A DNA stretch of 64,000 bases from positions 2,706,425-2,770,424 of the forward strand of contig NZ_CP050265.1 of the NCBI RefSeq assembly GCF_011765465.1, given 5' to 3'. Each line of letters opens with the position of its first letter. The first letter of the stretch is position 1. Position numbers and translations under genes: made by a program. Below the pieces are notes generated by a model that had not been told where the DNA came from, did not search any database, and was given only the letters and a program-made list of their open reading frames with translations. The DNA is from Erythrobacter sp. (lineage in GTDB: Bacteria; Pseudomonadota; Alphaproteobacteria; Sphingomonadales; Sphingomonadaceae). This document shows, one piece after another, positions 1-64,000 of this stretch.

Positions 1-1204
1 CATCGGTCCCCCACGCCTTGACCATGGGCACGAGGATGTCGGCGCGCGCCTTGGCCGCCGCGTCTCCGAGATTGCCCCGGTCGACCTGCCCCGCGCAGTA
101 ATAGAGCAGGGCGCGCACGGCTTCGGTGAGCGATTTCATCCGCAGGATCATGCGGCGCACGTCGGGATGCTCGATGATCGCCACCGGCGTCTTGTCGGGC
201 GAGCCCGCGCGCGCCGACTGAACGCGGTCCATCGCGTAATGGATCGCCTGCTGGGTCGCGCGCTCGGCGATCTGCGTGCCCTGGTTGCCGACATTGATCC
301 GCGCGTTGTTCATCATCGTGAACATCGCGGCGAGACCGCGGTTCTCCTGCCCGACGAGTTCGCCGATGCATTCGCCGTTGTCGCCGTAGCTCATCACGCA
401 GGTGGGCGAGGCGTTGATGCCGAGCTTGTGTTCGAGGCTGACGCAGCGCAGGTCGTTGCGCGGACCGAGCGAACCGTCATCGTTGACGTGATACTTCGGC
501 ACGAGGAACATCGACACCCCGCGCGAGCCTTCGGGCGCGCCGGGCAGGCGGGCGAGGACGAGGTGGATGATGTTCTCGGCGAGGTCATGCTCGCCCCAGG
601 TGATGTAGATCTTCTGGCCGGTGATCTTGTACTTGCCCGCGTGGGGGCCGTCCGTAATCGGCTCGGCGGTGGAACGCAGCGCGCCCACGTCGGAGCCGGC
701 GGCGGGCTCGGTCAGGTTCATCGTACCCGACCATTTCCCGCTGACGAGGTCGGGGAGGTATTTCGCTTGCTGGTCCTTCGACCCGTGGTGTTCGAGCGCG
801 TCGATCGCGCCGACCGACAGCATCGGCAGGAGGTTGAACGCCATGTTGGCCGCGCCGAGATTCTCCAGCACGTTGCAGGCGAGCGTGAAGGGCAGGCCCT
901 GGCCGCCGAACTCGGCGGGCGAGGCGATGGCGTTCCAGCCCTGCTCGACATAGGCGTCGTAGGCTTCCTTGAACCCGTCGGGCAGGCGGACCACGCCGTT
1001 CTCGAGCTTCGCCCCTTCGAGGTCGCCCACGCGGTTGAGCGGCGCGAATTCCCCCGCGGCGAACTGGCCGACGCCTTCGACGATGGCCTCGACGAGGTCG
1101 GGTTCGGCATGGGCGAAACGCTCGGTCCCTTGCAATTCCCCGATCCCGGCATTGACGCGAATGGCAAGCAGCTGGTCCTGGGTCGGCGGGGTAAAGGGTG
1201 TCAC
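1..1204 (-). CDS. acyl-CoA dehydrogenase (partial, C-terminus beyond window)
   Basis: Flavin-dependent acyl-CoA dehydrogenase that would introduce the 2,3 double bond in an acyl-CoA during fatty-acid or related acid breakdown. The minus strand reads open from a GTG at 1204 (MTPFTPPTQDQLLAIRVNA) to position 1, about 401 codons, so the 3' end is outside the window. Family blocks seen include ASPAEFGGQGLPFTL, MNLTEPAAGSDVGALRS and KITGQKIYITWGEHD, the last two being the usual FAD and substrate loop signatures. The LVLARLPGAPEGSRGVSMFLVPK segment and the long spacing suggest the roughly 600-residue subfamily with an extra C-terminal domain. It is divergent from tsaC, with an 87-bp shared intergenic region. 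The substrate cannot be told from sequence. Confidence 0.88.
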   Translation of the reverse strand, partial: MTPFTPPTQDQLLAIRVNAGIGELQGTERFAHAEPDLVEAIVEGVGQFAAGEFAPLNRVGDLEGAKLENGVVRLPDGFKEAYDAYVEQGWNAIASPAEFGGQGLPFTLACNVLENLGAANMAFNLLPMLSVGAIDALEHHGSKDQQAKYLPDLVSGKWSGTMNLTEPAAGSDVGALRSTAEPITDGPHAGKYKITGQKIYITWGEHDLAENIIHLVLARLPGAPEGSRGVSMFLVPKYHVNDDGSLGPRNDLRCVSLEHKLGINASPTCVMSYGDNGECIGELVGQENRGLAAMFTMMNNARINVGNQGTQIAERATQQAIHYAMDRVQSARAGSPDKTPVAIIEHPDVRRMILRMKSLTEAVRALLYYCAGQVDRGNLGDAAAKARADILVPMVKAWGTD

Positions 1205-1291
1205 GGCGAAATGCGTCCTTGGCTTGGGGGAGAGGGAGGTGTCGGAAAAGCGCCCTTGGCAGGCGGTCGCAACGAATATAGCGCCCATGCG

Positions 1292-2257
1292 ATGAGCGAC
1301 AAGGACGCAAGCGCGGTGGTTCTCGCCGATGAGGAAGGCATCGCCCGCGCCGCGAAGGTGCTGGCGGCGGGCGGGCTTGTCGCGGTTCCGACCGAGACGG
1401 TCTACGGGCTCGCCGCGCGGGCGGACGACGATGCGGCGGTCGCGCGCATCTATGCCGCGAAAGGGCGTCCCGGCTTCAACCCTCTGATCGTCCATGTCCG
1501 CGATGCGGAGCAGGCGGCGCGCTATGGCGACTTTTCGGGCCCGGTGCTGCAGGACATCGCAGGGGCGCGCTGGCCCGGACCGCTGACGCTGGTGGTCGAG
1601 CGGCGCCAGGATGCAGGGCTGGCCGAGGCCGTGACGGCAGGGCTTCCCACCGTCGCCCTGCGCGCCCCGGCGCATCCGGTGATGCGGCGGCTGCTGGAGA
1701 TGGTCGATTTCCCGCTCGCCGCGCCTTCGGCCAACCGTTCGGGCTTCATCAGCCCGACCAGCCCGGAACACGTCCTCGCTTCGCTCGACGGACGGGTCGA
1801 CCTCGTGCTGGACGCGGGACCGACCGAGGCGGGTGTGGAATCGACCATCCTGCGGATCGGCCCCGGCGACGAATGGCACGAATTGCGTCCCGGCCCGGTC
1901 GATGTCGCGGCGCTTTATCGACATTACCATGATCGTGAGATGCCGGGCGCACCCGCAGCCGAGGGGATCACCGCCCCCGGCCAGCTTGCGAGCCACTACG
2001 CGCCGGGCAAGCCGGTGCGGCTGGAGGCCAGCGAAGTTGCGCCAGACGAATTCCTGATCGGCTTCGGCGCGGTTGCGGGCGACTGCACGCTGTCGGCGGC
2101 CGGTGACGTCAATGAAGCGGCGACGCGGCTCTATGCCTGCCTGCACGAAGCCGCGCGCTCGGACCGGCCCCGCATCGCGGTCGCCCCCGTCCCGGATGAG
2201 GGCGTGGGCCGGGCGATCAACGATCGCCTGCGCCGGGCCGCGACGCCTCCGGACTAA
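1292..2257 (+). CDS. tsaC: L-threonylcarbamoyladenylate synthase (Sua5/TsaC)
   Basis: Makes threonylcarbamoyl-AMP from threonine, bicarbonate and ATP, the first step of the t6A modification of ANN-decoding tRNAs. The 321-residue protein has the YrdC/Sua5 core: PTETVYGLAA near residue 38, KGRPGFNPLIVH near 56-67, SANRSG near 145, and ESTI near 182. The C-terminal part (ITAPGQLASHYAPGKPVRL onward) matches the extra Sua5 domain, so this is the long Sua5 type rather than the short TsaC. The frame stays open far upstream on the antisense of the acyl-CoA dehydrogenase. The ATG at 1292 is chosen because homology begins just after it. Its stop overlaps the convergent lipoprotein stop by 4 bp. Confidence 0.92.
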   Translation: MSDKDASAVVLADEEGIARAAKVLAAGGLVAVPTETVYGLAARADDDAAVARIYAAKGRPGFNPLIVHVRDAEQAARYGDFSGPVLQDIAGARWPGPLTLVVERRQDAGLAEAVTAGLPTVALRAPAHPVMRRLLEMVDFPLAAPSANRSGFISPTSPEHVLASLDGRVDLVLDAGPTEAGVESTILRIGPGDEWHELRPGPVDVAALYRHYHDREMPGAPAAEGITAPGQLASHYAPGKPVRLEASEVAPDEFLIGFGAVAGDCTLSAAGDVNEAATRLYACLHEAARSDRPRIAVAPVPDEGVGRAINDRLRRAATPPD

Positions 2258-2589
2258 TCCTCGGGCGGCGGGGCGGAGGGCAGGCGCGCGCGCAGCTTTT
2301 CCATCTCGGCCCAGGTGGCGCGCGCGTCGGCGCAGGCATCCTCGTCCTCGTCGCGGCAGTCGGCGATTTCCTTGCCATAGCGCCGCTCGAGCTTGCCGAG
2401 GCGTTCCTCGCGTTCGCGCAGTTCGCGGCCGCGTTTCTCGTCGCGTTCGGAATCGCTGGTCGTGGCGAGGTCGACCACCTCGCCCGCGGCGCGCACCGGC
2501 AGCGTCACGACATCGACCGCCGCGCGGGCGAGACAGCCGGACAGGAGGGGGAGGGCGGCCAGCACCGCCAATGCGAAAGGAGCGCGCAT
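2254..2589 (-). CDS. small predicted lipoprotein, coiled-coil
   Basis: A 111-residue protein with an N-terminal signal peptide ending in a lipobox, LLSGC, with the acylated cysteine at residue 19. The mature part is highly charged (ELREREERLGKLERRYGKE) and probably forms a short coiled coil. It also has a pair of Cys residues in CRDEDEDAC. No family is recognised. The start is the ATG at 2589; the frame continues upstream into the opposite strand of other sequence, but only this Met gives a signal peptide. It ends 4 bp inside tsaC (convergent). It is likely anchored in the outer or inner membrane facing the periplasm. Confidence 0.7.
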   Translation of the reverse strand: MRAPFALAVLAALPLLSGCLARAAVDVVTLPVRAAGEVVDLATTSDSERDEKRGRELREREERLGKLERRYGKEIADCRDEDEDACADARATWAEMEKLRARLPSAPPPED

Positions 2590-2642
2590 GGCCGCACCAT
2601 GCGCGCTCCGATGATTCGTGCAAGCCTGCTGCGGCAGGCGGA

Positions 2643-3422
2643 TCAGCCTTCCGGCGCTTCGATCACGGCGTCGGCGGGCTCGGTATCGGCAGCGGGCGCG
2701 CAGGTCAGCTTGCCCGAGCCGACCGCGTTGACCTCGCACTTGGCCCGGCCCGTCACCCGCACGTCGCCCGATCCGGCGATGTCCGCCTGGACCGTGCCGT
2801 CGGAGGCGAAGGCGACATCGCCCGCCCCGCCGATCGTGATTTCGGCTTCGTCCACCTTGAGCCCGGCAAGGTCGACATCGCCCGATCCGCCGATGCTCAC
2901 CTCGAGCTTCGTCGCCGTGCCCGCGCCCTTGACCGAGCCGCTGCCGCCGATGGTTACTTCGAGACTGTCGGCGGCGATCCGCTCGATTTCGATGTCGCCC
3001 GATCCGCCGATGGTGATCTCGGCATCCTTCGCAAGCGTCGGCGCGAGGACCGTGCCGCTGCCCGCGATCACGATCTCGCCGGGCGGCGGCATGGTGACAT
3101 TGACCGTGACTGCGCTGCCCGATCCCCAGCTCCCTTCCTCGCGGGTGATGCCGAGCGTTTCCTCGTCGAGGCTGAAGCGCAGCTTGTCGGTCTCCGCCGG
3201 ATCGCCGTCTACCGTGATGGCGAGCGTGTCGCCTTCGGTCAGCACGACCCGGTCGCCGCTGGCCAGGACGAGTTCGGTCGGGGCCGGTCCGCTCATGTCC
3301 AGTTCGGCGAGCGGCACGCCGTCCATCCCGTTCACCTTGAAGTCCATGTTGCACCCGCCGAGCGCCGTGCCCAGCGCGAGCGCCGCGACGGGCGCCATGC
3401 GTTTGATGAACCGTTCGATCAT
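2643..3422 (-). CDS. DUF2807 (head GIN domain) lipoprotein
   Basis: A 259-residue exported lipoprotein with a lipobox LGGC at Cys24. The mature region is a beta-helix-like array in which ITIGGSGD-type units recur (ITIGGSGDIEI, VTIGGSGSVKG, VSIGGSGDVDL, ITIGGAGDVAF, IAGSGDVRV). This is the hallmark of the DUF2807 / putative auto-transporter adhesin head GIN domain. Two Cys near the C-terminus (AKCEVNAVGSGKLTC) are conserved in many family members. The cellular role of the family is unknown; the repeats suggest a structural surface or periplasmic protein. It stands alone between the small lipoprotein and carD. Confidence 0.85.
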   Translation of the reverse strand: MIERFIKRMAPVAALALGTALGGCNMDFKVNGMDGVPLAELDMSGPAPTELVLASGDRVVLTEGDTLAITVDGDPAETDKLRFSLDEETLGITREEGSWGSGSAVTVNVTMPPPGEIVIAGSGTVLAPTLAKDAEITIGGSGDIEIERIAADSLEVTIGGSGSVKGAGTATKLEVSIGGSGDVDLAGLKVDEAEITIGGAGDVAFASDGTVQADIAGSGDVRVTGRAKCEVNAVGSGKLTCAPAADTEPADAVIEAPEG

Positions 3423-3519
3423 TGCTTCCCTCCAGATGCCGTCTGTGTATTGGTGGTGTAATACACCAGAATGGCGCGCGCAAGTCCGATCGGCCGATCC
3501 GATTCAGGAAGGCGCAACG

Positions 3520-3550
3520 AAAAGGGCCGCCCCTTGCGGAGCGGCCCCTT
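3520..3550 (-). terminator. rho-independent terminator of carD
   Basis: On the minus strand the stem GGCCGCTCC / GGGGCGGCC (3525-3533 with 3538-3546) closes a GCAA tetraloop and is followed by CCTTTTCG. It lies 22 bp after the carD stop. The same stem with a GCGA loop recurs at 26176-26197. Confidence 0.75.
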
Positions 3551-3571
3551 CGTGCCTCGAGCGGTGGGAAA

Positions 3572-4105
3572 TCAGCTTTCCTCGGTGCTCTCGTAATATT
3601 GCGGCGCGTGTTCGCGCAGCACGTTCAGGATCTTCTCGAGCGCGGTCGGCTCGTCGGTTTCCTCCATCGCGGCGAGTTCGCGCGCGAGGCGGCTCGACGC
3701 CGCTTCGAAGATCTGGCGTTCGGAATAGGACTGTTCCGGCTGGTCTTCCGGGCGGAACAGGTCGCGGGTCACTTCGGCGATCGACACGAGGTCGCCCGAA
3801 TTGATCTTGGCCTCGTATTCCTGGGCGCGGCGCGACCACATGGTGCGCTTGACCTTGGGCTTGCCCTTGAGGGTTTCCATCGCCTCTTTCAGCGTCTTGT
3901 CCGAGGACAGCTTGCGCATCCCGATGGATTCGACCTTGTTCACGGGCACGCGCAGGGTCATGCGCTCCTTCTCGAAACGCAGCACGTAAAGCTCGAGCTG
4001 CATCCCGGCGATTTCCTCGCTCTGCAGTTCGATCACACGGCCGACACCGTGCTTGGGATAAACGACGTAATCTCCGACCGTGAAGGCAGGCGCATTGCTA
4101 GCCAT
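3572..4105 (-). CDS. carD: CarD family transcriptional regulator (CdnL)
   Basis: RNA polymerase-binding transcription factor that stabilises open complexes at growth-related promoters such as those of rRNA. The N-terminal CarD/TRCF RNAP-interaction Tudor-like domain is clear (FTVGDYVVYPKHGVGRVIEL, residues 8-27). The helical C-terminal DNA-contacting half includes TMWSRRAQEYEAKINSGDL. Length 177 aa is normal for alphaproteobacterial CdnL (about 165-175). The gene is monocistronic, with a strong terminator right after it and a 250-bp leader region upstream shared with the convergent side of the BrkB gene. Confidence 0.93.
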   Translation of the reverse strand: MASNAPAFTVGDYVVYPKHGVGRVIELQSEEIAGMQLELYVLRFEKERMTLRVPVNKVESIGMRKLSSDKTLKEAMETLKGKPKVKRTMWSRRAQEYEAKINSGDLVSIAEVTRDLFRPEDQPEQSYSERQIFEAASSRLARELAAMEETDEPTALEKILNVLREHAPQYYESTEES

Positions 4106-4356
4106 GCGAGTTCCTTTCTTTCAGCCACCGGCAACCGGCGCGAAACGGGCGAATGATTCCTCTCGGTGCAATGCCTGGGGGAGGCTGGCACCGGGCCGCA
4201 TTCAACCGAAGCTGTGTTGCTGGTAAGTGGCCTGTTCCTGTTTTTTGGCGCCGCCACCGGGACCGACCGGTGGGGTTGGACCATTCTATAACATATCCGC
4301 AACAAAATTGCGAGTCCCGATACCTTACGATTCCTATCGCGCGCGTCTGAGGCGTT

Positions 4357-5175
4357 TCAGGGTGTCTTGCGTGACCCGGGGCCGGAAGGCGCGCTCGCTT
4401 GCGCGACGAAGGCCCCGATGAGCAGCAGCAGCGCGCTGATGAAGAGCCAGGTCAGGAACACGACGACCGCGCCGAGCGAACCATAGGTCGCGTTGTAATT
4501 GCCGAAATTGGAAACGTAGAAGCCGAAGAGAGCGCTTGCGACCATCCACCCGAGTGCGAACAGCACCGCCCCGCGCAGGGCGGCGGCGTAGGGCACGCTT
4601 CTGCGGGTGTTGGGGACGATGCGGTAGGCGAGCACCGCCCCGCCGATCCCGACAAGCCCGACCAGCCCGAAGGTGGCGAAGCGTCCGGCGGAATCGGCCA
4701 GGAACACGGACACCACCGTGGTCGCCCCTGCGACCATGCCGAAAGCGACGATCGCGCCCAGCGTGATTGCCAGCGCGAGCAGGTTCGCCCGGATCAGCCC
4801 GCGCTTCTCCTTCGCCCGGAAAGCGACATCGAATGCTGTGATCACCGCTCCCGCCGCGAGCCGTGACCCGAACAGGGCCAGCCCCAGCGCAACGAGGAAG
4901 CCGAGGCCCGATGTCCCCCCGCGTCGTTCGGTGGCGCTTTCGAGCTGGTCGGTGACGAGGTCGGCGGAGGACGCGGGCAATTCCTCGGCCAGCGTGGCGG
5001 CGTGACCCGCGACCGTCTCGGGTTCGGCGATCAGGCCATAGGCGAGCACGATCGCGCCCAGCAGCGGGACGAAGGAGAGGAAGGCGTAATAGGCGATCCC
5101 CGCCGCGAGCAGCGGCGCGTTCTCCTCGTTGGAGCGGGCGTAGCCGGACTTGAGCGATGCGATGAAGGAGCCCAT
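4357..5175 (-). CDS. YihY/virulence factor BrkB family membrane protein
   Basis: A 272-residue integral inner-membrane protein with about six hydrophobic segments. The YihY/BrkB signature is seen at the N-terminus (LLAAGIAYYAFLSFVPLLGAIVLAYGL) and in GSLGAVVVFLTWLFISALLLLIGAFV near the C-terminus. The family was once called RNase BN in error. Its true function is not established, and roles in transport or envelope homeostasis are proposed. It is 74 bp downstream of fdxA on the same strand and could be co-transcribed. Confidence 0.85.
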   Translation of the reverse strand: MGSFIASLKSGYARSNEENAPLLAAGIAYYAFLSFVPLLGAIVLAYGLIAEPETVAGHAATLAEELPASSADLVTDQLESATERRGGTSGLGFLVALGLALFGSRLAAGAVITAFDVAFRAKEKRGLIRANLLALAITLGAIVAFGMVAGATTVVSVFLADSAGRFATFGLVGLVGIGGAVLAYRIVPNTRRSVPYAAALRGAVLFALGWMVASALFGFYVSNFGNYNATYGSLGAVVVFLTWLFISALLLLIGAFVAQASAPSGPGSRKTP

Positions 5176-5249
5176 GCCCCTTTCAATCGCGACCTCGCCG
5201 GAGCGTTCCGGGCGGGTGCGACCGGCGAACCGGGCTCAGCCGTTCGGAA

Positions 5250-5588
5250 TCAATCGCCCTCGCCGGGCTCCGCGCTGAAATATTTCTCGAACTTGCCCTC
5301 TTCGCCCTTGTGGTCGTCGGCATCCTCGGGCGGTTCCTTCTGGCTCGTGATGTTCGGCCATTCGGCGGAATATTTCGTGTTCAGCTCAAGCCACTTTTCC
5401 AGCCCGTCCTCGGTATCGGGCAGGATCGCCTCGGCCGGGCATTCCGGCTCGCACACGCCGCAGTCGATGCATTCGCTGGGATTGATCACCAGCATATTCT
5501 CGCCTTCGTAGAAGCAATCGACCGGGCAGACTTCGACGCAGTCGGTGTACTTGCACTTGATGCAATCTTCGGTGACGACGTAGGTCAT
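5250..5588 (-). CDS. fdxA: 7Fe ferredoxin FdxA
   Basis: Low-potential electron carrier with one [3Fe-4S] and one [4Fe-4S] cluster. The cysteines fit the Azotobacter FdI layout offset by one: Cys9, Cys17 and Cys50 for the 3Fe cluster; Cys21, Cys40, Cys43 and Cys46 for the 4Fe cluster. The extra Cys12 and Cys25 also fit this family. Length 112 aa is typical, with the usual acidic C-terminal tail. The start overlaps the stop of the S4-domain gene by 4 bp (ATGA), so the helicase, S4 and ferredoxin genes form one operon. Confidence 0.95.
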
Positions 5589-5920
5589 TGAGGAGCTTTC
5601 ATATCATTCGATGGCGTTTGGTCCGGAGCTATGGCGATTTCACCGTGAGGGTCAAGCTCACGATAATGACACTTGGCGAGCGCGGGCGAGGCGCGCCGGT
5701 CGGGCAGCGACAGCACTTCGACCACCCGCACCTCTCCCCCCACCGGGAGTGTCAGGACATCGCCGATAGCGACATTTTCCGACACGCGCCGCACACGATT
5801 CCTGTTGCGGCGTAAAGCGCGCGTTTCGATCAGCGCGCGGGCGGCGGAGCGGGTGCGGGCGAAGCGCAGGTAGACGAGCAGCCGATCGAGCCGCATCGTC
5901 GCATCCGCGTCCGCGTCCAT
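5585..5920 (-). CDS. RNA-binding S4 domain protein (Hsp15-like)
   Basis: A 111-residue S4-domain protein ([24 protein letters not shown], residues 9-32, then a second basic stretch [24 protein letters not shown]). It resembles heat-shock protein Hsp15, which binds stalled 50S subunits carrying nascent chains, and the short S4 proteins of alphaproteobacteria. It lies in an operon with the Suv3-like helicase upstream (29-bp gap) and fdxA downstream (ATGA overlap). This supports an RNA or ribosome-linked role. The N-terminal MDADADAT may be extra, since a second ATG codes Met9. Confidence 0.85.
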
Positions 5921-5949
5921 GCGCGCGCCGCCTTATCCCTGCGCGCGGG

Positions 5950-8697
5950 TCACTTGCCCGCCTTGCCGGAAAGGAGGTCGGCGAGCCCGTCGAAAGCGCC
6001 GCCGGCGCGCGCGGGCCCGGTGTCTTGCCTCGCGGGGCGCGGCTTGCGGTCGCGCGGTGCCGGACCCTTGCGCGGCGGCCGCTTGCCCTCCTTGCGGGGC
6101 TCGTCGCGGCGCTCGGGCCGTCCGCCTTCGCGGCTCCGCTTCGCCTCTCCGGCGCGCCTCGGGCGCCATGTCCAGCTGTCGGGAGCGGGCGGGCCGAAGG
6201 CGCCTTCGGCAAGGTCGCGCGCGCGATGGTAGCGGAATCCTGCGCTGCCGAGCAGGCGGCGGGCGTTGTCCTCTTCCAGCCCGATCGAGACGGGCAGGGC
6301 GAGGTCGAGCCGGAAGCGAGCGCCTGTCCGGGCCTTTCGCGGTTCGGGCGCATCGCCTTTCGCCACCCGCTCGTTCGCCTTGCTGCGCGCATCGAAGGCG
6401 GCGCGCAGGATCTTCTCGGCGAGGTCAACGCGGATCACTTGGCTGCCCGCCGGGCGGTATCCGGCGGGCAGGCGCTTCGCCTCGCCGAGCACCGGGAGCA
6501 TGGCGGGCTCGAGCGGCCTGCGGTCGAGCCCGAGCGCATGGAGCAATTGACGCGGCGCGGGCTTCAAAAGGTCGCGCGCGAAGATATCGAGCGCGCCGAA
6601 AGTCACGCCGAGCTTCCTCAGGAAGGGCCGCATCTCCTTGGGCAGGTGTTCGAGCCCGGCCTTTTCGCGGCTGACGACGCCGCCCGCCTCGATCAGCGTG
6701 ATGAGCAGGGCGCGCGCCTCGGACCCGGCGGCGGGGTCGCGCGCGGCCTCGGCCAGCTTGCGCAGGGGCGCGAGCGGCTCGAGCCGCGCGGCCAGCCATG
6801 CCGAAAGGCCCGCTTCCAGCTTCGCGCGCGCCGCATCGGGCAGCATCGTCACCTCGCGCGCGAAATCGAGCCGCGCCTCGCCGAAATCGGCCGGCATGAC
6901 GATGGTCGCAAGCGCGCGCCCGTGCCAGCGGATCGCACCTTTCGCGATCTCGAGCTCGTCCAGCTTTTCGCCGAGCAGGTTCTCCGCGCGCTGAGTCAGG
7001 ATCGCCGGCAGCGCGCGTTCGCCCGCGGCGAGCAGCATCTTGCGGTCGGCCAGTGTCGCGTCGGGATCGACCGAAAAGCGGAATCCCTCGAGCCGCCCGA
7101 TCGGCTCGCCCTCGACCGTCACGCGCCCGTCGGGCTCCAGCGTGACGGGCAGGGCGCTCGCATCCTGTCCCAGCGATTTCATCAAGATCGTCGTCCTCCG
7201 GTTGACGAAGCGTTCGGTCAGCCGCGCGTGGAGCGCGTCCGAAAGCTTCGCCTCGACGGCCCGCGCGCGGGCCGCCATCTCGTCGCGGGCGAGCACCCAG
7301 TCGGGCCGTTGGCAGATATAGGCCCAGGAGCGAATCGCCGCGATGCGTCCCTGCAGCGTGTCGATGTCGCCCTGCACACGGTCAAGTTCGGCAATGCGCG
7401 CAGCGACGAAATCCGCGCCGAGATAGCCTTCGCGCAAGTCGTCCCACAGCCGCGCGACGAAGCGGGCGTGGGTGTCGACCCCGACCGAGCGGAAATCGGG
7501 CAGCGAGCAGGCTTCCCAGAACCGCCGAACCGAGCCCGTCCCGCGGACGCTGTCGGCGATGGGTTCTTCGGCAAGGCGCTTGAGCACGGCGAGGTCGATC
7601 GCCTGCGGAGCGGGTTTCAGCGCTTCGTCCTGCGGCTTCGATTCGAGATCTGCGATGAGCGTTGCGAGGTTGTCGAAGCGCGGTTCTGCCTCGCGCCAGA
7701 AAAGGTGGGTGAGCGGAGCGAAGCGGTGCTCCTCGATCGCGTAGATCTCCTCCTCGGTGAATTCGAGCGGCGCGCCGGACCGGCTGCCGCCGCCGGTCAG
7801 CGTGCCGAAGCTGCCGTCGCGCTGGTGCCGCCCGGCGCGCCCGGCGATCTGGGCCATTTCGGCGGGCGTGAGCCGCCGCTTGCGCCGCCCGTCGAACTTG
7901 GTGAGTGCCGCGAAGGCGACGTGGTCGAGATCGAGATTGAGCCCCATTCCGATCGCGTCGGTCGCGACGATGTAATCGACCTCGCCGTTCTGGAAGAGCT
8001 CGACCTGGCGGTTGCGCGTTTCCGGGCTGAGCGCACCCATCACCACCGCTGCGCCGCCGCGAAAGCGCCTCAGCGCCTCGGCCATGGCGTAGACCTGCTC
8101 GACCGAGAAGGCGACCACGGCGGAGCGCGGCGGCAGGCGCGAAAGCTTGTCCGAGCCCGAATGCGTGAGGGTGGAAAAGCGCGGCCTTTCAATGAGTTCA
8201 GCGCGCGGTATGAGCTGGCGCACCAGCGGTTCGAGCGTGGCCGAGCCCAGGATCATCGTCTCGTCCCGCCCGCGCGCGTTCAGCAGTCGGTCGGTGAAGA
8301 TGTGCCCGCGTTCGGGGTCCGCGCCCAATTGCGCCTCGTCCACCGCGACGAAGGAATGTCCCCCGCCGACGCGGTCCATCGCTTCGGCGGTGCACAGGAA
8401 ATAGCGCGCGCCCGGCGGCTCGATCCGTTCCTCGCCGGTGATCAGCGCAACCGCGTCGTCGCCCTTGATCGCGCGGACCCGGTCGTAGACCTCGCGCGCG
8501 AGCAGGCGCAGCGGAAAGCCCATCATGCCCGAGGAATGGCCGCACATCCGCTCGATCGCCAGATGGGTCTTGCCGGTGTTGGTCGGGCCGAGCACGGCGC
8601 GCACCTGTCCGCCGCTTTCGCCCGCGCGGCTCCGGTCGGATGCGGTTGCGGGAAAGGTCACGCCGAGCCTTGTGTCAGGCTTGGCGCGGGCGGGCAA
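5950..8697 (-). CDS. Suv3-like superfamily 2 RNA helicase
   Basis: A 915-residue ATP-dependent helicase related to mitochondrial SUV3 and bacterial MgpS-like proteins, probably acting in RNA unwinding or decay. Domain order: Walker A GPTNTGKTH near residue 38, DEAQ (motif II) near 120, SATLEPLVR (motif III), ATDAIGMGLNLD (motif V) and QIAGRAGRHQRDG (motif VI). Then come Suv3-type C-terminal helical domains and a tail of about 90 residues rich in Arg, Lys and Pro (from about residue 825) that is likely disordered and RNA-binding. It is the first gene of an operon with the S4 protein and fdxA, and is divergent from the LytM peptidase at 8873. Confidence 0.9.
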   Translation of the reverse strand: MPARAKPDTRLGVTFPATASDRSRAGESGGQVRAVLGPTNTGKTHLAIERMCGHSSGMMGFPLRLLAREVYDRVRAIKGDDAVALITGEERIEPPGARYFLCTAEAMDRVGGGHSFVAVDEAQLGADPERGHIFTDRLLNARGRDETMILGSATLEPLVRQLIPRAELIERPRFSTLTHSGSDKLSRLPPRSAVVAFSVEQVYAMAEALRRFRGGAAVVMGALSPETRNRQVELFQNGEVDYIVATDAIGMGLNLDLDHVAFAALTKFDGRRKRRLTPAEMAQIAGRAGRHQRDGSFGTLTGGGSRSGAPLEFTEEEIYAIEEHRFAPLTHLFWREAEPRFDNLATLIADLESKPQDEALKPAPQAIDLAVLKRLAEEPIADSVRGTGSVRRFWEACSLPDFRSVGVDTHARFVARLWDDLREGYLGADFVAARIAELDRVQGDIDTLQGRIAAIRSWAYICQRPDWVLARDEMAARARAVEAKLSDALHARLTERFVNRRTTILMKSLGQDASALPVTLEPDGRVTVEGEPIGRLEGFRFSVDPDATLADRKMLLAAGERALPAILTQRAENLLGEKLDELEIAKGAIRWHGRALATIVMPADFGEARLDFAREVTMLPDAARAKLEAGLSAWLAARLEPLAPLRKLAEAARDPAAGSEARALLITLIEAGGVVSREKAGLEHLPKEMRPFLRKLGVTFGALDIFARDLLKPAPRQLLHALGLDRRPLEPAMLPVLGEAKRLPAGYRPAGSQVIRVDLAEKILRAAFDARSKANERVAKGDAPEPRKARTGARFRLDLALPVSIGLEEDNARRLLGSAGFRYHRARDLAEGAFGPPAPDSWTWRPRRAGEAKRSREGGRPERRDEPRKEGKRPPRKGPAPRDRKPRPARQDTGPARAGGAFDGLADLLSGKAGK

Positions 8698-8872
8698 GTT
8701 CCCCCGGGACAGGTCCGCGCCCCGGTGAGCCTCAACTGGCCGCAGCCAAGACTCGCCCGGTCGCTGGTTAACGCACCATTTACTTTCATGGGGCAGGAAA
8801 GCCCGCCAATTGGGGAGAGTGCGGTAGGAGTGCCGCAGGGACCGCCTCCCGATTCGTAACCGGAGCGGATAC

Positions 8873-10564
8873 TTGGATCACGCACTCGCCATAGTAAGAG
8901 AGGATCGGGACGCGCGCGACTGGCCAGGGGACAATGGTGCCGTGGAAGCGAGCACAGACCTACCCGATTCGCATAATGTCGCGGCTTACCTGCGAAAGGG
9001 CAAGGCGCTCGTCCCGCCGAGCTCGCAGCAGAAGGTGAAACGCCAGGTCGTCACCCGCGTGCGCGGCTTTTCCGATCGCTATGACGAATGGAAGCTGGCG
9101 GTCGGTCGGAGGTTCGAGCGGCTCGACCTCGCCCCGGACCTGGCCGAGAATATCGGCAGCCGCCGCTGGTTCCGCGGCCTCGGCACGATGATCGCGCTGG
9201 GCGCGGCGGCCTTTGCCTTCTGGCCCGATTTCACTCCGCTCGAAGCGCACCTGTCGATGCCCGACAGTCCGGAAATCCGCGACGAGATGCGGCGCGGGAT
9301 CATCCTGCCGCTTGCCCTTGGGGCGGATAGCGGGCGACGCATGGCGCCGAGCGCGCGGGTCATTCCCCTCAAGGCCGCGCCCGAACGTCCGCAGGTCGAA
9401 TTGCTCGCGACGCTCGCGCCCGGCGACAGTTTCGAGGGGATGCTGCGGCGCGCCGGCGTGGCGGGGGCGGATGTCGCGCGGGTCGCGGCGCTGGTCGAGG
9501 ACGCCATGCCCTTGTCCGAATTGAAGCCGGGCACGCAGGTCGACATCGTGCTCGGCCGCCGACCCGGCCCCGGCGCGCCGCGCCCGCTCGATGCTCTCAC
9601 CTTCCGCGCGCGGTTCGATCTCGAACTCGAAATCGCCCGCATGGGCGAGGACGGCGCGGGCCCGCTGGCGCTGCAGCGCAATTTCATCAGGGTCGACGAC
9701 ACCCCGCTGCGCGTGCGCGGGAAGGTGGGCCCGAGCCTCTACCGCTCGATGCGCGCGGCGGGCGTTCCGGCGAGCGCGGTGCAGGAATACCTGCGCGCGC
9801 TCGACAACCAGATCGACATGGACCGCGAGGTCGCCGCTTCGGATGAATTCGACATCATCCTCGCCTATCGCCGCGCCGCCACGGGCGAGCGGCAGGCGGG
9901 GCAATTGCTCTATGCCGGGATCGACCGCGGCGGGCAGCCGAAGACGCAGCTGATGCGCTGGGGCGAGGACGGGCAATTCTACGAAGCCTCGGGCGTGGGT
10001 GAGCAGCGGCGCGGGCTGGTGCAGCCCGTGCCGGGGCCGATCTCCTCGCGCTACGGCATGAGGCGTCATCCGATCCTCGGCTATCGGCGGATGCACGCGG
10101 GGCTCGATTTCCGCGCCCGCCACGGCACGCCGATCGTCGCCGTGACCGACGGGCGGGTAAGCTCGGCGGGCCGCGCGGGCGGCTGCGGCATCGCGGTGCG
10201 CATCGACCACGGCGACGGGCTTTCGACGCGCTATTGCCACATGAGCCGGATGGCGGTGAGCCGGGGCCAGCGGGTCGATCGCGGGCAGATCATCGGCTAT
10301 GTCGGCTCCACCGGCCTGTCGACCGGCCCGCACCTCCATTACGAGATGTATCGCGGCGGGCGCTCGATCAATCCGGAAAGCGTTTCCTTCGTCACCCGCG
10401 CCCAGCTCACCGGCACGGAGCTGCTCGATTTCCGCCGCCGCCTGATCGAGCTGAAGGAGGTCGAGGTCGGCGCGGCGCTTGCCGATCTCGAGCCGCTGCC
10501 GGGCGAGATCGAAGAGCCCAAGCGCGAAATCGAGAAGATCGACCTCGCCCGCCGGATGAACTGA
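8873..10564 (+). CDS. M23 (LytM) family metallopeptidase, membrane-anchored
   Basis: Peptidoglycan endopeptidase of the M23 family acting in the periplasm. A cytoplasmic N-terminal segment of about 95 residues precedes one membrane span (GTMIALGAAAFAFW). A linker domain follows, and then the C-terminal LytM domain. The Zn ligands are intact: HAGLDF and GPHLHYE, preceded by PISSRYGMRRHPI. Start is a TTG at 8873 with GGAG nine bases upstream; no in-frame ATG gives the same N-terminus. Length 563 aa. It is one of three LytM proteins in this window (see 29367 and 32728). Confidence 0.88.
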   Translation: MDHALAIVREDRDARDWPGDNGAVEASTDLPDSHNVAAYLRKGKALVPPSSQQKVKRQVVTRVRGFSDRYDEWKLAVGRRFERLDLAPDLAENIGSRRWFRGLGTMIALGAAAFAFWPDFTPLEAHLSMPDSPEIRDEMRRGIILPLALGADSGRRMAPSARVIPLKAAPERPQVELLATLAPGDSFEGMLRRAGVAGADVARVAALVEDAMPLSELKPGTQVDIVLGRRPGPGAPRPLDALTFRARFDLELEIARMGEDGAGPLALQRNFIRVDDTPLRVRGKVGPSLYRSMRAAGVPASAVQEYLRALDNQIDMDREVAASDEFDIILAYRRAATGERQAGQLLYAGIDRGGQPKTQLMRWGEDGQFYEASGVGEQRRGLVQPVPGPISSRYGMRRHPILGYRRMHAGLDFRARHGTPIVAVTDGRVSSAGRAGGCGIAVRIDHGDGLSTRYCHMSRMAVSRGQRVDRGQIIGYVGSTGLSTGPHLHYEMYRGGRSINPESVSFVTRAQLTGTELLDFRRRLIELKEVEVGAALADLEPLPGEIEEPKREIEKIDLARRMN

Positions 10565-10629
10565 CCTCCCATCCCCCGCCCCCATCCCCGGATTGCCTAG
10601 GCGCGATCTTTGCGGCAACAACGCGCGTC

Positions 10630-11625
10630 ATGAGAGGACATTATCCCAACACCCGCCTGCGCCGCACACGGGCCACGGCGTGGAGCCGCGCGCTTCACCG
10701 CGAAACCCTCATCACCCCGGCGGACCTCATCTGGCCGCTCTTCGTCACCTCGGGCGAGGGCGTGGAGGAACCGGTCGCGAGCCTTCCCGGCGTGTCGCGC
10801 TGGTCGGTCGACCTCATCGCCAAGCGCGCGAAGGAGGCGGTGGAGCTCGGGATCCCGGTCATCGCGCTGTTTCCCAACACGCCGCCCGACCTGCGCAGCG
10901 AGCGGGGCGAGGAAGCGCACAACCCCGACAACCTGATGTGCCGCGCGATCCGCGCGATCAAGGACGCCTGCGGGGACGACATCGGCGTGCTCACCGATGT
11001 CGCGCTCGACCCCTATACCAGCCACGGGCAGGACGGCCTGCTCGACGAGGCGGGCTATGTCACCAATGACGAGACCGTCGCCATGCTGGTCGACCAGGCG
11101 ATCAACCAGGCCGAGGCCGGGGCCGACATCATCGCGCCGTCGGACATGATGGACGGGCGCATCGGCGCGATCCGCCGTGCGCTCGAAATGGGCGGGCACG
11201 TCAACGTCCAGGTGATGAGCTACGCCGCCAAGTATGCGAGCGCCTTCTACGGCCCGTTCCGCGACGCGGTCGGCTCGGGCGGGCTGCTGAAAGGCGACAA
11301 GAAGACCTACCAGATGGACCCGGCCAACGGCGACGAGGCGCTGCGCGAGGTCGCGCTCGACCTTGCCGAGGGCGCGGACAGCGTGATGGTGAAGCCCGGC
11401 CTCGCCTATCTCGACATCATCTACCGCGTCCGGCAGGAATTCGGCGTGCCCGTCTTCGCCTACCAGGTGTCGGGCGAATACGCGATGATCGAGGCGGCCG
11501 AGGCGGCGGGCGCGGGCAATCGCGACGCGCTGTTGATGGAAAAGCTGGTCGCTTTCAAGCGCGCCGGATGCAGCGGGGTGCTGACCTATCACGCGCCCCA
11601 CGCCGCGCGCCTTTTGAATGGGTGA
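10630..11625 (+). CDS. hemB: delta-aminolevulinic acid dehydratase (porphobilinogen synthase)
   Basis: Condenses two 5-aminolevulinate molecules to porphobilinogen in haem and bacteriochlorophyll synthesis. The Schiff-base lysines are present as Lys201 (SYAAKYAS) and Lys255 (MVKPGLAYLDI). The DVALDPYTSHGQDG segment has Asp in place of the zinc-binding cysteines, so this is the Mg2+-dependent, zinc-independent type. The ATG at 10630 is chosen because homology starts at once (MRGHYPNTRLRRTR). The frame is open upstream only as a shadow of the M23 gene. An ATTGCCTAGG motif lies 29 bp upstream. It overlaps the next gene by 8 bp. Confidence 0.95.
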   Translation: MRGHYPNTRLRRTRATAWSRALHRETLITPADLIWPLFVTSGEGVEEPVASLPGVSRWSVDLIAKRAKEAVELGIPVIALFPNTPPDLRSERGEEAHNPDNLMCRAIRAIKDACGDDIGVLTDVALDPYTSHGQDGLLDEAGYVTNDETVAMLVDQAINQAEAGADIIAPSDMMDGRIGAIRRALEMGGHVNVQVMSYAAKYASAFYGPFRDAVGSGGLLKGDKKTYQMDPANGDEALREVALDLAEGADSVMVKPGLAYLDIIYRVRQEFGVPVFAYQVSGEYAMIEAAEAAGAGNRDALLMEKLVAFKRAGCSGVLTYHAPHAARLLNG

Positions 11626-12190
11626 GTTTCGCCGTGAGACGACCCGGCTGGTGCTGCGCGACTGGTGCGAGGCGGACTGGGACGAATTCTTCCGCCTGAC
11701 CGACACGCCCGCCGTGATGCGCTGGCTCGGCGGCCCGCTCGGGGCCGAGGGGCGCAGGCTCCAGCGCGAGCGGGTGACGACCTGCCGCGCGCGCAACGGG
11801 TTCTGTTTCTGGGTGGTCGAACGGCTGGCGGACGGCGGGCATCTTGCAGGCGAAATGCTCGGCTTTTGCGGTTTGAAGCGCGCCGATGCGCCGGGCAGTT
11901 CGATCGCGGACGAATTCGAAGTCGGCTGGCGATTTCGGGAGGACAGCTGGGGCCGGGTCTATGCGAAGGAGGCGGCACTCGCCGCGCTCGACCTCGCTTT
12001 CGGGACATTCGAGGCGGACGAGGTCTTTGCGATCACCGTCCCCGACAACACGGCGAGCTGGGGCCTCATGATCCGGCTCGGCATGGAACGGCGGCCCGAG
12101 CTCGACTACGACGACACGCGCTTCACCGGCGCAATGCGGCGCCAGATCCTGTATTCGATCACCCGCGACCAATGGGAGAGCTCTGAATGA
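11618..12190 (+). CDS. GNAT family N-acetyltransferase (RimJ/RimL type)
   Basis: A 190-residue acetyltransferase with the RimJ-like layout: an N-terminal RRETTRLVLRDWCEADWDEFFRLTD, a beta-strand with acetyl-CoA-binding EVGWRFREDSWGRVYAKEAALAALDLAF, and the closing PDNTASWGLMIRLGM. The substrate (protein N-terminus or small molecule) cannot be told. It is translationally coupled, starting 8 bp inside hemB, and its stop overlaps the start of the carbonic-anhydrase-like gene by 4 bp (ATGA). Confidence 0.88.
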   Translation: MGEFRRETTRLVLRDWCEADWDEFFRLTDTPAVMRWLGGPLGAEGRRLQRERVTTCRARNGFCFWVVERLADGGHLAGEMLGFCGLKRADAPGSSIADEFEVGWRFREDSWGRVYAKEAALAALDLAFGTFEADEVFAITVPDNTASWGLMIRLGMERRPELDYDDTRFTGAMRRQILYSITRDQWESSE

Positions 12191-12762
12191 ACACCACCAA
12201 TCCGCACCCCGGCGCGAACATCATCCCGATCCACGGCAAGACGCCGAAGATCCACGAAACCGCCTTCATCGCGCCGGGCAGCACGATCATCGGCGACGTC
12301 GAGATCGGCGCGGGTTCGTCGATCTGGTACAATTGCGTGGTGCGGGCGGATGTCTTCACCATCCGCATCGGGGAACGCACGAATGTGCAGGACGGTAGCG
12401 TGCTCCACTGCGACCCGCCGCGCCCCGACGATCCCGAAGGCTCGCCGCTCGTCATCGGCGACGACGTGCTGATCGGGCACATGGCGATGGTCCACGGCTG
12501 CACCATCCATGACCGCGGCTTCGTCGGGCTGGGCGCGATCGCGATGAACAAGGCGGTGATCGGTTCCGACGCGATGCTGGCGGCGGGCGCGATGCTGACC
12601 GAGCGCAAGGTCATGGGCGAGCGGGAATTGTGGGCCGGCCGGCCCGCCAAGAAGCTGAAGGAGCTGTCCGATGCCGCCATCGCGGGGATGAAGGTCGGCG
12701 TCGCGCACTACGCCGAAAACGCGAAACACCACGCTGACGCAGTAAGGGCCGCGCTCGGCTGA
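12187..12762 (+). CDS. gamma carbonic anhydrase family protein
   Basis: A 191-residue left-handed beta-helix protein of the gamma-carbonic anhydrase (YrdA/PaaY) family. Hexapeptide repeats run through the N-terminal two thirds (IIGDVEIGAGSSIWYN, LVIGDDVLIGHMAMVHG). The three metal-site histidines are in VLHCDPP and IGHMAMVHG. The C-terminal helix KKLKELSDAAIAGMKVG is typical. Some members hydrate CO2, but many are thioesterases or have no known activity. It is the last gene of the hemB operon, and a terminator hairpin overlaps its stop. Confidence 0.88.
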   Translation: MNTTNPHPGANIIPIHGKTPKIHETAFIAPGSTIIGDVEIGAGSSIWYNCVVRADVFTIRIGERTNVQDGSVLHCDPPRPDDPEGSPLVIGDDVLIGHMAMVHGCTIHDRGFVGLGAIAMNKAVIGSDAMLAAGAMLTERKVMGERELWAGRPAKKLKELSDAAIAGMKVGVAHYAENAKHHADAVRAALG

Positions 12763-12771
12763 GCGCGGCCC
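12746..12771 (+). terminator. terminator hairpin after the hemB operon
   Basis: The 10-bp stem GGGCCGCGCT / AGCGCGGCCC closes loop CGGCTG and includes the TGA stop at 12760-12762. It is followed by TCTCC rather than a long T-run. It lies between convergent genes. Confidence 0.6.
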
Positions 12772-12813
12772 TCTCCGGCTTGTCATCGCCGCGGGTTTGT
12801 CCCGTTTATCCGA

Positions 12814-13467
12814 TCAGTAGATCCAGACCCGATATTCGTAGGTCGTGGGCTGCGAGACCATCCAGTAGTCGCGGTTCTCGTCGAGGCTCACCATCGAGGC
12901 CGGGACGAGCCGGGTGTCCTCGTCGAACAGGCTGTCCTCGTCGAATTCAACCACGTAATTCGTGACCATCCCGGTTTCGGGATCGAACAGGATGTCCTCG
13001 ATCTCGCGCATTTCGCCATCGGCGAACATCATGTCGCCGCCGACGATGTTGTCGACCAGCCGGTCTTCGGCTTCGGCTTTCGTCAGCGTCAGCTGTTCTT
13101 TGCGATAGGGCTCGGCATCGTCGTCGATCCTGAGGTCGAGCCCGTTGTAGGCCCCGCGTTCGATCGCGACATTGTCCCAGCGGACGAAACCGTCGTCCGA
13201 CCCGTAGAACGAGGAGGGATAGGGCACGTCGTAGAGGATGTAGGCGATCCGCTCGCCGGTCTTGTCGAGCACGAGGTTACGCACGTCGCCCAACTGGCTG
13301 AAGCCGTCGGTGACATCGCCGCTCATCATGCGTTCGGCGCTAACCGTTTCGTTCATCGCGTCCTTGTAGCGGTCGTGCGCCTGCTCCATCGCGGACTGGG
13401 CCATGGCGGGCGCGGCGCCGAGCGCGGTGGTGGCGAGGCCGGCTGCGAGTATTGTCTTGAGTTTCAT
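12814..13467 (-). CDS. exported PRC-barrel domain protein
   Basis: A 217-residue periplasmic protein with a clear signal peptide (MKLKTILAAGLATTALGAA, cut after AMAQ near residue 24). The PRC-barrel-like core is RNLVLDKTGERIAYILYDVP followed by a second related beta unit, ILFDPETGMVTNYVVEFDED. Acidic patches (DDDAE, DEDSLFDEDT) dominate. The family is known for sensing or assembly roles, but exported members are uncharacterised. It stands alone, with its own promoter region at 13468-13600. Confidence 0.75.
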   Translation of the reverse strand: MKLKTILAAGLATTALGAAPAMAQSAMEQAHDRYKDAMNETVSAERMMSGDVTDGFSQLGDVRNLVLDKTGERIAYILYDVPYPSSFYGSDDGFVRWDNVAIERGAYNGLDLRIDDDAEPYRKEQLTLTKAEAEDRLVDNIVGGDMMFADGEMREIEDILFDPETGMVTNYVVEFDEDSLFDEDTRLVPASMVSLDENRDYWMVSQPTTYEYRVWIY

Positions 13468-13602
13468 TGCTGGTCCTCCGTTTTTGCTTCTCGCCCAATC
13501 AATGGGAGGCCCCTTGCCGCCGTTCCGAACCCACGCCGCACCGTGCGCGAGCCGCGACGGGGCGGGAGGATAATCACAGTTTTTACAATGACTTGACCTA
13601 GG

Positions 13603-15219
13603 TTAGTCGCGGATCAGCGCGCGCAGGGCCTCGATCCGGTCGGCTTCGTGCACCGGCTTGTCCCAGCGGATCCGGTGGATGCGCGGGAAACGCATGGCGA
13701 GGCCCGACTTGTGCCGCTTCGAGGAATGGACGCTGTCGAACGCGACCTCGAAGACGAGGCTGCGATTGGTCTCGCGCACCGGGCCGAAGCGATTGACGGT
13801 GTTCTGCCGCACGTGGCGGTCGAGCTTTTTCAGCTCCGCATCGGTGAAGCCCGAATAGGCTTTGCCGACGGGCAGCAGGTCCGCGCCTTCGTCCGGGTCG
13901 CCGTCCCAGCAGCCGAAGGTGTAGTCCGAATAGAAGCTCGACCGCTTGCCGCTGCCCCGCTGGGCATACATCAGCACGCAGTCGATCAGCAGCGGGTCGC
14001 GCTTCCACTTGTACCACAGCCCGACCTTGCGCCCGGCGAGATAGGCGCTGTCGCGGCGTTTGAGCATGAGCCCCTCGATCGCCTCGTCGCGCGCGGTTTC
14101 GCGGATTTCTGCGAGATGTTCGAAGTCGCGCGCCTCGACCACCTGCGACAGGTCGAAGCGTTCGTCCGGCAGCCGCTCCATCAGCGCCTCGAGCCGCGTG
14201 CGCCGCTCGGTCCACGGAAGATCGCGCAGGTCGCGCCCTTCGAGCAGCAGCGCATCGTAAAGCCGCACGAAGGCGGGCGCTTCGGCGAGCAGCTTTTTCG
14301 AGACGGTCTTGCGCCCGAGCCTCTGCTGAAGCGCGTTGAAACTCGCAGCACCCCCTTCGGCCCCGCCCTGCGTCTCGCCCCGGACCAGCAATTCGCCGTC
14401 GAGCACCGCGTCCATCGGCAAGGCATCGAGCATTTCGGGGAAACTCGCGGAAATGTCGTCGCCGCTGCGCGAATAAAGGCGCGTGGCGGGCACGCCGTCC
14501 TTGGTCACCCGCACCAGCTGGACCCGGATGCCGTCCCATTTCCACTCGGCGGCGTAATCCGCGAGGTCGACGACCGTTTCCTCGAGCGGGTGGGCGAGCA
14601 TGAAGGGGCGAAAGCGCGGCATATGCGCGACATCGGGCGGGTCGCCGCCTTCGGCCGCCCAGTGGAACAGCTCGGCATAGGGGGGGCTAAGCGCGTGCCA
14701 GTACTCCTCGACCTCCTCCACCGCGACGTCGAAGGCGCGCGCGAAGGCGGTCTTGGCGAGGCGCGCGGAAATGCCGATCCGCATCCCTCCGGTGGCGAGC
14801 TTGATGAGAGCGAAGCGGCCATTGACGTCGAGCCGGTCGAGCAGTCTCGGCAATTCGCGCGGGGCGCTGGCGCGGGTCAGGGAGGACAGCGTCTCGACCA
14901 CGCGGCTGACGGTGAGCGTGTCGTCCGGCTCTGGCGTTGCGCCTTGCGCCTCGGGCCACATCAGGCTCGCCGTTTCCGCCGTGTCGCCGACGAAATCGCG
15001 GCTGAGCGTCCACAGCACGGGATCGACCCGCTCCTTCATCAGGTTCCGGATGGTCGAAGATTTGACCGCAGGAAAATCGAGCTCTCCCGTCAGCGCGGCG
15101 AGCGCCCAGCCGCGGTCGGGATCGGGCGTTTCGCGCAGGTAATCCGCGATAAGGTCGAGCTTGCGGTTGCGGCTGGTCGTGTAGACCAGCGTGTCGAGCA
15201 GGGTGGCGAAGGCCTTCAC
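13603..15219 (-). CDS. ATP-dependent DNA ligase (cisplatin damage response type, LigC-like)
   Basis: Seals DNA nicks using ATP. The 538-residue protein has the N-terminal DNA-binding domain (MKAFATLLDTLVYTTSRNRKL), the adenylation domain with the nucleotidyl-accepting Lys227 in KWDGIR, and motif IV EGLMLKRRDSAYLAGRK. It ends in motif V-VI KWKRDPLLIDCVLMYAQRG and an OB domain. This is the subfamily annotated as cisplatin damage response ligase, which is normally encoded beside an MBL-fold exonuclease and a DEXH helicase. Here the exonuclease is nearby at 15739 on the same strand, but a small opposite-strand gene lies between them and no helicase gene is adjacent. Confidence 0.92.
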   Translation of the reverse strand: MKAFATLLDTLVYTTSRNRKLDLIADYLRETPDPDRGWALAALTGELDFPAVKSSTIRNLMKERVDPVLWTLSRDFVGDTAETASLMWPEAQGATPEPDDTLTVSRVVETLSSLTRASAPRELPRLLDRLDVNGRFALIKLATGGMRIGISARLAKTAFARAFDVAVEEVEEYWHALSPPYAELFHWAAEGGDPPDVAHMPRFRPFMLAHPLEETVVDLADYAAEWKWDGIRVQLVRVTKDGVPATRLYSRSGDDISASFPEMLDALPMDAVLDGELLVRGETQGGAEGGAASFNALQQRLGRKTVSKKLLAEAPAFVRLYDALLLEGRDLRDLPWTERRTRLEALMERLPDERFDLSQVVEARDFEHLAEIRETARDEAIEGLMLKRRDSAYLAGRKVGLWYKWKRDPLLIDCVLMYAQRGSGKRSSFYSDYTFGCWDGDPDEGADLLPVGKAYSGFTDAELKKLDRHVRQNTVNRFGPVRETNRSLVFEVAFDSVHSSKRHKSGLAMRFPRIHRIRWDKPVHEADRIEALRALIRD

Positions 15220-15317
15220 GCGCCCCCCTTTGCGCTTTCACACGGGCGCAATCTGTGCTGGATAGCGGGCCGGCGGCGGGCCCCTGCCGCCCCCCTCTTC
15301 ACGAAGGACAATTCGCC

Positions 15318-15704
15318 ATGAAGGTCATGCCTTTCGCCGCCCTGCTCGTCGCGCTCGCCGCGGCGCAGCCCGCTTTTGCCCAGGACTCTGCCGAAGCCAC
15401 CGCGCCTGCACCCGCCGAGACCGCCGTTCACGAAGGCCATGAAGGCCATGAAGGCCACGAAGCCCACGAAATGCCCGCCGCGCTCACCGTGGATACCCCG
15501 ATCGAAACGCTTATGGCGGACGAGGCCGCCGCCGCCGTGCTCGAAACGCATCTGCCCGGCGTCGGCCAGCATCCTGCCTACGACCAGTTCAAGGCGATGA
15601 GCCTTGTCCAGCTGATGCCGTGGTCGCAGGGCATGATTACCGAGGAAACCCTCGAGCAGATCACCGCCGACCTCGCCGCGCTCGAGGACACTCCGGCGGA
15701 GTGA
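15318..15704 (+). CDS. small exported His-rich protein
   Basis: A 128-residue protein with a signal peptide (MKVMPFAALLVALAAAQPA, cut after FAQ near residue 22). It then has a short low-complexity region with the period-three motif HEGHEGHEGHEAHE (residues 38-51), encoded by a 9-bp tandem repeat. The C-terminal 70 residues are acidic and helical (TPIETLMADEAAAAVLETHLPGVGQHPAYDQFKAMSLVQLMP) and resemble a compact bundle. The His array suggests binding of Zn, Ni or Cu in the periplasm, but this is inference. The ATG at 15318 is chosen for the signal peptide. The gene is inserted between the ligase and exonuclease genes, on the opposite strand. Confidence 0.75.
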   Translation: MKVMPFAALLVALAAAQPAFAQDSAEATAPAPAETAVHEGHEGHEGHEAHEMPAALTVDTPIETLMADEAAAAVLETHLPGVGQHPAYDQFKAMSLVQLMPWSQGMITEETLEQITADLAALEDTPAE

Positions 15705-15738
15705 CCGGCCGCGGGCGGGGGTCCGGATGGCCTCCGCC

Positions 15739-16770
15739 TCAGTCATCTTCGTCCTCGCGCCCGACCAGCGCCAGCGCGCGGGCACGGCGCTGGCCGAGTT
15801 CGCACCAGCGCAGCAGCGCTTCCTCGCGCCCGTGGGTGATCCACGTTTCGGCCGGGTCGACCTCGTCGATGGTTGTGGTGAGCTCATTCCAGTCGGCATG
15901 GTCCGAAATCACCAGCGGCAGTTCGACATTGCGTTGCCGGGCGCGCTGGCGCACGCGCATCCACCCGCTCGCCATGGCGGTGATCGCTTCTGGCAAGCGG
16001 CGTGACCAGCGGTCGTTGAGGGCGGATGGCGGCGCGACGACGATGGAGCCGCGCATCTCGTCCTTCATGTGATCGCTCACAAGGCGTAGATCGCCGAGCG
16101 CCACGCCATGCTCCTCGTAGAGCCGGCACATCTTCTCCATTGCCCCGTGTAGGTAGATCGGATCTTGGTGGCCCGCCGCGCGCAACTCGGCGATCACCCG
16201 CTGCGCCTTGCCGAGCGCATAGGCGCCGACCAGCACGCAGCCGTCCGGATTACCGCGCAGCGCCGTGAGGAGCTTGCCCATCTCTTCCTCGATGGGAGGG
16301 TGGGTGAAGATGGGCAGGCCGAAAGTCGCCTCGGTGATGAAAATGTCGCAGGGGACGACTTCGAACGGGGCGCAGGTGGGGTCGGCGCGGCGCTTGTAGT
16401 CGCCCGTGATGACGACCCGCTCGCCCGCGTGTTCGAGCAGGATCTGGGCGCTGCCGAGGACATGGCCGGCGGGGACGAAGGTCGCATCGACGCCGCCGGG
16501 CAGGCGGATCGTCTCGCCATAGGCCACCGGAGTGGCTTTCGACGGCATCTCGCCCGAGCCGTCCTCTACCCCGGTGCGGTATCGCAGCGCCATGATCGCT
16601 AGGGTTTCGGGCGTGGCGATGGTCTCGTCGTGCCCGCCGCGCGCGTGGTCGGCATGGCCGTGGGTGACGAGCGCGCGGTCCACCGCGCGGCCCGGATCGA
16701 CCCAGCAATCCGCGGGGACGACATGGACGCCCCACGGTTCGGGCCGGATCCAGGAGAAGGGCGCGCTCAC
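15739..16770 (-). CDS. ligase-associated DNA exonuclease (MBL fold)
   Basis: A 343-residue metallo-beta-lactamase/beta-CASP-like nuclease of the family named ligase-associated DNA exonuclease. The metal motif HGHADHARGG starts at His37. Further ligands are in VPAGHVLGSAQI, VITGDYKRRADPT and, near the C-terminus, VISDHADWNEL. It probably resects DNA ends before joining by the ligase at 13603. The two repair genes are on the same strand but separated by 519 bp that contain the His-rich gene. Confidence 0.9.
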   Translation of the reverse strand: MSAPFSWIRPEPWGVHVVPADCWVDPGRAVDRALVTHGHADHARGGHDETIATPETLAIMALRYRTGVEDGSGEMPSKATPVAYGETIRLPGGVDATFVPAGHVLGSAQILLEHAGERVVITGDYKRRADPTCAPFEVVPCDIFITEATFGLPIFTHPPIEEEMGKLLTALRGNPDGCVLVGAYALGKAQRVIAELRAAGHQDPIYLHGAMEKMCRLYEEHGVALGDLRLVSDHMKDEMRGSIVVAPPSALNDRWSRRLPEAITAMASGWMRVRQRARQRNVELPLVISDHADWNELTTTIDEVDPAETWITHGREEALLRWCELGQRRARALALVGREDEDD

Positions 16771-16804
16771 GCCTGTGTCAAAGCGCGGGACGGGGGCCCG
16801 TTCC

Positions 16805-18877
16805 CTATTCCTCGCCCTTGGCGTCTTCCCGGTACTTGTCGAACCACGCGATCACGCTTGCCGTGCGCGCGGCCTGCTGGCTCGGCGTCTGCGAGAGGTT
16901 GTTATGGCTCGAATCCGGCGTGACGACGAGCGCGCTGTCGATCCCCTGCAGCTTGAGCGCGGCGTAATACTGCTCGGCCTCGCTGCGCGGCGTGCGGTAA
17001 TCCTCCGCACCGACCAGCACCAGCGTCGGGGTCGTGACATTGCCGACAAGGCTGAGCGGCGAGCGCTTCCAGTAGTGCTCCGGATCCTCCCACGGCATCG
17101 CACCCAACCAGTAGCGCCCGAAATAGGGGACGGCATCGGCAGTCAGGGCGAAGCTCGTCCAGTTGATGACCGGCTTGTGCACGGCGGCGGCCTTGAAGCG
17201 ATCGGTCTTGCCCACGACCCACGCGGTCAGCACCCCGCCGCCCGAACCGCCGGTGACGAAAAGCTGGTCGGGGTCGGCATAGCCCGCCGCGATGGCGGCA
17301 TCGACCGCGGCCATCAGCTCGTCGAAATTGGAGATCGGGTAATTGTCCTCGATCCGGTCGGCGAAAGCCTCGCCATAGCCGGTCGAGCCGCCGGGATTGG
17401 TGAACAGCACGGCATAGTCCGCCGCGCCGTAAAGCTGGTAATCGGCAGAGAATTCAGGGCCATAGGCAGCGTAAGGCCCGCCGTGCATCTCGAGGATCAT
17501 CGGAACGCGGTCGCCTTCCTCGTATCCGGGGGGCAGCATGATCCAGCTCTGGATCGGCGTGCCGTCCGGGGCGGTTACGGCGATCTCGCGGGTTTCGCCG
17601 AGCTGCTTGTCCGCCAGCTTTACCGCGTTGAGCGAGGTGAGGGTGCGCACGACCTTGCCGTTGGAGACGCCGATATCGGGCGGTGCGGTGGTGCTTGCCG
17701 TCGTGAAGGCGAGCGTGCCGCCCTCGCTCACCGACCATTCGCCACCGGTATAGGGCAGGGCGTAATAGGTGCTGCCAAGCTCGGCCGGGTAGACATCGAG
17801 CGCGTCGCCGCGCACGACCTTCGCCACGCGGTGCTTGCCCTCGTCCTCGTAGCTGACGAAGAGACCCGCATCGGTCCATTCGACGCCATCGATCCCCCGG
17901 TCGAGATCGCGCACGCGCTGGCGCTGGCCGCTGCCGTCGGTGCGCATGACGTAGAGATTGGTCTGGTCGAAGGCATTGCCCACGTCGTCGAAGCCGAGAT
18001 AGGCGATGGACTTGCCGTCGGGCGAGACCTGCGGGGCGAAGTCCGGGCCGCTGCGGGTGGTGAGCTGCGTGATCGCGCCGCTGGCGAGATCGAGCGCATA
18101 GATGTCGGATTCGAGCGGCTGGAGCTCCCAGTCCTCGCGGCGGTTGGCGCTGTAATAGAGCTTCGATCCATCCGGCGCCCATTCGACCGTGCCGCCATTG
18201 TCGTATTCGCCGAAGGTCAGCTGGCGCGCATCGCCCCCGGTCGCGGCGACCAGGAAGAGCTGCATCGTGCCCGGCTTCACATAGCCCCCGCCGTCGCGGC
18301 GATAGGCCGCGCGGTCGATCACCTGCAGCGGCTTGCCCCATTCGGCGCCCTCGGGCTTGGCGGGCGGTGTGCCCAGCGTCAGGCCCTTCCCGGCGATCCG
18401 CGCAGTGAAGGCGATGCGCGTGCCGTCGGGGGACCACGCGATCGCCGCGGGCGCTTCGGGCAGGGCGGTGATGTTGGCGCTGTCGCCGCTTTCCATCCAG
18501 CGCACGTGAAGCTCCGGCCCGCCGCCGCTCATCGTCGACACATAGGCGAGGCGCGTCCCGTCGGGCGACCAGCGCGGGGAGACGTGCGATCCCGCCCCGG
18601 TGACGAGCGGGGTTTGAGCGCCTGTCGCCACGTCGATCAGCCAGATCGAGGACACCGCGCGGTCGGTCATGATGTCGTTGGTGCGCCGGACATAGGCGAT
18701 TTTTCTGCCGTCCGGGCTGATCTGCGGGTCCGCCGCGACCGACAGGCCGAACAGGTCGGCGCCGGTGAATTTCGTCTCCGGCCCGGCAGGCGCGTCGTCT
18801 TTTGCGGTGTCCTGCGCGGCGAGCGGCGTGCCCGCTAGCGCGAGGCAGACGGCGGTCAGGAAAAAGCGTGTGATCAT
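16805..18877 (-). CDS. S9 family prolyl oligopeptidase-type peptidase
   Basis: A 690-residue exported serine peptidase (signal peptide MITRFFLTAVCLALAGTPLAAQ). It is of the dipeptidyl-aminopeptidase/acylaminoacyl-peptidase type. The N-terminal half is a WD40-like beta-propeller with repeated SPDGxxIAY blades (ISPDGRKIAYVRR, WSPDGTRLAYVS, WSPDGTRIAFTA). The C-terminal alpha/beta-hydrolase domain has the nucleophile elbow GGSGGG (Ser near 541), the acid in VLVGAEDYRTP and the catalytic His in DSSHNN. It likely trims peptides in the periplasm. It is monocistronic. Confidence 0.92.
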   Translation of the reverse strand: MITRFFLTAVCLALAGTPLAAQDTAKDDAPAGPETKFTGADLFGLSVAADPQISPDGRKIAYVRRTNDIMTDRAVSSIWLIDVATGAQTPLVTGAGSHVSPRWSPDGTRLAYVSTMSGGGPELHVRWMESGDSANITALPEAPAAIAWSPDGTRIAFTARIAGKGLTLGTPPAKPEGAEWGKPLQVIDRAAYRRDGGGYVKPGTMQLFLVAATGGDARQLTFGEYDNGGTVEWAPDGSKLYYSANRREDWELQPLESDIYALDLASGAITQLTTRSGPDFAPQVSPDGKSIAYLGFDDVGNAFDQTNLYVMRTDGSGQRQRVRDLDRGIDGVEWTDAGLFVSYEDEGKHRVAKVVRGDALDVYPAELGSTYYALPYTGGEWSVSEGGTLAFTTASTTAPPDIGVSNGKVVRTLTSLNAVKLADKQLGETREIAVTAPDGTPIQSWIMLPPGYEEGDRVPMILEMHGGPYAAYGPEFSADYQLYGAADYAVLFTNPGGSTGYGEAFADRIEDNYPISNFDELMAAVDAAIAAGYADPDQLFVTGGSGGGVLTAWVVGKTDRFKAAAVHKPVINWTSFALTADAVPYFGRYWLGAMPWEDPEHYWKRSPLSLVGNVTTPTLVLVGAEDYRTPRSEAEQYYAALKLQGIDSALVVTPDSSHNNLSQTPSQQAARTASVIAWFDKYREDAKGEE

Positions 18878-18957
18878 CGTCGGTCCCCGTATCTGGTGCC
18901 TTGCAGCTACGGGGACCGACCAATCACAATTCGGTCACGAATACCAGAGGCGAGCGC

Positions 18958-21345
<2,388 letters not shown>

Positions 21346-21495
21346 GGCGGTCTCTTCTGGGGGGCGGGCGGAAACTCCGGGAGAGGGAGCGGTGGGACGG
21401 GCTCTAGCGGGCCTCTTTTCTGGTATATGGGACGGCTTTACGGTTTTGCGAATCCGGCTGCGCGATTGGCACGCAGGGGGAGGGATCGGACGCGA

Positions 21496-21699
21496 TCATG
21501 AAGCGGGCTTGCTGAACAGGGCATTGGCGGCGGCCATGTGGTCGGCCGCCTTGTCCCGGTGCGCGCGAACGCGGGCGATCTCGGCTTCGAGCAGGGCGAT
21601 GCGTTCGTCCAGTTCGGCCCGCGAATAGGGTGCGAGATCCTCAGCGCCGAGGCGACTCGCGGCGTCTCCCTTGGGCCGGGGGCGGTCTTCGTCATCCAT
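21496..21699 (-). CDS. DUF1192 family small protein
   Basis: A 67-residue cytoplasmic protein of the DUF1192 family. The core is LAPYSRAELDERIALLEAEIARVRAHRDKKAADH-like: a short hydrophobic lead followed by a single amphipathic helix. The ATG at 21699 is chosen since the longer frame start would add a Cys-rich stretch not found in the family. Function is unknown. It lies between clpA and the quinone oxidoreductase. Confidence 0.75.
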   Translation of the reverse strand: MDDEDRPRPKGDAASRLGAEDLAPYSRAELDERIALLEAEIARVRAHRDKAADHMAAANALFSKPAS

Positions 21700-21823
21700 T
21701 GGAGCGGAGCATCGCAAGCAAGACCGCTTGCTGTCAATGGACACGAAAGCTATTCGCGTTGCCGCTTACGCAACAGGGGCAGGCGCAATGGGCATGGGGC
21801 AAGGGGCAGGAATACCGGAGCGG

Positions 21824-22810
21824 ATGAAGGCGATCGGGTTCGCCGAGCCTGGCGGGCCGGATGTGCTCGCGCCCGGCGAGACGGAAACGCCGCGCCCCGG
21901 ACCCTGCGACGTGCTGATCCGGGTCGCCTATGCCGGGGTCAATCGCCCCGACTGCCTCCAGCGTGCGGGCGCCTATCCGCCGCCGCCGGGCGCTTCGCCG
22001 ATCCTCGGGCTCGAGGTCGCGGGCGAGGTCGTCGCGGTCGGCGAGGAGGTTCCCGACACCATGCTCGGCCAGCCGGTCGCCGCGCTGACGCCGGGCGGTG
22101 GCTATGCCGAATATTGCACCGCGCCCTGGAACCACTGCCTGCCCGTCCCCGAAGGCATGGACTTGAGGATCGCCGCCGCCCTGCCCGAAACGCTCTTCAC
22201 CGTGTGGCACAACCTGTTTGAGCGCGGCATGGCGAAGGACGGCGAGCGGGTGCTCGTCCACGGCGGTACGTCGGGCATCGGGACCATGGCGATCCTGCTC
22301 GGCAAGGCCTTCGGGATGGAGATGATCGTCACCTGCGGGGCCGAGGACAAGTGCGAGGCCGCCCGCCGGATCGGCGCGGATCTTGCGATCAATTACCGCG
22401 AGGAGGATTTCGTCGAAGCGGTGAAGGCCCATACCGGCGGCAAGGGCGTGAACGTGGTGCTCGACATGGTTTCGGGCGACTACGTGCCGCGCAACCTCAA
22501 ATGCCTCGCCGAGGACGGGCGGCACGTCACCATCGCGGTGTTGGGCGGGGCGAAGGCCGAGCTGAACATGGCGGTCGTCATGATGCGGCGCTTCACCCTT
22601 ACGGGATCGACCCTGCGCCCGCGCTCCGACGCGTTCAAGGCCGCGCTCGCCGATGAGATCGCCGCCAACGCCTGGCCGCTCTTCGCCAGCGGGGAGATCG
22701 CCCCGGTCATGGACAGAACCTTCCCGCTTGTCGAAGCAGCCGCCGCCCATGCGCGGATGGAAGCGGGCGAGCATATCGGCAAGATCGTGCTCGAGGTCGC
22801 GGGCGGCTAG
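21824..22810 (+). CDS. NAD(P)H-quinone oxidoreductase, zinc-binding dehydrogenase superfamily
   Basis: A 328-residue medium-chain reductase of the PIG3/TP53I3-like quinone oxidoreductase group. It has the N-terminal GroES-like domain (MKAIGFAEPGGPDVL, YAGVNRPDCLQRAG), the Rossmann glycine motif HGGTSGIGTMAILLGKAFG and the NYREEDF segment typical of NADPH binding. It has no structural-zinc Cys cluster, so it is the zinc-free type. The start is set at 21824, where family homology begins, with GGAG just upstream. An ATG at 21788 in frame is an alternative giving 12 more residues. Confidence 0.88.
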   Translation: MKAIGFAEPGGPDVLAPGETETPRPGPCDVLIRVAYAGVNRPDCLQRAGAYPPPPGASPILGLEVAGEVVAVGEEVPDTMLGQPVAALTPGGGYAEYCTAPWNHCLPVPEGMDLRIAAALPETLFTVWHNLFERGMAKDGERVLVHGGTSGIGTMAILLGKAFGMEMIVTCGAEDKCEAARRIGADLAINYREEDFVEAVKAHTGGKGVNVVLDMVSGDYVPRNLKCLAEDGRHVTIAVLGGAKAELNMAVVMMRRFTLTGSTLRPRSDAFKAALADEIAANAWPLFASGEIAPVMDRTFPLVEAAAAHARMEAGEHIGKIVLEVAGG

Positions 22811-22832
22811 TCCCGCCGCATTCGCCTTTCGG

Positions 22833-22865
22833 CGATCACAAACCTGTCACAAACAGTCTTCATTG
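22833..22865 (+). promoter_or_regulatory. PhoB-box-like 11-bp repeats
   Basis: Three consecutive 11-bp units are seen: CGATCACAAAC, CTGTCACAAAC, AGTCTTCATTG. The middle unit matches the Pho-box half site CTGTCAY plus A-rich spacer, and the 11-bp period is that of PhoB binding. It is 130 bp upstream of the metallophosphoesterase start. Binding is inferred, not shown. Confidence 0.5.
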
Positions 22866-22994
22866 CGCGTTTTGCGACTGAAACACAGTCGTCATGGACT
22901 TGTGGATTTACGCAAAACCGTAATCGAGCTGTGAATCGCACGTAACAAAGCACTGCCAAGGCAAGGGGGAGGAGACGAAAGCCGGGGAATACCA

Positions 22995-23939
22995 ATGACC
23001 GACTTCATGCTGTCCGACCTGCCCGAAACCGTGTCCGATGCGATGGGCCCCTTCGCCAATGTCGCGAACCTGCCGCTGGCAGGGCCGAAGACCCCCGAGC
23101 CCGAGGGCCGCGAGCGGCGCAAATACCGCACGATCTGGATCAGCGACGTCCATCTCGGCACCAAGGGGTGCAATGCCGAAATGCTGATCGACTTCCTCGA
23201 CAGCGTGGACAGCGACACCATGTATCTCGTCGGCGACATCATCGACGGCTGGCGCCTAAAGAAGAAGTTCTACTGGCCCGCTGCGCACAACGACATCGTC
23301 TGGCGTCTTCTGAAGCGCGCCAAGAGGGGCACGCGGATCGTCTACATTCCCGGCAACCACGACGAGATGTTCCGCCAGTTCACCGGATTGAATTTCGGCG
23401 GGATCGAGATCCGCCGTGCCGCCTTCCACGACACCGCCGACGGGCGGCGGCTGATGGTGCTGCACGGCGACGAATTCGACGCGGTGATGCTCTCGCACCG
23501 CTGGCTCGCCTTCGTCGGGGACTGGGCGTATACCACTGTCATGAAGCTCAATGTCGCGGTGAACGGCATTCGCAAGGCTCTCGGCAAGCCTTACTGGTCG
23601 CTGTCCAAGGCGGCGAAGCACAAGGTCAAGAACGCGGTCGAATTCATCGGCAAGTACGAAGAGGTCGTCGCGAAGGCCGCCGGCGAGCGCGGGGTCGACG
23701 GGGTCGTGTGCGGCCACATCCACACCGCCGAATTCCGCACCTTCCAGCACAATGGCCGCGACGTCGAATACTGGAACGACGGCGACTGGGTCGAAGGCTG
23801 CAACGCGCTGGTCGAGCACGAAGACGGACGCATGGAAATCCTCCACTGGCCCGAGGAGATCAGGCGGCGCGAAGCGAGCGAGGCTGCTGCGGTCGAGGGC
23901 GCACGGAACGTGCCCGATCCGGCGAAGGAAGCGGCGTGA
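22995..23939 (+). CDS. metallophosphoesterase, PlcP/LpxH-like
   Basis: A 314-residue calcineurin-type phosphoesterase. Metal motifs: SDVHLG near residue 52, GDIIDG near 79, GNHDE near 121, HGDEFD near 157 and GHIHTA near 240. A Trp-rich loop (WRLKKKFYWPAAHND) is also present. Automatic annotation would call it UDP-2,3-diacylglucosamine diphosphatase. The VKNAVEFIGKYE and GDWVEGCNALVEH blocks fit the PlcP group, which in alphaproteobacteria removes the phospho-headgroup from phospholipids to give diacylglycerol under phosphate starvation. The coupled glycosyltransferase (GTGA overlap) and the Pho-box-like repeat support that reading. An N-terminal extension of about 45 residues lacks homology. 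Confidence 0.82.
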   Translation: MTDFMLSDLPETVSDAMGPFANVANLPLAGPKTPEPEGRERRKYRTIWISDVHLGTKGCNAEMLIDFLDSVDSDTMYLVGDIIDGWRLKKKFYWPAAHNDIVWRLLKRAKRGTRIVYIPGNHDEMFRQFTGLNFGGIEIRRAAFHDTADGRRLMVLHGDEFDAVMLSHRWLAFVGDWAYTTVMKLNVAVNGIRKALGKPYWSLSKAAKHKVKNAVEFIGKYEEVVAKAAGERGVDGVVCGHIHTAEFRTFQHNGRDVEYWNDGDWVEGCNALVEHEDGRMEILHWPEEIRRREASEAAAVEGARNVPDPAKEAA

Positions 23940-25069
23940 ACCAGCTTGCCCGCGTCGAGCCCGGCACCGGGGCGGATGTCGCGCGGGGGCGGGCCCGGTC
24001 GCCGCGCTCTGTCGCGCCCCGTTGCATCGCCATCGTCACCGATGCGTGGCATCCGCAAACCAATGGCGTGGTGCGCACGCTTTCGACCACCTGCGACCTG
24101 TTGCGCGCCTGGGGGCACGAGGTCACGGTGATCTCGCCCGAGCAATATCCCTCCTTCCCCGCGCCGACCTATCCCGAAATCCGGCTTGCGTTGACCGCGC
24201 CCGGCTCGGTCGGACGCCAGCTCGCGAAGATCGCGCCCGAGGCGGTCCATATCGCCACCGAAGGCCCGCTCGGCTTCGCCGCGCGGCGCTATTGCCTCAA
24301 TCGGAAAGTGCCGTTCACGACCGCCTATCACACCCAGTTTCCCGACTATATCGCGCGCCGCACCGGCCTGCCGGCGAGCGCCTTCTGGCCCTATATCCGC
24401 TGGTTCCACCGCCCGGCGCAGCGGATCATGGTCGCAACCGAGACGATCCGCACGCAATTGCGTGAGCAAGGCCTCACCCACCTCACTCACTGGAGCCGGG
24501 GGGTCGATCTCGCCTGCTTCTCCCCCGATGCCCCGCCGCCGCCGGAATATGCCGGGCTCGAAGGACCGATCCTGCTCTATGTCGGGCGCGTCGCGGTCGA
24601 GAAGAACATCGAGGCCTTCCTCGCCTGCGACTATCCCGGGACCAAGGTGGTGGTCGGAGACGGCCCGGCGCGCGCCGCTCTGGAGGCGAAATTTCCCGAG
24701 GCGCGCTTCCTCGGCAAGCGCACCGGACGCGAGCTGGCGGGCTGCTATGCCGGGGCGGACGTGTTCGTATTTCCGAGCCGGACCGACACTTTCGGCCTGG
24801 TGATGATCGAGGCGCTCGCCTGCGGCACGCCGGTCGCGGCCTATCCCGTGCCCGGCCCGCTCGATATCCTCACAGACGCGGTCGGCGCGATGGGCGAAGA
24901 CCTCGCCCGCGCGATCGACGCGGCGCGCTATTGCGACCGGGCCGAATGCGCCGCCCATGGCGCAAGCTTCAGCTGGGAAGCGGCGACGCGCCAGTTCCTG
25001 TCCGGGCTGGTCGCGCTCGAGGAAGAGGAATGCGTCTCGCTCACCTCTGCGCCCGTGCTCGAATTCTGA
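23936..25069 (+). CDS. GT4 glycosyltransferase (Agt/MgtA-like)
   Basis: A 377-residue retaining glycosyltransferase of the GT4 family. The N-terminal acceptor domain begins IAIVTDAWHPQTNGVVRTL, as in MgtA/SqdX-like lipid glycosyltransferases. The C-terminal nucleotide-sugar domain has LYVGRVAVEKN and the E-x7-E region PSRTDTFGLVMIEALACGTP. The start is a GTG at 23936 that overlaps the stop of the phosphoesterase (GTGA), so translation is coupled. It probably glycosylates diacylglycerol released by its partner to make phosphorus-free glycolipids. The sugar is unknown (glucose, mannose or glucuronate). Confidence 0.85.
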   Translation: MNQLARVEPGTGADVARGRARSPRSVAPRCIAIVTDAWHPQTNGVVRTLSTTCDLLRAWGHEVTVISPEQYPSFPAPTYPEIRLALTAPGSVGRQLAKIAPEAVHIATEGPLGFAARRYCLNRKVPFTTAYHTQFPDYIARRTGLPASAFWPYIRWFHRPAQRIMVATETIRTQLREQGLTHLTHWSRGVDLACFSPDAPPPPEYAGLEGPILLYVGRVAVEKNIEAFLACDYPGTKVVVGDGPARAALEAKFPEARFLGKRTGRELAGCYAGADVFVFPSRTDTFGLVMIEALACGTPVAAYPVPGPLDILTDAVGAMGEDLARAIDAARYCDRAECAAHGASFSWEAATRQFLSGLVALEEEECVSLTSAPVLEF

Positions 25070-25082
25070 GCGGCGCCCCGCG

Positions 25083-26042
25083 CTAGCAGCCCATCTTGTT
25101 CCACTGGTTGCACGGCGTGTAGTTGGTGCGCCCGCCGTAATAGCGTTCGCGTTCCTGCTTGGCCCAGCCCGGCTCCTTACCGACGCCCGAGGACTTGGGC
25201 CGGTGGTCGTTCGCCGGGTTCTCGCCGCGCTTGACCCGCATCGCGTTGACCGCCCAGCCGCGCTTGTATTTCGGCCACCACACCTTCGACAGTGTGTCGA
25301 GCAAGGGCATGCTGAGATCGGACCCGCGCCCCGCCGAGACGGCCATTTCCGACAGTTCGAGGATCTCGTGCCAGTAGACCGTCGACTTGAGCGCGGGATC
25401 GGCGTGCATCTTCGCGGCGAAATTGGCCGCCTCGGGGAAACGCTTTTCCAGCACCAGCTTATCGAAGACCTTCCGCTTGGCGATGTCCTTAACATAGACC
25501 GGGTAATCGTCTCCCACTTCGGCCCGCTGGAGAAAATCGCGAGCGAATTCAGGGCCGGTCATCCTCACCCCTTGCGAAAAATTCCAGCTCGCCGGCTGGA
25601 CGTAGCACTTGCCCATGTAGCGATAGAGCGCCTTTTCGTCATTGAGCGGGACGGTCCGCTCGATACGCTGGGCCGCCGCGATCATGTTCTGGACGAACAC
25701 CTCCACGTCCCCGCCCGCCTTTTCGTAGAGCGTGTTGACGTAATGGGACATATGCCCCTCGGCGAAGACATGGCTGAGATCGCCGCTGATCGTGGGGAAG
25801 GTGTCTGGGGCTACGCGGGCCGTGATTGCCCAGACCTGCCAGGCGATCATGCAGTCGTACATCTCGTCGATGCCGTCGTCCTTGCTCCAGGTGAACTTGC
25901 CGTCCTCATAGGCTTTTCGCAGCGCCTTTTCGTGTTCGGTCGCCGGGCGCCAGCCGGTCTCGTTGTAGTCGGGCTGGGCGGCGGCTGGCATCGCGGAGCA
26001 TAGGCCCAGCGCGGCGGCGAGAATGACAAGGCGGCGGATCAT
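25083..26042 (-). CDS. exported hypothetical protein
   Basis: A 319-residue secreted protein of unrecognised family. A signal peptide (MIRRLVILAAALGLCSAMP, cut after AAAQ near residue 23) fixes the start at 26042. The mature protein is helical and rich in Trp and Tyr (KVWWPKYKRGW, QVWAITAR), with Cys pairs near DCMIAW, KCYVQP and the C-terminal CNQWNKMGC. These could form disulfides in the periplasm. It is convergent with the glycosyltransferase (13 bp apart) and divergent from trcR. No function is proposed. Confidence 0.7.
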   Translation of the reverse strand: MIRRLVILAAALGLCSAMPAAAQPDYNETGWRPATEHEKALRKAYEDGKFTWSKDDGIDEMYDCMIAWQVWAITARVAPDTFPTISGDLSHVFAEGHMSHYVNTLYEKAGGDVEVFVQNMIAAAQRIERTVPLNDEKALYRYMGKCYVQPASWNFSQGVRMTGPEFARDFLQRAEVGDDYPVYVKDIAKRKVFDKLVLEKRFPEAANFAAKMHADPALKSTVYWHEILELSEMAVSAGRGSDLSMPLLDTLSKVWWPKYKRGWAVNAMRVKRGENPANDHRPKSSGVGKEPGWAKQERERYYGGRTNYTPCNQWNKMGC

Positions 26043-26173
26043 CAAGACGTCTCCCTTCGCCGCAAGGATGCCACGGAGGACGGCTGCGACCTTGGCAAAA
26101 AACGACAGCTGCCCGCCCGAACCCCGCCTTTTCCTTGCCGTTTCGCGCGGCATCGCCTATTTCGGCTCCCGCA

Positions 26174-26208
26174 ACGGCCGCTCCGCGAGGGGCGGCCCTT
26201 CTATTTTG
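26174..26208 (+). promoter_or_regulatory. terminator-like hairpin in the trcR leader
   Basis: GGCCGCTCC (26176-26184) pairs with GGGGCGGCC (26189-26197) around a GCGA tetraloop and is followed by CTTCTATTTT. It reads rightward and ends 15-20 bp before the trcR start. No plus-strand gene lies upstream to be terminated, so it may be a transcription attenuator. The stem is the same as that after carD (3525-3546). Confidence 0.45.
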
Positions 26209-26222
26209 AACGGAGATTTCCC

Positions 26223-27038
26223 ATGGCACTCAAGGATCAGCCCAAGCCGCTGATGCCGCACGCCACCGCCACCTGGCTGGTCGATCACACGGCCCTGTCC
26301 TTCGAACAGATCGCGGAATTCTGCGGGCTCCACATTCTCGAAGTGCAGGCAATGGCCGACGATCTCGCGGGGAGCAAGTACACCGGCCGCGACCCGGTCC
26401 ACGCGGGCGAACTCACGCTCGAGGAGATCGAGAAGGGGCAGGCGGACTCGTCCTACTCGCTCAAGATGCACAAGGCGCCGGTCGAAGTGACCCGGACCAA
26501 GGGTCCGCGCTACACCCCGGTGTCGAAGCGGCAGGACAAGCCGGACGGCATCGCCTGGATCCTGCGCAACCATCCCGAAGTGTCGGACGCGCAGATTTCC
26601 AAGCTGATCGGGACCACCCGCAACACGATCGGCGCGATCCGCGACCGCTCGCACTGGAACATCCAGAACATCCAGCCCAAGGATCCCGTCACGCTCGGCC
26701 TGTGTTCGCAGCGTGAACTCGACGCGGTCGTCGCCAAGGCGGCGAAGCGCGCCGGGGTCGCCGAGGACGCGGAGGCCGAAGCGGTCGACGGGCGCAGCGA
26801 CAAGGATCGCCTGATCGAGGAACTGCGCGCCGAACGCGAGGCCAATGCCAAGGCCGCCGCCGAAGCGGCGCAGGAAGCCGAAGCCGAAGCGTGGCTCGCC
26901 GCGCGCCGCGAGGCCGAAGAAGAAATGCTCGATCCTGAAAGCGGCTTTTCGACTCCCGCCCCGCGCGAGGACGAAGGGATCGCCGAACCGGACAATGCCC
27001 CGGAGAACGCCGAGGAGGATCACGGCGACAATTCCTGA
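26223..27038 (+). CDS. trcR: cell cycle transcriptional regulator TrcR (DUF1013)
   Basis: A 271-residue DUF1013 protein, found in nearly all alphaproteobacteria. TrcR of Brucella is an RNAP-associated cell-cycle regulator. The DUF1013 core spans residues 5-165 (PLMPHATATWLVDHTALSFEQIAEFCGLH, WILRNHPEVSDAQISKLIGTTRNTI), two helix-turn-helix-like units. The C-terminal third is Ala/Glu-rich, likely coiled coil then disordered (AKAAAEAAQEAEAEAW). It is monocistronic, between a leader hairpin and a strong terminator. Confidence 0.93.
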   Translation: MALKDQPKPLMPHATATWLVDHTALSFEQIAEFCGLHILEVQAMADDLAGSKYTGRDPVHAGELTLEEIEKGQADSSYSLKMHKAPVEVTRTKGPRYTPVSKRQDKPDGIAWILRNHPEVSDAQISKLIGTTRNTIGAIRDRSHWNIQNIQPKDPVTLGLCSQRELDAVVAKAAKRAGVAEDAEAEAVDGRSDKDRLIEELRAEREANAKAAAEAAQEAEAEAWLAARREAEEEMLDPESGFSTPAPREDEGIAEPDNAPENAEEDHGDNS

Positions 27039-27087
27039 TTACCGGGCCTGTTTTCGGCCTGATCCGGTCGGCACATCAAGCATCGAA

Positions 27088-27122
27088 GACCGCCCGGCTG
27101 GCTCCGCGCCAGCCGGGCGGTC
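27088..27122 (+). terminator. terminator after trcR
   Basis: A 14-bp perfect stem GACCGCCCGGCTGG / CCAGCCGGGCGGTC around loop CTCCGCG, 49 bp after the trcR stop. The downstream sequence CTCGTT is only weakly T-rich. Confidence 0.7.
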
Positions 27123-27221
27123 CTCGTTCGGGCCGGGCCGCCGCACGCATCGAGCGGAAAAACTTGCAAAAGCGACGCATTGTCGGCGATCTCCCGCTTG
27201 AACGCGGCAGAGGGATCGGCC

Positions 27222-28898
27222 ATGGCTACTTACATGAATGTCAATAACGCCGCCTACCACCACCCGACGCCCTGGGACACGACCTTCGAGCCGATCAGCC
27301 TGCCCGACATGCTCGCGCGGGCGGCCGGGAAGAACCCGAACGCACCCTTCCTCCATTTCCTCGGACGCACCTATTCCTATGGCGAAATTCTCGCCGAAGC
27401 GCGCCGCTTCGCCGCCGGGCTTTCCGCCATGGGAATCGCCAAGGGCGACCGGGTCGGCCTGTTCCTGCCCAATGTCCCGATCTATGCGAGCGCCTATTAC
27501 GGCGCGATGATGGCGGGCGCGGTCGTGGTCAATTTCTCGCCGCTCTACACGGTCGAGGAGCTTGCCTGGCAGGTCGGCGATTCGGGCACGCGCGTGCTGG
27601 TGACGCTTGACGTGCCCGAGCTTTACGCCACCGCGCGCGACGTGCTGGCGGCCTCGGACCTCGAAACGCTGGTCATCGGCTCGCTCGCCGACATGCTGCC
27701 GACGCTCAAGGGGCTGGCCTTTCGCCTGCTGAAACGCAGCCAGATCGCCTCGGTCGAATGGTCGAACAGCGTGCGCCGGTGGAAGGACTGCACACCCGGC
27801 GGCGCGTTCGAGCCCATCGCGCTCGACCCGCGCGAGGATCTGGCCCTGCTGCAATACACCGGCGGGACGACCGGGCGACCCAAGGGCGCCATGCTAGGCC
27901 ACGACCAGCTTTCGGTGAACGCCCAGCAGGTCGCCGCGATCAACCCCTTCGGGAACGCATCGGGCGAGGTCTTCATGGGGGCGCTGCCGTTTTTCCATGT
28001 CTTCGCCAACACCGCGCTGCTGAACCACGCGGTCGTCACGGGCGCCTCGATCGCAATGGTCCCGCGGTTCGAGGCCGCGCAGGTGCTGGAGACGATGGAC
28101 AAGTGCCGCACCACCGGCTTTCCCGGCGTGCCGACCATGTTCCAGGCGCTGCTCGACCATCCCGACCTTGCGAAAACCGACCTCTCCGCGCTCAAGGTCT
28201 GCATTTCGGGCGGCGCGCCGATGCCCGCCGCGGTCCACACGCGCTTCGAAGAGGTCACCGGCGTGCGGCTGGTCGAAGGCTATGGCCTGACCGAAAGCGC
28301 CGGGGTCGTCTCGGTCAACCCTTACGAGGGCTTTCGCAAGAAGGGCACGATCGGGCAGCTGGTGGCTGGGACCGAGATCCTGCTGCTCGACAAGGAGGAC
28401 CCGACGAAGCTAGCGCCCGAAGGCGAGCCGGGCGAACTCGCGATCCACGGGCCGCAGGTCATGCGCGGCTACTGGAACCGGCCCGAGACCGAGGCCGAGA
28501 CCTTCGTCACCCACGGAAACAAGCGCTACCTGAGAACCGGCGACGTCGCGGTGATGGACGAGGACGGGTTCCTGTCGATCGTCGACCGGATCAAGGACAT
28601 GATCGCGGTCGGCGGGTTCAAGGTCTTCCCGAGCGTGGTCGAGGACGAGATCCTCAAGAATGAAGCGGTCAAGGAAGCGCTCGTGATCGGCGTGCCGGAC
28701 GACTACCTCGGCGAGGTTCCGCGCGCCTATGTGACGTTGAAGGACGATGCCGGCGCAACCGCGGAGGAGCTGAAGGGCTGGCTCAACCGGCACGTCGGCA
28801 AGCACGAGCGGGTCGATGCGGTGGTGATCCGCGACGACCTGCCGCGCACCATCATAGGCAAGCTCGATCGCAAGGCGCTGCGCGCCGAGGTGCTTTGA
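27222..28898 (+). CDS. long-chain/dicarboxylate fatty acid-CoA ligase
   Basis: Adenylates a carboxylic acid and transfers it to CoA. The 558-residue ANL-superfamily enzyme has the phosphate-binding loop YTGGTTGRPKG near residue 212, VEGYGLTESAG, the hinge region DRIKDMIAVGGFKVFP and the catalytic C-terminal Lys in GKLDRKALR. It resembles the long-chain-fatty-acid or pimeloyl-CoA ligase-like group. The ATG at 27222 has AGAGGGA just upstream. A further in-frame ATG at 27180 is less likely. It is monocistronic, with a shared terminator downstream. Confidence 0.9.
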   Translation: MATYMNVNNAAYHHPTPWDTTFEPISLPDMLARAAGKNPNAPFLHFLGRTYSYGEILAEARRFAAGLSAMGIAKGDRVGLFLPNVPIYASAYYGAMMAGAVVVNFSPLYTVEELAWQVGDSGTRVLVTLDVPELYATARDVLAASDLETLVIGSLADMLPTLKGLAFRLLKRSQIASVEWSNSVRRWKDCTPGGAFEPIALDPREDLALLQYTGGTTGRPKGAMLGHDQLSVNAQQVAAINPFGNASGEVFMGALPFFHVFANTALLNHAVVTGASIAMVPRFEAAQVLETMDKCRTTGFPGVPTMFQALLDHPDLAKTDLSALKVCISGGAPMPAAVHTRFEEVTGVRLVEGYGLTESAGVVSVNPYEGFRKKGTIGQLVAGTEILLLDKEDPTKLAPEGEPGELAIHGPQVMRGYWNRPETEAETFVTHGNKRYLRTGDVAVMDEDGFLSIVDRIKDMIAVGGFKVFPSVVEDEILKNEAVKEALVIGVPDDYLGEVPRAYVTLKDDAGATAEELKGWLNRHVGKHERVDAVVIRDDLPRTIIGKLDRKALRAEVL

Positions 28899-28910
28899 AG
28901 ACCGTCATGA

Positions 28911-28947
28911 AAAAGCGCCGCAGTCCCGGTTGGGGCGCGGCGCCTTT
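28911..28947. terminator. bidirectional terminator between acyl-CoA ligase and bactofilin
   Basis: The stem GCGCCGC (28915-28921) / GCGGCGC (28937-28943) is flanked by AAAA on the left and CTTTCC on the right. It is therefore a terminator candidate in both directions between two convergent genes. Confidence 0.6.
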
Positions 28948-28963
28948 CCGGCCGGGTGCGGCC

Positions 28964-29428
28964 TCAATTGGTGAGTTGGAGCGCGGCCTCTTCCGCTTCG
29001 TCCGCAGCCGGGCCGGAGACGGCGTGAGCCGCCTGGCGCTGCGAATTGGGGGAGAATCGCCCGTCGACCGCCGCGCCCTGTTCGATCGTCAGCGCGTCGT
29101 AATGCACGTCGCCTTCGATCCGGGCGCTCTTGAGGATGACGAGTTCGCGCGCGGTGATCGACCCGACCACCCGCCCGGCAAGACGCGCGGTTTCCGCGAT
29201 CACGGCGCCATGGACCTCGCTCGTTTCGCCCTGCACCAGCGAGGCGCACTTGATGTCGCCTTCGATCGTGCCGTCGACGTGAAGGTCGGCCGAGGCGGAG
29301 ATGTCGCCCTTGATCGAGACGTCCGAGCCGATGACGGAAAAGGTCGAGCTGCCCGAAGCCATCGCCCTATTCCCCGCCTTCGGGGCTGCGGCGGGGCGCG
29401 CCTGTTCCGCGGGCTTCTTTGAGAACAT
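28964..29428 (-). CDS. bactofilin (polymer-forming cytoskeletal protein)
   Basis: A 154-residue bactofilin. The central right-handed beta-helix (residues 30-125) has the family signature STFSVIGSDVSIKGDISASADLHVDGTIEGDI. It is flanked by a short disordered, Ala/Pro-rich N-terminus and an acidic C-terminus. Bactofilins self-assemble into filaments that recruit cell-wall enzymes. The start lies 62 bp inside the upstream LytM peptidase gene on the same strand, a pairing seen in many bacteria, where the peptidase is the wall-remodelling partner. Confidence 0.93.
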   Translation of the reverse strand: MFSKKPAEQARPAAAPKAGNRAMASGSSTFSVIGSDVSIKGDISASADLHVDGTIEGDIKCASLVQGETSEVHGAVIAETARLAGRVVGSITARELVILKSARIEGDVHYDALTIEQGAAVDGRFSPNSQRQAAHAVSGPAADEAEEAALQLTN

Positions 29429-30578
29429 CGGGAGCAGTCTCCAGAAAGGGGCGCGGATTGACCGCGCGATTGTTGAGGCGGACCTCGAAATGAAGGTGCG
29501 GCCCCGTAGAGCGGCCGCTGCTGCCGAGCCCGCCGAGCGTGGCGCCGGCTTCGACCCGCTGGCCGCGTTTCACGTCGATCCGCGAGAGGTGGGCGTAGCG
29601 GGTGACGAGCCCGGTCGCATGGGTAACCTCGACGCATTTGCCATAGCCCGAACGCCATCCCGCGAAGGACACGCGGCCCTTGGCGGCGGCGAAGATAGGC
29701 GAGCCGAAGGCGCCCTTGAAATCGATCCCGGCATGCATCGCGCCGCGCCCGTTGAAGGGGTCGCGGCGATAGCCGAAGCCGGAGGTGATCTTGTCAACGC
29801 TGGCCGGGACGACCTGCGGGATGCCGTCGAGCGCGCGCTCGAGCGTCGCCATGCGGGCAAGGCTCAGGCCGAGGCGTTCGAAACGCGGATCGAGGCTGCC
29901 GTCCGCCGAGGTCGCGAGCGCTTCGAACGGGCCACCCATGCCGCCCGCCGAGCGCTCGGCATTGCGGGCCATGGCGCGCGGGTCGAGCTTGAGCTTGCGC
30001 AGCGCCGCTTCGGCGCGGTCGGCGCGCCAGTCGGCGAAGCGGGTCAGTTTCTCGACGAAGGCAAGCTGGCGCGCCTCGATCTCGGCAAGGCCGCGGGCCT
30101 GCGGGAGGACGGCGCCGACGTGGTCGATCGTCTTGGCGGTCTCTTCCGAGGAATCGGTGACGGTCCCGCTCGCGTCCTTGATGTCCTCGGGCAGCATCCG
30201 CGCCATCGCGTCGAGGAATTCCTGGCGCTGGTTGAGTTCATCGACGACCCGTTCGAGATCGCCGCCATAGGCTTCGATCCGCTCCTGCGCGGTGGCGATG
30301 CGGGCCTTTTCAGACTGGAAGGAGGCGAGGTCGCTTTCGGCGCGATACTGATTCCACGCCATTACGCCCATCGATCCGGCCCAGCCGATGCCCAGAGCGA
30401 GCGCCGCGCCGGCGATGCCCATCTGCAGACGCGAAGAGATCCGGATGAAGCGGACGTGCCCTTGCGAGCGCATGAAGAATTCGCGCTCGGGGAACCACTG
30501 GCGCAGTCGTTCCCCCCACCCGTGTGCGGTCGAATTGTCTGACAAGAGCGGCCCCGAATCTTTGTATAAACCCGTCAT
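29367..30578 (-). CDS. M23 (LytM) peptidase, bactofilin partner
   Basis: A 403-residue inner-membrane-anchored peptidoglycan endopeptidase. After a cytoplasmic segment of about 45 residues and a basic stretch (HVRFIRISSRLQ) come one membrane span (MGIAGAALALGIGWAGSMGVM), a long periplasmic coiled coil, and the LytM domain. The zinc ligands are intact: MHAGIDF and GPHLHFEV, with TSGFGYRRDPF before them. Start is set at the ATG 30578; the frame runs further upstream without homology. Its 3' end overlaps bactofilin by 62 bp in a different frame. Confidence 0.88.
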   Translation of the reverse strand: MTGLYKDSGPLLSDNSTAHGWGERLRQWFPEREFFMRSQGHVRFIRISSRLQMGIAGAALALGIGWAGSMGVMAWNQYRAESDLASFQSEKARIATAQERIEAYGGDLERVVDELNQRQEFLDAMARMLPEDIKDASGTVTDSSEETAKTIDHVGAVLPQARGLAEIEARQLAFVEKLTRFADWRADRAEAALRKLKLDPRAMARNAERSAGGMGGPFEALATSADGSLDPRFERLGLSLARMATLERALDGIPQVVPASVDKITSGFGYRRDPFNGRGAMHAGIDFKGAFGSPIFAAAKGRVSFAGWRSGYGKCVEVTHATGLVTRYAHLSRIDVKRGQRVEAGATLGGLGSSGRSTGPHLHFEVRLNNRAVNPRPFLETAPDVLKEARGTGAPRRSPEGGE

Positions 30579-30844
30579 TGGGCTAACAAGCAGATGTAAA
30601 CGGGTCGAATCCCCGCTCCCCCGGAAGGGGCGAATCGAACCATAAGCGGGACGAAGCGTTCCTTCGCCTAGCAAAGTTTGTCGCATATCCTTCGGCTCGC
30701 TGCGTATGTGACGCTAACCGGCCGTGGATTGGCCCTGCGTGCAGCGCGATTTCCGGCGGGCCTGACACCGTGCCGCGCGCCTGCTAGGCAAATGGGGATG
30801 AAACAGCATTTCGGGCTGCCCGCGCCCCTAGTCTCCCCCCAATC

Positions 30845-31564
30845 ATGATCCCACCAAGCCATCCTCCGGTGCCCTTCGCACGCACCTTGATGCGCCGACC
30901 TGTTGCCCGAGAGCGACGGGGGGTGCGCACGGGCCTTTTAGGGGGCAGCTTCAACCCGGCGCATGGCGGCCACCGGCGCATCACCCGCTTTACCATCGAC
31001 GCGCTCGGACTCGATGCGGCGTGGTGGCTGGTGTCGCCCGGCAATCCGCTCAAGGCGCGCGAGGGCATGGCCCCGCTGACGGCGCGCATGCGCTCTGCCG
31101 CAGCGCAGGCCCGCCGCGCGAGGATCGTGCCGACCGCGATCGAGCGCGAACTCGGCACGCGCTACACGCTTGACACGCTGCGCCGCCTTGAGAGGCGCTA
31201 TCCCCGCCGCGACTTCGTGTGGCTGATGGGGTCGGACAACCTCGCCCAGTTCCACCTGTGGAAGGGCTGGCGCGAAATCGCCCGGACAATGCCGATTGCG
31301 GTGATTGCAAGGCCGGGTTATAACGCACGGGCCATGACGAGCCCCGCCATGGCCTGGCTTCGGCGCTATCGTGTGCCGGTCGCCAGTTTTCGGAAACGGG
31401 GGCATTGGAGCGCACCGGCACTGGTGTTTCTGCAGTTCGATCCCGACCCACGCTCGGCCACGGCGATCCGCCGCGGACGGGAGGATTGGGCGTCCGGGCT
31501 TGGCGACACCCCGCTGCGCGACCGGCTGACATTCCGCCGGATCGACCCCACGGAGGACGCATGA
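30845..31564 (+). CDS. nadD: nicotinate-nucleotide adenylyltransferase
   Basis: Transfers AMP to nicotinic acid mononucleotide in NAD biosynthesis. The nucleotidyltransferase motif GLLGGSFNPAHGGHRRI is near residue 31-47, SDNLAQFHLWKGW gives the substrate pocket and SATAIRRG the ISSTxIR-like loop. Length is 239 aa from the first ATG. The second ATG (30890) would give 224 aa, and either may be right because neither has a clear Shine-Dalgarno. It is first in the conserved order nadD, rsfS, rlmH, envC, ctpA. Confidence 0.92.
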   Translation: MIPPSHPPVPFARTLMRRPVARERRGVRTGLLGGSFNPAHGGHRRITRFTIDALGLDAAWWLVSPGNPLKAREGMAPLTARMRSAAAQARRARIVPTAIERELGTRYTLDTLRRLERRYPRRDFVWLMGSDNLAQFHLWKGWREIARTMPIAVIARPGYNARAMTSPAMAWLRRYRVPVASFRKRGHWSAPALVFLQFDPDPRSATAIRRGREDWASGLGDTPLRDRLTFRRIDPTEDA

Positions 31565-31630
31565 GACGCGGCGCGTCCGTTCATGCTCTCATGTCTTTTT
31601 GCCCCACCATCTGGAGACAATCGTTCGCCT

Positions 31631-32050
31631 ATGACACAGGCACACACCGTGCCGGCCTCGGCCGGCGCATCCCCGGCTGCCGCGCTGGTGGCCGCTGACA
31701 TGAATGACGCCGATCTCCACGATCTCGTCCTTGCCCAGCTCGACGACGACCAGGCGCAGGATGTCGTATCGATCCCGCTCGAAGGCAAAAGCTCGATCGC
31801 CGATCACATGGTGATCGCAAGCGGGCGCTCGACCCGCCAAGTCGCCTCGATGGCGCAAAAGCTCGCCGAAAAGGTCAAGGAAAAGGGCTTCGGCCCGGTC
31901 CGCGTCGAGGGCCTGCCCGCCGCCGACTGGGTGCTGATCGACGCGGGCGACGTGATCGTTCACCTGTTCCGTCCCGAAGTTCGCAGCTTCTACAACCTCG
32001 AGCGGATGTGGTCGTTCGAGACCGGCGAAGCCGCGGGCGGCCGGGCGTAG
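31631..32050 (+). CDS. rsfS: ribosome silencing factor RsfS
   Basis: Binds L14 of the 50S subunit and blocks subunit joining during starvation. The DUF143/Oligomerization domain is complete: LHDLVLAQLDDDQAQDVVSIPL, DHMVIASGRSTRQVASMA, and ADWVLIDAGDVIVHLFRPEVRSFYNLERMW. Length is 139 aa, including an N-terminal extension of about 24 residues. The ATG at 31631 is chosen; an ATG at 31700 (MNDADLHDLV) is closer to the usual family start. Confidence 0.93.
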   Translation: MTQAHTVPASAGASPAAALVAADMNDADLHDLVLAQLDDDQAQDVVSIPLEGKSSIADHMVIASGRSTRQVASMAQKLAEKVKEKGFGPVRVEGLPAADWVLIDAGDVIVHLFRPEVRSFYNLERMWSFETGEAAGGRA

Positions 32051-32060
32051 TTTTCTTTTC

Positions 32061-32282
32061 GCAGCCCCATCCGGGGCTGCGTCCTCGCTTGGCGTGCTCC
32101 GCTTCGCTACGCACCCGCTGCGGGCGGCCGGTCGGCCTTGCGGCCCCGTCGGGTCCGTGTGGGCGCGCCGCCATGAAAGAGGGTCCGGTCGCGCAGCGAC
32201 CGCAAGGGCGACCGCCCGCCCGCAGGTGCCCCGGAGCGAAGCGGAGGGAACAGCACCGAGGAGTTCGCCCGGATGGGCGAAC
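32061..32282. repeat. giant imperfect palindrome (paired repeat element)
   Basis: The 250-bp space between rsfS and rlmH is almost all one inverted repeat centred near 32171. Paired blocks are 32097-32108 with 32235-32246 (CTCCGCTTCGCT, 12 of 12) and 32118-32127 with 32216-32225 (CTGCGGGCGG, 10 of 10). The outer parts are two perfect small hairpins: GCAGCCCC-ATCC-GGGGCTGC at 32061-32080 and GTTCGCCC-GGAT-GGGCGAAC at 32263-32282. Their loops are complementary to each other. It looks like two head-to-head copies of a dispersed REP-like element. No protein-coding gene is supported in it. Confidence 0.75.
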
Positions 32283-32300
32283 ACACATAGGACACGAGCC

Positions 32301-32723
32301 ATGCTCCTTCACGTCATCGCTCGCGGAAAGATCGCCCGGTCGCCCGAGGCCGAGCTGGTCGCGCGCTATGACAAGCGCCTGACCTGGCCGACGAAGCTCA
32401 CCGAGCTGCCCGAGACCGGCGGTCGCATTCCCGATCCGCTCACCCCGCACCGCACCGTGCTGCTCGACGAACGCGGCAAGGCGCTGTCGTCGGAAGCTTT
32501 TGCCGAATTGCTAGGCAAATGGCGCGACGAGGGTATCCGCGAGGCCCGTTTCGTGCTCGGCGCCGCCGACGGTCATTCGGACGAGGAGCGCGCGGCAGCC
32601 GACCTTCTCTACGCCTTCGGCCCGGCGACGTGGCCGCACCTGCTGGCCCGCGCCATGCTGATGGAACAGCTCTACCGGGCGACCAGCATCCTTGCCGGGC
32701 ATCCCTATCATCGGGCAGGATGA
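32301..32723 (+). CDS. rlmH: 23S rRNA (pseudouridine1915-N3)-methyltransferase RlmH
   Basis: SPOUT-class methyltransferase acting on m3-pseudouridine 1915 in helix 69 of 23S rRNA. The 140-residue protein starts MLLHVIARGKIA and has the SAM-binding trefoil FVLGAADGHSDEER and the invariant end EQLYRATSILAGHPYHR. The start ATG at 32301 follows the palindromic element directly, so the element will be part of its leader. The frame is open upstream only through that repeat. Confidence 0.94.
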   Translation: MLLHVIARGKIARSPEAELVARYDKRLTWPTKLTELPETGGRIPDPLTPHRTVLLDERGKALSSEAFAELLGKWRDEGIREARFVLGAADGHSDEERAAADLLYAFGPATWPHLLARAMLMEQLYRATSILAGHPYHRAG

Positions 32724-32727
32724 CGCC

Positions 32728-33966
32728 ATGACACACGGGGCGAAATGGCTGGCGGGGGGCGGCGCGCTGGCGCTGCTCGGCATCGCCTTTGCCCTGCCCG
32801 GCGCGCAGGCGCAGCGCGACCTGTTCGACATGGAGCCCGCCGAAGTGCAGGCCGAACTCGACCGCGCGACCCGCGAGAGCCGCCTTGCCGAACAGCGCGC
32901 CGCACGCTTTGCCGAAGCCGCCGCGAGCGCCGCCGAGGCCGCCGACCGCACCGCGCAGGAAGCCGCCGCGCTCGCCGCGCGCATCCAGCAGGCCGAAGCC
33001 GACATCGCCGCCGCCCGCGCTCGCTATGCGCTGGCGCAATCGGCGCGCGAGGCGCTCGCCGCGCGGCTGGCCCAGCGGCGCGAGCCGCTGGTTCGGCTGA
33101 CGGGCGCGCTGCAGACCAGCGCGCGCCGCCCGCTCGCCCTGTCCGCGCTCCAGCCCGGATCGTTGGAGGATCTCGTCCATGTCCGCGCCGTGCTGGAGAC
33201 CGCCGTGCCCGAGATCCGCCGCCGCACCGCGACTCTGCGGGCCGAAATCGCGCGCGGGGAAGCGCTCGAGCGCCGCGCCGCGCGGGCGCTCGCCGCGCTC
33301 GAACGGTCGGAACGCGATCTCGACACGCGCCGCACCGAGCTCGCCGCGCTGGAACAGCGCCAGCGCCTTGCCTCGCGAGAGGCCCGCCGCAATGCCGTGC
33401 GAGAAGAGGAGCGCGCACTTGCGCTGGCCGAAGAAGCGCGCGATCTCGACGGGCTGATCGAGCGGCTCGACGAGGCCGCCGCGCTGCGCCGCGAACTCGC
33501 CGCGCTGCCCGGCCCGGTCCTGCGCCCCGAGGATTTCTCCGACACCGCCACGGCCGAACCGGTCGAAACCATCGCCTCGCCGATCCCTGAAGCGACCGCC
33601 CCGCCGCGCGATTTCCGCCTGCCGGTTCAGGGCCGCACGCTTGTGGGGTTCGGGGAAAGGCGCGACAGCGGGCTCGCCAGCACGGGCATCACGCTCGTCC
33701 CGGCACCCGGCGCGCAGGTCGTAGCGCCCGCCACCGGACGGATCGCCTTTGCAGGACCCTATCGCGGCTTCGCGCGAATCGTCATCATCGAGCACGACGG
33801 CGGCTGGACCAGCCTCGTCACGGGCCTTGCGCGGAGCGATGTTTCGGTCGGCGCGCGGGTGATCGGGGGCAGCCCTATCGGCATCGCGCGGGGCGACGAT
33901 CCGGCGATTACGATCGAGCTTCGGCGCGAGGGGCAACCGGTCAACCCGCTCGAACACCTTGGTTAA
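32728..33966 (+). CDS. EnvC-like murein hydrolase activator (catalytically degenerate LytM)
   Basis: A 412-residue periplasmic protein: signal peptide (MTHGAKWLAGGGALALLGIA, cut after AQA), then a long Ala/Arg/Glu-rich coiled coil (residues 30-270) and a C-terminal LytM domain. The zinc ligands of active M23 enzymes are missing: STGITL stands where HxGxD is expected and AITIELR where HLHFE is expected. It should therefore act as a regulator of amidases at division, as EnvC does, not as a peptidase. Starts 4 bp after rlmH and is followed by the CtpA-type protease, the usual partner order. Confidence 0.88.
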   Translation: MTHGAKWLAGGGALALLGIAFALPGAQAQRDLFDMEPAEVQAELDRATRESRLAEQRAARFAEAAASAAEAADRTAQEAAALAARIQQAEADIAAARARYALAQSAREALAARLAQRREPLVRLTGALQTSARRPLALSALQPGSLEDLVHVRAVLETAVPEIRRRTATLRAEIARGEALERRAARALAALERSERDLDTRRTELAALEQRQRLASREARRNAVREEERALALAEEARDLDGLIERLDEAAALRRELAALPGPVLRPEDFSDTATAEPVETIASPIPEATAPPRDFRLPVQGRTLVGFGERRDSGLASTGITLVPAPGAQVVAPATGRIAFAGPYRGFARIVIIEHDGGWTSLVTGLARSDVSVGARVIGGSPIGIARGDDPAITIELRREGQPVNPLEHLG

Positions 33967-33996
33967 TTGCGCGCGCACCCTATCTGGAGGCAAGGA

Positions 33997-34021
33997 GCGG
34001 CGCGTTCGCAAGACGCGCCGC
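33997..34021 (+). terminator. hairpin between envC and ctpA
   Basis: A 9-bp perfect stem GCGGCGCGT / ACGCGCCGC with loop TCGCAAG, 30 bp after the envC-like stop. There is no T-run, so termination is uncertain; it could instead be a processing or stabilising hairpin. Confidence 0.35.
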
Positions 34022-34124
34022 GAGTGACCCGCAGCGGGACCACGGGAAGGCCCGCGAAGGTTCTCATCTGGCGTTAAGCCGCGCCTGCGTATACAAAAGC
34101 GTTCGAAAGGAGCTTCCCGTCCTC

Positions 34125-35462
34125 ATGAAAATTGCCGGACTGCTGCGCAGCGCAGCGCTCGTCACCGCCGTCGCCCTAGTGCCCGCCACCACCGCGAGCA
34201 TGGCCCAGATCGACGGTCGCGCGGGCCCCGAATTCGCCAAGCTGTTCACCGTGATGCAGCGGGTACAGGCGAATTATGTCGAGGACGTGCCGCAGGAAAA
34301 ACTCGTGCGCGGCGCGATCGACGGGATGCTCGCCGCGCTCGACCCGCATTCGGCCTATCTCGACGGAAGCGATCTCGAGCGGCTCAACACGCTGATCGAC
34401 GGGAATTATTCCGGCCTTGGCCTGTCGGTCGTGATGGAGGACGGTGCGGTCAAGGTGGTCTCCCCGTTCAAGGGCAGCCCGGCCGACAAGGCGGGAATCA
34501 AGGCGGGCGATTTCATCACCCACCTCGACGGCAAGCTGATCTATGGCGGCGATCTCGACGAGGCGGTCGCGCAGATGCGCGGGCCGTCGGGCACGACGAT
34601 CCAGCTGACCATCTTCCGCTCGGGTCGCGAGGAACCCTTCGAGGTCGCCGTGACCCGCGGCGTGATCGAGCTGGAGCCGGTCACCTACGAACTGGCCTCG
34701 GGCAATATCGGGGTGATCACTGTCAACGAATTCTCCGCCGATGTCGGCGCCGACGTGTTCCGCGCCTGGACCAAGATCCGCGAGGAAGCGACGGGCCGCG
34801 TCTCGGGCCTCGTGCTCGACCTGCGCGCCAATCCGGGCGGGAGCCTCGATGAAGCCGTCGCCCTGTCCGACCTGTTCCTCGATTCGGGGCGCATCGTCTC
34901 GCAGCGTGGCCGCGCGCGGGGCGAGACACTGCTCTACGATGCCGAAACCGTGTTCCGCGGCGACATGGCCGAAGGCGTGCCGCTGATCGTGCTGATCGAC
35001 GCGGGCTCGGCCTCGGCGTCGGAAATCGTCGCCGGCGCGCTGCAGGACCATCGCCGCGCGCTCGTCATGGGCGAACGCAGCTTCGGCAAGGGGTCGGTCC
35101 AGTCGCTCCTGCCGCTCGGCCCCAACGCCGCGCTCAAGCTGACGACGGCGCGCTATTACACGCCCAAGGGCAATTCGGTGCAGGAAGGCGGGATCAAGCC
35201 CGACATCGCCGTGCCCCAGCTGTCCGATCCCGACCTTGCGCTGCGCCAGAAATACCTCACGCGCGAAAGCGACCTGCGCGGACACCTGATCAACGAGATC
35301 GGCATCGAGGACGAGGAGCTGGAAAACGACACGGTCAAGGACCCGCGTTTCCAGCTCACCGCCGAGGAGCTGGAAGAGCAGGGGATCGAGGATTTCCAGC
35401 TGCACTACGCGCTCGAAACCCTGCGCCGCACGACCAAGAGCTCGATGGCGCTGCGCGACTGA
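34125..35462 (+). CDS. ctpA: S41 family C-terminal processing peptidase (CtpA)
   Basis: A 445-residue periplasmic serine protease with a signal peptide (MKIAGLLRSAALVTAVALVP, cut after SMAQ). A PDZ domain lies near residues 90-170 (GLGLSVVMEDGAVKVVSPFKGSPADKAGIKAGD). The S41 catalytic core has Ser near 301 in GSASASEI and Lys near 322 in GERSFGKGSVQ, forming the Ser-Lys dyad. CtpA trims envelope proteins, often wall hydrolases. An AGGAG motif lies a few bases before the ATG. It follows envC, as in many proteobacteria. Confidence 0.94.
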   Translation: MKIAGLLRSAALVTAVALVPATTASMAQIDGRAGPEFAKLFTVMQRVQANYVEDVPQEKLVRGAIDGMLAALDPHSAYLDGSDLERLNTLIDGNYSGLGLSVVMEDGAVKVVSPFKGSPADKAGIKAGDFITHLDGKLIYGGDLDEAVAQMRGPSGTTIQLTIFRSGREEPFEVAVTRGVIELEPVTYELASGNIGVITVNEFSADVGADVFRAWTKIREEATGRVSGLVLDLRANPGGSLDEAVALSDLFLDSGRIVSQRGRARGETLLYDAETVFRGDMAEGVPLIVLIDAGSASASEIVAGALQDHRRALVMGERSFGKGSVQSLLPLGPNAALKLTTARYYTPKGNSVQEGGIKPDIAVPQLSDPDLALRQKYLTRESDLRGHLINEIGIEDEELENDTVKDPRFQLTAEELEEQGIEDFQLHYALETLRRTTKSSMALRD

Positions 35463-35481
35463 GAGCGCTAGGGCCGGTTTC

Positions 35482-35940
35482 ATGGCTGGATTGAAAGAGG
35501 CGCGGCTGCTCGCCGTCACGATCCCCGCCGCGCTGCTCGGCGGGGCCTATGTCTCGGAATACGGCTTCGGCCTCTATCCGTGCGAGATGTGCTGGTGGCA
35601 GCGCTACCCGCATTTCGCGGCGCTGGCGCTCGGCCTCGTCGCCTTCGTCGCGGTCCCGCCGCGCGTCTGGACTGCGCTCGCGGGCCTCGCGATCCTCACC
35701 TCCGGCCTGATCGGCGGCTTCCACGCGGGGGTCGAATACGGTTGGTGGGAAGGCATCACCAGCTGCGCGCGGACGACCGGCGGGCTCGACGTGCTGAACC
35801 CCGGCGCCGCCCCCGTGGTGCGCTGCGACGAAGTGGCGTGGAGCCTTTTCGGCATATCGCTCGCGGGCTGGAATTTCCTCTTTTCATGCGCCGGGGGCAT
35901 CGCCATCTTGGCCCTGTCAGCGAGGAAGGACGAGGCATGA
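35482..35940 (+). CDS. dsbB: disulfide bond formation protein B
   Basis: Inner-membrane oxidase that passes electrons from DsbA to quinone. Four membrane spans are visible. The first redox pair is Cys34-x-x-Cys37 in YPCEMCWWQR, and the second is formed by the Cys in GITSCARTT and PVVRCDEV. At 152 residues it is slightly shorter than E. coli DsbB (176). It is coupled to coq7 by an ATGA overlap, which fits its need for quinone. Confidence 0.9.
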   Translation: MAGLKEARLLAVTIPAALLGGAYVSEYGFGLYPCEMCWWQRYPHFAALALGLVAFVAVPPRVWTALAGLAILTSGLIGGFHAGVEYGWWEGITSCARTTGGLDVLNPGAAPVVRCDEVAWSLFGISLAGWNFLFSCAGGIAILALSARKDEA

Positions 35941-36458
35941 ACCGCGATGAACTCCACCGCATGATCCGGGTCGACCAGGCCGGGGAATTCGGCGCGACCC
36001 GCATCTATGCGGGCCAGATCGCCGTGATGGGCGATCGCGGGCCGCATTCGGCGGAGATCCGCCACATGGCCGACCAAGAGGAAGGCCACCGCGCGCGCTT
36101 CGATGAAATGCTGGTGAAACGCGGCGTGCGCCCGACCGCGCTGCACCCGTTCTGGTCGGCGGCGGGCTATGCGCTCGGTGCGGGCACGGCGCTGCTCGGC
36201 CCCGAAGCGGCGATGGCCTGCACCGCGGCGGTCGAGGAAGAGATCGACCGGCATTATTCCGAGCAGCTCGACCGATTGACCGAAACCGGGGCCGATCCCG
36301 AACTCGCCGACATGATCGAGGAATTCCGCGAGGACGAACGCCAGCACCGCGACGCCGCGCTTGCCAACGGGGCGGAGCAGGCGCCGGCCTATCCGCTGCT
36401 GTCGGGCGCGATCCGGCTCGGCTGCCGCATCGCGATCAAGGTGTCGGAGCGGATCTGA
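35937..36458 (+). CDS. coq7: 3-demethoxyubiquinol 3-hydroxylase Coq7
   Basis: Diiron hydroxylase of ubiquinone biosynthesis. The carboxylate-His ligands are seen in order: Glu in DQAGEFGATRIY, EEGHRARF, VEEEIDRHY and EDERQHRDAA. Length 173 aa is typical of bacterial short Coq7. The ATG at 35937 overlaps the dsbB stop (ATGA). The frame extends upstream only as a shadow of dsbB. Confidence 0.94.
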   Translation: MNRDELHRMIRVDQAGEFGATRIYAGQIAVMGDRGPHSAEIRHMADQEEGHRARFDEMLVKRGVRPTALHPFWSAAGYALGAGTALLGPEAAMACTAAVEEEIDRHYSEQLDRLTETGADPELADMIEEFREDERQHRDAALANGAEQAPAYPLLSGAIRLGCRIAIKVSERI

Positions 36459-36575
36459 CGGGCCACCTCGCGTGTTCCTTCACAGACGGTTCACGCAGCA
36501 TTGCCTAGGGCGCGGGGCGTGATAAGGCCCATCGCCAGGGGTCTTGTGGCCCCCGCGAGGACGAGAGGACAGACC

Positions 36576-37271
36576 ATGAGCACATTTTCCCGGATCGCCC
36601 GGCTGGCGGGAATCGCCGGCTTCGCCGCGCTCCTCCCGGCCGCGCCCGCCGCCGCTGCACAGAGCGCGGGCGGCGAGAAGGTCAACATGGTCATCGCCTA
36701 CAGCGAGGACGAATGTCCCGAGGCGACCGACGACAACGAGATCGTGATCTGCGAAATCCTCGTCGAGGCGGAACGCTATCGCATCCCGAAGAACCTGCGC
36801 CAGAGCGATTCGCCCGAGAACGTTTCGCGCGTGCGCGAGGTCGAGAAGCTCAAGTATGTCGGCGCTTTCGGCGCCATGTCCTGCGACCCGGCGGGCGCGG
36901 GCGGCTTCACCGGTTGCAACCAGCGTTTCATCGAGGCCGCCTACAAGGACCGCTCCGAGGCCGAGACCGTGCGTTTCAGCCAGCTGATCGAGGAAGCGCG
37001 GCAGGAACGCTTGTCCACCATCGACGCCGAAGCCGCCGCCGAGCAGGAGCGGGTCGAGATGATCGAACGCGAATACATGGAGCGGCTCGAACGCGAACGC
37101 GACGGCGCGCTGCCGGGCGAGCGTGATCCTTCGCTGACCCCGCCGCCGGTCGACACGGCCGAGCGCCAGCCCCCGATAGAACCGTCCAAACCGGGGCCCT
37201 TCGATGACGGTGACGAGGAACAGGTGCCGCTCGACGCGATCCAGCCGGGCGAATTGCCGAAAGACGACTGA
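36576..37271 (+). CDS. exported hypothetical protein
   Basis: A 231-residue secreted protein: signal peptide (MSTFSRIARLAGIAGFAALLP, cut after AAAAQ near residue 29), then a globular part with four Cys (ECPEA, VICEIL, MSCDPAG, TGCNQRF) that probably pair. A charged helix (EEARQERLSTIDAEAAAEQERVEMIE) and a Pro-rich tail follow. No family is recognised, though proteins of this layout recur in Sphingomonadales. An AGAGGAC ribosome site precedes the ATG, and an ATTGCCTAGG motif lies 66 bp upstream. It is convergent with the epimerase. Confidence 0.72.
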   Translation: MSTFSRIARLAGIAGFAALLPAAPAAAAQSAGGEKVNMVIAYSEDECPEATDDNEIVICEILVEAERYRIPKNLRQSDSPENVSRVREVEKLKYVGAFGAMSCDPAGAGGFTGCNQRFIEAAYKDRSEAETVRFSQLIEEARQERLSTIDAEAAAEQERVEMIEREYMERLERERDGALPGERDPSLTPPPVDTAERQPPIEPSKPGPFDDGDEEQVPLDAIQPGELPKDD

Positions 37272-37278
37272 GCCGGAC

Positions 37279-38292
37279 TCACACCCCGTAATAATCGCGA
37301 TACCACGCGACGAAGGCCTTCACGCCTTCGCGGATTCCGGTCTGCGGGGCGTAGCCCGTCAGTTGCTTCAGCAGCGTCGCATCGGCCCAGGTCGCGGGCA
37401 CGTCGCCCTTCTGCATCGGCATGAAGTTCTTCACCGCCTCTCGTCCGCATTCCGCCTCGATCGCCTCGACGAAATCCATCAGCCGGACCTTTTCCGAATT
37501 GCCGATATTGACCACCCGCCACGGCGCGGCGGGTGAAAGGCTGTCGTGCGGCGCGATGTCCTCGGGGCTCGCCGGTCGCTCCGGTGCGCGATCGATCAGC
37601 AGGCGGATGCCCCGCACGAGGTCCGCGACATAGGTGAAGTCGCGGTACATCTCGCCTTCATTGTATATGTCGATCGGCTCGCCGTTCAGGATGCCGCGGG
37701 TGAACTTGAACAGGGCCATGTCCGGACGCCCCCACGGCCCGTAGACGGTGAAGAAGCGGAACATCGTCGTCGGCAGGTTCCACAAGTGCGCATAGGAATG
37801 CGCCATCGCCTCGTTCGCCTTCTTGGTCGCCGCGTAGAGCGTGAGCGGCGTGTCCGCCTGTTGGCGCTCATGGAAGGGCATTTCGGTGTTCGCGCCATAG
37901 ACCGAGCTGGTCGAGGCCATGAGGAGGTGGGAAACGCCGAGCTCGCGCGCGCATTCCATGACGTTGAAGGCGCCGACGAGGTTCGCATCGACATAGGCGC
38001 GCGGGTTCTCGAGGCTGTAGCGCACTCCGGCTTGCGCTGCGAGGTGGACGATGACCTCGGGCTTCTCCTCCATGGCGAGAGCATGGAGTCGCTCCATGTC
38101 CTCGAGCATGCCGACTTCGGCACGGAACTGCTGGTTTTGAAGTAGCATCTGGTGGCGCCGGTCTTTGAGGCGCACATCATAATAATCGGTCAGCCCGTCG
38201 TAACCGACGACGCGGAATCCTTCGTCGAGCAGTAGTTTTGCAAGGTGATAGCCGATGAAGCCGGCGGAACCCGTGATCAGGACCGTGCGCAA
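37279..38292 (-). CDS. UDP-glucuronate 4-epimerase family NAD-dependent epimerase
   Basis: Short-chain dehydrogenase of the extended class that would interconvert UDP-glucuronate and UDP-galacturonate for surface polysaccharide. The NAD motif TGSAGFIGYHLA, the active-site pair TSSVYGANT and YAATKKANE (YxxxK), and FFTVYGPWGRPDMALFKF all fit the LpsL/CapI group. The TTG at 38292 is chosen as start because a perfect GGAAGGGGGA ribosome site is 6-8 bp upstream, and homology (MRTVLITG) starts there. Length is 337 aa. It marks the left edge of the polysaccharide locus. Confidence 0.88.
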   Translation of the reverse strand: MRTVLITGSAGFIGYHLAKLLLDEGFRVVGYDGLTDYYDVRLKDRRHQMLLQNQQFRAEVGMLEDMERLHALAMEEKPEVIVHLAAQAGVRYSLENPRAYVDANLVGAFNVMECARELGVSHLLMASTSSVYGANTEMPFHERQQADTPLTLYAATKKANEAMAHSYAHLWNLPTTMFRFFTVYGPWGRPDMALFKFTRGILNGEPIDIYNEGEMYRDFTYVADLVRGIRLLIDRAPERPASPEDIAPHDSLSPAAPWRVVNIGNSEKVRLMDFVEAIEAECGREAVKNFMPMQKGDVPATWADATLLKQLTGYAPQTGIREGVKAFVAWYRDYYGV

Positions 38293-38502
38293 AGCAATCC
38301 CCCTTCCAATACCCTTTTGTCGTTCGATCCAGAGGGGCACAAGCTGGCGCTTTACCTTCCGCCTCCAGCGATGCCTTGGATTCTCTCGTCTTGCAATCGT
38401 TTGAGGCCGCGCATTGGTTCTCGCCTATTGCCTAGGCAAACGGGGAGGGCAGCATTTGTGGGTTGCGCTTCGCAGCCGCGCATAAATGGTGGGTGCCCAA
38501 AG

Positions 38503-38865
38503 CTAGTCCTGACGAAGACTGCCTCGAGACCGAACGATGGCAGCTACCAGCAGGCCAATCGACGCTCCCAAGAGGTCGGCAAGCCAATCGACAATATCGG
38601 GTGTGCGGCCAATCTGGGGGCTGGCTTGCACCCCTTCGATCAGTCCCCCGAACACGGCCAGTCCGAGAAGGAGCAGGATGAGGCGCACGCCGGGATATGC
38701 AAGCGCCGCCAAGGCACCTAGGATCAGGAAAGCGAGTAGATGCTGAAGCTTGTCGTCCACCGCGGCAAGAACTCCGGGCGGTTCGGGCATTATGGCAAGG
38801 GCAAAGGCCGAGCACAGCGCGCCCCAGAAGGCGGCCTGGAAGAGCTTGTGTGGGTTCTGGATCAC
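38503..38865 (-). CDS. VanZ-like membrane protein
   Basis: A 120-residue protein with three to four membrane spans. The motif DDKLQHLLAFLILGALAALAYPG and the end GLIEGVQASPQIGRTPDIVDWLADLLGASIG are characteristic of VanZ-like proteins, which often sit beside exopolysaccharide genes. Function is unknown. It is oriented toward the epimerase, 210 bp upstream. Its stop is close to a region of mixed remnants. Confidence 0.8.
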   Translation of the reverse strand: MIQNPHKLFQAAFWGALCSAFALAIMPEPPGVLAAVDDKLQHLLAFLILGALAALAYPGVRLILLLLGLAVFGGLIEGVQASPQIGRTPDIVDWLADLLGASIGLLVAAIVRSRGSLRQD

Positions 38866-39048
38866 CTGTTCTTCCGCTCGATAGCTTCGGATGAGTGTGC
38901 GATGTATTGCCTAGGGGTATCGCCCCCAATGATTATCCGGCGGTTCCTGGTGGCCGAATATATAAGCATGGGACAGAAGCGCGGGTCATTCTGCCTACGA
39001 GATCGATAGCACCTAGCCACCCGCAAACCCCTCGCATGGAGACGCTGA

Positions 39049-39290
39049 TTGGGATTCAGCGGGTCGCGAAAGGAGATTGGTGATGCACTACGCAGCCTGT
39101 TTTCGCTTGCGGAGCACCTGTGGCGGCTGAGCAAGGACGGCGATTCGCTCGAGGTTTTGGCGGGCATGGTTCAATTTGAGCGATTCCGGCCTCTCCTGGT
39201 CAAGGGCCTTGGTTATGGCGGCGGCGCCAAGGGTAGCCGACCTCCCTTTGACCCGGTGGCGATGTTCAAGGTGCTGGTGTTCATCCGCAA
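39049..39290 (+). pseudogene. IS5-family transposase N-terminal fragment
   Basis: About 75 codons in one frame match the N-terminus of an IS5-type transposase (ALRSLFSLAEHLWRLSKDGD, LEVLAGMVQFERFRPLL, SRPPFDPVAMFKVLVF). Homology stops abruptly at FKVLVF, and the DDE catalytic core is absent. No terminal inverted repeat was found. The following 150 bp (39291-39436) hold nothing recognisable. Confidence 0.65.
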
Positions 39291-39436
39291 GCCAACGGTG
39301 GCATCGGCCGCCGATAGCGATGGACGCCAGTTGCGGACCACTTCAGTGCGCCGAACAGGCTACAGACCCAGTGTTCAGTCCATTCGGAACGAGGCAATCT
39401 TCCGTGGAATGATGCATCTGAACCAATCAGCCACCA

Positions 39437-39738
39437 ATGCAATGTGAGCTCGGGACAGCGCTTGCACTGCGTCCCGGCGACGGCGTCGTCATGGACAACC
39501 TCTCGAGCCATAAGCGCGCAGCCGTCAAGGAGAGGATCGAGGCGGCCGGAGCCCCCTTGCGCTTCCTTCCGTTTCAACTCGATCGAGAAGGCGGTCTCAC
39601 GCCCCAAGGCCATGCCACGCAAGGCTGGCGAGCGCACCGTCCGCGGCCCGTGGCCCCTGATCGGCAGGCTCGTCGACATCTTCCCGGCCCAACTAATGCG
39701 ACAAGTACTTCAGATTATGCGGCTATGAACCGGAATGA
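39437..39738 (+). pseudogene. IS630-family transposase C-terminal fragment
   Basis: The frame from 39437 gives ALRPGDGVVMDNLSSHK and AGAPLRFLPF, the second catalytic Asp block of IS630 transposases. Homology then moves to a second frame (RKAGERTVRGPWPLIGRLVD), with the SPDFNPIE block missing. It ends in a third frame (KYFRLCGYEPE, stop at 39736). So there is an internal deletion and at least two frameshifts. It abuts the 3' end of rfbB by 8 bp. Confidence 0.7.
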
Positions 39739-39745
39739 AAACGAT

Positions 39746-40795
39746 CTAGCGCAACAACGGCCTCCACCAGTGCTTGTTGTCGAGATACCAGCGCAATGTC
39801 TGGCGCAGGCCTTCGTCAAAATTGCGGGTCGGGGCATAGCCGAGTTTGGAGCGCGCCTTGGTCTCGTCGATCGCGTAGCGCCGGTCGTGCCCGGCACGGT
39901 CGGTCACGAAGGTCTTGAGGCTCTCGCTTTTGCCGCCCTTCGCCGCCGGCGCCTGCGGATAGCGGTCCGTAAGACCGTCGATCTCCGCAAAGGCCCGGTC
40001 GGCTTGACGGCAGATGGCTTCGATCACGGCGAGGTTGGGCAATTCCGCCCCGCCGCCGATATTGTAGGTCTCGCCCGGCTTTCCCCGTTCGAGGCATGCC
40101 TCGATCCCGCGGCAGTGGTCCTCCACGTGGAGCCAGTCGCGCACGTTCATGCCGTCGCCATAGATCGGCAGCGGCTTGCCCGACAGCGCCTTGAGCAAGA
40201 ACAGCGGGATCAGCTTTTCAGGGTACTGGTGAGGCCCATAGTTATTCGAGCAATTACTCGTCGTCACCTCAAGTCCGAAAGTGTGGTGATAGGCGCGCAC
40301 CAGATGGTCCGAGGATGCCTTCGACGCGGCATAGGGCGAATTGGGCGCATAGGGCGTGGTCTCGCTGAAGGCTGGGTCGTCCTCTTCGAGCGAGCCAAAC
40401 ACTTCGTCGGTCGAGATATGGTGGAAACGGTGCTCGCGCCCGTCGCCAGCGAGCCACACCGCGCGCGCGGCCTTGAGCAGGCTGTTCGTGCCGAGGATGT
40501 TCGTCTCGATGAAGGCGTCCGGCCCGGTGATCGATCGGTCGACATGGCTTTCGGCGGCGAAGTGGACGATGGTCGTGATGTTTCGCTCGCGCAGGAGCCG
40601 CTCGACGAGCTCGGTGTCGCGGATGTCGCCCACCACTAGGTCGGCCCGGGTGGCCCCCGCCAGCGTCGAGCGATTGCCGGCATAGGTCAGCGCATCGAGA
40701 ACGGTGATCTCGTCACCGGGATGGTGCGCGCTCCAGTAATGGACGAAATTGCCCCCGATGAAGCCGGCACCTCCGGTCACAAGAAGGTTAGCCAA
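39746..40795 (-). CDS. rfbB: dTDP-glucose 4,6-dehydratase
   Basis: Second step of dTDP-L-rhamnose synthesis. The 349-residue SDR protein has TGGAGFIGGNFV at the N-terminus, HISTDEVFGSL and YAASKASSDHLVRAY (catalytic Tyr-Lys), and the NCSNNYGPHQYPEKLIP signature specific to RmlB. It is last in the operon rfbA-rfbC-rfbD-rfbB and its start overlaps the end of rfbD by 8 bp. Confidence 0.94.
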   Translation of the reverse strand: MANLLVTGGAGFIGGNFVHYWSAHHPGDEITVLDALTYAGNRSTLAGATRADLVVGDIRDTELVERLLRERNITTIVHFAAESHVDRSITGPDAFIETNILGTNSLLKAARAVWLAGDGREHRFHHISTDEVFGSLEEDDPAFSETTPYAPNSPYAASKASSDHLVRAYHHTFGLEVTTSNCSNNYGPHQYPEKLIPLFLLKALSGKPLPIYGDGMNVRDWLHVEDHCRGIEACLERGKPGETYNIGGGAELPNLAVIEAICRQADRAFAEIDGLTDRYPQAPAAKGGKSESLKTFVTDRAGHDRRYAIDETKARSKLGYAPTRNFDEGLRQTLRWYLDNKHWWRPLLR

Positions 40796-41645
40796 GGGCC
40801 TTTTCCCTTTCGAGCATGAGCCGCAGATTGGCGCGCCAGTCGACCGGCTCCGTGCCGAGCAGTTCGCGTGTCGCGCTGCAATCGAGCAGCGAATAGGCAG
40901 GGCGCCGGGCTGGGGTGGGGTAGTCCGCGGTCGCGACCGGTTCGATTTTCGGAATGGTGCCGATAAGGCCGAGCGCGTGAGCTTCCTCGGCGATGGCGAC
41001 CGCGAAGTCGTACCAGCTGGTCTCGCCGTCGTCGCTGTGATGGAAGGTGCCGGACGCCCCCTTCTCGACGAGCGCCCAGATCGTCTGCGCGAGACCCGTC
41101 GCCCAGGTGGGCGAGCCGACCTGGTCGGACACCACGCGCAACTCGTCGCGCTCGTTCATCAGGCGGATCATCGTGCGCACGAAATTGGCGCCACCCGCCT
41201 CGTATACCCAAGCGGTCCGCACGAGCAGGTCGGATGGACGCAGGTGATCTTCACCTTCGGCCTTGGTCCGACCATAGGCCGAAACGGGGCCACGCGGGTC
41301 GTTAGGCCGGTAGGGCTGCGAAGCGGTGCCGTCGAAGACGAAATCGGTCGAGATATGGACCAGCCTGCCGCCGCTGTCTTCCATCGCCTCGGCCATGATC
41401 CTCACTGCATCGGCGTTGATTTCGCGCGCGATCTCTTCCTCGCTCTCGGCCTTGTCGACCGCGGTGTAGGCGGCAGCGTTGATGAGGATGTCGGGCGCCT
41501 CGACCACCAGCCTGGCCCGGAGCATGCCCTCGTCGCTGAGATCGACATCCTCGACATCGACCGCGTTGATCTCATAGCCCTTTGGAGCGGTGCGCTGCAG
41601 CGCCCCACCGAGCTGGCCGTTGGCTCCGGTGATGAGGATGTTCAT
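40788..41645 (-). CDS. rfbD: dTDP-4-dehydrorhamnose reductase
   Basis: Last step of dTDP-L-rhamnose synthesis, NAD(P)H-dependent. Key blocks: TGANGQLGGALQ, ISTDFVFDG, and YGRTKAEGE with the Tyr-Lys pair; RTAWVYEAGGANFV is specific to RmlD. Length 285 aa is normal. It overlaps rfbB by 8 bp and follows rfbC by 6 bp. Confidence 0.94.
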   Translation of the reverse strand: MNILITGANGQLGGALQRTAPKGYEINAVDVEDVDLSDEGMLRARLVVEAPDILINAAAYTAVDKAESEEEIAREINADAVRIMAEAMEDSGGRLVHISTDFVFDGTASQPYRPNDPRGPVSAYGRTKAEGEDHLRPSDLLVRTAWVYEAGGANFVRTMIRLMNERDELRVVSDQVGSPTWATGLAQTIWALVEKGASGTFHHSDDGETSWYDFAVAIAEEAHALGLIGTIPKIEPVATADYPTPARRPAYSLLDCSATRELLGTEPVDWRANLRLMLEREKALG

Positions 41646-41651
41646 GCGATG

Positions 41652-42203
41652 TCAGCTCCCTTCGAAGGCCGGCACGTCGGCGAGCCTATGGCCTTTGCGG
41701 TCCCTGTCCGAAGCAAGCGGCTCAATCCCGCCTAGCGGCCAATCAATCCCCACCGCCAGGTCGTCCCAAGCCAACGTGTGTTCGTGTTCGGGAGCGTAGG
41801 GCGCTGTGCACTCGTAGGGAGAGTCGGTGTCGCCGGCCAGGGTGAGAAAGCCGTACGCAAAGCGTTCGGGTATCCAGAACATTCGCTTGTTCTCCGCCGT
41901 GAGTTCAACCCCTACCCAGCGCCCGAAATGCTCAGACGAACGCCTGAGGTCAACTGCGACATCGAACATCGCCCCGCGCGCGATGCGCACCAGCTTGCCC
42001 TGCGCGCCGGGCTTCTGGAAATGGAGCCCGCGCAGCACGCCTTTCTGCGAGTGGCTGTGATTGTCCTGAACGAAGGCGAGGTCGAGCCCGGCCTCGCGGA
42101 AGACGCCTTCGTTCCATGTCTCCATGCAAAACCCGCGCGCATCGCCGAACACGCGCGGCTCGATGATGAGCGGGCCGGGAATGGCGGTTTCGAAGATGTT
42201 CAT
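41652..42203 (-). CDS. rfbC: dTDP-4-dehydrorhamnose 3,5-epimerase
   Basis: Double epimerisation step of dTDP-L-rhamnose synthesis. The 183-residue cupin has the catalytic region VLRGLHFQKP and KLVRIARGAMFDVAVDLR, followed by FWIPERFAYGFLTL. The start ATG at 42203 overlaps the rfbA stop (ATGA), so its translation would normally depend on ribosomes finishing rfbA, which here carries an amber codon. Confidence 0.94.
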   Translation of the reverse strand: MNIFETAIPGPLIIEPRVFGDARGFCMETWNEGVFREAGLDLAFVQDNHSHSQKGVLRGLHFQKPGAQGKLVRIARGAMFDVAVDLRRSSEHFGRWVGVELTAENKRMFWIPERFAYGFLTLAGDTDSPYECTAPYAPEHEHTLAWDDLAVGIDWPLGGIEPLASDRDRKGHRLADVPAFEGS

Positions 42204-43093
42204 GCGAGGCGCGGTTCCCGCAGCAATTGCATCAGGTACTCGCCATAGCCAGACTTGCGCAGCGACTGTGCGATCTGTTCGAGCCGGGCGTCGTCGATGA
42301 AGCCTTGGCGCCAGGCGCTTTCCTCGGGGCATGCGATCTTGAAGCCCTGGCGCTCCTCGGTGACGTGGACATAGGTCGCCGCATCAAGCAGTGAGGCGTG
42401 CGTTCCCGTATCTAGCCAGGCGAAACCGCGCCCCTTCAGCTCAGCAGAAATCGATTCCTCGTCGAGGTAAAGCCGGTTGAGTTCGGTGATCTCGAGCTCG
42501 CCCCGCGCCAATGGCGCCAGGTCGCTAGCCCTGTCCACCACCGTTTCATCGTAGAAATAGAGACCGGTTACGGCGTAGTTCGACTTGGGCTCCGGTGGCT
42601 TCTCCTCGATCGAAATCGCCTTGCCACGCGCATCGAATTCGACCACGCCGAAAGCCTGGGGACTGGCCACGCGACAGGCGAAGATGGTAGCCCCTTCGCT
42701 GCGGGCATTGGCGCGGGAGAGCAATTCGGGAAGGCCGTGGCCGTAGGAGATGTTGTCGCCGAGGATCAGCGCACTCAGTACCCCAGCGATGAAATCGGCC
42801 CCGATGTGGAACGCTTGCGCCAGCCCTTCGGGTGCTGGCTAGACGGAATAGCTCAGGGACACGCCGAAATCGAACCCGTCGCCTAGAACGCGTCGGAATT
42901 GTTCGGCATCTTCGGGCGTGGTGATGACGAGGATGTCGCGGATCCCAGCTAGCATCAGCGTGCTGAGCGGGTAGTAGACCATCGGCTCGTCGAATACAGG
43001 CACGAGCTGTTTCGATACGCCGCGGCTCAGCGGGTAAAGCCGTGCGCCCGAACCGCCCGCAAGGATGATGCCGCGTCTATCATTGCCATTCAT
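42200..43093 (-). pseudogene. rfbA: glucose-1-phosphate thymidylyltransferase with in-frame amber stop
   Basis: The full-length RmlA frame (297 codons) runs from ATG 43093 to 42200 but has TAG at 42841-42839, codon 85. The reading LSYSV-stop-PAPEGLAQAF aligns with the family's LSYxVQPxPxGLAQAF, so a Gln CAG has become TAG. The frame stays the same on both sides, with no indel. Other drift is seen: GSGARL for GSGTRL in the nucleotide loop, and DNISYGHG for DNIFYGHG. Downstream catalytic blocks (VVEFDARGKAISIEEKP, WLDTGTHASL) are intact. A recent mutation, an assembly error or suppression are all possible. Confidence 0.85.
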
Positions 43094-43343
43094 CGGCGAC
43101 CGCCTTCCTGCAGAAGCGCCGTGTAAGCCTGACCCAAATCTGCCCGACGCCAGTATAGCGGAAGCCCGCGGCACGCATCCATCGTTCCCGATGGCGCCGC
43201 GCAAACGACGCGCCAACCCCTGGTTCGCCAACTGTGCTTATTGCGCAAGGGGTGGGGGTTAGAAATGCTTGAGCGCCGGGCTAGCGCGCAGGCCCGTCAC
43301 CTGCCGTGCGCCAATCTGGCTTTGTTTCGGGAAATCGACATCT

Positions 43344-43905
43344 TCAGGCGACCGCAGCAGAGGGATGGCCAACTTCGAGCCATGCGGCAAACGCCTTGCG
43401 GCGCTGCGAGCGGGCCTCGGCCAGATAGCGCTTAAGCAGCCGGTGCCGCTCGCGCCTCTCCTCGGCCAGGGTGCTCAACTGTATGGCGTAGCCGGACCTG
43501 TAAACCGCCTCGACGTTCTTGTGCTTGCGGACCACGCGAGCCGACCCCCCCAACAACCTCTTCCACATATTGATCGAAGCTGAGTTCCTCGCGCCGGGAC
43601 GTGGCAGTATGCTGCTTCTCAAGGTCACGCAGGGCCTGCTCGGCCGCGTTGAGCCGCGCCTCTGCCTGCGCCAGCGCCAGGGCACGATAGCCGCGGTCGT
43701 CGGCCGGCGTGAAGTCCTGCCCGCTGATCTCAGGCCGATCGAGAATTATCGCCAGCCAGCTTGCCACCCGCTGCGGATCGGGCTGCGCGGTTGCGCCGTG
43801 CTTGCGGGCATTGCCCGCGACCCTCGCCTTGCCGCGGGCTGTCCGCGGACCGGTGCTCTTTTTCGCATTGGCCCGGTTGCGACGCGTAAGGTGATCTGCG
43901 CTCAT
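43344..43905 (-). pseudogene. KSTGPRT-type hypothetical protein, frameshifted at a G7 run
   Basis: Two overlapping frames make one protein. The first (from ATG 43905) reads KKSTGPRTARGKARVAGNARKHG, a motif of a common uncharacterised mobile-element-linked family, then a coiled region to LSFDQYVEEVVGG. At a run of seven G (plus-strand C run at 43545-43551) the sense moves to the frame RVVRKHKNVEAVYRSGYAIQ, ending HPSAAVA at 43344. Removing one G restores a single frame of about 185 codons. If translated as is, it ends at 43432 with an Arg-rich tail. The start overlaps the upstream gene by 4 bp (ATGA). Confidence 0.65.
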
Positions 43906-44582
43906 TGGTCGATGATCACGCCCTCGTCCGCCCGCGCCTGCACCAGCGCATCGTAGTCGCGCTTCACTTCGCGCCGGCGACGCTCCAGTTCGCGGATTTT
44001 GGCATCGTGGACTTCTGGCGCATCGTCAGCGCCGTTACCATCGGTCAGCGCCCCGTGGGTGGCGGCGCTCATCAGGTCGAGGGGATCCATGCCGAGCTGG
44101 GCGAGCTCGGCCTCGGCAGCGTCGCGGACCTGCGGGTCTCGCGACGTGATCCTGTCTACCAGCTGGCAAGCGGCCTGCTTGGCGTCCGTGTCATCGAAGA
44201 CCTCAGTAGGGTTCCAGAGGTCATCGGAGTCATGAGCCGTGCGCGCGGAAGCTTTCGCTGCAGCCTTGTTGAATTCCTGCCACGCCTTCTCAACGACGGC
44301 CCTTGTGATCTCGCTACGGATCGTGCGCCTGATGCTGGCATCGCGCATCGCGCGGTGCTGGCGAAGCTCCCATTCGATGGCGACCAGGTTCTCGGCGATC
44401 ACCGCTTCATGCGGTGTCCCCGGGTTCAGCGAGGCGAGCAGACCGGTGTGGAACGCCTCGTAGGTCTCGGGATTCTCGCCCACGAGCGGCGCGCGCGGCG
44501 ACAGGAGCTGCGCGAAAGATTCAAGGCCAAAGCGGGCCGGGTCGGGTGGAGCAGGTTGGACGCGTTTACGTTGCCTTACCAT
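43902..44582 (-). CDS. hypothetical protein, accessory region
   Basis: A 226-residue cytoplasmic protein. The N-terminal half (PLVGENPETYEAFHTGLLASLNPGTPHEAVIAENLVAIEWELRQHRAMRD) resembles the segment that usually follows the KSTGPRT motif in single-chain relatives, yet here it sits in a separate gene upstream of that motif. The C-terminal end is a charged helix (KIRELERRRREVKRDYDAL). No catalytic motif is seen. It is coupled to the frameshifted gene at 43344 by an ATGA overlap. Function unknown. Confidence 0.6.
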   Translation of the reverse strand: MVRQRKRVQPAPPDPARFGLESFAQLLSPRAPLVGENPETYEAFHTGLLASLNPGTPHEAVIAENLVAIEWELRQHRAMRDASIRRTIRSEITRAVVEKAWQEFNKAAAKASARTAHDSDDLWNPTEVFDDTDAKQAACQLVDRITSRDPQVRDAAEAELAQLGMDPLDLMSAATHGALTDGNGADDAPEVHDAKIRELERRRREVKRDYDALVQARADEGVIIDQ

Positions 44583-44836
44583 AGCACACCTTCAATGCTT
44601 ACGACTTTCCAGAACGATGTCCGGCCAGTCGCGGTTGGCTCTCTCCTAGAACAGATGTTGGTATTCGCTGCGGCATTTTGAAGGGGCAAACCGCTGGCCA
44701 TCACGACCCAATGAGGGACGTAAGTTACGGCGAAGGAAGAGCGAGGCTTTTGCCAAGTTGGAGCGAGTTCGTCCTGCCCCGGCATCAATGCTGAAGCGAT
44801 TATGGGGACCTGATCGGTTGCTGTTCCCTGTGAGAA

Positions 44837-45120
44837 TTGGGTCAACGTTCGCTTGTCGCCCATGCCGGCGGCTGGCTGAAGACCGAGATCGTCGAGCCTG
44901 CTGGCGTCAGTGTCACTGTTCTCGCGGCACACTTTTGGGTATCGAGGCAGGCTCTTAGCACGCTGCTCAACGGCAAGGCCGGTCTCTCTGCCGATATGGG
45001 ATCCGCTTCGAGAAGGCGTTTGGCGTCAAGGCGGATACCTTGCTGCGAATGCAGACGGCCTATGAATTGGCTCAGGCATGCGCGCATGAGCACGATATCA
45101 AGGTCTGCAAGTTCGCATAG
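44837..45120 (+). pseudogene. HigA-type antitoxin (HTH) remnant, frameshifted
   Basis: The frame from 44837 reads LKTEIVEPAGVSVTVLAAHF, VSRQALSTLLNGKAGLSADM, a HigA-like XRE helix-turn-helix. After ATG at 44995 the sense continues one frame over as IRFEKAFGVKADTLLRMQTAYELAQA to a TAG at 45118. One base is missing. No ATG start is found (TTG at best), and no HigB toxin is recognisable in the 250 bp on either side. It looks like a decayed orphan antitoxin. The 254 bp upstream (44583-44836) hold no other recognisable feature. Confidence 0.65.
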
Positions 45121-45432
45121 GCAGCCTGACCGACAGAGGTATACTACCCCTCGAAGAAGAGGCCCGCCAAGATTGGTCTCGATTACCAGTGCTCGCGATC
45201 GCTTATCGTTTCTCGGCCTCGCGTCCAAACAGCCTAATTCCGCCCGTCATGGGCCCATCGGTTGTAAGCGGATAGCGCGCATCTTTGCGCGCCAACCCGC
45301 GTTATCGCCCATGGGCGCGGAGGCCGCCTTTTAACACATTATAATTCAATCATAATTTGCGATAATCTAAGGCGCCTCGCCGCGCGCTACAGCGAGCGTT
45401 CAGCCTGGAATTGATGCCGGAATGAGGTCAAA
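45121..45432. other. non-coding stretch with AT-rich inverted repeat
   Basis: No gene is supported here. An AT-rich block at 45336-45370 stands out from its GC-rich surroundings and contains the near-palindrome TTATAATT-C-AATCATAA (45339-45355). It could be a promoter or a recombination site of the decayed accessory region. Nothing else was recognised. Confidence 0.35.
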
Positions 45433-45612
45433 ATGACAGGTGAAAACAGGAATAATTACTGGGTCGAAAGCCTCTTAAAGAGAACAACAAGAGGATTATA
45501 TCAGGACGGGATAAACCGGAAATCCGGGCCCCGGGTACGGCTCCTCTTGATCGGGAGGCCCCTAGCACAAAAGACTGGTCATGGCCGACTAGCCCCCTGG
45601 CGAGCGCGATGA
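45433..45612 (+). CDS. possible 59-residue small protein
   Basis: An ATG with GAGG seven bases upstream opens 59 codons: MTGENRNNYWVESLLKRTTR, then a basic, Pro/Arg-rich tail. No family is recognised. It overlaps the start of the DUF5681 remnant in another frame. It could equally be a chance reading in decayed DNA. Confidence 0.2.
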   Translation: MTGENRNNYWVESLLKRTTRGLYQDGINRKSGPRVRLLLIGRPLAQKTGHGRLAPWRAR

Positions 45613-45703
45613 GAGCGGGCGGTTGCGCAAGGGCAAAAGCGGCAATCCCGCAGGCCGCCCGCGCAAAAAGCCCGACCGGCCACTCTCACTCGAAGAGATG
45701 TGA
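45581..45703 (+). pseudogene. DUF5681 domain fragment with early amber codon
   Basis: The frame ATG GCC GAC TAG continues as PPGERDESGRLRKGKSGNPA and GRPRKKPDRPLSLEEM before a TGA at 45701. The GKSGNPAGRPR motif is the DUF5681 signature of small phage- or plasmid-linked proteins. The in-frame TAG at codon 4 sits where Gln (CAG) would fit, and the domain ends early. The 249 bp downstream (45704-45952) hold no supported gene. Confidence 0.55.
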
Positions 45704-45952
45704 CGTGAACCCAAGCTTGCCTCCAGCTTGCGTTAGATCCGCGCGGTTGAACCAATGGGCTGCGTAGCGGAGCCCGTAGGGCGTAGCGAAGCAGGCATTG
45801 CTTATCTGGTTCTGCGGCGAACGCCGCCGGGAGATCGATATTAGCGAGGTCGCCGCTCCGTCCAGATAGAGGAGGCTTGCACGAAAATCAGGCGGATGCG
45901 CGCCGCACATGTCCAGCGAATCAAGCTGCAATGGCTAAGCGGCGGCGAGGCA

Positions 45953-47419
45953 TCACTTAGCGCCTGTTCCGATAACGATGACCCGTGCGGTTCTTAGCAC
46001 GACGAGCAGGTCGAGCCAGAGCGAGATGTTCCGGATGTAATAGAAGTCGTAGCGAAGCTTGCAGAGGATGTCGTTCACATCGGTTACGTGCCCTTGGTTA
46101 ACCTGCGCCCAACCGGTGATCCCAGGGCGGACGATGTGGCGATAGGAATAGAAGGGCAGTTCTTCCTCGTACCACTCTGCTAGGGCCTTCGCCTCCGGCC
46201 GCGGGCCGACGAAGCTCATGTCGCCCTTCAGTATGTTGAAGATCTGCGGAAGCTCGTCGATCCGTGTTCGGCGCAGAAAGCGACCGATCCGGGTGATTCG
46301 GTCATCGTCGCTGCGCGTCATGGCATTCTCGCGCTGCGCCTTTGCTTCTGCCACCGGGTCGCGCTCGCGCATGGTGCGGAACTTGTAGAGCCGGAAAGTG
46401 TTGCCGCGAAAGCCGACGCGGTCCTGGATGAAGAACGCGCTGCCGGGCGAATCGAGCTTGATGGCGAGCGCGATGATTGCGAACGCGATGAGGCAGAATG
46501 GCATCAGTACCAGTGCGCCAACCACGTCGATCAGCCGTTTGAGCGACATGTAGGAGACGTTCGGGATGAGCGAGCCGAGGTCATTCTCACTGAGGTGCGT
46601 GATCTTGACCTGCCCGGTCTGCATCTCCGCGATCTGGCGAAAGTGATAGACCGGGATGCCGGCGAGTGCAGCTTCCGCGAAAAGCCGTTCCCACCCGGGG
46701 GAATGCGAATAGTGAAGGTCGGCCACGATCGCCCAGTTCCGCCGGCCCGAGCGCACGAGCCCGGTCAGGTCGACCGCCGAGGGCGCGGGCAGATAATTGC
46801 CCGTAAGTTTAATCTCCGCGGCCCGTCCGCCCGGCACGATAACATGGGGCTTGAGCAAACTGCGACTGCGCACCGCAAGAAGGAAACTCGCGGCAAGCGT
46901 GCACGCGGCTCCGACCGAGAACAGCGAGGTCGAATAAGGGACGCGCAATGCCGCCATGGCCGCGAGCGCACCGCTGAAAACCAGGAAATTGACCGGGAGA
47001 ATATACGACAGGTGCTGCGCCTTCGCATGCTCGCGCAGCTTCGAAAGCGCGTACCAAGCAACGAACGATGCTGCAGCGAGTACGATGAGGGTCTGGTTGA
47101 ACGCCCCGGAGAACAGGGCGCGGCCCTGCAGCGCCCAGAGCGCAATGGTCGGGGCAAGGCCCAGAATGAGCTGGAGGGGCAGCTCAAACTGTCTCAACAA
47201 CAGGGTCGTCCCGCCGATCTCGGAACGAACCCAGCGCTCGTCCTCGCCGCGATCCTGCACTTCATCGGTCGAGGGCGCATCGCCCTCGCCACTGTCCAGC
47301 GCCTCTGGCATTTGAGGCCCGTGCGACCGTTGGGCTGGCGCGGCGGTCGAACCAGGCCGCTCGAAACCGCCGGTGCCGCGGCTATCCATAGCGAGCATGC
47401 GCGAGGGCACCTTGTTCAT
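45953..47419 (-). CDS. initiating sugar-phosphate transferase (WcaJ/ExoY type)
   Basis: Transfers the first sugar phosphate to undecaprenyl phosphate to start repeat-unit synthesis. The 488-residue polyisoprenyl-phosphate hexose-1-phosphate transferase has an N-terminal disordered part of about 70 residues, four membrane spans, and a CoA-binding-like fold. The C-terminal catalytic domain follows a fifth span: KRLIDVVGALVLMPF, DRVGFRGNTFRLYKFRTM, RIDELPQIFNILKGDMSFVG and RPGITGWAQVN. It is coupled to the RfaH-like gene upstream by ATGA. The sugar is unknown. Confidence 0.9.
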   Translation of the reverse strand: MNKVPSRMLAMDSRGTGGFERPGSTAAPAQRSHGPQMPEALDSGEGDAPSTDEVQDRGEDERWVRSEIGGTTLLLRQFELPLQLILGLAPTIALWALQGRALFSGAFNQTLIVLAAASFVAWYALSKLREHAKAQHLSYILPVNFLVFSGALAAMAALRVPYSTSLFSVGAACTLAASFLLAVRSRSLLKPHVIVPGGRAAEIKLTGNYLPAPSAVDLTGLVRSGRRNWAIVADLHYSHSPGWERLFAEAALAGIPVYHFRQIAEMQTGQVKITHLSENDLGSLIPNVSYMSLKRLIDVVGALVLMPFCLIAFAIIALAIKLDSPGSAFFIQDRVGFRGNTFRLYKFRTMRERDPVAEAKAQRENAMTRSDDDRITRIGRFLRRTRIDELPQIFNILKGDMSFVGPRPEAKALAEWYEEELPFYSYRHIVRPGITGWAQVNQGHVTDVNDILCKLRYDFYYIRNISLWLDLLVVLRTARVIVIGTGAK

Positions 47420-47943
47420 CGACCGCCTCCGCTCGCGATCGCTGCACCCGAGGCGCGGCGCACACCGGCCATCGGCAGGCTCACCCGCGTCTTCTTTCCG
47501 ATGAAATCGAGCAGGACAAGCACGCGGTCATTGGGCGCGATTCGTAGGACTTCCCCGACAAAGCCTGCAAACGATCCGCTCGCGACCTCGATTTCTTCGC
47601 CCTCGCCAACCTCCTGGGAAAGATCGATCACATCCTCGTCGTTGCACGCGGCGCGCAGGTCCGCGATTACCGAATCAGGTACTACGGAAGGCCGCCCCGC
47701 GAAACTCACGAGCCGGGAAACCCCATAGGTCGACCTGACGACCGACCATGGCGTGGAGGCTTCGGGATAGGAGGCGAAGAGATAGCCCGGAAACACGGGC
47801 CGTCGATAGGATACGAAGCGCCCTCCCTTGATCCGGGTGCGCTGCTCGAGCGGCTGAAAGGTGGTGAACCTCTGACGCTTGAGATTACGCCGCGCCATGG
47901 CGTCGGCGTTCGGCTTCGTTTGGACCAGGAACCAGCGTGACAT
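47416..47943 (-). CDS. NusG/RfaH-like transcription antiterminator (UpxY type)
   Basis: Specialised NusG paralogue that should ride RNA polymerase across the long polysaccharide operon. The 175-residue protein has the NGN domain (MSRWFLVQTKPNADAMARRNL, FVSYRRPVFPGYLFA) and a C-terminal KOW domain (EEIEVASGSFAGFVGEVLRI). RfaH-type features are the early LVQTKPN block and the RLVSFAGRPSVVP loop. Start is set at the ATG 47943; an in-frame ATG at 47964 adds seven residues. It precedes and overlaps the initiating transferase gene. Confidence 0.85.
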   Translation of the reverse strand: MSRWFLVQTKPNADAMARRNLKRQRFTTFQPLEQRTRIKGGRFVSYRRPVFPGYLFASYPEASTPWSVVRSTYGVSRLVSFAGRPSVVPDSVIADLRAACNDEDVIDLSQEVGEGEEIEVASGSFAGFVGEVLRIAPNDRVLVLLDFIGKKTRVSLPMAGVRRASGAAIASGGGR

Positions 47944-48679
47944 AAGCCCCCATGCTTGCGACACCAGGAAGCGACGTTGCGTATGTAGCGCGAAAGGTCA
48001 AGTTTCGAATGCCCATTGGGGCAAGGTTTCTTGTGCGGTGCGGCAGGGATGAAACGACGCCAGTTCAATTTCGGAAAAATAAGGCGACACAAGGACTTGC
48101 ACTGGGACGTGCTTCATCGCGCGCAATGCACGGCTGGACTTTTTGGACCTGCGCAAGCGGGTGTGGTCAGTGGTGGCGAGGGGCTGCGCGCCTTTGCGTT
48201 TGTAACGTTTCTTATGGGGCGTACGCTGCCCAAATTTGGATTGGCTTGCCTCGGGTCGCTGATAGGACCCCTCCTACTATTGGCTCCCTTTCAACTCGTC
48301 CGGCGCTCACCAGGATCGCTCACGCGGGGCCAAGCGGGCGACGCTCTCGGGGCTAGCAGGAGGGCACTGAATTGAGCGCCAAGCATCGGATCCCTTGCGG
48401 CCGGGTCGTCCATTTCTCGCATGAAGCGAAATATGGACTTTGACGCAGAAGGCCCGCAATCACTCGCTCCTGCCGCTATCAGGAGCTCAAGGCGGTCGTA
48501 TTCTGATCACAGTCAGGGCAACGCCTGACGACAGAACCGTATTGCAATGCAGCGCAGGCGCGCTATCGTTCAGACTTGAACGTCATGCTTCCTTCGGTTG
48601 CTTGTCCAGAATTCGTCCAAACCTCCCGGTGGGCCTGCAGGCTGTCACCGTGCGGTAGCCGTGTTGGGATAAGTCTCAG
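47944..48679. other. 736-bp intergenic region of the EPS locus
   Basis: It separates the divergent RfaH-like and EPS-MarR genes. Short open frames on both strands have no recognisable homology or ribosome site. Visible elements are a hairpin GCTCCTG / CAGGAGC (48466-48472 with 48480-48486) and, 30 bp before the MarR start, TGCGGTAGCCGTG (48650-48662). The latter resembles the ops element core GGCGGTAG. Promoters for both sides must lie here, but none is unambiguous. Confidence 0.5.
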
Positions 48680-49030
48680 TTGACCGCGCCGCGCGACAAG
48701 GCACGCGAAGACGCCCATTTCAAGGTCATGCGCCTGATCGAGCGCGACCCCCACATGTCGCAGCGCGAACTCGCGAGCGAACTCGGCATCAGCCTCGGCG
48801 CAACGAATTACATGCTGCGCGAACTGGTCGAAATGGGCTTGATCAAGCTGGCTCGCTTCCGGGAGGCTCAGGACAAGCGCCGCTACGCCTATGTCCTCAC
48901 TCCGGGCGGAGTCGCGGCGAAAAGCACGATCGCGCGGCGGTTCCTTGCCAGAAAGCGAGCGGAATATGTCGCTCTCAAGCAAGAGATCGATGAGCTCGGC
49001 GCGGAATTGGAGCGAGGAGCGAAAGAGTGA
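48680..49030 (+). CDS. EPS-associated MarR family transcriptional regulator
   Basis: A 116-residue winged-helix protein. The helix-turn-helix is MSQRELASELGISLGATNYMLRELVEMGLIKL, followed by the wing YAYVLTPGGVAAKSTIARRFLARK and a C-terminal coiled helix (EYVALKQEIDELGAEL). This is the small MarR-like family found next to exopolysaccharide export or synthesis genes. Start is a TTG at 48680; no ATG precedes the homologous region closely. It is divergent from the RfaH-like operon. Confidence 0.87.
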   Translation: MTAPRDKAREDAHFKVMRLIERDPHMSQRELASELGISLGATNYMLRELVEMGLIKLARFREAQDKRRYAYVLTPGGVAAKSTIARRFLARKRAEYVALKQEIDELGAELERGAKE

Positions 49031-49389
49031 GCCGCTCCATCTCCGAAGAGCCTGAACAATCTGTCGGGAGCCGCGCTGGCTGCGCCGGCAAAGGCGCGCC
49101 GCAAGAGCGATCGCCTGCTCATAGCAAGGGCCGAAACCACTGGCAGTGGGCGAGTTATCGAAGTTCCGATCGCTTGCGAAGGACGGAACGCCCGGGAGTT
49201 TGCGTTATCGGGGCTTTGGCCTGAGACGGATGCCTCGATGTAAACCTGTACCCATCGACAAGTGGCGTGTCGCTGTTGACACAACATGGTCACTGGCCAC
49301 AACGCGCCGCGTCAGCCCTGCCCATATCCGGAACGGATCCATGCGGCGCTCATTCTTGAACTTTATGCAATGATTAGTGAGCCTTCTTC
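49031..49389. other. intergenic region before glmS
   Basis: No gene is supported in this 359-bp stretch. A TTGACA hexamer at 49276-49281 is present, but without a convincing -10 at the right distance. A promoter for the glmS-wecB-wecC operon is expected here. Confidence 0.4.
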
Positions 49390-51207
49390 ATGTGCGGTAT
49401 CGTAGGAATACTCGGTCGGTCTGACGTTACGGAGCGTGTCATCGACGGCCTCTCCCGGCTCGAGTATCGGGGCTATGATAGCGCAGGCATTGCTCTGATG
49501 GATCTGGATGGTCGCGTCAGCATCCGGCGCAGCATAGGCAAGCTTGATGCTTTGCGCGACAAACTCACCACGGCTCCGATGTCAGGGTTGGTGGGGATCG
49601 GCCACACGCGATGGGCGACGCACGGCCCTGCGACCGAAGCAAATGCCCACCCGCAGGCGACACGCAATGTAACGCTTGTCCACAATGGCATCATCGAAAA
49701 TTATGCCGAGCTGCGCGCTGAGCTTGAAGCGGAAGGTGCGAAATTCTCCTCGGATACCGACACCGAGGTGGCTGCGCAGGTTCTCGAACGCCTGTTGTCG
49801 CAAACAGACAGCCTTGATGATGCTTTCAAGCGCATGCTTGGCCTTATCCATGGAAGCTATGCGCTTGCCGTCATCTTCGAGGGGCGCCCCGACCTCATCT
49901 ATGCGGCGCGACACGGCAGTCCGCTGGCAATCGGCTATGGCGAAGCGGCCGAAGATGGCTCCGCGGAGATGTTCATTGGCTCCGACGCATTGGCCTTGGC
50001 ACCATTTACTGATCAGGTCACCTACCTTGAGGATGGCGACTGGGCGGTGATACGGTCTGACCGCGTCGTCATCTATGATGGCGAGGGCGAAGAAGTGACC
50101 CGCGATATCGTCAAGGTTCCGGTAGCTAGCTCTGCGATCGAAAAAGGACCCTATCGGCACTTCATGCTGAAGGAGATTCATGACCAGCCGCAGACGCTGG
50201 CGCGGCTTCTCACGGACCTCGTTGACACGCATACAGGTGAGCTCAAGAATTTCTTGCCCGAACTTGACTTTGTCAGGATCGATAAGGTTTCGCTCGTCGC
50301 ATGCGGGACAGCGCACTACGCCTCTCATGTCGCGAAGTACTGGTTTGAAGAGCTGGCGGGGATTTCTGCGGAGATCGATATCGCGAGCGAATACCGCTAC
50401 CGTCGCCGTGTTCACTCCGAGAGAGAGTTGATGATCGTGGTCAGCCAATCTGGTGAGACCGCGGATACGCTCGCGGCGATCAAGGACGTGCGCGGCAAGG
50501 TCGCCGCGCGTCTGGCGCTGGTGAACGTCGCGACCAGCTCGATCGCACGCGAAGCAGATCACGTGCTCGATATCCAAGTCGGCCCCGAGATCGGGGTTGC
50601 TTCAACCAAGGCCTTCACCGGGCAAATGCTTGGTCTCCTCGCAATTGCGCTGAAAGCAGGCGCGGAAAGAGAGTTGCTCTATAGCAAGGCGATCGCGTCT
50701 ATCATCCATGACCTCACCGCCATCCCGCGTGTTGTTGGCGAGGCCATTGCGCTCGAACCACGGATCAAGGAGGTGGCGGCAGAACTTTCCTCCGCAACAG
50801 ATGCCATCTTCCTCGGGCGGGGCATTCATTATCCGATGGCGCTTGAAGCCGCGCTTAAGTTGAAAGAAATCAGCTATATCCATGCTGACGGCTATGCGGC
50901 AGGTGAGCTCAAGCACGGTCCGATTGCCCTCATCGACAGGGAAATGCCAGTGCTGGTGTTCAACAGCACTGGGCCGCTCCAGGAAAAGACACTTTCGAAT
51001 GCGGCGGAAGTTGAGGCACGCGGCGCTCGAATTTGGCATATTGGGCAAGACGAAGATGCAGATATTCGAACACCAGAATGCGGTGAATTTGCATTTCCAT
51101 TCACATATGCAGCCGTTGCTCAGATGCTCGCCTATCACGCTGCCCTCGTGAAGGGTACTGACGTCGATCAGCCGCGCAACCTTGCGAAATCAGTGACAGT
51201 TGAGTAA
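49390..51207 (+). CDS. glmS: glutamine-fructose-6-phosphate aminotransferase (isomerizing)
   Basis: Makes glucosamine-6-phosphate, the entry to UDP-GlcNAc. The N-terminal Cys2 glutaminase (MCGIVGILGR, RLEYRGYDSAGIAL, GHTRWATHG) is followed by two SIS sugar-isomerase domains (VSQSGETADTLAAI, GRGIHYPMALEAALKLKEISYIHADGYAAGELKHGP) and the invariant end PRNLAKSVTVE. Length is 605 aa. In this position it probably boosts UDP-GlcNAc for the ManNAcA and FucNAc branches, and may be a second copy in the genome. Seven bases separate it from wecB. Confidence 0.95.
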   Translation: MCGIVGILGRSDVTERVIDGLSRLEYRGYDSAGIALMDLDGRVSIRRSIGKLDALRDKLTTAPMSGLVGIGHTRWATHGPATEANAHPQATRNVTLVHNGIIENYAELRAELEAEGAKFSSDTDTEVAAQVLERLLSQTDSLDDAFKRMLGLIHGSYALAVIFEGRPDLIYAARHGSPLAIGYGEAAEDGSAEMFIGSDALALAPFTDQVTYLEDGDWAVIRSDRVVIYDGEGEEVTRDIVKVPVASSAIEKGPYRHFMLKEIHDQPQTLARLLTDLVDTHTGELKNFLPELDFVRIDKVSLVACGTAHYASHVAKYWFEELAGISAEIDIASEYRYRRRVHSERELMIVVSQSGETADTLAAIKDVRGKVAARLALVNVATSSIAREADHVLDIQVGPEIGVASTKAFTGQMLGLLAIALKAGAERELLYSKAIASIIHDLTAIPRVVGEAIALEPRIKEVAAELSSATDAIFLGRGIHYPMALEAALKLKEISYIHADGYAAGELKHGPIALIDREMPVLVFNSTGPLQEKTLSNAAEVEARGARIWHIGQDEDADIRTPECGEFAFPFTYAAVAQMLAYHAALVKGTDVDQPRNLAKSVTVE

Positions 51208-51213
51208 GTTTAG

Positions 51214-52350
51214 ATGTCCAATAAGTTCAAGGTTTTGCTGGTCTTTGGTACGCGACCAGAAGCCATAAAGATGGCGCCTGTCGTCAAGGCACTTATGGCT
51301 GCGCCAGAGATTGACGCGCGTGTTTGTGTTACTGCGCAGCACCGTGAAATGCTCGATCAGGTATTGAGCCTGTTCGAAATAGTGCCCGACTACGATCTCG
51401 ATTTGATGAAGCCCGGTCAGGGCTTATTTGAGATCACCAGCGGCGTACTAGCAGGCCTTAAGGATGTGCTAGCCGAAGTCTCACCCGATTTGGTTTTGGT
51501 GCATGGCGACACAACGACCACACTCTCAGCGTCTCTTGCGGCGTACTATGGACGAATCCCGGTGGGTCATGTCGAGGCGGGCCTTCGAACAGGGAACATT
51601 TACTCGCCATGGCCCGAGGAAATAAACCGCAAGGTAGCCGGCGCAATTACCCGCCTGCATTTTGCACCGACCGAAAAGTCGAGACAAAACCTGATCTCTG
51701 AGAACACCCCCGAAGATCACATAGTTGTGACGGGTAACACCGTAATCGATGCCTTGCTGAATGTAGTCGAGAAACTTGATCAGGATGCAGAAACCAGCAG
51801 GCAATTTGACAAGGCTTTCGATATTGATCCGGCGCGGCGGCTAGTTCTTGTGACAGGCCATCGACGCGAGAGCTTTGGTGATGGCTTTCAGCGGATCTGC
51901 GACGCACTGGTACGTCTGGCTGAGCGCGATGATATTCAGATTATCTATCCAGTGCATCTCAATCCGAACGTAAAAGGCCCTGTCGAGGAGCGACTGGGGG
52001 CGCTGAAACGCATCAACCTTATCTCCCCGCAGGACTATTTGCCCTTTGTGCATCTGATGAAGAGAGCGGACATCATTCTCACGGATTCAGGCGGTGTGCA
52101 GGAGGAGGCGCCATCTCTTGGCAAGCCAGTTCTGGTCATGCGCGACACGACTGAGCGTCCTGAAGCCATCGATGCTGGGACAGTAAGGCTGGTCGGCACT
52201 GATACCGATCTTATCGCCAAAGAAGTCGCAAATTTGCTCGACAATCGGGAAGCTTATGAAAGCATGTCCCGCGCGCATAATCCCTATGGTGATGGGCTGG
52301 CCTCGGGCCGGATCCGTGAAGCTATTCTTGAATTTGCAGGTTCAAAGTAA
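51214..52350 (+). CDS. wecB: UDP-N-acetylglucosamine 2-epimerase (non-hydrolysing)
   Basis: Converts UDP-GlcNAc to UDP-ManNAc. The 378-residue GT-B fold protein shows [69 protein letters not shown] and [21 protein letters not shown], all typical of WecB. It lies between glmS and wecC in the same orientation with tight spacing, forming the ManNAcA pathway. Confidence 0.95.
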
Positions 52351-52361
52351 TCGAAATTAAA

Positions 52362-53585
52362 ATGGAACATCAGTTCAGAAAAATCTCCGTCATCGGTCTC
52401 GGCTATATCGGCCTGCCGACGGCTGCAATGTTTGCCTCGCGCAAGGTTGAAGTGGTTGGCGTGGATATAAACCAAGACGCGGTCGACACCATTAATCGCG
52501 GCGGTATTCATATCATAGAGCCGGACCTGGACATGGTCGTCCATGCTGCTGTCCATGAGGGCTATTTGCGGGCAACTACCAATCCCGAGGCGGCCGAGGC
52601 TTTTCTTATAGCCGTCCCAACGCCGTTCAAGGGCGAGGATCACGAACCAGATCTTTCCTATATTGAAGCCGCCTCCAAGGCAATCGCGCCGGTGCTGGAA
52701 AAGGGCAATCTGGTTATCTTAGAGTCGACCTCGCCAGTTGGAGCGACTGAAGCGATGGCGAATTGGCTTGCTGCAGCGCGACCCGATCTCACATTCCCGC
52801 AGCATTGCGGACAAGAATCCGACATCCGTATTGCTCACTGCCCAGAGCGTGTGCTGCCCGGAAAAGTTATGCAAGAGCTCATCGCAAATGACCGGGTAAT
52901 AGGCGGCATGACGATGCGATGCTCCAAGCTTGCGGCCACACTCTATGAAACCTTCGTCGTTGGCGAATGCGTATTAGCCACAGGGCCAAGAGTTGCAGAG
53001 ATGGCTAAGCTAACTGAAAACAGTTTTCGAGACGTCAATATTGCATTCGCAAATGAGCTCTCGGTGATATGCGACAAGCTCCAGATGGACGTCTGGGAAT
53101 TGATATCTCTTGCCAATCGCCACCCCCGCGTGAACATCCTGCAGCCGGGGCCGGGTGTAGGCGGTCATTGCATCGCGGTGGATCCGTGGTTTATCGTTTC
53201 ATCGGCTCCCAAAGAATCGCGCCTGATCCGGATGGCCCGAGAGGTAAATGACGCTAAACCTACCTGGGTGCTTCGCCAGATAGTTGCGGCCATGCCTAGC
53301 GAGGATTATCCTGTAATTTTCTATGGAGCAACCTTTAAGGCGGATATCGATGATGTTCGCGAGAGTCCAAGCTTGGCCATAGTCAAGAAGGCCCAGCTAA
53401 TCCTCGGCGACATATCTGTAGTGGAACCAAACACCCCTCTCGGTCACGAGGGCTTTAGGCAGATTGACTTATCAGATGCGAGAAATGCCGATGCACTGCA
53501 TGTTGGGCTTGTCGCGCATAGAGAGTTCGAAACCGCGAAGCCCACCAATGGAATTTGTCTTGATTTCGCGAGAGTTTGGGAGTGA
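52362..53585 (+). CDS. wecC: UDP-N-acetyl-D-mannosamine dehydrogenase
   Basis: Oxidises UDP-ManNAc to UDP-ManNAcA with two NAD+. The Rossmann motif is GLGYIGLPTAAMFA; the family blocks are ESTSPVGATEAM and AHCPERVLPG; the catalytic Cys is near residue 270 in GPGVGGHCIAVDPWF. Length 407 aa is usual. It is last in the glmS-wecB-wecC unit, and the next gene faces it from the opposite strand 23 bp on. Confidence 0.94.
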   Translation: MEHQFRKISVIGLGYIGLPTAAMFASRKVEVVGVDINQDAVDTINRGGIHIIEPDLDMVVHAAVHEGYLRATTNPEAAEAFLIAVPTPFKGEDHEPDLSYIEAASKAIAPVLEKGNLVILESTSPVGATEAMANWLAAARPDLTFPQHCGQESDIRIAHCPERVLPGKVMQELIANDRVIGGMTMRCSKLAATLYETFVVGECVLATGPRVAEMAKLTENSFRDVNIAFANELSVICDKLQMDVWELISLANRHPRVNILQPGPGVGGHCIAVDPWFIVSSAPKESRLIRMAREVNDAKPTWVLRQIVAAMPSEDYPVIFYGATFKADIDDVRESPSLAIVKKAQLILGDISVVEPNTPLGHEGFRQIDLSDARNADALHVGLVAHREFETAKPTNGICLDFARVWE

Positions 53586-53608
53586 GAGAGTGCGCGCCAG
53601 AGACACTG

Positions 53609-54754
53609 TTAGGCTTTCCGAGCAAGTTGGTCGAAGACCTTCATGAAGGCTTGTACTTTTCTCGCCATACTGAACGAGCCGACGACAGTTGCCTTAGCTC
53701 CTTTAGATAGCCGAGCCCGAAGTTCTGGATTGTCTAATATTGTCTCGATTGCGTCAGCATAAGATCGCACGTTTCCAGCTTCGTAGAGCAAGGCATTATG
53801 ACCATCAGATAGCGCCTCATATTCCGAGGCTTGCTGTGTCAATGAATCATCTGAGACGATGGGTACTCCATATGAAAATGCGTGATGGGCGGATAGGCCA
53901 ATACAAGTTGGAATAGTGAAGACTTCAGATACCAGGAACCATCGCGCCACGGTCGGTTCGTCGTATTCTGGAGGCAAGACATAAAATACATCGTTTAAAG
54001 ATCTGCGGCTTACTTCATGCTTGATTTCATCAAACATCTCTCCGCCACCTATTGCGACGATGAGGAAATCCTCGCGCCCCCGCCGGAGTAGTTCTTCGGC
54101 GAGCTCCAAAAGTTTACCTGGTTGCTTAATGCGGCTTAGCCTAACAATTTGGAGGATAATCTTTCGGTCACCCAAACCTTTCTCTGCTCTAAATTGTCGC
54201 ATGTCCGCTGCGCTGAGATTTGCTGCGATGCCGAGCGGTTGTCTCTCGTCAATCGCTGTTCCTGCGACGAAAATCTTTTCAGGATGCGCGCCAAGAGAAA
54301 TGAGGTTTAGACCCCCTATTCGTGCATATGATATGCAGGCATCTGATACCTTGGCCATAATTCGGTACATGGCTTGCGATACGAAGGTCGGCCCCCCTAT
54401 CCGATGAAACATGCCCCAAAAGACGACTCTTTTGCCTATCAGCCTGAGCAGGACACAAAGCCAGATGGCGCCGAGATCGCGCGGATCAGCGGAAAGCACA
54501 CAAATTTGAGCTCGGCTTCTTAGAAGGGCGCGCAGCCTCCCAGGGCGAAAAACGAAACCCAAACGACGAACCAATGGAATGTGAAGCACTGATATCGAGC
54601 CACGACTAGCTTGCGAATGCAGGTCGCCTGTATTTTGGACATCAGCAAACACCTGAATTTCTTCTATGACGCTTGAGCGCTGTAACTCCTTAAAGAATGC
54701 CTCTGAATAATGGGGCAAGAACGGCTGAACTATGTCGACTCGTAATTTTGTCAC
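53609..54754 (-). CDS. GT4-like glycosyltransferase
   Basis: A 381-residue glycosyltransferase of the GT-B fold. The N-terminus (MTKLRVDIVQPFLPHYSEAFF) is an acceptor domain of the lipid-linked repeat-unit type. The C-terminal domain has KIILQIVRLSRIKQPGKLLELAEELL and a weak E-x7-E region (EVFTIPTCIGLSAHHAFSYGVPIVSDD). The start is a GTG at 54754 with GGAAGAG five bases upstream; the first 23 bp overlap the 5' end of the divergent flippase. It is the only minus-strand gene in this part of the cluster. AT-rich codons suggest a foreign origin. Confidence 0.8.
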   Translation of the reverse strand: MTKLRVDIVQPFLPHYSEAFFKELQRSSVIEEIQVFADVQNTGDLHSQASRGSISVLHIPLVRRLGFVFRPGRLRALLRSRAQICVLSADPRDLGAIWLCVLLRLIGKRVVFWGMFHRIGGPTFVSQAMYRIMAKVSDACISYARIGGLNLISLGAHPEKIFVAGTAIDERQPLGIAANLSAADMRQFRAEKGLGDRKIILQIVRLSRIKQPGKLLELAEELLRRGREDFLIVAIGGGEMFDEIKHEVSRRSLNDVFYVLPPEYDEPTVARWFLVSEVFTIPTCIGLSAHHAFSYGVPIVSDDSLTQQASEYEALSDGHNALLYEAGNVRSYADAIETILDNPELRARLSKGAKATVVGSFSMARKVQAFMKVFDQLARKA

Positions 54755-55961
54755 AAAACTCTTCCATAAGAACCAATTCGGATGGGTGGAGATTGGCAGC
54801 CGGCTTCTGAACTGGACAACAATACCAGCCGTTGGGCTTATAACCGATCCCTCCTTGTTCGGTGAGCTCGTTCTTCTCTCTACAGCGATCAATATATTGG
54901 TAACGATTGCCTGCTTTGGTCAACAGCGAACAGTGCTCCATTTTGGAGCAAATGAAGCAAGCGAATCCGACTTAGCAATTTTCACCGCGGTGGCTTTCGC
55001 AATCTTATTACTCCCACTTTGCTATCTTGCGCTCGCCTGGTTCAACGGCTTCCTGCCCGGCGAGATAGTCGCTGTTTCTGCACTGACCATCTTTCACCAA
55101 TTGCTTGCAGCACAAAAAAGAGCATTCGGCAACAGACAGGAGTATTGCAAGCTGCGCGTCTCCTTGACTTTTCTACGCTTTAGCTTGGTCTTATCAGCGA
55201 TCTGGCTTGTCGGAGGCGTTGCCGCTTACGTCCTCGCTGAGCTCCTCGCCATAGCTTTATCTCTATCTTTCTCGTATAGAAGTTTCTCAAACGTTCTGCG
55301 AATAAGAAGTCTTCCATCTCCATATCAATTTAAAAATGCCTGGAAAATAGGCATACCATTACTTTGGCAGTCCACTTTTCTTATGCTTCTCATGAATTAT
55401 GATAAGCTATTATTTGCAAGACTTGGTAATTTTGAGGATCTCGGTAATTATGCGCTTCTATTCCTATTCGCTAGCTCGCTCGCATTCCTGCTTACATTCT
55501 TAGCTATGAGATTTGAGCCTGCTATCTATCAGAGTTCTAGCGTTAAAGAGGCGCGCGTTATAACGCAGCAGTACGCGAAGGCATTATTTGCCATACAGGG
55601 GGTCGCCGGTCTGCTGCTTATTATCATTTATCAAGTTGCGGCGAGCGCATTCCCAGCTGTCACCAATGCGTCAGAATTTGTATTTCCGATGCTCGTAATG
55701 GGCCATATACTTAATTCTGCCACGAAGCCGTGGTCGAACCTATTAACAAAACTTCGAGCAATATATGCTCCAATTATCAGCATTACGCTTGTCGCAATTG
55801 TGGCTGTAACCCTAAACTCAGCATTAATACCAAAGTGGGGTGCCGAAGGGGCTGCATTCACCTTCCTCGTTTGTAATACAGTATTTCTTATGGCGCTAAA
55901 GTTCTCCACATTGCTTGCAGCCAAGGCTGAGCTTCAGCTCAAATCGAAAGGCTCGAGATGA
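54732..55961 (+). CDS. polysaccharide flippase (Wzx-like)
   Basis: A 409-residue integral membrane protein with about 12 hydrophobic segments and the oligosaccharide-flippase/MATE-like layout. It should move the lipid-linked repeat unit to the periplasmic face. Sequence is poorly conserved, as usual for Wzx. It is coupled to the polymerase-like gene by ATGA. The first 23 bp overlap the start of the divergent glycosyltransferase. Confidence 0.8.
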   Translation: MSTRNFVTKLFHKNQFGWVEIGSRLLNWTTIPAVGLITDPSLFGELVLLSTAINILVTIACFGQQRTVLHFGANEASESDLAIFTAVAFAILLLPLCYLALAWFNGFLPGEIVAVSALTIFHQLLAAQKRAFGNRQEYCKLRVSLTFLRFSLVLSAIWLVGGVAAYVLAELLAIALSLSFSYRSFSNVLRIRSLPSPYQFKNAWKIGIPLLWQSTFLMLLMNYDKLLFARLGNFEDLGNYALLFLFASSLAFLLTFLAMRFEPAIYQSSSVKEARVITQQYAKALFAIQGVAGLLLIIIYQVAASAFPAVTNASEFVFPMLVMGHILNSATKPWSNLLTKLRAIYAPIISITLVAIVAVTLNSALIPKWGAEGAAFTFLVCNTVFLMALKFSTLLAAKAELQLKSKGSR

Positions 55962-57361
55962 AGCGAACAATAATGCCTCCGTCAGTCTCGCTCTCCGCGT
56001 TCTCGCTTATATCGGCGGCGAGCGTATTTGCCATGTTCTTGTACGGAAACGATTTTGGCCCGGGCGCGAGGTCCTCGACGTTATTATGGATTTGGCTCAC
56101 ATCTGCGCTATTGTACATTTACGCCAACGCAAAGTTCGTCGCCCAACTCTTTACTCCTTCTGTCCTGGCGACATTATATCTTGGGTTGAGTTATGCGATA
56201 GGGGCCTCGGTCCCTTTAGAACTCCATCCATCAATTTTTGCTCTGAGGATGGCATACGTTCCTGAAATCAGTTGGGTTAATACCTATTTGATTGCATCGC
56301 TTTCGATAATGTGCCTTGTGGCCGGTCGCTCTTTGCGGCGGTCAAGTTTCGCACTAGAAAACTCTACCGGCAAAGTGCCGGAAGGGCGGCCCGCGGTCGT
56401 AATATTAGCGTTGACAATTCTGTTGCTTACAATCCCTTTCAATCATTTCCTTCTATTTGGTTTTCGATTTGGATTGGCGATCGTAATCCTACTCTACGCA
56501 TTCAGAATGCGCAGCGGAGCTTTCACCATATTGTCGTGCCTCCTTACCCTCGGCATCTTCCTCCTAACCAGTTACCAAAATAAGAGAGAGCTCCTCTTCG
56601 TCATATTTCTAATAGGATTGATAGCCTCGTCGCATACGAAGTTGGGCCTGAACCTGAACCTGAAAGCCATTTTTCTGGGCATCGCCGCAATATTTCTCTC
56701 TGTCGTGGTTATAGTTGCCGCTTCGATATCCCGAGGATACGGAGGCTATCATGTCTCTAGTCCCGTAGATGCCTTACGTTATACAGGGGAATATATTGAC
56801 TCACCCTACTTTGTGCAGTTCTTCCTTGAGAACATTGAGGCTGTGCACACATATCCCGCATCAGTTTTGGCAATCGACATGGCGGTGAGGGGTGATGTAC
56901 CGTACCAATTCGGAGCTACTTTCCTTAAAGTCTTATTTCTGCCGATTTCCCGAGATTGGATTTCCTTTAAGCCTGAGAGCGCGCTTCAACTTTTCACGCA
57001 GAGAGTATCGCCTGAGGGTTGGGCAGCTGGACACTCCTTACCCGTCCCCCTTCCCGCAGAAGCCTTTTTGAATTTCCATGCCGTAGGGCTTCTTATCCTT
57101 CCGATTTTCTTCTTAGTATTCGATCGTTTTTTTCTCACCGCTTTGGTTAGCATTAGGGGAGCGGAGAAGTTTGTTGGGCTCGCTATGATCGGAGTTGTAA
57201 TCTTGAGTTTGATCGTCGTGAGAGGGGGCGGGCTAGAGCTGCTTGTGATTACCATTGCCATGGCTCTTCCTGCCCTGCTTCTCCCAAAAGTAAGATTTGT
57301 CCGGCGTAAGCTTAGGGTGAGACTTGCCGGGCAGGAGGTTCGCTACCAGCCCGATGTGTAG
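55958..57361 (+). CDS. O-antigen/EPS polymerase (Wzy-like)
   Basis: A 467-residue protein with 11-12 membrane spans and one large periplasmic loop (about residues 260-345, with SRGYGGYHVSSPVDALRYTGEY). This topology is typical of Wzy polymerases, whose sequence is not conserved. Its position right after the flippase (ATGA overlap) supports the call. A role as another multi-span membrane enzyme cannot be excluded. Confidence 0.7.
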   Translation: MKRTIMPPSVSLSAFSLISAASVFAMFLYGNDFGPGARSSTLLWIWLTSALLYIYANAKFVAQLFTPSVLATLYLGLSYAIGASVPLELHPSIFALRMAYVPEISWVNTYLIASLSIMCLVAGRSLRRSSFALENSTGKVPEGRPAVVILALTILLLTIPFNHFLLFGFRFGLAIVILLYAFRMRSGAFTILSCLLTLGIFLLTSYQNKRELLFVIFLIGLIASSHTKLGLNLNLKAIFLGIAAIFLSVVVIVAASISRGYGGYHVSSPVDALRYTGEYIDSPYFVQFFLENIEAVHTYPASVLAIDMAVRGDVPYQFGATFLKVLFLPISRDWISFKPESALQLFTQRVSPEGWAAGHSLPVPLPAEAFLNFHAVGLLILPIFFLVFDRFFLTALVSIRGAEKFVGLAMIGVVILSLIVVRGGGLELLVITIAMALPALLLPKVRFVRRKLRVRLAGQEVRYQPDV

Positions 57362-57522
57362 TTGTTTGGCCTGCCTGCAATCCATGCATACATGGTAGAG
57401 GGCGATGTTAAGATTGAACCCCTTCATGAGCAATTCTTATTCTGGGCCCTCAGATATCCGGATGCCGGCTAAATCTGAAGCAGCACTGACCGCCATGCTA
57501 TTTTGTTGAGGTAGAAACAGAT

Positions 57523-58323
57523 ATGAAGCCCATCCGCGCAGTCATCGATCCAGGACGTGTTTGGAAATTCGTCAAGCGCAAGTATGGCCAACGAGGGATC
57601 GACAAGTTCACACCAAACCAGAGTTTTGGCGGCTATGAGCGGCTATACCATGTTCATTTGCGCAAATGCGCGGGCACTTCGCTCAATAAGTGTTTCCTAA
57701 ATGCGCTTGGCGGCGATCAGGACACTTATGAAAGCCTTGCCTCATCTGATACCCATAGGCTGCTGCTGGAAGGTCGCCCTGTCGTCGGGTGGAATACAGA
57801 CCTTCTAAATCGTTCGGCATATTTTTTTGGTTTTAGCCACACCCCCATACATCAACTCTTGATTGATGAACGGACGTTTACGTTCACATTTCTCCGCGAT
57901 CCAGTTGATCGGGTCATATCTCACTATCGTATGCTTCAGGACATGCAAAGAGCGCGCGCGAACCACCCCACGGTTCGGCATGAGGCGGGCTGGGCTTTTG
58001 GCGATTTTGATCACTTTTTAGAACGAATACCGCGATTCCATCTAGAGAACCAGCTGTACATGTTTAGTGCTGATTTTGACGTTAAAACTGCTCTCCAGGC
58101 TTTGCGTAAATTGAGCTATGTTGGCCATATTACCGAAATTGCCGAACGCTTTGTGCCCAGAATTTCCCAGATTTTTGACTTGCATCTAGAATATAAGCCG
58201 TTGCGCAAGTCTCATTTTGAGTTCGAGATTTCTGACGCTCAGAAAGCACGTTTGATTAGTATGATCGATGACGAGATCCGATTCTACGAAGCTGCGTGTG
58301 ATGAGTATAACCTGCGACATTGA
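57523..58323 (+). CDS. sulfotransferase family 2 protein
   Basis: A 266-residue PAPS-dependent sulfotransferase. The 5'-phosphosulfate loop is HLRKCAGTSLN (residues 47-57), and the 3'-phosphate site is TFLRDPVDRVISHYRML near 125. The end NLRH is preceded by the usual C-terminal helix DEIRFYEAACDEY. It most likely sulfates a sugar of the polysaccharide made by this cluster. The 161-bp gap upstream holds nothing recognised. A ribosome site TGAGGT precedes the ATG. Confidence 0.8.
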   Translation: MKPIRAVIDPGRVWKFVKRKYGQRGIDKFTPNQSFGGYERLYHVHLRKCAGTSLNKCFLNALGGDQDTYESLASSDTHRLLLEGRPVVGWNTDLLNRSAYFFGFSHTPIHQLLIDERTFTFTFLRDPVDRVISHYRMLQDMQRARANHPTVRHEAGWAFGDFDHFLERIPRFHLENQLYMFSADFDVKTALQALRKLSYVGHITEIAERFVPRISQIFDLHLEYKPLRKSHFEFEISDAQKARLISMIDDEIRFYEAACDEYNLRH

Positions 58324-58395
58324 TAAGAATTAAGATTCAATCGACATACTTGTTGCAACTGGCGCTAATATGATTGATCCAGCGGGTAGGCATCT

Positions 58396-59532
58396 GTGAA
58401 CCAATTTATCCTAATTAACGCATCAAACTTGCACGCGGGTGGCGCCGTGCAGGTTGCGACCTCTATTGTCGACGAGCTCAGTCAATCAGGTTTGGCCTCG
58501 AATATTTATTTGGCATTATCGTCCGTTGTGCTGGAGTCTTGCCTGAAGATCGGAGCCGATCTGACCGTATTCCGGCATGTGGAAATTGTTGATATTCGTG
58601 GCTTTGAGCCCTTAAATTTGAAGCTCGATAATCTAATCAAAGAAGCGGACATTGTCTTCACGGTTTTCGGCCCACTCTACTCAGTACGGAAAGCAAGGAA
58701 GAGTATTGTCGGATTTGCTCAACCTTGGATCATTTACCCCAAGAATGAAGCTTACTTCAAACTTCCATTTGGTCAACGGACGAAGCTGAGAGTGAAGTAT
58801 TTCGTTCAATGGCTAGCATTTGTTAGAAATTCAAATTTGCTGCTTGTGGAGGCAGACCACGTTCGGGAAAGGCTTAAGGTGCTGGCTCCCGAGAAGCACG
58901 TTTTAGTGGTACCCAACGCCCTGAATGCAGTTTTCCGTGAGGCGATCGAAAAATCACCTTATACTGTGCCGAGAATTGCACAGCTGAACCCAAGAGTCTC
59001 CAAGACGGAGAGAATTAAACTTGGCTATGTTGGCCGCGCCTATTCTCATAAGAATATCGAAATCTTGCCAAAAGTACGGGCGGCGCTCCGAGAGAAGTAT
59101 GGGCTGATTGTGGAGATAGAAGTCACTTTGGACGATAACGAGTGGGCTGCCCAGACGGAAGATTTCCGGCGGGAGATCAGAAATGTCGGAAGTATGTCGC
59201 TGCGAGAGCTCGTTGACTTCTATGGATCGCTGGATGGCGTTCTGTTCCCCAGCCTGTTGGAATGCTTTTCTGCCACACCACTTGAGGCCATGGCTATGGG
59301 GTTGCCACTTTTTGCTTCGAACCGAGACTTCGTGCGGGACTTTTGCGAGGATTACCCTTTCTATTTCGATCCGCTAGATCCGGAGAGTATAGCTGATGCG
59401 GTCGCCAGTAGTTTGGATCTGCCTTATGATGTTCTACAGGCACGCCTGGAGGCCAGCAGGGCGCATGTCCTAAGTCTGCCGACAGCAACCGACCGGGCGA
59501 AAAGACTAATGGAACTGCTGCGCTCACTCTAG
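58396..59532 (+). CDS. GT4-like glycosyltransferase
   Basis: A 378-residue GT-B fold transferase. INASNLHAGGAVQVATSIVDEL near the N-terminus and LGYVGRAYSHKNIEILPKV then LFPSLLECFSATPLEAMAMGLPLFASN (E-x7-E) near the C-terminus are as in GT4 enzymes of O-antigen clusters. Start is a GTG at 58396. The TAG stop lies exactly at the left end of the IS5 element: bases TA are the insertion target and G is the first base of the element. The uninterrupted sequence would also have read TAG, so the protein is probably not altered. Confidence 0.82.
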   Translation: MNQFILINASNLHAGGAVQVATSIVDELSQSGLASNIYLALSSVVLESCLKIGADLTVFRHVEIVDIRGFEPLNLKLDNLIKEADIVFTVFGPLYSVRKARKSIVGFAQPWIIYPKNEAYFKLPFGQRTKLRVKYFVQWLAFVRNSNLLLVEADHVRERLKVLAPEKHVLVVPNALNAVFREAIEKSPYTVPRIAQLNPRVSKTERIKLGYVGRAYSHKNIEILPKVRAALREKYGLIVEIEVTLDDNEWAAQTEDFRREIRNVGSMSLRELVDFYGSLDGVLFPSLLECFSATPLEAMAMGLPLFASNRDFVRDFCEDYPFYFDPLDPESIADAVASSLDLPYDVLQARLEASRAHVLSLPTATDRAKRLMELLRSL

Positions 59533-60375
59533 GCTCAGGACCCATTAAATCGCTTGCGCTGGCTGGGATGGCTTGATTCAATAGCGACACTGAGGAGGTG
59601 CTGCTGATGGCTGACTTGTGGTTGTTGAGCGAGGCGCAGATGCGCCGGATTGAGCCGTATTTTCCACTGTCGCACGGCATTCCGCGGGTCGATGACCGGC
59701 GGATCGTGAGCGGCATCATCTTCGTGATCAGGAACGGGCTGCGCTGGCGTGATGCACCGACCGGTTATGGCCCGCACAAGACGATCTATAATCGTTTTAT
59801 CCGATGGAGCCGTCTGGGCGTGTTCAACCGGATCTTCGCCGAGCTGGCGGCCAAGGGCGGCGAGCCTGATCGGCTGATGATCGACGCCCCCCATCTCAAG
59901 GCACATCGGACGGCGGCAAGCCTGCTAAAAAAGGGGCTCTACCCCGACGTATCGGGCGCACCAAAGGCGGCCTGAACTCCAAGCTCCACGCTGTCTGCGA
60001 CGGCAAGGGCCGCCCGTTGATCATGCTGCTCAGCGAAGGGCAGATGAGCGATTACAAGGGCGCTGCGCTGATGATCAATACGCTCCCGAAGGCCAAGGCG
60101 TTGTTGGCCGACCGGCTACGATGCCGACTGGTTCCGTAACGCCCTGGCCGAGCGCGGCATCGCCGCCTGCATCCCGTCTAAGACCAACCGAAAGGTGCCC
60201 ATCCCGCATGATGCCGCCCTCTACCGCCAGCGCCACAAGGTCGAAAACATGTTTGGCAAGCTCAAAGACTGGCGCCGCATCCACACCCGCTACGACCGCT
60301 GTTCACACACGTTCATGTCCGCCATCTGCATCGCAGCGACCGTCATCTTCTGGCTGCAATAATGAGTCCTGAGCC
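59532..60375 (+). mobile_element. IS5-family insertion sequence (IS427 group-like)
   Basis: An 844-bp element with terminal inverted repeats GGCTCAGGACCCATTA (59532-59547) and TAATGAGTCCTGAGCC (60360-60375), 15 of 16 matching, flanked on both sides by TA. It holds one frameshifted transposase. It inserted at the stop codon of a glycosyltransferase, between that gene and fnlA. Confidence 0.88.
59607..60362 (+). pseudogene. IS5-family transposase, two frames plus a deletion
   Basis: ORF A (ATG 59607, AGGAGG upstream) reads LSEAQMRRIEPYFPLSHGIP to 59975. Homology continues in the -1 frame from the A6 run at 59927-59932 (AAAAAAG): RRIGRTKGGLNSKLHAVCDG. This is the normal programmed slip of IS427-group elements. 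A second break near 60111-60116 (GACCGGCTACGAT where GACCGxGGCTACGAT is expected) is a two-base loss, after which DADWFRNALAERGIAACIPS and RHKVENMFGKLKDWRRI follow to TAA 60362. The second shift probably inactivates it. Confidence 0.85.
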
Positions 60376-60466
60376 TAGGGTGCAGTTGCCCCAGTGGGCC
60401 TACCGGGTTATTCGCCGCAGCGGCTCCCCTTCCCCCCGCTAACAAACGCCAAGGATATTCCCAAAG

Positions 60467-61489
60467 ATGCGCAAACTTCTGATTACTGGCGGGACTGGGT
60501 CATTCGGTAAAACTATGCTGCGTGATATGCTGAAGCGCGACATTGACGAAGTTCGCGTGATCAGCCGCGATGAAGAAAAGCAGGACGCCTTGCGTAACGA
60601 ATTGCGCGATAGCCGAGTCCGCTTCTACGTTGGCGACATTCGCGACCGCGAGAGCGTGGATCGCGCAATGGTCGGAGTCGACTGCGTTTTTCACGCTGCA
60701 GCGTTGAAACAAGTGCCAAGTTGTGAATTCTTTCCGATGGAAGCAGTCAAGACCAATATATTGGGGTCAGAGAACGTAGTGCGCTCTGCTGTGGCGCATG
60801 ATGTAGGAAGCGTCGTATGCCTATCCACTGACAAGGCGGTTTTCCCAGTTAATGCCATGGGCATGTCTAAGGCGATGATGGAAAAGCTGGCGCAATCGGT
60901 CGCTCGTTCCCTGCCGGAAGACGCCAAGACCACGATTTCCATGGTGCGTTATGGCAATGTTATGTGCTCTCGCGGCTCGGCCATCCCTCTCTTCATGAGG
61001 CAGATCAAGACTGGCCGACCGATCACGATCACCGAACCGGCCATGACTCGGTTTTTGATGCCGCTGCGAGATTCGGTTGCTCTTGTCCATCATGCGTTCG
61101 ACAACGCCAGCCAAGGCGACCTCTTTATCCGCAAAGCCCCTGCATCAACGATTGAAGACTTGGTCATTGCCATTAAGGAATTGTTCGGTCGGCCCGGCCA
61201 TCCCGTTGAAATCATTGGCTGGCGACATGCTGAGAAGCTCTATGAAACGCTTGCTAGTGCGCAGGAGTTGGCCGAAGGCGATGACATGGGGGATTACTTC
61301 CGCATTCGCATGGATGCGCGCGACCTGAATTACCAATCCTATTTCAGCGAAGGAGATCAGGAGACGCGGCGCTTCGAAGACTATCACTCGCACAATACAC
61401 AACGGCTCTCGGTACCTGAGATCAGAGAACTCTTGCTTACCCTAGATGAAGTTCAAGCCGAACTCGAAGATTGGGAGGATGGCAAGTGA
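60467..61489 (+). CDS. fnlA: UDP-GlcNAc 4,6-dehydratase/5-epimerase (FnlA/CapE)
   Basis: First enzyme of UDP-L-FucNAc synthesis from UDP-GlcNAc. The SDR protein of 340 residues has ITGGTGSFGKTMLRD, the altered active site LSTDKAVFPVNAMGMSK (Lys with Met in place of Tyr), and MVRYGNVMCSRGSAIPLF. The Met variant is the FnlA/CapE/WbjB signature rather than that of FlaA1-like inverting enzymes. Its stop overlaps the next start (TGATG), so fnlA-fnlB-fnlC are coupled. Confidence 0.92.
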   Translation: MRKLLITGGTGSFGKTMLRDMLKRDIDEVRVISRDEEKQDALRNELRDSRVRFYVGDIRDRESVDRAMVGVDCVFHAAALKQVPSCEFFPMEAVKTNILGSENVVRSAVAHDVGSVVCLSTDKAVFPVNAMGMSKAMMEKLAQSVARSLPEDAKTTISMVRYGNVMCSRGSAIPLFMRQIKTGRPITITEPAMTRFLMPLRDSVALVHHAFDNASQGDLFIRKAPASTIEDLVIAIKELFGRPGHPVEIIGWRHAEKLYETLASAQELAEGDDMGDYFRIRMDARDLNYQSYFSEGDQETRRFEDYHSHNTQRLSVPEIRELLLTLDEVQAELEDWEDGK

Positions 61490-62616
61490 TGAAGATTGTC
61501 GTCACCGGAGCCTCTGGCCTGCTCGGCCATCACGCATCTGTACGCTTGCACGCGGCCAATAGCGCTGCTCGCTTTCGAGGAGAGGTGGAGCCTTACGAGC
61601 TGGTCCGCATGGGGCACGAGGCCTTTTCCGACGATGCGCAGCTCGATGAAGTGATCTCCGGCGCTGAAGCAGTCCTGCACTTTGCTGGAGTCAACCGCGC
61701 AAGTGAGGAGGAGCTGAAGCGCGGTAACCCTGCTATCGCCACTCGCTTGTCAGACGCTATCGATCGGACCGGGGCGAGCCCCCATATTGTCTATGCCAAT
61801 TCGACCCACGCCGCGAGCGATACGGTCTATGGCCACAGCAAGCGTATCGCTGGTGAGATCCTGGCAGCGGCTGGGACTCCCTATACAGATCTCGTCTTGC
61901 CCCATATTTTTGGCGAAGGAGCTCGCCCTGACTACAACAATGTGACCGCGACTTTCATTGCGCGCGTCATAGATGGCATAATGCCTAACATTGATCCCAA
62001 GGGGAAAGTGCGACTTTTGCATGCGGGCGAAGCTGCGCAATTGGCGATAGACGCAGCAGTACTTGGAACTACGGGCCGAATCGCCCCTCCTGGCCGACCA
62101 ACCCCAGTGCAGGAATTGTACGAATGTATTCGTGGACTTCACGAAAGCTATATGAGCGGTCTATTCCCAGATTTGCGCGATCCGTTCGATCTGGCCCTGT
62201 TTAACTCCTATCGAGCAGCGCTATATCCAGAAAATTATCCCTTCAGTTTGAAGGTCAACACTGACCCTCGCGGCATGTTATTCGAAGCTGCGAAGGGGGG
62301 CGGTGGCGGCCAGACTTTTCTTAGCAGGACACATCCTGGGATTGTCCGGGGCGACCATTTTCATCTCGACAAAGTCGAACGTTTCCTGGTGTTGGAAGGC
62401 GATGCGATTATCCGGATCCGTCCGGTTCTGGGCGAAGAGGTATGGGAATGCCGCGTAAGCGGAAGCGAACCCACCGCGATCGATATGCCGACACTTCATA
62501 CGCATAATATCGAGAATGTGGGCAATGCACCTTTGCTTACTTTGTTTTGGACCAATGCTGTGTTCGATCCGGCGGCACCGGACACTTATGCCGATCCTGT
62601 TGCTGGAGCCAACTGA
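61489..62616 (+). CDS. fnlB: bifunctional reductase/epimerase (FnlB/CapF)
   Basis: Second enzyme of UDP-L-FucNAc synthesis. The N-terminal SDR domain (VTGASGLLGHHASVRL, VYANSTHAASDTVYGHSK) reduces the 4-keto group. The C-terminal cupin of about 115 residues (HPGIVRGDHFHLDKVERFLVLEG, LHTHNIENVG) epimerises at C3. This two-domain layout of 375 aa is diagnostic of CapF/WbjC/FnlB. Start ATG 61489 overlaps the fnlA stop (TGATG). Confidence 0.92.
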   Translation: MKIVVTGASGLLGHHASVRLHAANSAARFRGEVEPYELVRMGHEAFSDDAQLDEVISGAEAVLHFAGVNRASEEELKRGNPAIATRLSDAIDRTGASPHIVYANSTHAASDTVYGHSKRIAGEILAAAGTPYTDLVLPHIFGEGARPDYNNVTATFIARVIDGIMPNIDPKGKVRLLHAGEAAQLAIDAAVLGTTGRIAPPGRPTPVQELYECIRGLHESYMSGLFPDLRDPFDLALFNSYRAALYPENYPFSLKVNTDPRGMLFEAAKGGGGGQTFLSRTHPGIVRGDHFHLDKVERFLVLEGDAIIRIRPVLGEEVWECRVSGSEPTAIDMPTLHTHNIENVGNAPLLTLFWTNAVFDPAAPDTYADPVAGAN

Positions 62617-63764
62617 TGTCTCGCCTAAAAGTCATGACAATCCTCGGCACGCGCCCTGAGATCATCCGTCTCTCGCGCGTTATGGCTCGCCTCGATGACT
62701 ATGTTGATCATGTCATCGTCCACACCGGCCAGAATTGGGATTTTGAACTGAACGAGGTTTTTTTCGAGGACCTCGATGTGCGAAAGCCTGATCATTTCCT
62801 CGGCACCGGAGGAGGTACACTCGGTGAAACTTTGGGCAAGATTCTGAGTGAGAGCGAACGTGTAATTAGTGCCGAACAACCGGACGCGGTCTTGGTTCTT
62901 GGTGACACCAATTCCGCCATGTCTGCGATTATGGCAAGACGGATGAAAATTCCAGTTTACCATATGGAAGCGGGCAATCGATCCTATGACCGCAACGTGC
63001 CCGAAGAAACCAATCGCAAGCTTGTTGATCACATTTCCGATTTCAACCTTGTATACACCGAGCATGCTCGCCGGCATCTGTTGACCGAAGGCGTGCAGCA
63101 CCGACGTATCTATCTGACAGGTTCGCCAATGCGCGAAGTACTCAATCACTACAGGGGTCGCATTGCAGCGTCGGACGTGCTCGACCGCCACAAGCTGAAG
63201 GCGAACCAATATTTTATTGTCTCGCTGCATCGTGAAGAAAATGTCGATAATGCCGGTAGGCTTCGTGCCTTGCTCGATACGCTTAACGCGCTCGCTGAGC
63301 AGTATGACATGCCAGTAATCGTTTCGACACACCCACGGACGCGGAAGCGCCTTGAAGCTCTTGACGGAGCTGAATTCGATACGCGTGTTCAATTTATGAA
63401 GCCGTTCGGTTTCCACGACTACAATGCTCTCCAGATGCATTGTTTCTGCGCGATTTCTGATAGTGGCACGATTGCCGAAGAGAGTTCGATACTCGGTTTC
63501 CCGGCGATCACTCCGCGAGACGCTATCGAACGCCCAGAGGGACTTGACGCCGGCTGTATCATTATGACCGGCCTGCACCGGGACACGATCTTGGATGGCG
63601 TTAATGCCGTTACGAGGATGTTCAGTGAACGACAGGTTGATGGTCTGCCGCACCCGATCCCATTGGATTACACTATCAACAACACTTCGGAGCGTGTGGT
63701 AAGTTTGATAATCGGCACGGCGCGTCTATCCAATGCCTGGGACGGAATCAGGCAAAACGACTGA
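62616..63764 (+). CDS. fnlC: UDP-N-acetyl-L-pneumosamine/FucNAc 2-epimerase (FnlC/CapG)
   Basis: Third step of UDP-L-FucNAc synthesis, a WecB-like C2 epimerase. The 382-residue protein has TILGTRPEIIRLSRVM, TGQNWDFELNEVFFEDL and YHMEAGNRSYDRNVPEETNR (the NRSYDR variant marks the CapG/FnlC branch), and ISDSGTIAEESSILGFPAITPR. Start ATG 62616 overlaps the fnlB stop (TGATG). Confidence 0.92.
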   Translation: MSRLKVMTILGTRPEIIRLSRVMARLDDYVDHVIVHTGQNWDFELNEVFFEDLDVRKPDHFLGTGGGTLGETLGKILSESERVISAEQPDAVLVLGDTNSAMSAIMARRMKIPVYHMEAGNRSYDRNVPEETNRKLVDHISDFNLVYTEHARRHLLTEGVQHRRIYLTGSPMREVLNHYRGRIAASDVLDRHKLKANQYFIVSLHREENVDNAGRLRALLDTLNALAEQYDMPVIVSTHPRTRKRLEALDGAEFDTRVQFMKPFGFHDYNALQMHCFCAISDSGTIAEESSILGFPAITPRDAIERPEGLDAGCIIMTGLHRDTILDGVNAVTRMFSERQVDGLPHPIPLDYTINNTSERVVSLIIGTARLSNAWDGIRQND

Positions 63765-63782
63765 GGCTAACTACCTAAGTCA

Positions 63783-64000
63783 ATGACTATTTTTATGCTT
63801 CCCGTTGAACGACAAGCAAGAGATTCGGCCGTGACCGCCGCCAGCAAAGCTGTAAATCCAGAGGCTAACCAAATTCGGAGCAAGGTTGTCATTGTTGGGG
63901 AGTATGTGCGCGCCGAAGAGAATTCGACGGGTTATTTCTGGGAAGGCGCCATATCCCATTTGCGCTCAAATGGTGTGAATGTTGAAGTGGTCAGCTACAC
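63783..64000 (+). CDS. probable glycosyltransferase, N-terminus only
   Basis: An open frame from ATG 63783 to the window end (72 codons). After a leader without homology it reads KVVIVGEYVRAEENSTGYFW and LRSNGVNVEVVSY, the beta-alpha-beta start of a GT4 glycosyltransferase of the WbuB type. In enterobacterial FucNAc clusters wbuB follows fnlC directly, so this is plausibly the FucNAc transferase. A later start (GTG 63831) is possible. Confidence 0.5.
   Translation, partial: MTIFMLPVERQARDSAVTAASKAVNPEANQIRSKVVIVGEYVRAEENSTGYFWEGAISHLRSNGVNVEVVSY

Follow-up and report, generated by a model that had tools for sequence, protein, structure and literature searches.

A plcP–agt gene pair in an Erythrobacter genome: a probable PhoB-controlled lipid-remodelling operon preceded by a conserved three-unit array

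A phosphoesterase gene that automatic annotation would assign to lipid A synthesis lies directly ahead of a glycosyltransferase gene in the genome of an Erythrobacter species (3.30 Mb, a single contig, 99.98% complete). Does this pair take part in making lipid A, or does it exchange phospholipids for sugar lipids when phosphate is scarce, and which upstream sequence would control it? We examined these questions in a stretch of 64,000 nucleotides surrounding the pair (the window), in the complete genome and in related loci. The pair is very probably a lipid-remodelling operon under the control of PhoB, a reading in which the genes themselves carry most of the weight.

If so, low phosphate would lead phosphorylated PhoB to bind an array of 11-bp repeats just upstream and thereby switch on plcP and agt. 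PlcP, a predicted phospholipase C, would hydrolyse membrane phospholipids to diacylglycerol and a phosphorylated headgroup, freeing phosphorus, and Agt, a predicted UDP-sugar:diacylglycerol glycosyltransferase, would transfer glucose and/or glucuronic acid from UDP-sugars to the diacylglycerol. The products, MGDG and/or GADG, would then replace the lost phospholipid. Both enzyme activities, the sugars, the binding of PhoB and the response to phosphate are carried over in this scheme from relatives, which are cited here from the available portions of the respective papers.

The locus has the layout that had been claimed for it at the outset, with a phosphoesterase gene sharing GTGA, a 4-bp overlap, with a GT4 gene. 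The region of the plcP start codon is common to relatives in an alignment of 10 upstream regions. Upstream of plcP lies a quinone oxidoreductase gene of the PIG3 family, and the convergent gene downstream of agt has no Pfam or NCBIfam family match. The closest named relatives of the phosphoesterase come from Erythrobacter and its neighbours, and the loci of 80 relatives (L039-L118) were used for comparison.

Features of the plcP–agt locus, with positions counted from the first nucleotide of the window
Feature	Position	Strand	Evidence
Direct repeat, Pho-box-like, two 11-bp units CGATCACAAAC CTGTCACAAAC	22833..22854	+	12 of 14 positions to CTGTCAY-N4-CTGTCAY
Weak further 11-bp-phased stretch CTGAAACACAG TCGTCATGGAC TTGTGGATTTA	22878..22910	+	Alignment of 10 upstream regions, by eye
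Array, three 11-bp units CCGTAAT.. CTGTGAA.. ACGTAAC (putative PhoB operator)	22915..22947	+	37.5 bits, array model
plcP, PlcP-type metallophosphoesterase, 314 aa	22995..23939	+	PF00149, 42 bits; PlcP side of the tree, apart from LpxH
agt, GT4 glycosyltransferase, 377 aa	23936..25069	+	PF13439, 81 bits; PF13692; PF00534; Agt motifs

Several lines of evidence place the phosphoesterase with PlcP rather than LpxH, as the original prediction had proposed. Its identity is 78.5% to the protein of Erythrobacter sp. NAP1, 51.6% to a Pseudomonas aeruginosa homologue and 49.6% to a Sinorhizobium meliloti homologue, compared with 22.6% to E. coli LpxH. A tree of 17 rows, which we labelled PlcP or LpxH ourselves, separates a PlcP side (10 rows, the window's side) from an LpxH side (6 rows) by a branch with support of 100/99, and an ungrouped Thioclava row falls on the PlcP side. 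Four rows of this tree are long, with long branches meeting between LpxH and Thioclava; the window branch is short. Three loci from the same class that were read in wrong frames (L151, L160 and L163) and six of the protein's own paralogues were excluded from the tree.

The LpxH family models score far below their cut-offs, with 46.9-47.3 bits for NF003743 (cut-off 134) and 38.2 bits for TIGR01854 (cut-off 190.35). The protein carries SDVHLG, GDIIDG, GNHDE, LHGDEFD and GHIHTA at the expected places of the alignment, motifs that we take to be those of the metal site of calcineurin-type metallophosphoesterases. The window protein differs from the four LpxH proteins of the alignment in having GNHDE for GNRD and GHIHTA for GHTHRP, and in lacking their WIGDD segment. 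That such genes are misnamed was likewise confirmed: 24 of the 30 plasmid homologues listed (32 were found) are annotated as 'UDP-2,3-diacylglucosamine diphosphatase'.

Lipid A genes were searched for with four models, those of LpxC, LpxB, LpxI and LpxH. Each of the four matched one or more of 14 control genomes, and those for LpxC and LpxB respond in E. coli and Caulobacter. In the Erythrobacter genome there is no match to LpxI, LpxC (PF03331) or LpxB (PF02684), and the single match to the LpxH model is plcP itself, below the cut-off. A combination of clustering with LpxH enzymes and a lack of any other LpxH or LpxI had been named in advance as evidence against PlcP; the lack was found and the clustering was not. 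Since LpxC and LpxB are missing too, there would be no lipid A route that needs LpxH, and a lipid A role for the phosphoesterase is very unlikely given the sub-threshold LpxH scores together with the absence of LpxC, LpxB, LpxI and any above-threshold LpxH. In favour of LpxH, the protein is the only match of the genome to the LpxH model (1.8e-12, 47.3 bits), the genome has no LpxI, and a PDB sequence search with the protein at E ≤ 0.001 gave three LpxH sequences (E ~7e-7) and nothing else. We nevertheless reject as scarcely credible the view that it is an LpxH-type enzyme hydrolysing UDP-2,3-diacylglucosamine for lipid A synthesis, on account of its model scores, its side of the tree, its signature residues and the missing LpxC and LpxB.

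The glycosyltransferase can be compared with a characterized family through published residues. GTcp enzymes carry the motifs GRVAxEKN and FPSxTDTFG, a His104-Asp256 dyad and a donor site formed by Gly16, Gly82, Gly85, Arg190, Lys195, Thr257, Phe258, Gly259 and Glu264 (PMC8231724). The window protein has GRVAVEKN and FPSRTDTFG, and 10 of the 11 functional residues (all but Gly16) are in register in it and in 78 of the 80 relatives, the exceptions being L092 and L117. This ten-residue pattern holds spacing fixed inside three blocks and loose between them. FPSxTDTFG likewise occurs in 78 of the 80 relatives, with L095 and L117 as the exceptions. A search of PDB sequences returned distant matches only, mostly to GT4-like enzymes. 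The proposal of an Agt-like glycosyltransferase is thus upheld by the family motifs and the register of functional residues, as far as these are given in the available portion of the GTcp report.

A different acceptor has to be considered, because Sphingomonas species carry glycosphingolipids in place of LPS, and the Caulobacter enzymes Sgt1 and Sgt2 were selected among GT4 genes whose expression rises in phosphate starvation (both from the available text of PMC6445935). A glycosyltransferase of this kind would take ceramide as its acceptor, alone or along with diacylglycerol, to yield glycosphingolipids, and the absence of LpxC and LpxB from the genome would suit such lipids. However, the window protein has, in comparison with the published GTcp residues, the motif set of the diacylglycerol-acting Agt/GTcp clade, and agt overlaps the very gene whose product would provide diacylglycerol. 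We therefore consider action on ceramide quite improbable.

The pairing of plcP with agt recurs among relatives. Downstream of plcP the GRxxxEKN motif is encoded in 79 of the 80 relatives, the one exception (L117) lying at a contig end, and on the same strand in 26 of 32 wider homologues. A PlcP match at E ≤ 0.001, in some cases a distant one, is present in 104 genomes of an even sample of 289 from the same class, the window's own included. The pair is dispensable within the genus, since a congener (G145, three contigs, estimated to be 100% complete) has no PlcP match.

Upstream regions were scored against the printed Pho consensus, CTGTCATNNNNCTGTCAT (PMC8528852), with C or T permitted at each seventh position. 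Scores of at least 11 occur on the coding strand in 59 of 80 regions (79 relatives and the window) and on the other strand in 8; 3.4 are expected from shuffles that keep dinucleotides only approximately. Among 32 of 33 wider homologous loci (L152, which lacks the core, was dropped), scores of at least 12 occur in 8 on the coding strand and in 1 on the other strand, against 0.1 expected from exact shuffles.

The conserved site is one that the original prediction had passed over, AAACCGTAATCGAGCTGTGAATCGCACGTAACA, which lies 48 bp ahead of the plcP ATG. It is identified by a motif model of width 33, the best of 60 random starts, whose training set comprised 79 relatives. The model consensus, GAACCGTCACCGAACTGTGAATCGCCTGTAACA, comprises units CYGTCAC, CTGTGAR and CTGTAAC exactly 11 bp apart. 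Although the window lay outside the training set, its array reaches the score given in the table, and the next best place on either strand of the 64 kb has 0.4 bits. The array exceeds 15 bits in 75 of the 80 relatives, at exactly one place per locus (1,646,726 positions, both strands), a count that includes the sequences on which the model was trained, so that the window alone is independent of it. In the genome, the array pattern at up to three mismatches has a single site, that of the window, and its backward control has none.

Five relatives (L086, L093, L101, L111 and L113) have no place above 15 bits. Three of these, two Blastomonas and Sphingomonas ursincola (L101, L111 and L113), show Pho matches at 13, 12 and 12 of 14 positions in place of the array, and L086 has 11; L093 has no recognised core and was excluded from both the Pho scoring and the array model, which therefore rest on 79 relatives. 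In the window array, the three units share only 5, 5 and 4 of the 7 consensus letters of the Pho box, and it is the middle unit, CTGTGAR, that departs from the consensus in the relatives' model. A literature search made largely without subscription papers found no published description of a three-unit array in Sphingomonadales. The stretch 22915-22947 is the most likely candidate for a PhoB operator of plcP–agt.

The operator first proposed was instead CGATCACAAACCTGTCACAAACAGTCTTCATTG (22833-22865), described as three 11-bp units 130 bp before the phosphoesterase gene. The distance is correct, with the ATG at 22995. The first two units jointly fit the consensus, whereas the third segment, AGTCTTCATTG, agrees through its AGTCTTC with only 1 of 7 positions by eye, for which reason we count two units and not three. 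When the 184-bp intergenic stretch was shuffled with exact dinucleotides, 8 of 5,000 shuffles reached this match on the coding strand; across both strands of the window, 12 of 14 is attained at this place alone. The repeat is thus more than chance. As a conserved control element, it fails: the best place overlapping it has -0.2 bits in the array model (-47 for a start exactly at 22833) compared with 37.5 bits for the array. We have set it aside as the main operator because neither the array model nor the alignment of upstream regions marks it as the conserved site, and 22915-22947 should take its place as the main candidate. The two-unit repeat may still be an extra PhoB site beside the conserved array. 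Between the two lies the weak phased stretch listed in the table, for which NAP1 (L064) and L047 have comparable stretches in the alignment, as judged by eye and without a statistic.

Sites elsewhere in the genome suggest what a Pho box of this host looks like. The sole perfect match of CYGTCAYNNNNCTGTCAY is CCGTCACGGGTCTGTCAC, at C1:2477321-2477338 on the minus strand, ~20-50 bp ahead of the first of two PstS-type genes depending on the start codon chosen. With up to one mismatch there are five places (pstS, 304880, 819505, 972581 and 1297389) versus one for the backward control. Surroundings were inspected at pstS, 304880 and 819505, and of these only the place at pstS is tied to a phosphate gene; the ORF lists have no phosphate gene around 304880 or 819505. 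The perfect site is evidence that the host's Pho box is CTGTCAC with a spacing of 11 bp. The less strict CTGTCACNNNNCTGTCAC at up to three mismatches was uninformative (135 sites versus 134 for the backward control) where CYGTCAYNNNNCTGTCAY resolved the question. Among the matches listed for CTGTCACNNNNCTGTCAC, the pstS site is absent, and a GDPD gene is the sole phosphate-type neighbour of the one- and two-mismatch sites outside the window (six stretches, one neighbour each).

Other phosphate genes are present in the genome. A phoU gene (PF01895) is accompanied on the same strand by genes for a sensor histidine kinase, a PstA-like permease and a PhoB-type regulator, all by Pfam, and by pstC- and pstB-like frames recognised by eye, the whole of which we term the phoR-pst-phoU-phoB cluster. 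The two PstS-type genes are sited apart from it. A further gene belongs to the BtaA family (PF11899, 388 bits), consistent with the betaine lipid reported for NAP1; directly upstream of it there is a Pho match of just 10 of 14.

Could the array be bound by a different member of the OmpR/PhoB family, such as ChvI, so that the operon answers envelope stress and not phosphate? The off-consensus middle unit would fit such a regulator, as would the fact that the array pattern occurs nowhere else in the genome. Moreover, the array model is silent at the phoR-pst cluster, pstS and btaA stretches (best score 4.0 bits) and gives about -11 bits to the pstS Pho box; because the model misses this box, the array and the box are linked only by 11-bp spacing and partial letters. 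However, unit 1 of the relatives' model is CYGTCAC at the 11-bp Pho spacing, and L101, L111 and L113, which lack the array, have the strong Pho matches described above. NAP1, moreover, shifts these very lipids with phosphate (PMC4796936). ChvI itself is rejected, since its motifs TTGC-N3-GCAA and GCC-N8-GCC, as given in the available text of PMC9731502, do not fit the array. Control by another regulator is accordingly unlikely, and PhoB remains the preferred candidate.

One further proposal, to which we give only a small chance, is that Sphingomonadales lacking the searched lipid A genes drive plcP–agt from a dedicated three-unit array, with an off-consensus middle unit, that differs from the pstS Pho box. 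Were this true, the array could give the operon a phosphate threshold of its own or recruit one more regulator, and the sugar-bearing lipids might also substitute for surface glycolipids.

The PlcP assignment matters for annotation: in a genome that lacks the searched lipid A markers, it supports phospholipid recycling as the role of a gene whose usual label is that of a lipid A enzyme. It also bears on predictions of how these bacteria manage in waters poor in phosphate. The conserved array offers a concrete site for testing and is one small addition to a known system.

Among systems described elsewhere, S. meliloti has a PlcP homologue (CP090106.1, L169) that falls on the window's side of the tree, and this gene is presumably the orthologue of the published S. 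meliloti PlcP. Unlike the window, it has no Agt motif downstream, and the next listed gene encodes an MFS transporter. The Agt/GTcp enzymes of Agrobacterium and Pelagibacter HTCC7211, compared through their published residues, share the motifs, the His-Asp dyad and the ten donor and catalytic residues with the window protein (PMC8231724).

Pseudomonas aeruginosa has the same kind of pair in PlcP-Agt1 (PA3219-PA3218), of which Agt1 takes UDP-glucose only (PMC8528852, available portion). Plasmid-borne homologues of this pair (L172) overlap as in the window, share 48.8% identity in Agt and have an upstream Pho match of 12 of 14. Their Agt fails the ten-residue pattern, with TDTYG for TDTFG as the visible difference in the alignment, and has ~37 fewer N-terminal residues. 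Deleting plcP–agt in Methylosinus abolished GADG and kept MGDG, according to the available text of PMC9239053. The sugar of the Erythrobacter product is not readable from sequence, because the TDTYG enzyme Agt1 uses UDP-glucose only and this deletion retained MGDG.

The closest system is that of Erythrobacter sp. NAP1, in which agt lies downstream of plcP (Sebastian et al., PMC4796936). Phosphorus-starved NAP1 accumulates MGDG, GADG and DGTS, plcP is expressed under phosphorus deficiency, and putative Pho boxes are reported in plcP clusters (PMC4796936, available portion). The NAP1 locus (L064) has the gene order of the window and the same array at 45.6 bits; it differs in the end of the upstream gene, by eye, and the repeat at 22833 is not lined up in it. 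Because both the gene pair and the glycolipids have been published for NAP1, the window locus is best regarded as the orthologue of a system described in the same genus. The original interpretation is thus supported overall, and the finding is sound but ordinary, with a pairing already reported and a mechanism already established in Erythrobacter.

The genome that carries the plcP–agt operon also has a BtaA-family gene and may therefore make the betaine lipid DGTS as well; directly 5′ of this gene, the match to the Pho consensus CTGTCAY-N4-CTGTCAY reaches only 10 of 14 positions. A plausible additional Pho target is a glycerophosphodiester phosphodiesterase gene, preceded at a distance of 85 bp by the candidate site CAGTCACACGGCGGTCAC (G000:C1:3032663). 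Two tandem PstS-type genes lie apart from the cluster that holds phoU and the PhoB-type regulator.

Coordinates of features in the window's own genome (G000, contig C1) and at compared loci (L-numbers)
Feature	Location	Details
BtaA-family gene	G000:C1:1291435-1292553	PF11899, 388 bits
Glycerophosphodiester phosphodiesterase gene	L132:2664-3836	PF03009
Two tandem PstS-type genes	G000:C1:2475196-2477164	
plcP–agt pair	L172:2471-4335	plasmid pHOU1-1, P. aeruginosa
PlcP-like gene	L178:292-1323	Parabacteroides distasonis plasmid record

No PlcP match was found in the congeneric genome G145, whose estimated completeness is 100%, and the operon was therefore lost or never gained there.

A plcP–agt pair is present on three P. 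aeruginosa plasmids (L172 and the listed homologues H16/H75 and H17/H74). In L172 it adjoins azoR3 and further genes that resemble a chromosomal segment.

Pairing of PlcP with a glycosyltransferase may extend to Bacteroidota, as suggested by the P. distasonis plasmid record, in which a PlcP-like protein 42.9% identical to the window PlcP, annotated as an LpxH-type enzyme, is encoded by a gene sharing 4 bp with a glycosyltransferase gene.
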